Origin: Thermococcus sp.
GTDB taxonomy: Archaea; Methanobacteriota_B; Thermococci; Thermococcales; Thermococcaceae
Assembly: GCA_027035445.1 (NCBI GenBank)
Contig: JALVUT010000262.1
Location: 1-8,270, forward strand
Length of the DNA stretch: 8,270 bases
Direction: 5' to 3'
Below, piece by piece: positions 1 to 8,270 of this stretch (position 1 is its first letter; the number at the start of each line of letters is the position of its first letter). The translations under genes and the position numbers were made by a program. Under the pieces are notes generated by a model. It was not told the origin of the DNA. It saw nothing but the letters and a program-made list of their open reading frames with translations, and did no database searches.

Positions 1-2
1 CA

Positions 3-743
3 GTTATAGCGGATCAGCAGGCCTCCCTCTATCGGGCCGGCGTTCGGGAGGGGAGCATGAAGATGACCCACGGAACAGGCACGTTTATTGATATAAACGT
101 TGGAGAAAAGCCCAAACCTGCCGCTCCCGCTGTTTATCCGATGGTCGCACTAAAAACAAAGCGCAAAACCCTTTATCTCCTTGAGGGCATGATCAACGCC
201 TCCGGCTCCGCGGTGGATTGGCTCATCAGCACCGGGCTTATGAAGGACTATTCAGAGCTCGGGAGGGCTTTTGAAAAGGAAAAAGGGAGCGATTTGATCT
301 TCATCCCGACGTTTGCCGGTCTCTCAACCCCCTACAACCATCCGGAGGTTAAAGGAGCTCTCATGAACATAAGCCTCGGGGCAGGGAGGGAGGACATAAT
401 CAGAGCCCTCATAATGGGACTTGCGATGAGGTGCAGCGAGGTCATCAGTGCCCTTGAAAATGCATCAGGGCTGAGGGTGGAGAGCGTTATGGCAGACGGC
501 GGACTCTCGCAGAGCAATGAATTCCTGCAGATCATCGCAGACCTCTCGGGGAAGAGGATAATAAAGCCTGCGGAGCTTAATGGCTCGGCCTGCGGAACGT
601 TCATGCTCGCAAAGGCCGTGAATGAGAAGAAAGACCCGATAGCGGCATGGAGAAAGCCCGAAATTGAAAGGGTCTTCGAGCCATCTGAGAACCACGAAAT
701 GTTCAAAAGGCTGTGGAGGGAAACCCTAAAAAAGTTGCTTTAA
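3..743 (+). CDS. FGGY-family carbohydrate kinase (glycerol kinase-like), C-terminal part, cut by the window edge
   Basis: The frame is open from the first bases, so this is the C-terminal half of a longer gene; FGGY kinases usually have about 500 residues and 246 codons are visible. These enzymes phosphorylate a sugar or polyol with ATP in the cytoplasm. The first residues read V-I-A-D-Q-Q-A, matching the GDQQA motif of glycerol kinase, whose Asp is the catalytic base and whose Asp/Gln bind glycerol. A T-H-G-T-G-T-F segment (bases 66-86) matches the phosphate-binding YGTG region. G-L-S-T-P-Y (bases 321-338) starts the C-terminal FGGY signature, and A-D-G-G (bases 492-503) is the adenosine-binding DGG motif. 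Glycerol kinases usually have GLGAPYW where this has GLSTPYN, so the substrate could be another polyol or sugar. The ATG at 57 is internal, not the start. The gene converges on tldE with a 77-base gap and no clear terminator. Confidence 0.88.
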   Translation, partial: VIADQQASLYRAGVREGSMKMTHGTGTFIDINVGEKPKPAAPAVYPMVALKTKRKTLYLLEGMINASGSAVDWLISTGLMKDYSELGRAFEKEKGSDLIFIPTFAGLSTPYNHPEVKGALMNISLGAGREDIIRALIMGLAMRCSEVISALENASGLRVESVMADGGLSQSNEFLQIIADLSGKRIIKPAELNGSACGTFMLAKAVNEKKDPIAAWRKPEIERVFEPSENHEMFKRLWRETLKKLL

Positions 744-820
744 ACCTTTCGGCAGAGCTTGTAAATCGCGGGATGGTTGATTGGGATCCTGCTGTGGAGG
801 GATGGATAGAGCGGGGTTAG

Positions 821-2146
821 TCACTTCCCCGCTATCCTCACGTTCTCGAACTTCACGTGGGGTGTTATCATGGTTGTCATAAAGGGCATGACCGTCTGCT
901 CCCTTGTGACTTCGCTTGCCTCCCTCAGAATGTCATAGATGTTGCCAGCAATCAGGAACACACTCGCACCCTTGACCTCACCATCTTCGATGAGGAAGGC
1001 AGGGTTTGCGGTAACCGCAAAGTTTCCGTTATCGGGGTTGCTTGAGTGCGCCCCTTGGAAGCCGTCCACTAGGTAACCCCTCTTGATCTCGCCCACGACA
1101 TCCTCAAGCGTCCGATTCCCCTTCTCGATGACCATGCTGTGAAATCCGATGTTCACCCCGCCGCTTCCCGTGTCGCGCTTCCCATTCCCGGTGCTTCCAG
1201 TGCCATGGATCCTGCCCCAGTAATTATCCCAGACAAAGCTCTTAAAGATGCCTTTTTCGATCAGGACGTTCTTCCTCGTCGGAACGCCCTCACCGTCGGC
1301 TATGATCGGCTCAATGGTCAGTGGATGGAACGGGTCATCATAGATCGTCAGGACTTCACTTGCTATTCTCTCACCGGTCCTGTCTGCCAATGGGGTCGTC
1401 CCCTTGATCAGTCTCTCCCCACTGAACGCAGGGAAAAGGGCGTAGCTCAGCAGGCCGGCAATCGCCCACGGACCAAGTATAACCGGCACCTCCTCGTTTC
1501 TGCTCTTTTCGACGTTGTAGGCCCATCTGACCTTCTGGACGGCCCTCTCGACAACGCCTTCAACGTCCAAGTTGAGGTTCCTGCGAGCGTCGAAGTCGAA
1601 GATACCTGGGGTTACGATACCCTTCTTCCTACCGACGAATTCCAGAAAGAAGAAGGCCGCCCCACCCTCCTGAGAAATGTCTATCCCGTGGGAGTTCAGG
1701 ATTCTGCTCTCCTCCCATCCAACACCGCCTTCTCCTCCAGCGACTATGAGATTCTCGTCCTTCTCGCGGGCGAGCTTTATGCCGCGGACGAGTTTCTCAA
1801 CGAGGGCATCGGGTGAGACATCTTTGAGCTCGTAGTTCGGCTTTACTTTTCTCCTGTACTCCTCGGGCTCAGGAAGGGAAACCCAGTTCTCGTCCGGGCT
1901 GTTGAGCTTCGCCATCTTGGCCGCCTGCTCAATGGCCTCCCTGATCCTTTCCGGCTCCTCACTGTCAATTACAGCCAGGCCGAGACGCTTGTCCTTGATC
2001 CCCCGGATTACAGTTACCGCCCCGCTCCTTGATGAGGCCATTGAGATCTCGTTCAGCTCGACGCTCGCGCTGACATCCCTTGAACGGTAAACGGCTATCT
2101 CAAGCTCGTCAAAAAACTTCCCGCCAAATCTTATCAGGTTCTCCAT
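821..2146 (-). CDS. tldE: TldE/PmbA-like subunit of the TldD/TldE metalloprotease
   Basis: This 441-residue protein is the non-catalytic partner in the cytoplasmic TldD/TldE protease. In E. coli the heterodimer degrades unfolded peptides and removes the leader of microcin B17. The PmbA-type C-terminal part is recognisable: a G-E-G-V-P-T-R stretch (about residues 285-291, numbered from the ATG at 2146) followed by K-N-V-L-I-E-K-G, and G-F-Q-G-A-H-S (about 362-368) leading into N-P-D-N-G-N-F and A-F-L-I-E-D-G-E. There is no HExxxH motif, as expected for TldE. I chose the ATG at 2146 over the GTG at 2155 because a GAGGTG ribosome binding site (2158-2153) lies six bases upstream of the ATG and overlaps the GTG. 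The tldD stop codon (2159-2157) sits within this site, so the two genes form a tight operon with coupled translation. Confidence 0.92.
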   Translation of the reverse strand: MENLIRFGGKFFDELEIAVYRSRDVSASVELNEISMASSRSGAVTVIRGIKDKRLGLAVIDSEEPERIREAIEQAAKMAKLNSPDENWVSLPEPEEYRRKVKPNYELKDVSPDALVEKLVRGIKLAREKDENLIVAGGEGGVGWEESRILNSHGIDISQEGGAAFFFLEFVGRKKGIVTPGIFDFDARRNLNLDVEGVVERAVQKVRWAYNVEKSRNEEVPVILGPWAIAGLLSYALFPAFSGERLIKGTTPLADRTGERIASEVLTIYDDPFHPLTIEPIIADGEGVPTRKNVLIEKGIFKSFVWDNYWGRIHGTGSTGNGKRDTGSGGVNIGFHSMVIEKGNRTLEDVVGEIKRGYLVDGFQGAHSSNPDNGNFAVTANPAFLIEDGEVKGASVFLIAGNIYDILREASEVTREQTVMPFMTTMITPHVKFENVRIAGK

Positions 2147-2156
2147 CTTCACCACC

Positions 2157-3524
2157 TCACCCGATTAGTATTCCTCCGTCGAACTTCATGTGAGGCCCGC
2201 CGGAGCTGACGAAGGCCGTCTGCCCCTTTCCGCAGAAGCCAACCTCAAGGCCAAAGTCATTTCCAACGGCGCTTATCTTCTTCAGCGCCTCGATGGCAAC
2301 GCCTGTTATTGACGTGTCCCTTATAGGCTCGGCTATCTCCCCGTTCCTGATGACATAGCCCTCTTGAACCCCGACTTGGAAGGCGCTGTTGAGCTGGGCC
2401 TGGCCACCGCGGAAGTCAACCACGTAGTAGCCGAACTTGATGTCCTCTATCAGCTCCTCAAGGGAGTGATCACCGGGCTCGAAGACGGTGTTCCTCATCC
2501 TGATTATCGGGGCATAGCGGTAGCTCTCGGCCCTTGCGTGGCCGTTCGGTTCCATGTTCCATCTGTGGGCGTATTCGCGGTTGAGCATAATCCCCTTAAG
2601 GACTCCATTCTCGATGATGCGTATGTCCCTCACCGGGACGCCCTCATCATCATAGCGGTCGTTTCCAAAGCCGCCTTCAACATGACGCTCGCTCATCGTG
2701 ACGTACTCCGGGGCGATCCGCTTCCCGATCAGATCTTTGAAGGGGGAATTTATCGTCAAATCGGCCTCTGCCAGATGTCCCAGCGCTTCGTGGGCTATGA
2801 TTCCAACGACTATAGGACCGGCAACTATTGGGAACTCGCCGCGCCTTGGAGCGATTCCCTTAAGTTGGCTGTGCATCTTTCTCAATAAGCGCTCGGTGAC
2901 CTTTTCGTTCGGTTCGTGGTCAGTCATCAGCTCCCAGCCGTAGTCAACCGCCCCTATGCTGTCCCTTGCCATCGCAAGCTTTCCATTGGCCTTTCCGGTG
3001 ACATAGACCCCCTGATAGAGGTAGTTGTAATCCCACTCTATCCTCGTGCCCTCGTTGGTGAGGAGGAGCTTCCTGCCGCCGCCGTCTTCGTACCTTACCT
3101 GCACGCTCTTTACGGCCTCGTCCTCCTTGAGAAGCCTCTCCAGCTCCCTGAGGTGGTTGACCTTCTCATCGATGTCCGTTTCCTCTGGCCTGACCTTCAT
3201 CCTGCTCTTCACAAAGTCCTCGACCGGCTTCACCTCAGCCAGCTCTATTCTCTCCCTCTTCGTGGTCGCAGCCGCTTTGGCCAGCTTGTAGGCCTCTTCG
3301 ATCTTCTTTTCTAGGTTGGCAAGGTCACTCGTTGAGGAGAAGCCCCATGCCCCATTTGCCAAGACCCTTATAGCTATCCCCCGGTTGAGTTTGCCGGTAA
3401 AGCTCGTGAAAACACCGTCCTTCAATCCAAGCGTCGTCTTTCTCAAGTCCTCATAGCGCAGTTCTATATAGTCCACCTTCAGGTTCTCCTCAGCCCACCG
3501 AAGGGCCCTCTCAAGTGCCTCCAT
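2157..3524 (-). CDS. tldD: TldD, zinc metalloprotease subunit of TldD/TldE
   Basis: This is the catalytic subunit of the TldD/TldE protease, 455 residues from the chosen start, a normal family length. The zinc motif H-E-A-L-G-H (HExxxH) lies at residues 245-250. A cysteine in V-G-F-C-G-K-G (residue 431) matches the position of the third zinc ligand known from E. coli TldD (Cys454). A D-D-E-G-V-P-V-R-D segment (about 292-300) and F-R-G-G-Q-A-Q (about 371-377) are typical of the family. The open frame begins at a GTG (3533), but a GGTGG ribosome binding site (3534-3530) precedes the ATG at 3524 by five bases and would overlap the GTG, so I prefer the ATG. It is the first gene of the tldD-tldE operon, with a TATA box about 45 bases upstream. 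The catalytic residues look intact. Confidence 0.95.
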   Translation of the reverse strand: MEALERALRWAEENLKVDYIELRYEDLRKTTLGLKDGVFTSFTGKLNRGIAIRVLANGAWGFSSTSDLANLEKKIEEAYKLAKAAATTKRERIELAEVKPVEDFVKSRMKVRPEETDIDEKVNHLRELERLLKEDEAVKSVQVRYEDGGGRKLLLTNEGTRIEWDYNYLYQGVYVTGKANGKLAMARDSIGAVDYGWELMTDHEPNEKVTERLLRKMHSQLKGIAPRRGEFPIVAGPIVVGIIAHEALGHLAEADLTINSPFKDLIGKRIAPEYVTMSERHVEGGFGNDRYDDEGVPVRDIRIIENGVLKGIMLNREYAHRWNMEPNGHARAESYRYAPIIRMRNTVFEPGDHSLEELIEDIKFGYYVVDFRGGQAQLNSAFQVGVQEGYVIRNGEIAEPIRDTSITGVAIEALKKISAVGNDFGLEVGFCGKGQTAFVSSGGPHMKFDGGILIG

Positions 3525-3565
3525 GGTTACCACCGTTTACATCTGTCCATTGATGGATGGCCAGT

Positions 3566-3585
3566 TAAGTATAAAAGTCTTTTGA
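3566..3585 (-). promoter_or_regulatory. Archaeal promoter (BRE/TATA) for tldD-tldE
   Basis: Read on the minus strand, an A-rich stretch (CAAAAGAC) is followed by TTTTATAC at 3576-3569, a good match to BRE plus TATA box in Thermococcales. Transcription would start about 25 bases downstream, near 3546, giving a leader of roughly 20 bases that contains the GGTGG site of tldD. The start point is inferred. Confidence 0.6.
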
Positions 3586-3678
3586 GTGCTTCGATGGGTG
3601 TCGAAAAGGAGAACCCCAAGTGTTACATACCTCCATAGTGAAGAGATAAAACCGATCAATCCTCTGCGTCTTTCAAGC

Positions 3679-3695
3679 GAAAGTGTTATGTAGGA
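3679..3695 (+). promoter_or_regulatory. Weak promoter candidate for the 119-aa membrane protein gene
   Basis: GCGAAAGTGTTATGTAG has a BRE-like purine/A stretch followed by a poor TATA-like element, 40-55 bases upstream of the ATG at 3736. The octamer AAGTGTTA is present here (3681-3688) and again at 3618-3625 in the same divergent intergenic region, which might mark a regulator site. Both ideas rest on short matches. Confidence 0.25.
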
Positions 3696-3735
3696 TGAGG
3701 GAGAACACCCAGTGTGGAACCCGTGGGGGATGCCG

Positions 3736-4095
3736 ATGAAAGCGGAAGACAGAGCATCCTTTATTTTAACAGGCATCTTCATGGTTCTACTCCTCTCGTT
3801 AGTCTGGACGAGCAACGGGCAGTACGAAACCAAGCTGAAGGTCTCTCTCGTGCTAATATTGCCCGTGCTGCTGGCAGTTGGCGTCATTCTTGTGGTTCAG
3901 AGGTGGAGGAGGAACACGCTATTGGCTTACACTTCGGGACTTTTGGTCTTTGCCGTGGGAAACTTGGCGTCGGGTTACATACTTCTTGGGGAAATAGACG
4001 TTTTGCCTGCTGTGGTTGGTATTGCCGTGGGGAGCGTTCTTCTCCTGCTCAAAAGATGGGGGAAAAGGACGAGGGAGGGAACACCTTCCCCCTGA
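3736..4095 (+). CDS. Small four-helix membrane protein, paralogue A
   Basis: I do not recognise a named family. The 119-residue product has a charged N-terminus and four hydrophobic segments at about residues 8-25, 36-54, 62-84 and 87-106, followed by a basic tail (K-R-W-G-K-R-T-R). It aligns without a gap over about 108 residues with the 118-aa protein at 5491, with 52 identities by my count (about 48 %). Shared blocks are L-L-L-S-L-V-W-T, V-F-A and S-G-Y with L-G two residues on. That alignment decides the start: M-K-A-E-D matches M-K-P-E-E, so I use the ATG at 3736 instead of the GTG at 3712 or the ATG at 3730. The pair flanks the Cys-rich protein gene, so a role in immunity, export or envelope stress is possible, but nothing in the sequence shows it. 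Confidence 0.72.
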   Translation: MKAEDRASFILTGIFMVLLLSLVWTSNGQYETKLKVSLVLILPVLLAVGVILVVQRWRRNTLLAYTSGLLVFAVGNLASGYILLGEIDVLPAVVGIAVGSVLLLLKRWGKRTREGTPSP

Positions 4096-4131
4096 CGTGT
4101 CTTGAGAGTCCGTGCCGGGGAAATCCAGGTG

Positions 4132-4227
4132 ATGGCAGAGTACATTCGAATTATACTGGAGGGCTACCGGAAAACCTTCTCTCCATCTTTATGCCCATTT
4201 CTCAGTAGATTAGCACACGTTTATTAG
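4132..4227 (+). other. Possible truncated gene start or small ORF (31 codons)
   Basis: ATG at 4132 opens a frame reading M-A-E-Y-I-R-I-I-L-E-G-Y-R-K-T-F and then loses protein-like character before a TAG at 4225. The opening looks like the start of a real archaeal membrane-associated protein, and GGTG lies directly before the ATG, too close for a normal ribosome binding site. It could be the remnant of a gene disrupted when the cassette at 4444 was inserted, or chance. Confidence 0.2.
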
Positions 4228-4383
4228 GATGTTTAAGATTACTTTGGCCGTTCTCTGGACTCTCTTGCCATTGATGTTTAATAGTTTGAGTGTTAAAAAC
4301 CATTAATGACTGTTAAAGCTTTTATAACTATGGTCAAAGTTGGGGCAATTTTAAGATGTGTACGTTGTTAACCTTTGGTTTAG

Positions 4384-4397
4384 ATAACGTTTATATA
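4384..4397 (+). promoter_or_regulatory. Archaeal promoter (TATA box) for the Cys-rich protein cassette
   Basis: TTTATATA at 4390-4397, preceded by ATAACG as a BRE candidate, closely matches the Thermococcales TATA consensus. The predicted start point is near 4420, giving a leader of about 24 bases to the ATG at 4444. It is the strongest promoter-like sequence in the window, which suggests that the cassette is transcribed independently of the upstream membrane protein gene. Confidence 0.65.
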
Positions 4398-4432
4398 CTA
4401 TAAACTATCATAATTTAAGTATAAAACCCGTT

Positions 4433-4440
4433 GGGGGGGG
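4433..4440 (+). promoter_or_regulatory. Run of eight G acting as ribosome binding site
   Basis: Eight consecutive G residues end three bases before the ATG at 4444. A G run can pair with the CCUCC of the archaeal 16S rRNA tail using one G-U wobble, so it may replace the usual GGTGA. The homopolymer is unusual and is also a typical place for length variation or sequencing error. Confidence 0.45.
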
Positions 4441-4443
4441 TCG

Positions 4444-5118
4444 ATGAGGAGGCGTGCGTTACTGGCCATATTTGTAGCCCTGCTTGTGATTGGAGCGTAC
4501 GGTGCCTACGTGGTAAGCTATCCCAAGTACCCGGAAGTTAAGGGTTGCGTAAACCCGTTTGCAGTTACAAAACCAGTGAGCAAGGTTCAAGAGAACTGGT
4601 CCGGAGTTCACGTGTTTTTCAAGCTGGTTACGACGAGAGACTTCTGGAAGCTGGTAAAACCCTGGGACGTTGACTACTCTCACGTTAAGGTTGTCAAGCA
4701 TACGATTGATTACAATGGCGAGAAAGTAACCATGCTCGCCATGGGGATCCCGTTGAAGGATAAAAAGCACGTGATTGCCATCTACGAATTCTCAAAACCA
4801 GTACAAGGAGTGAAAATTTTTGGGGTGGAGTATGCTATTACAGGAAATATCGCTAAGGCCAATGCTGTGTACCTCAATGGGAAATTAAAGAAACTGGACT
4901 CCAACTCATGTAGTCAAGAATGTCAGAGTAACTCTGACTGTGGATTTCTGGGTCAATGTCATTGGTATTGTTGCAAGTTTGACATTATAAAAGCAGCAGA
5001 ATGTTGTGGAATATGTGGAGATAACATTCTGTGTATTGCTACTTGGTGTGCGTTCTGTATCTACGAATCATGCTATCAGTGGGGATCGTACTGTCAAGGC
5101 TGGACTCCAGGGCCCTGA
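4444..5118 (+). CDS. Exported precursor with Cys-rich C-terminal module; candidate halocin C8-like archaeocin
   Basis: The 224-residue product starts with M-R-R-R and a hydrophobic segment (about 5-24), a signal peptide or anchor; the arginines recall a Tat signal but the full consensus is absent. Residues 30-150 form a mixed domain of predicted strands with one cysteine (C35). Residues 156-217 hold 14 cysteines (156, 160, 166, 172, 176, 177, 187, 188, 191, 197, 202, 205, 210, 217), including two CC pairs and C-G-I-C, C-x4-C and C-x2-C spacings, then end in G-W-T-P-G-P. The even number and extracellular location suggest disulfides. The halocin C8 precursor (known) has the same order: export signal, immunity domain, Cys-rich peptide released by cleavage. 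I infer a related archaeocin; no clear sequence identity is claimed. Alternatives are a metal-binding or structural surface protein. Twelve of the 14 module cysteines use TGT and the DNA is AT-richer than its neighbours, hinting at transfer. A small membrane protein gene follows after 12 bases. Confidence 0.7.
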   Translation: MRRRALLAIFVALLVIGAYGAYVVSYPKYPEVKGCVNPFAVTKPVSKVQENWSGVHVFFKLVTTRDFWKLVKPWDVDYSHVKVVKHTIDYNGEKVTMLAMGIPLKDKKHVIAIYEFSKPVQGVKIFGVEYAITGNIAKANAVYLNGKLKKLDSNSCSQECQSNSDCGFLGQCHWYCCKFDIIKAAECCGICGDNILCIATWCAFCIYESCYQWGSYCQGWTPGP

Positions 5119-5130
5119 GGGGGTAAAAAA

Positions 5131-5406
5131 ATGAACGAAAGCTTTATCAAAAACTTCTTGTCTGCTGTCTTCTCAATTCTGCTTTTTTGGCTTGTATACT
5201 TATACGAAAAACCCCGGATAGAGCACACGAGGGCAAAGATCATGGGTGCTATAGTCTTTATAGCGGTGACACTGCTCCTGTCCAGAATTGGGTTCTTAGC
5301 TTGGGAGTATTCCGAAGTTGGTGTGCTAGCGGCTCTTTTAATAATGACTGCTGAACTTGTCTGGGCAGGATATCTAAAGAGTAGGGTAATGAGGAAAACC
5401 ATCTAA
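5131..5406 (+). CDS. Small three-helix membrane protein, candidate immunity partner
   Basis: This 91-residue protein is not one I recognise. It has three hydrophobic segments at about residues 8-25, 37-58 and 62-82, short charged loops (Y-E-K-P-R-I-E-H-T-R after helix 1) and a basic end (K-S-R-V-M-R-K-T-I). A GGGGGT site overlapping the upstream stop region (5117-5123) precedes the ATG at 5131 by seven bases. The gene lies 12 bases after the Cys-rich precursor gene, so the two are almost certainly co-transcribed. Small multi-helix membrane proteins next to peptide antibiotic genes are often immunity proteins, which is the basis for the suggestion here; there is no direct sequence evidence for that role. 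Confidence 0.75.
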   Translation: MNESFIKNFLSAVFSILLFWLVYLYEKPRIEHTRAKIMGAIVFIAVTLLLSRIGFLAWEYSEVGVLAALLIMTAELVWAGYLKSRVMRKTI

Positions 5407-5490
5407 GAGACACTCATAACTGTCTTCAGGGAGAGGTCTCAAGCCTCCAGAGGAGTTGGATAACATGAAGATGGCCGGCGGTGAGGTGAC

Positions 5491-5847
5491 ATGAAGCCCG
5501 AGGAGAAGGTATCTCTTTTCCTGATTCTCATCTTCTTGATTCTGCTCCTCTCGTTGGTCTGGACTGGCAATGAGCCGCACGGCTTCAAACTGAAGATATC
5601 CCTCTCCCTCGTTCTATCCGTGGGGATAATGGTTGGAACGGTTTTCGCAGTTCGGCGGTGGACTGAAAGCAACGTACTGGCACACACTGCGGGTCTTGTC
5701 GTCTTTGCTACTGGATACGTTCTCTCCGGCTATCTGGTGCTCGGGAAAGTCGATGTAGCAACTACTATGGCTGGCCTTACCATTGGCCTTCTGCTAATTC
5801 TGCTCGAAAGATGGGAAGAGAACAGACCATCAGCAAATGGAGGGTAA
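5491..5847 (+). CDS. Small four-helix membrane protein, paralogue B
   Basis: The 118-residue product is the paralogue of the protein at 3736, aligned end to end with no gap. Hydrophobic segments lie at about residues 7-25, 35-54, 61-84 and 87-106, with an acidic/polar tail (E-R-W-E-E-N-R-P) where the paralogue has a basic one. The DNA is also similar: a 20-base stretch at 5545-5564 differs from 3790-3809 by one base. The start is supported by GGTGAGGTGA (5480-5489) just upstream. A short frame reading M-K-M-A-G-G-E-V-T from 5465 ends in a TGA that overlaps this ATG (ATGA), possibly the remains of an upstream gene or a coupling leader. The gap to the preceding gene is 84 bases with no clear promoter, so it is probably in the same transcript. 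Function is unknown. Confidence 0.78.
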   Translation: MKPEEKVSLFLILIFLILLLSLVWTGNEPHGFKLKISLSLVLSVGIMVGTVFAVRRWTESNVLAHTAGLVVFATGYVLSGYLVLGKVDVATTMAGLTIGLLLILLERWEENRPSANGG

Positions 5848-5863
5848 ATATGGGGTGATAAAA

Positions 5864-6094
5864 ATGAACACTTGGATTGGAGTGATCATAGTTGTGGGCA
5901 TTCCCTTTCTAATCTATTTCTATTCAAAAACACGGGGGGGTACACCCAAAGCGGGGCTGACAGCCATCACAACATATATCTTCCTTGGGCTGGCCCTGAT
6001 AGCCTTCGGCTGGAACATCAGCCCCTGGACAATAATCCTTCCCGGTCTCTTCGTGGCCTTATCGGACGTCCTCCAGCTCAGGCAGCGCCCTTAG
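5864..6094 (+). CDS. Small three-helix membrane protein
   Basis: This 76-residue protein has hydrophobic segments at about residues 3-20, 31-49 and 54-70, joined by a short basic glycine-containing loop (S-K-T-R-G-G-T-P-K-A), and ends in Q-L-R-Q-R-P. I do not recognise the family. The frame extends upstream to an ATG at 5837, inside the previous gene, but GGGGTGAT (5852-5859) sits five bases before the ATG at 5864, which also gives a sensible N-terminus. The gene is 16 bases after paralogue B, so the two form an operon. It is the last member of the run of small membrane protein genes; its link to the Cys-rich precursor is by position only. Confidence 0.75.
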   Translation: MNTWIGVIIVVGIPFLIYFYSKTRGGTPKAGLTAITTYIFLGLALIAFGWNISPWTIILPGLFVALSDVLQLRQRP

Positions 6095-6129
6095 CAATCT
6101 TTACCCCCTAACGGCTAAAGGGAAAAACC

Positions 6130-6258
6130 ATGAAGACCGGGAACAAGAACCTTGTAGACCTGGAAACTTGCCTAAAGCTCTCGTTCTTCAAAGGATCGCT
6201 ATCAGAGAGTTCCTACGTCAAAACCAGATATCTAAGAATCACGGGGAAAGCTACTTAA
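6130..6258 (+). CDS. Unrecognised 42-codon ORF
   Basis: An ATG at 6130 opens 42 codons ending in TAA at 6256. The product contains N-L-V-D-L-E-T-C-L-K-L-S-F-F-K-G, which looks more protein-like than chance, and is polar and basic overall with no membrane segment. The upstream AAAGGGA is a poor ribosome binding site, and no promoter is clear. It may be a small gene, or a fragment of a decayed one given the broken methyltransferase gene next to it. Confidence 0.25.
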   Translation: MKTGNKNLVDLETCLKLSFFKGSLSESSYVKTRYLRITGKAT

Positions 6259-6289
6259 GGAAGCTGTTTACTGGGTGACGGGGAGACAC

Positions 6290-7196
6290 ATGAAAGAGAA
6301 CGTGATGGAAGAATTCTTTGACATAGAAGCGCCGCATTACTTGGATGAGCCGTTTACAAAGAACACCGCGGAGGAGATTGAGTTTATAGTACGGGAATTT
6401 GGATTTCCTGCAGGTGCGAGGATTCTGGACATGGGGTGTGGTGCTGGGAGACACTCCATAGAGCTGGCAAAGAGGGATACAAGGTCACCGGCGTAGACAT
6501 TTCCCAGGGGATGCTGAATGAGGCCAGAAGACGGGCCGAGAGTGCAGGGGCTGAAGTGGAATTCGCCAGGGCCGATGCCACCGAGTTCAGAAGGGAAGGT
6601 GAGTTCGACGGGGTCATCTGTCTCTGCGAGGTGCCTTCTCGCTTATAGGCTCGGGAGACAATCCAATAGAGCACGACATTGCGATACTGCGGAATGTTTA
6701 TGATTCGCTGAGGCCGGGTGGGAAATTTCTCCTAACTGCTTTAAGCGCCCTTGGACGGATAAAGGAAACCACCAACGAGGATATAGAGAAGGGCCTCTTT
6801 GACCCGGATACCATGACCTTCCTCGAGGAACTGGAAGCTCCCAACGGGAGGAGGTTCTCCATAAGGGAACGCGTCTACGTTCCAACAGAACTGTACCTGA
6901 TGTTATACTCCAATGTTCATGCAGACTTCAGCAGTGCTTTAATATTTGTCCTAGGCGGTGATTCATTTAAACTCAGGCACGGAGCACAGTATCAAGTCTA
7001 CATTGGGACTGACAAGCCAATTTCTCTCAGCGTGATAAAACAAAAGGGGGAGAAGTTCTGGGAAATGCTTGATAAAGGAAAAACTGCATATGAAGCAATG
7101 GAATCTATTCAGCCAAGCTGGTGGGAAAGGTACATTGAGGGAAAAGCGTCATTTGAACTGGATGGAGACAAGAATTGGAGGCTTGGCTCGGGATGA
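6290..7196 (+). pseudogene. Class I SAM-dependent methyltransferase, broken by two frameshifts, with an odd C-terminus
   Basis: Joining three frames rebuilds a class I methyltransferase: N-terminal E-E-F-F-D-I-E-A-P-H-Y, motif I I-L-D-M-G-C-G-A-G-R-H-S (6422-6457), then G-V-D-I-S motif II with its acidic residue, D-A-T-E-F, L-C-E and L-R-P-G-G-K. The first shift is at 6474-6476, where GGG should be GGGG to continue A-K-R into G-Y-K-V-T-G. The second is at 6630-6631, where GG should be GGG to join C-E to G-A-F-S-L-I-G-S-G. Both are single-base losses in G runs, so assembly error and true decay are both possible. A GGGGAG site precedes the ATG at 6290. After P-T-E-L-Y-L-M-L-Y-S (about 6906) the frame stays open for about 95 codons that do not resemble the usual short family C-terminus. 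Its TGA overlaps the ATG at 7193. The methylated substrate cannot be told. Confidence 0.85.
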
Positions 7197-8248
7197 AGGA
7201 TGTAAGAAAATACCTACTGGCAATTCTCCTCCTTCTCACACTTTTTATAGCACTCCTGGGTCAGAAGACCTACAAAGCCCCAAGACCAATCAAAGGGACT
7301 GAGGTGAAGTTCGCAGGCAAAGTGTACTCAAAATCCCTTGAGATACTCGACAACACGGGATACACCATCCACATCCTCCTGTGTCCGCTGGCCGATGAAA
7401 ACGTGGCCGTCAACGTAACACCCAGGGGGTGGATAGACAAAAAGGCCGCCACCTACGTTATTCTCCCCCCTGAGTCGTATCCACCAGGGTTCCTTGAGAG
7501 CGTTTCTAAAGAAGTGGGGAAGTTTCGAATTGTCACTGCCACAATCTCAAACTTCAGCTACAAAAACGGTACGATAATGTACATAGGGCACCTAAAGAAA
7601 GGTGAATGCACTGTTCTGTCTATAAGGGCGATATTCAAGAAAGCAGGCCTCCCCCAGAGGATTGACGTCAGTGGTCTAGGCGTCGGTGAGCTCGTTCTGC
7701 CGAACGCCATCCTGAGGGGAGGAAACGAAAGTTACAGGCTTGAGGTTTGGATCCCGTGGGATTACGGCAACTGGTCGCTATCCGTGCTGGTTCCTAGGAG
7801 ACTTGGAAGAGACCCCACCTATGCCATGGAGCTTGAGAATTATATGGAAGCTCTCCTCTCTCCCCTCCAGAAGGGAATCTTTTCCCTTGATTCGCTGAAA
7901 AGGCCGACCATTTCGGAGCCGGAACCGCCCGATAGTTACTGTGCCGAGCTTTCCGCTCCGGGAGATTTGATATATACCCAACGCCCCCTCGACGAGTCTT
8001 CTCTCTACGGCGATGGATCCTACTTTGAAACGGATTTCTCTGGAAATTCAAGCAGGGGGATAACCTTAAATTTAACTGCAAAAGGTTGCAGTCCCGCAGT
8101 GTGGCTCGTATTCCAGGGAAAAGCCGAAAACCTGCTTACGGGGCCGTTTTTGTCCTCAGTTCAGATTGAAGCCAGGGGAAAGGGAAGCGTTTGGAGTTCA
8201 AAGATTGAAGTCATTGATGATGTCGTTGTCGAGCCCACCATTCATTGA
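7193..8248 (+). CDS. Exported or membrane-anchored protein of unknown function
   Basis: The 351-residue product begins M-K-D-V-R-K-Y followed by a hydrophobic segment (about 7-23), a signal peptide or anchor, so most of the protein lies outside the cell. I recognise no domain. The body is rich in predicted strands and has six N-x-S/T sequons (N at about 120, 125, 178, 193, 285 and 293), suggesting archaeal N-glycosylation, and four cysteines (64, 139, 250, 299) that could form two disulfides. A Pro/Glu-rich linker (about 238-248) may separate two domains. The frame could extend to a TTG at 7175, but the ATG at 7193 gives a normal signal sequence and overlaps the upstream TGA as ATGA, implying translational coupling. 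GGAGG at 7177-7181 is eleven bases away, rather far. The upstream coupled frame seems to be a gene remnant. Confidence 0.8.
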   Translation: MKDVRKYLLAILLLLTLFIALLGQKTYKAPRPIKGTEVKFAGKVYSKSLEILDNTGYTIHILLCPLADENVAVNVTPRGWIDKKAATYVILPPESYPPGFLESVSKEVGKFRIVTATISNFSYKNGTIMYIGHLKKGECTVLSIRAIFKKAGLPQRIDVSGLGVGELVLPNAILRGGNESYRLEVWIPWDYGNWSLSVLVPRRLGRDPTYAMELENYMEALLSPLQKGIFSLDSLKRPTISEPEPPDSYCAELSAPGDLIYTQRPLDESSLYGDGSYFETDFSGNSSRGITLNLTAKGCSPAVWLVFQGKAENLLTGPFLSSVQIEARGKGSVWSSKIEVIDDVVVEPTIH

Positions 8249-8270
8249 GCCGTTTCCTACGGAGAAAGCT

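Follow-up and report, generated by a model that had tools for sequence, protein, structure and literature searches.

The window analysed here, a stretch of 8,270 nucleotides from the forward strand of contig JALVUT010000262.1 (assembly GCA_027035445.1, Thermococcus sp.), carries an open reading frame for a precursor protein with a cysteine-rich C-terminal tail, which lies among genes for small membrane proteins and beside a tldE-tldD pair. The features discussed below are listed first; L, G and P numbers stand for loci, genomes and proteins, respectively.

821-3533, minus strand: tldE (821-2155) and tldD (2157-3533), divergent neighbours at a recurrent cassette site (profile matches, recurrence)
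3736-4095, plus strand: upstream extra membrane gene of the L016/L017 type, a paralogue of 5491-5847 (frame opens at 3712; the ATG at 3736 is the likelier start)
4444-5118, plus strand: precursor gene, with signal or anchor segment, conserved pro-domain and variable Cys-rich tail (open reading frame, homologues)
4444-4515, plus strand: hydrophobic segment, at residues about 1-24, that serves as signal or anchor for export (AlphaFold2 helix 2-24; conserved in the family alignment and also in P0069)
4525-4815, plus strand: core of the conserved N-terminal (pro-)domain, residues 28-124, with one conserved cysteine, C35 (alignments, models)
4804-4833, plus strand: exchange junction, about codons 121-130 (DNA identity falls between pairs with unlike tails)
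4903-5115, plus strand: Cys-rich tail, residues 154-224, 14 cysteines, effector role predicted (cysteine counts; AlphaFold2, folded at about 163-218)
5131-5406, plus strand: cognate small membrane protein, 91 aa, three hydrophobic segments, predicted immunity protein (tail covariation, genome occurrence)
5491-5847, plus strand: 118-aa extra membrane gene; genes of its type are cognate to the L016/L017 tail (sequence match)
5864-6094, plus strand: extra small membrane gene, distantly like the L018 neighbour (38% identity; frame opens at 5837; the ATG at 5864 is the likelier start)

The remainder of the window holds a SAM methyltransferase at 6275-7196 that seems to be divided between ORFs in overlapping frames (6275-6496 and 6436-6648, both with Pfam methyltransferase matches, the first sub-threshold) and is probably either broken or affected by sequencing errors, and a 357-aa ORF at 7175-8248 whose N-terminus is hydrophobic and which matches nothing in Pfam or NCBIfam at E<=1.

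The precursor gene and its family

The ORF at 4444-5118 starts with ATG on the plus strand and encodes 224 amino acids; on the evidence of 52 proteins that match it at E<=10 in a search of 5.8 billion proteins, and of an ORF in genome G064 that is 96% identical to it, it is a real gene. A hydrophobic N-terminal segment, judged to be an export signal by its hydrophobicity, is followed by a domain of about 125 amino acids and then by the tail, with 14 cysteines between residues 156 and 217 (62 residues), C35 in the N domain being one more. The order of export signal, domain and Cys-rich tail reported in the earlier note is found in the ORF as described there. AlphaFold2 predicts a beta-rich N domain for the window precursor and a tail that is folded at high confidence (predicted fold at about 163-218), and comparison of the modelled fold with the PDB gave no usable match and none at E<=0.001. 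We also considered a cysteine-protease role for C35 together with a conserved His and Asp.

Cysteines were counted over 53 family members including the window protein, of which three with tails of 90 aa or less were left out. Among the remaining 50, the tail has an even number of cysteines (14, 16, 18 or 20) in 47, the odd exceptions being P0035, P0041 and P0052, and the N part has exactly one cysteine in 47. The tails of the window and the fetched loci, which form 20 similarity clusters, have even numbers in 34 of 34 cases (the broken L032 left out, near-duplicates kept). Even numbers combined with changing spacing point to disulfides rather than to one conserved metal site, and the cysteine pattern looks to be under selection. 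Compact tails with even numbers of cysteines are typical of released peptides, and the tail is probably a Cys-rich, disulfide-linked effector.

The family profile detects 70 proteins at E<=0.01 among the 7,996 scored candidates that share most words with it, and homologues occur, fragments counted, in 39 of 94 Thermococcales genomes. Where hosts of the matches are named they are Thermococcus, Pyrococcus, Palaeococcus or a Thermococcaceae archaeon, and the proteins are labelled 'hypothetical'; the precursor belongs to an uncharacterised Thermococcales family. It matches no NCBIfam family at E<=1 and its sole Pfam row is sub-threshold (E 0.17). In Pfam at E<=10 the beta-sandwich VWA7_4 occurs below threshold in 8 of 53 family members (best E 0.0037), and the family has no Ig or E-set match among the Pfam families listed. 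Searches of Pfam, NCBIfam, PHROGs, PADLOC and PDB sequences gave no toxin or immunity domain with a usable score, the eight neighbouring membrane proteins scanned against Pfam returning sub-threshold rows only (e.g., YoqO 0.0058, BacA 0.012); a new toxin would likewise give no recognisable toxin-domain match. The distant relative P0069 shares the signal and a Cys-rich tail but has a different middle domain, and apparent remnants of its tail type are seen in the arrays of L043 (+763 from the precursor stop) and L045 (+587). A mobile element or virus as carrier was set aside, as plasmid and phage records held no family match and the viral contigs scanned with P0069 held no relative of it.

Conserved carrier, exchangeable tail and membrane partner

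Forty genome stretches (L014-L053) were fetched and, with the window, make up 41 loci. Six whose tail is short or absent (L040, L048, L049, L051, L052 and L053) were dropped to leave 35; removal of the near-duplicates L023, L028 and L046 gave the set of 32 used for Mantel tests, and further removal of L032 (broken tail) and of L015, L042 and L050 (N part incomplete or broken) gave a set of 28. Residues 1-124 are on average 74% identical between pairs of these 28 non-redundant loci with full-length N parts; the averages for the tail and for the gene that follows are 40% and 24%. When five pairs whose tails are unlike were compared, DNA identity drops from about 75-100% to mostly 30-60% near codons 121-131, a sharp fall of the kind that cassette exchange predicts, and no such fall is seen at the junction in the control pair L014/window, which has the same tail. 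N domains that are 0.98 similar can bear tails that are unlike (0.22 and 0.35; two pairs). Comparison of these sequences thus shows the signal and N domain as a conserved carrier and the tail, from about codon 125, as an exchangeable cassette, an arrangement that is among the marks of polymorphic toxin systems.

Membrane spans were predicted by simple hydropathy with a script of our own. The next ORF is small (60-160 aa) and has a predicted span at 34 of 34 full-tail loci, as against 28 of 299 for other ORFs of the loci (at least 150 aa), and at least two spans are predicted in 31 of 34 neighbour ORFs as against 6 of 299. Tail similarity and neighbour similarity rise together (Mantel rho 0.57, p 5e-5, n=32), whereas the N part is correlated neither with the neighbour (0.03, p 0.36) nor with the tail (0.08, p 0.22) in the same set. 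A partial Mantel test of tail against neighbour again gives 0.57 (p 2e-4), and the relationship persists when the test is confined to the set of 28 (0.59), to the tldD site (0.54, n=14) or to a single locus from each tail cluster (0.53, n=18), each with p 2e-4. Since N part and tail are uncorrelated although they lie in one gene, linkage alone fails to explain the correlation between tail and neighbour.

When neighbours are called related at a similarity of at least 0.2 and all 378 pairs are considered, related neighbours are found in 11 of 12 pairs with tail similarity of at least 0.7 and in 3 of 366 below it; these tail limits were picked after seeing the data, and laxer ones give 12 of 16 (at least 0.6) and 14 of 22 (at least 0.5). 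Among pairs with N similarity of at least 0.90, related neighbours occur in 1 of 56. There are exceptions in which alike tails have unlike neighbours, namely L029/L020 (tail 0.78, neighbour 0.14), L022/L016, L022/L017 and L039/L018. Two of the 94 genomes, G064 and G065, have the window's own neighbour gene, 5131-5406, and the tails there match that of the window (0.99 and 0.84). A variant-specific partner gene directly downstream, predicted to confer immunity, is a further property of polymorphic toxin systems, and comparison across the loci makes a strong case for a tail that can be exchanged and a membrane partner that matches it.

Membrane genes of the cognate type also occur away from the tail to which they correspond. 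Of the 35 loci that bear tails, 10 have extra copies (three of these 10 are mutual near-duplicates; the 'EXTRA' label of L027 marks its own partner and was not counted), as do three of the six loci whose precursors are broken or cut. A further 60 stretches were fetched, 59 of them beside tldD (a few shortened by contig ends) and one elsewhere in G072. Cognate-type genes are present in 10 of the 59, of which L083 and L102 match the 5864-6094 type only, and precursor remnants accompany them in four of the ten (L073, L074, L078 and L092); the G072 stretch away from tldD, L121, also has a cognate-type gene and a precursor remnant. Orphan partner genes and cassette remnants are thus found here, as in polymorphic toxin systems. 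Partners that stand without their peptide are the usual pattern for immunity genes, and partner genes with no adjoining tail and decayed precursors beside them fit that role.

A divergent tldE-tldD pair lies upstream at 21 of the 41 loci, and its neighbourhood (821-3533 in the window; stretches L064-L123) recurs with the cassette or its leftovers in part of the Thermococcales genomes. Grouping by flanking DNA places the precursor family at other sites too. We considered TldD/TldE as the maturation protease and claim no functional link, tldD being present in 89 of 94 genomes and the family occurring elsewhere as well; the adjacency looks like one inherited, preferred site. Between the window and L014 (G064), similarity is 0.99 for the tail and 0.96 for the N part, as compared to identities of 89% for TldD and 80% for TldE, and this greater closeness of the precursor hints at exchange from species to species. 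The partner gene is just 85% identical in the same comparison, which leaves transfer of the cassette as a whole unproven.

A candidate toxin-immunity system

We consider it likely that these genes form a polymorphic archaeocin-like toxin-immunity system, in which the tail would kill relatives and the partner would protect. The precursor would be exported, with the N domain helping to fold or hold the tail, and cleavage by a protease near residue 150 would then release a peptide of about 65-75 residues that is held together by disulfides. The peptide would act at the membrane of closely related Thermococcales in which the membrane protein that matches it is missing, and the producer would be protected by the product of 5131-5406. 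The extra genes at 3736-4095, 5491-5847 and 5864-6094 would represent immunity that is kept against the tail types of rivals.

The main rival to this toxin-immunity reading is recognition or adhesion at the cell surface without killing, with the tail as a self/non-self or partner tag and the membrane protein as its receptor, anchor or export partner. It would explain the same covariation of tail and neighbour, which could mark a partner for tail-specific export, anchoring or recognition, and the N-terminal segment could serve as an anchor; passages of PMC8416519 describe VARTIG Ig proteins as hypervariable with matching membrane genes, and hypotheses of this sort are published there. Against this, partner genes stand without an adjoining tail and beside decayed precursors, which is less expected if the partner were a receptor or anchor whose tag had been lost, and the compact even-cysteine tails have, as noted above, a form usual for released peptides. 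We regard recognition as unlikely.

The proposed toxin-immunity system resembles several known systems in part. Class II bacteriocins are small peptide toxins whose gene lies next to one for a small immunity protein of the membrane, a feature that the proposed system would share; the present case differs in being archaeal and in that the peptide forms the end of a longer precursor, behind a folded pro-domain, and probably has many disulfides. Polymorphic toxin systems, whose features as used in this comparison are summarised in passages of PMC8416519, likewise combine a constant front, an exchangeable C-terminal cassette and a partner gene directly downstream, and have arrays of extra partner genes and tail remnants. 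Their tail is a nuclease or other enzyme on a large secretion protein, however, whereas here a small Cys-rich tail is borne by a short carrier with a simple signal, and the partners, unlike theirs, are small membrane proteins. The VARTIG proteins share the Thermococcales hosts, the hypervariable C-terminus and the small membrane genes that match the variant, but passages of PMC8416519 present them as large Ig-domain proteins (arCOG07710), unlike the present proteins of about 224-250 aa, which have a Cys-rich tail and no Pfam Ig match; its passages on VARTIG contain no mention of the precursor family.

Relation to halocin C8 and wider meaning

The earlier note had read the ORF as an archaeocin precursor parallel to that of halocin C8, with an N domain that gives immunity. 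The export signal, the probable effector tail rich in cysteines and the Thermococcales setting all stand, and the comparison of loci adds independent evidence for a toxin-immunity arrangement, which was not available to the note. The halocin C8 parallel, in so far as it places immunity in the N domain, is not supported. The plan of export signal, domain and Cys-rich C-terminal tail is indeed that of halocin C8-like precursors, and TIGR04449 proteins with this order exist in Thermococcales. The profile comparison that the note had proposed as a check came out negative, TIGR04449 being matched at E<=0.1 by 0 of 33 aligned family members, the window included, while the halocin C8 sequence, used as a positive control, matches at 1.1e-16. 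Compared by hhalign with halocin C8-like tails, the tail profile gives a probability of 0.25%, E 0.24 and a score of 10.7, only slightly above ten shuffled tail controls (E 0.29-0.8, scores 6.9-10.1), as against 100% in a split-half control with the family's own tails; for the N domain the corresponding comparison gives E 0.099 and a probability of 0.6%. Membership in the halocin C8 family was rejected on these grounds. The architectural parallel is real; kinship is not detectable by these profile comparisons, though it may exist at a very remote level.

A strict halocin C8 type of system, in which a single gene supplies the toxin as its tail and immunity as its N domain, is for the same reasons highly improbable. 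Apart from the missing profile match for either part, N domains that are nearly identical bear unlike tails, and an N domain so well conserved could hardly confer immunity specific to tails so variable; the tail-specific information lies in the downstream membrane gene. The halocin C8 model, as set out in a passage of PMC8628083, does not place immunity in a separate gene, in contrast to the tail-specific partner described here.

Halocin C8 and TIGR04449 proteins resemble the precursor family in being secreted precursors with a conserved domain followed by a variable Cys-rich tail; halocin C8 has 10 tail cysteines, compared to 14-20 in the family, and the family's specificity apparently resides in a separate downstream gene and not in the N domain. 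The suggestion that a halocin equivalent would be new or little described in Thermococcales is contradicted, since six of the 94 genomes of this order have TIGR04449 matches that exceed the cut-off. Fifteen TIGR04449 matches are listed in the 94 genomes, at places other than the family loci, and by this comparison the Thermococcales TIGR04449 proteins form a family of their own, built on a similar plan. Precursors of this kind at L054-L060 (in G075, G027, G073, G058, G064, G050 and G028) have a conserved domain and a variable Cys-rich tail, and may be a parallel polymorphic family; L060 is just under the TIGR04449 cut-off and L056 has a second, shorter tandem copy of the tail. A small downstream ORF, hydrophobic by eye, is often present at these loci, and several of the Thermococcales TIGR04449 genes resemble the precursor genes in being followed by such ORFs.

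There is only a very slim chance that the protein is a secreted, disulfide-rich protein with some other role, such as a WAP-type protease inhibitor or a metal-binding protein, for although the spacing in the tail's first half is reminiscent of WAP proteins, P0069 matches PF00095 (E 0.0026, 18.4 bits against a cut-off of 20.8) and the family profile finds snake omwaprin (E 0.77), PF00095 is matched by 0 of 53 family members at E<=10, the other signals are sub-threshold, shifting cysteine spacing speaks against one conserved metal site, and tail swapping, matched membrane genes and extra copies would all be left unexplained.

Competition among hyperthermophilic archaea seems to be little known. 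In the titles and abstract openings covered by a literature search we found no paper that points to the precursor family. The most pertinent earlier study, a 2019 survey by Makarova et al. (mBio 10:e00715-19), reportedly expanded halocin C8 and predicted further candidates, and the family may already be in it; unless that survey lists it, the family would be a new archaeocin-like polymorphic toxin system. With somewhat less assurance than for the toxin-immunity reading itself, we lean towards the view that Thermococcales have an order-wide arsenal of disulfide-rich toxins on one conserved carrier, with tail-plus-immunity cassettes swapped between species (often beside tldD/tldE) and collections of immunity genes held against rivals, and that these toxins would constitute a new family of archaeocins that is independent of halocin C8 and works near 80-100 C. 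Such cassettes are the likely reason for the variable islands of small 'hypothetical' membrane genes by tldD in Thermococcales. Genetic tools exist for Thermococcus kodakarensis and Pyrococcus furiosus, and the family offers a candidate toxin-immunity pair that lends itself to testing, with some 20 natural types of tail (the 34 tails form 20 clusters) and built-in specificity controls, whose disulfide-rich peptides, coming from hyperthermophile hosts, should be unusually stable.
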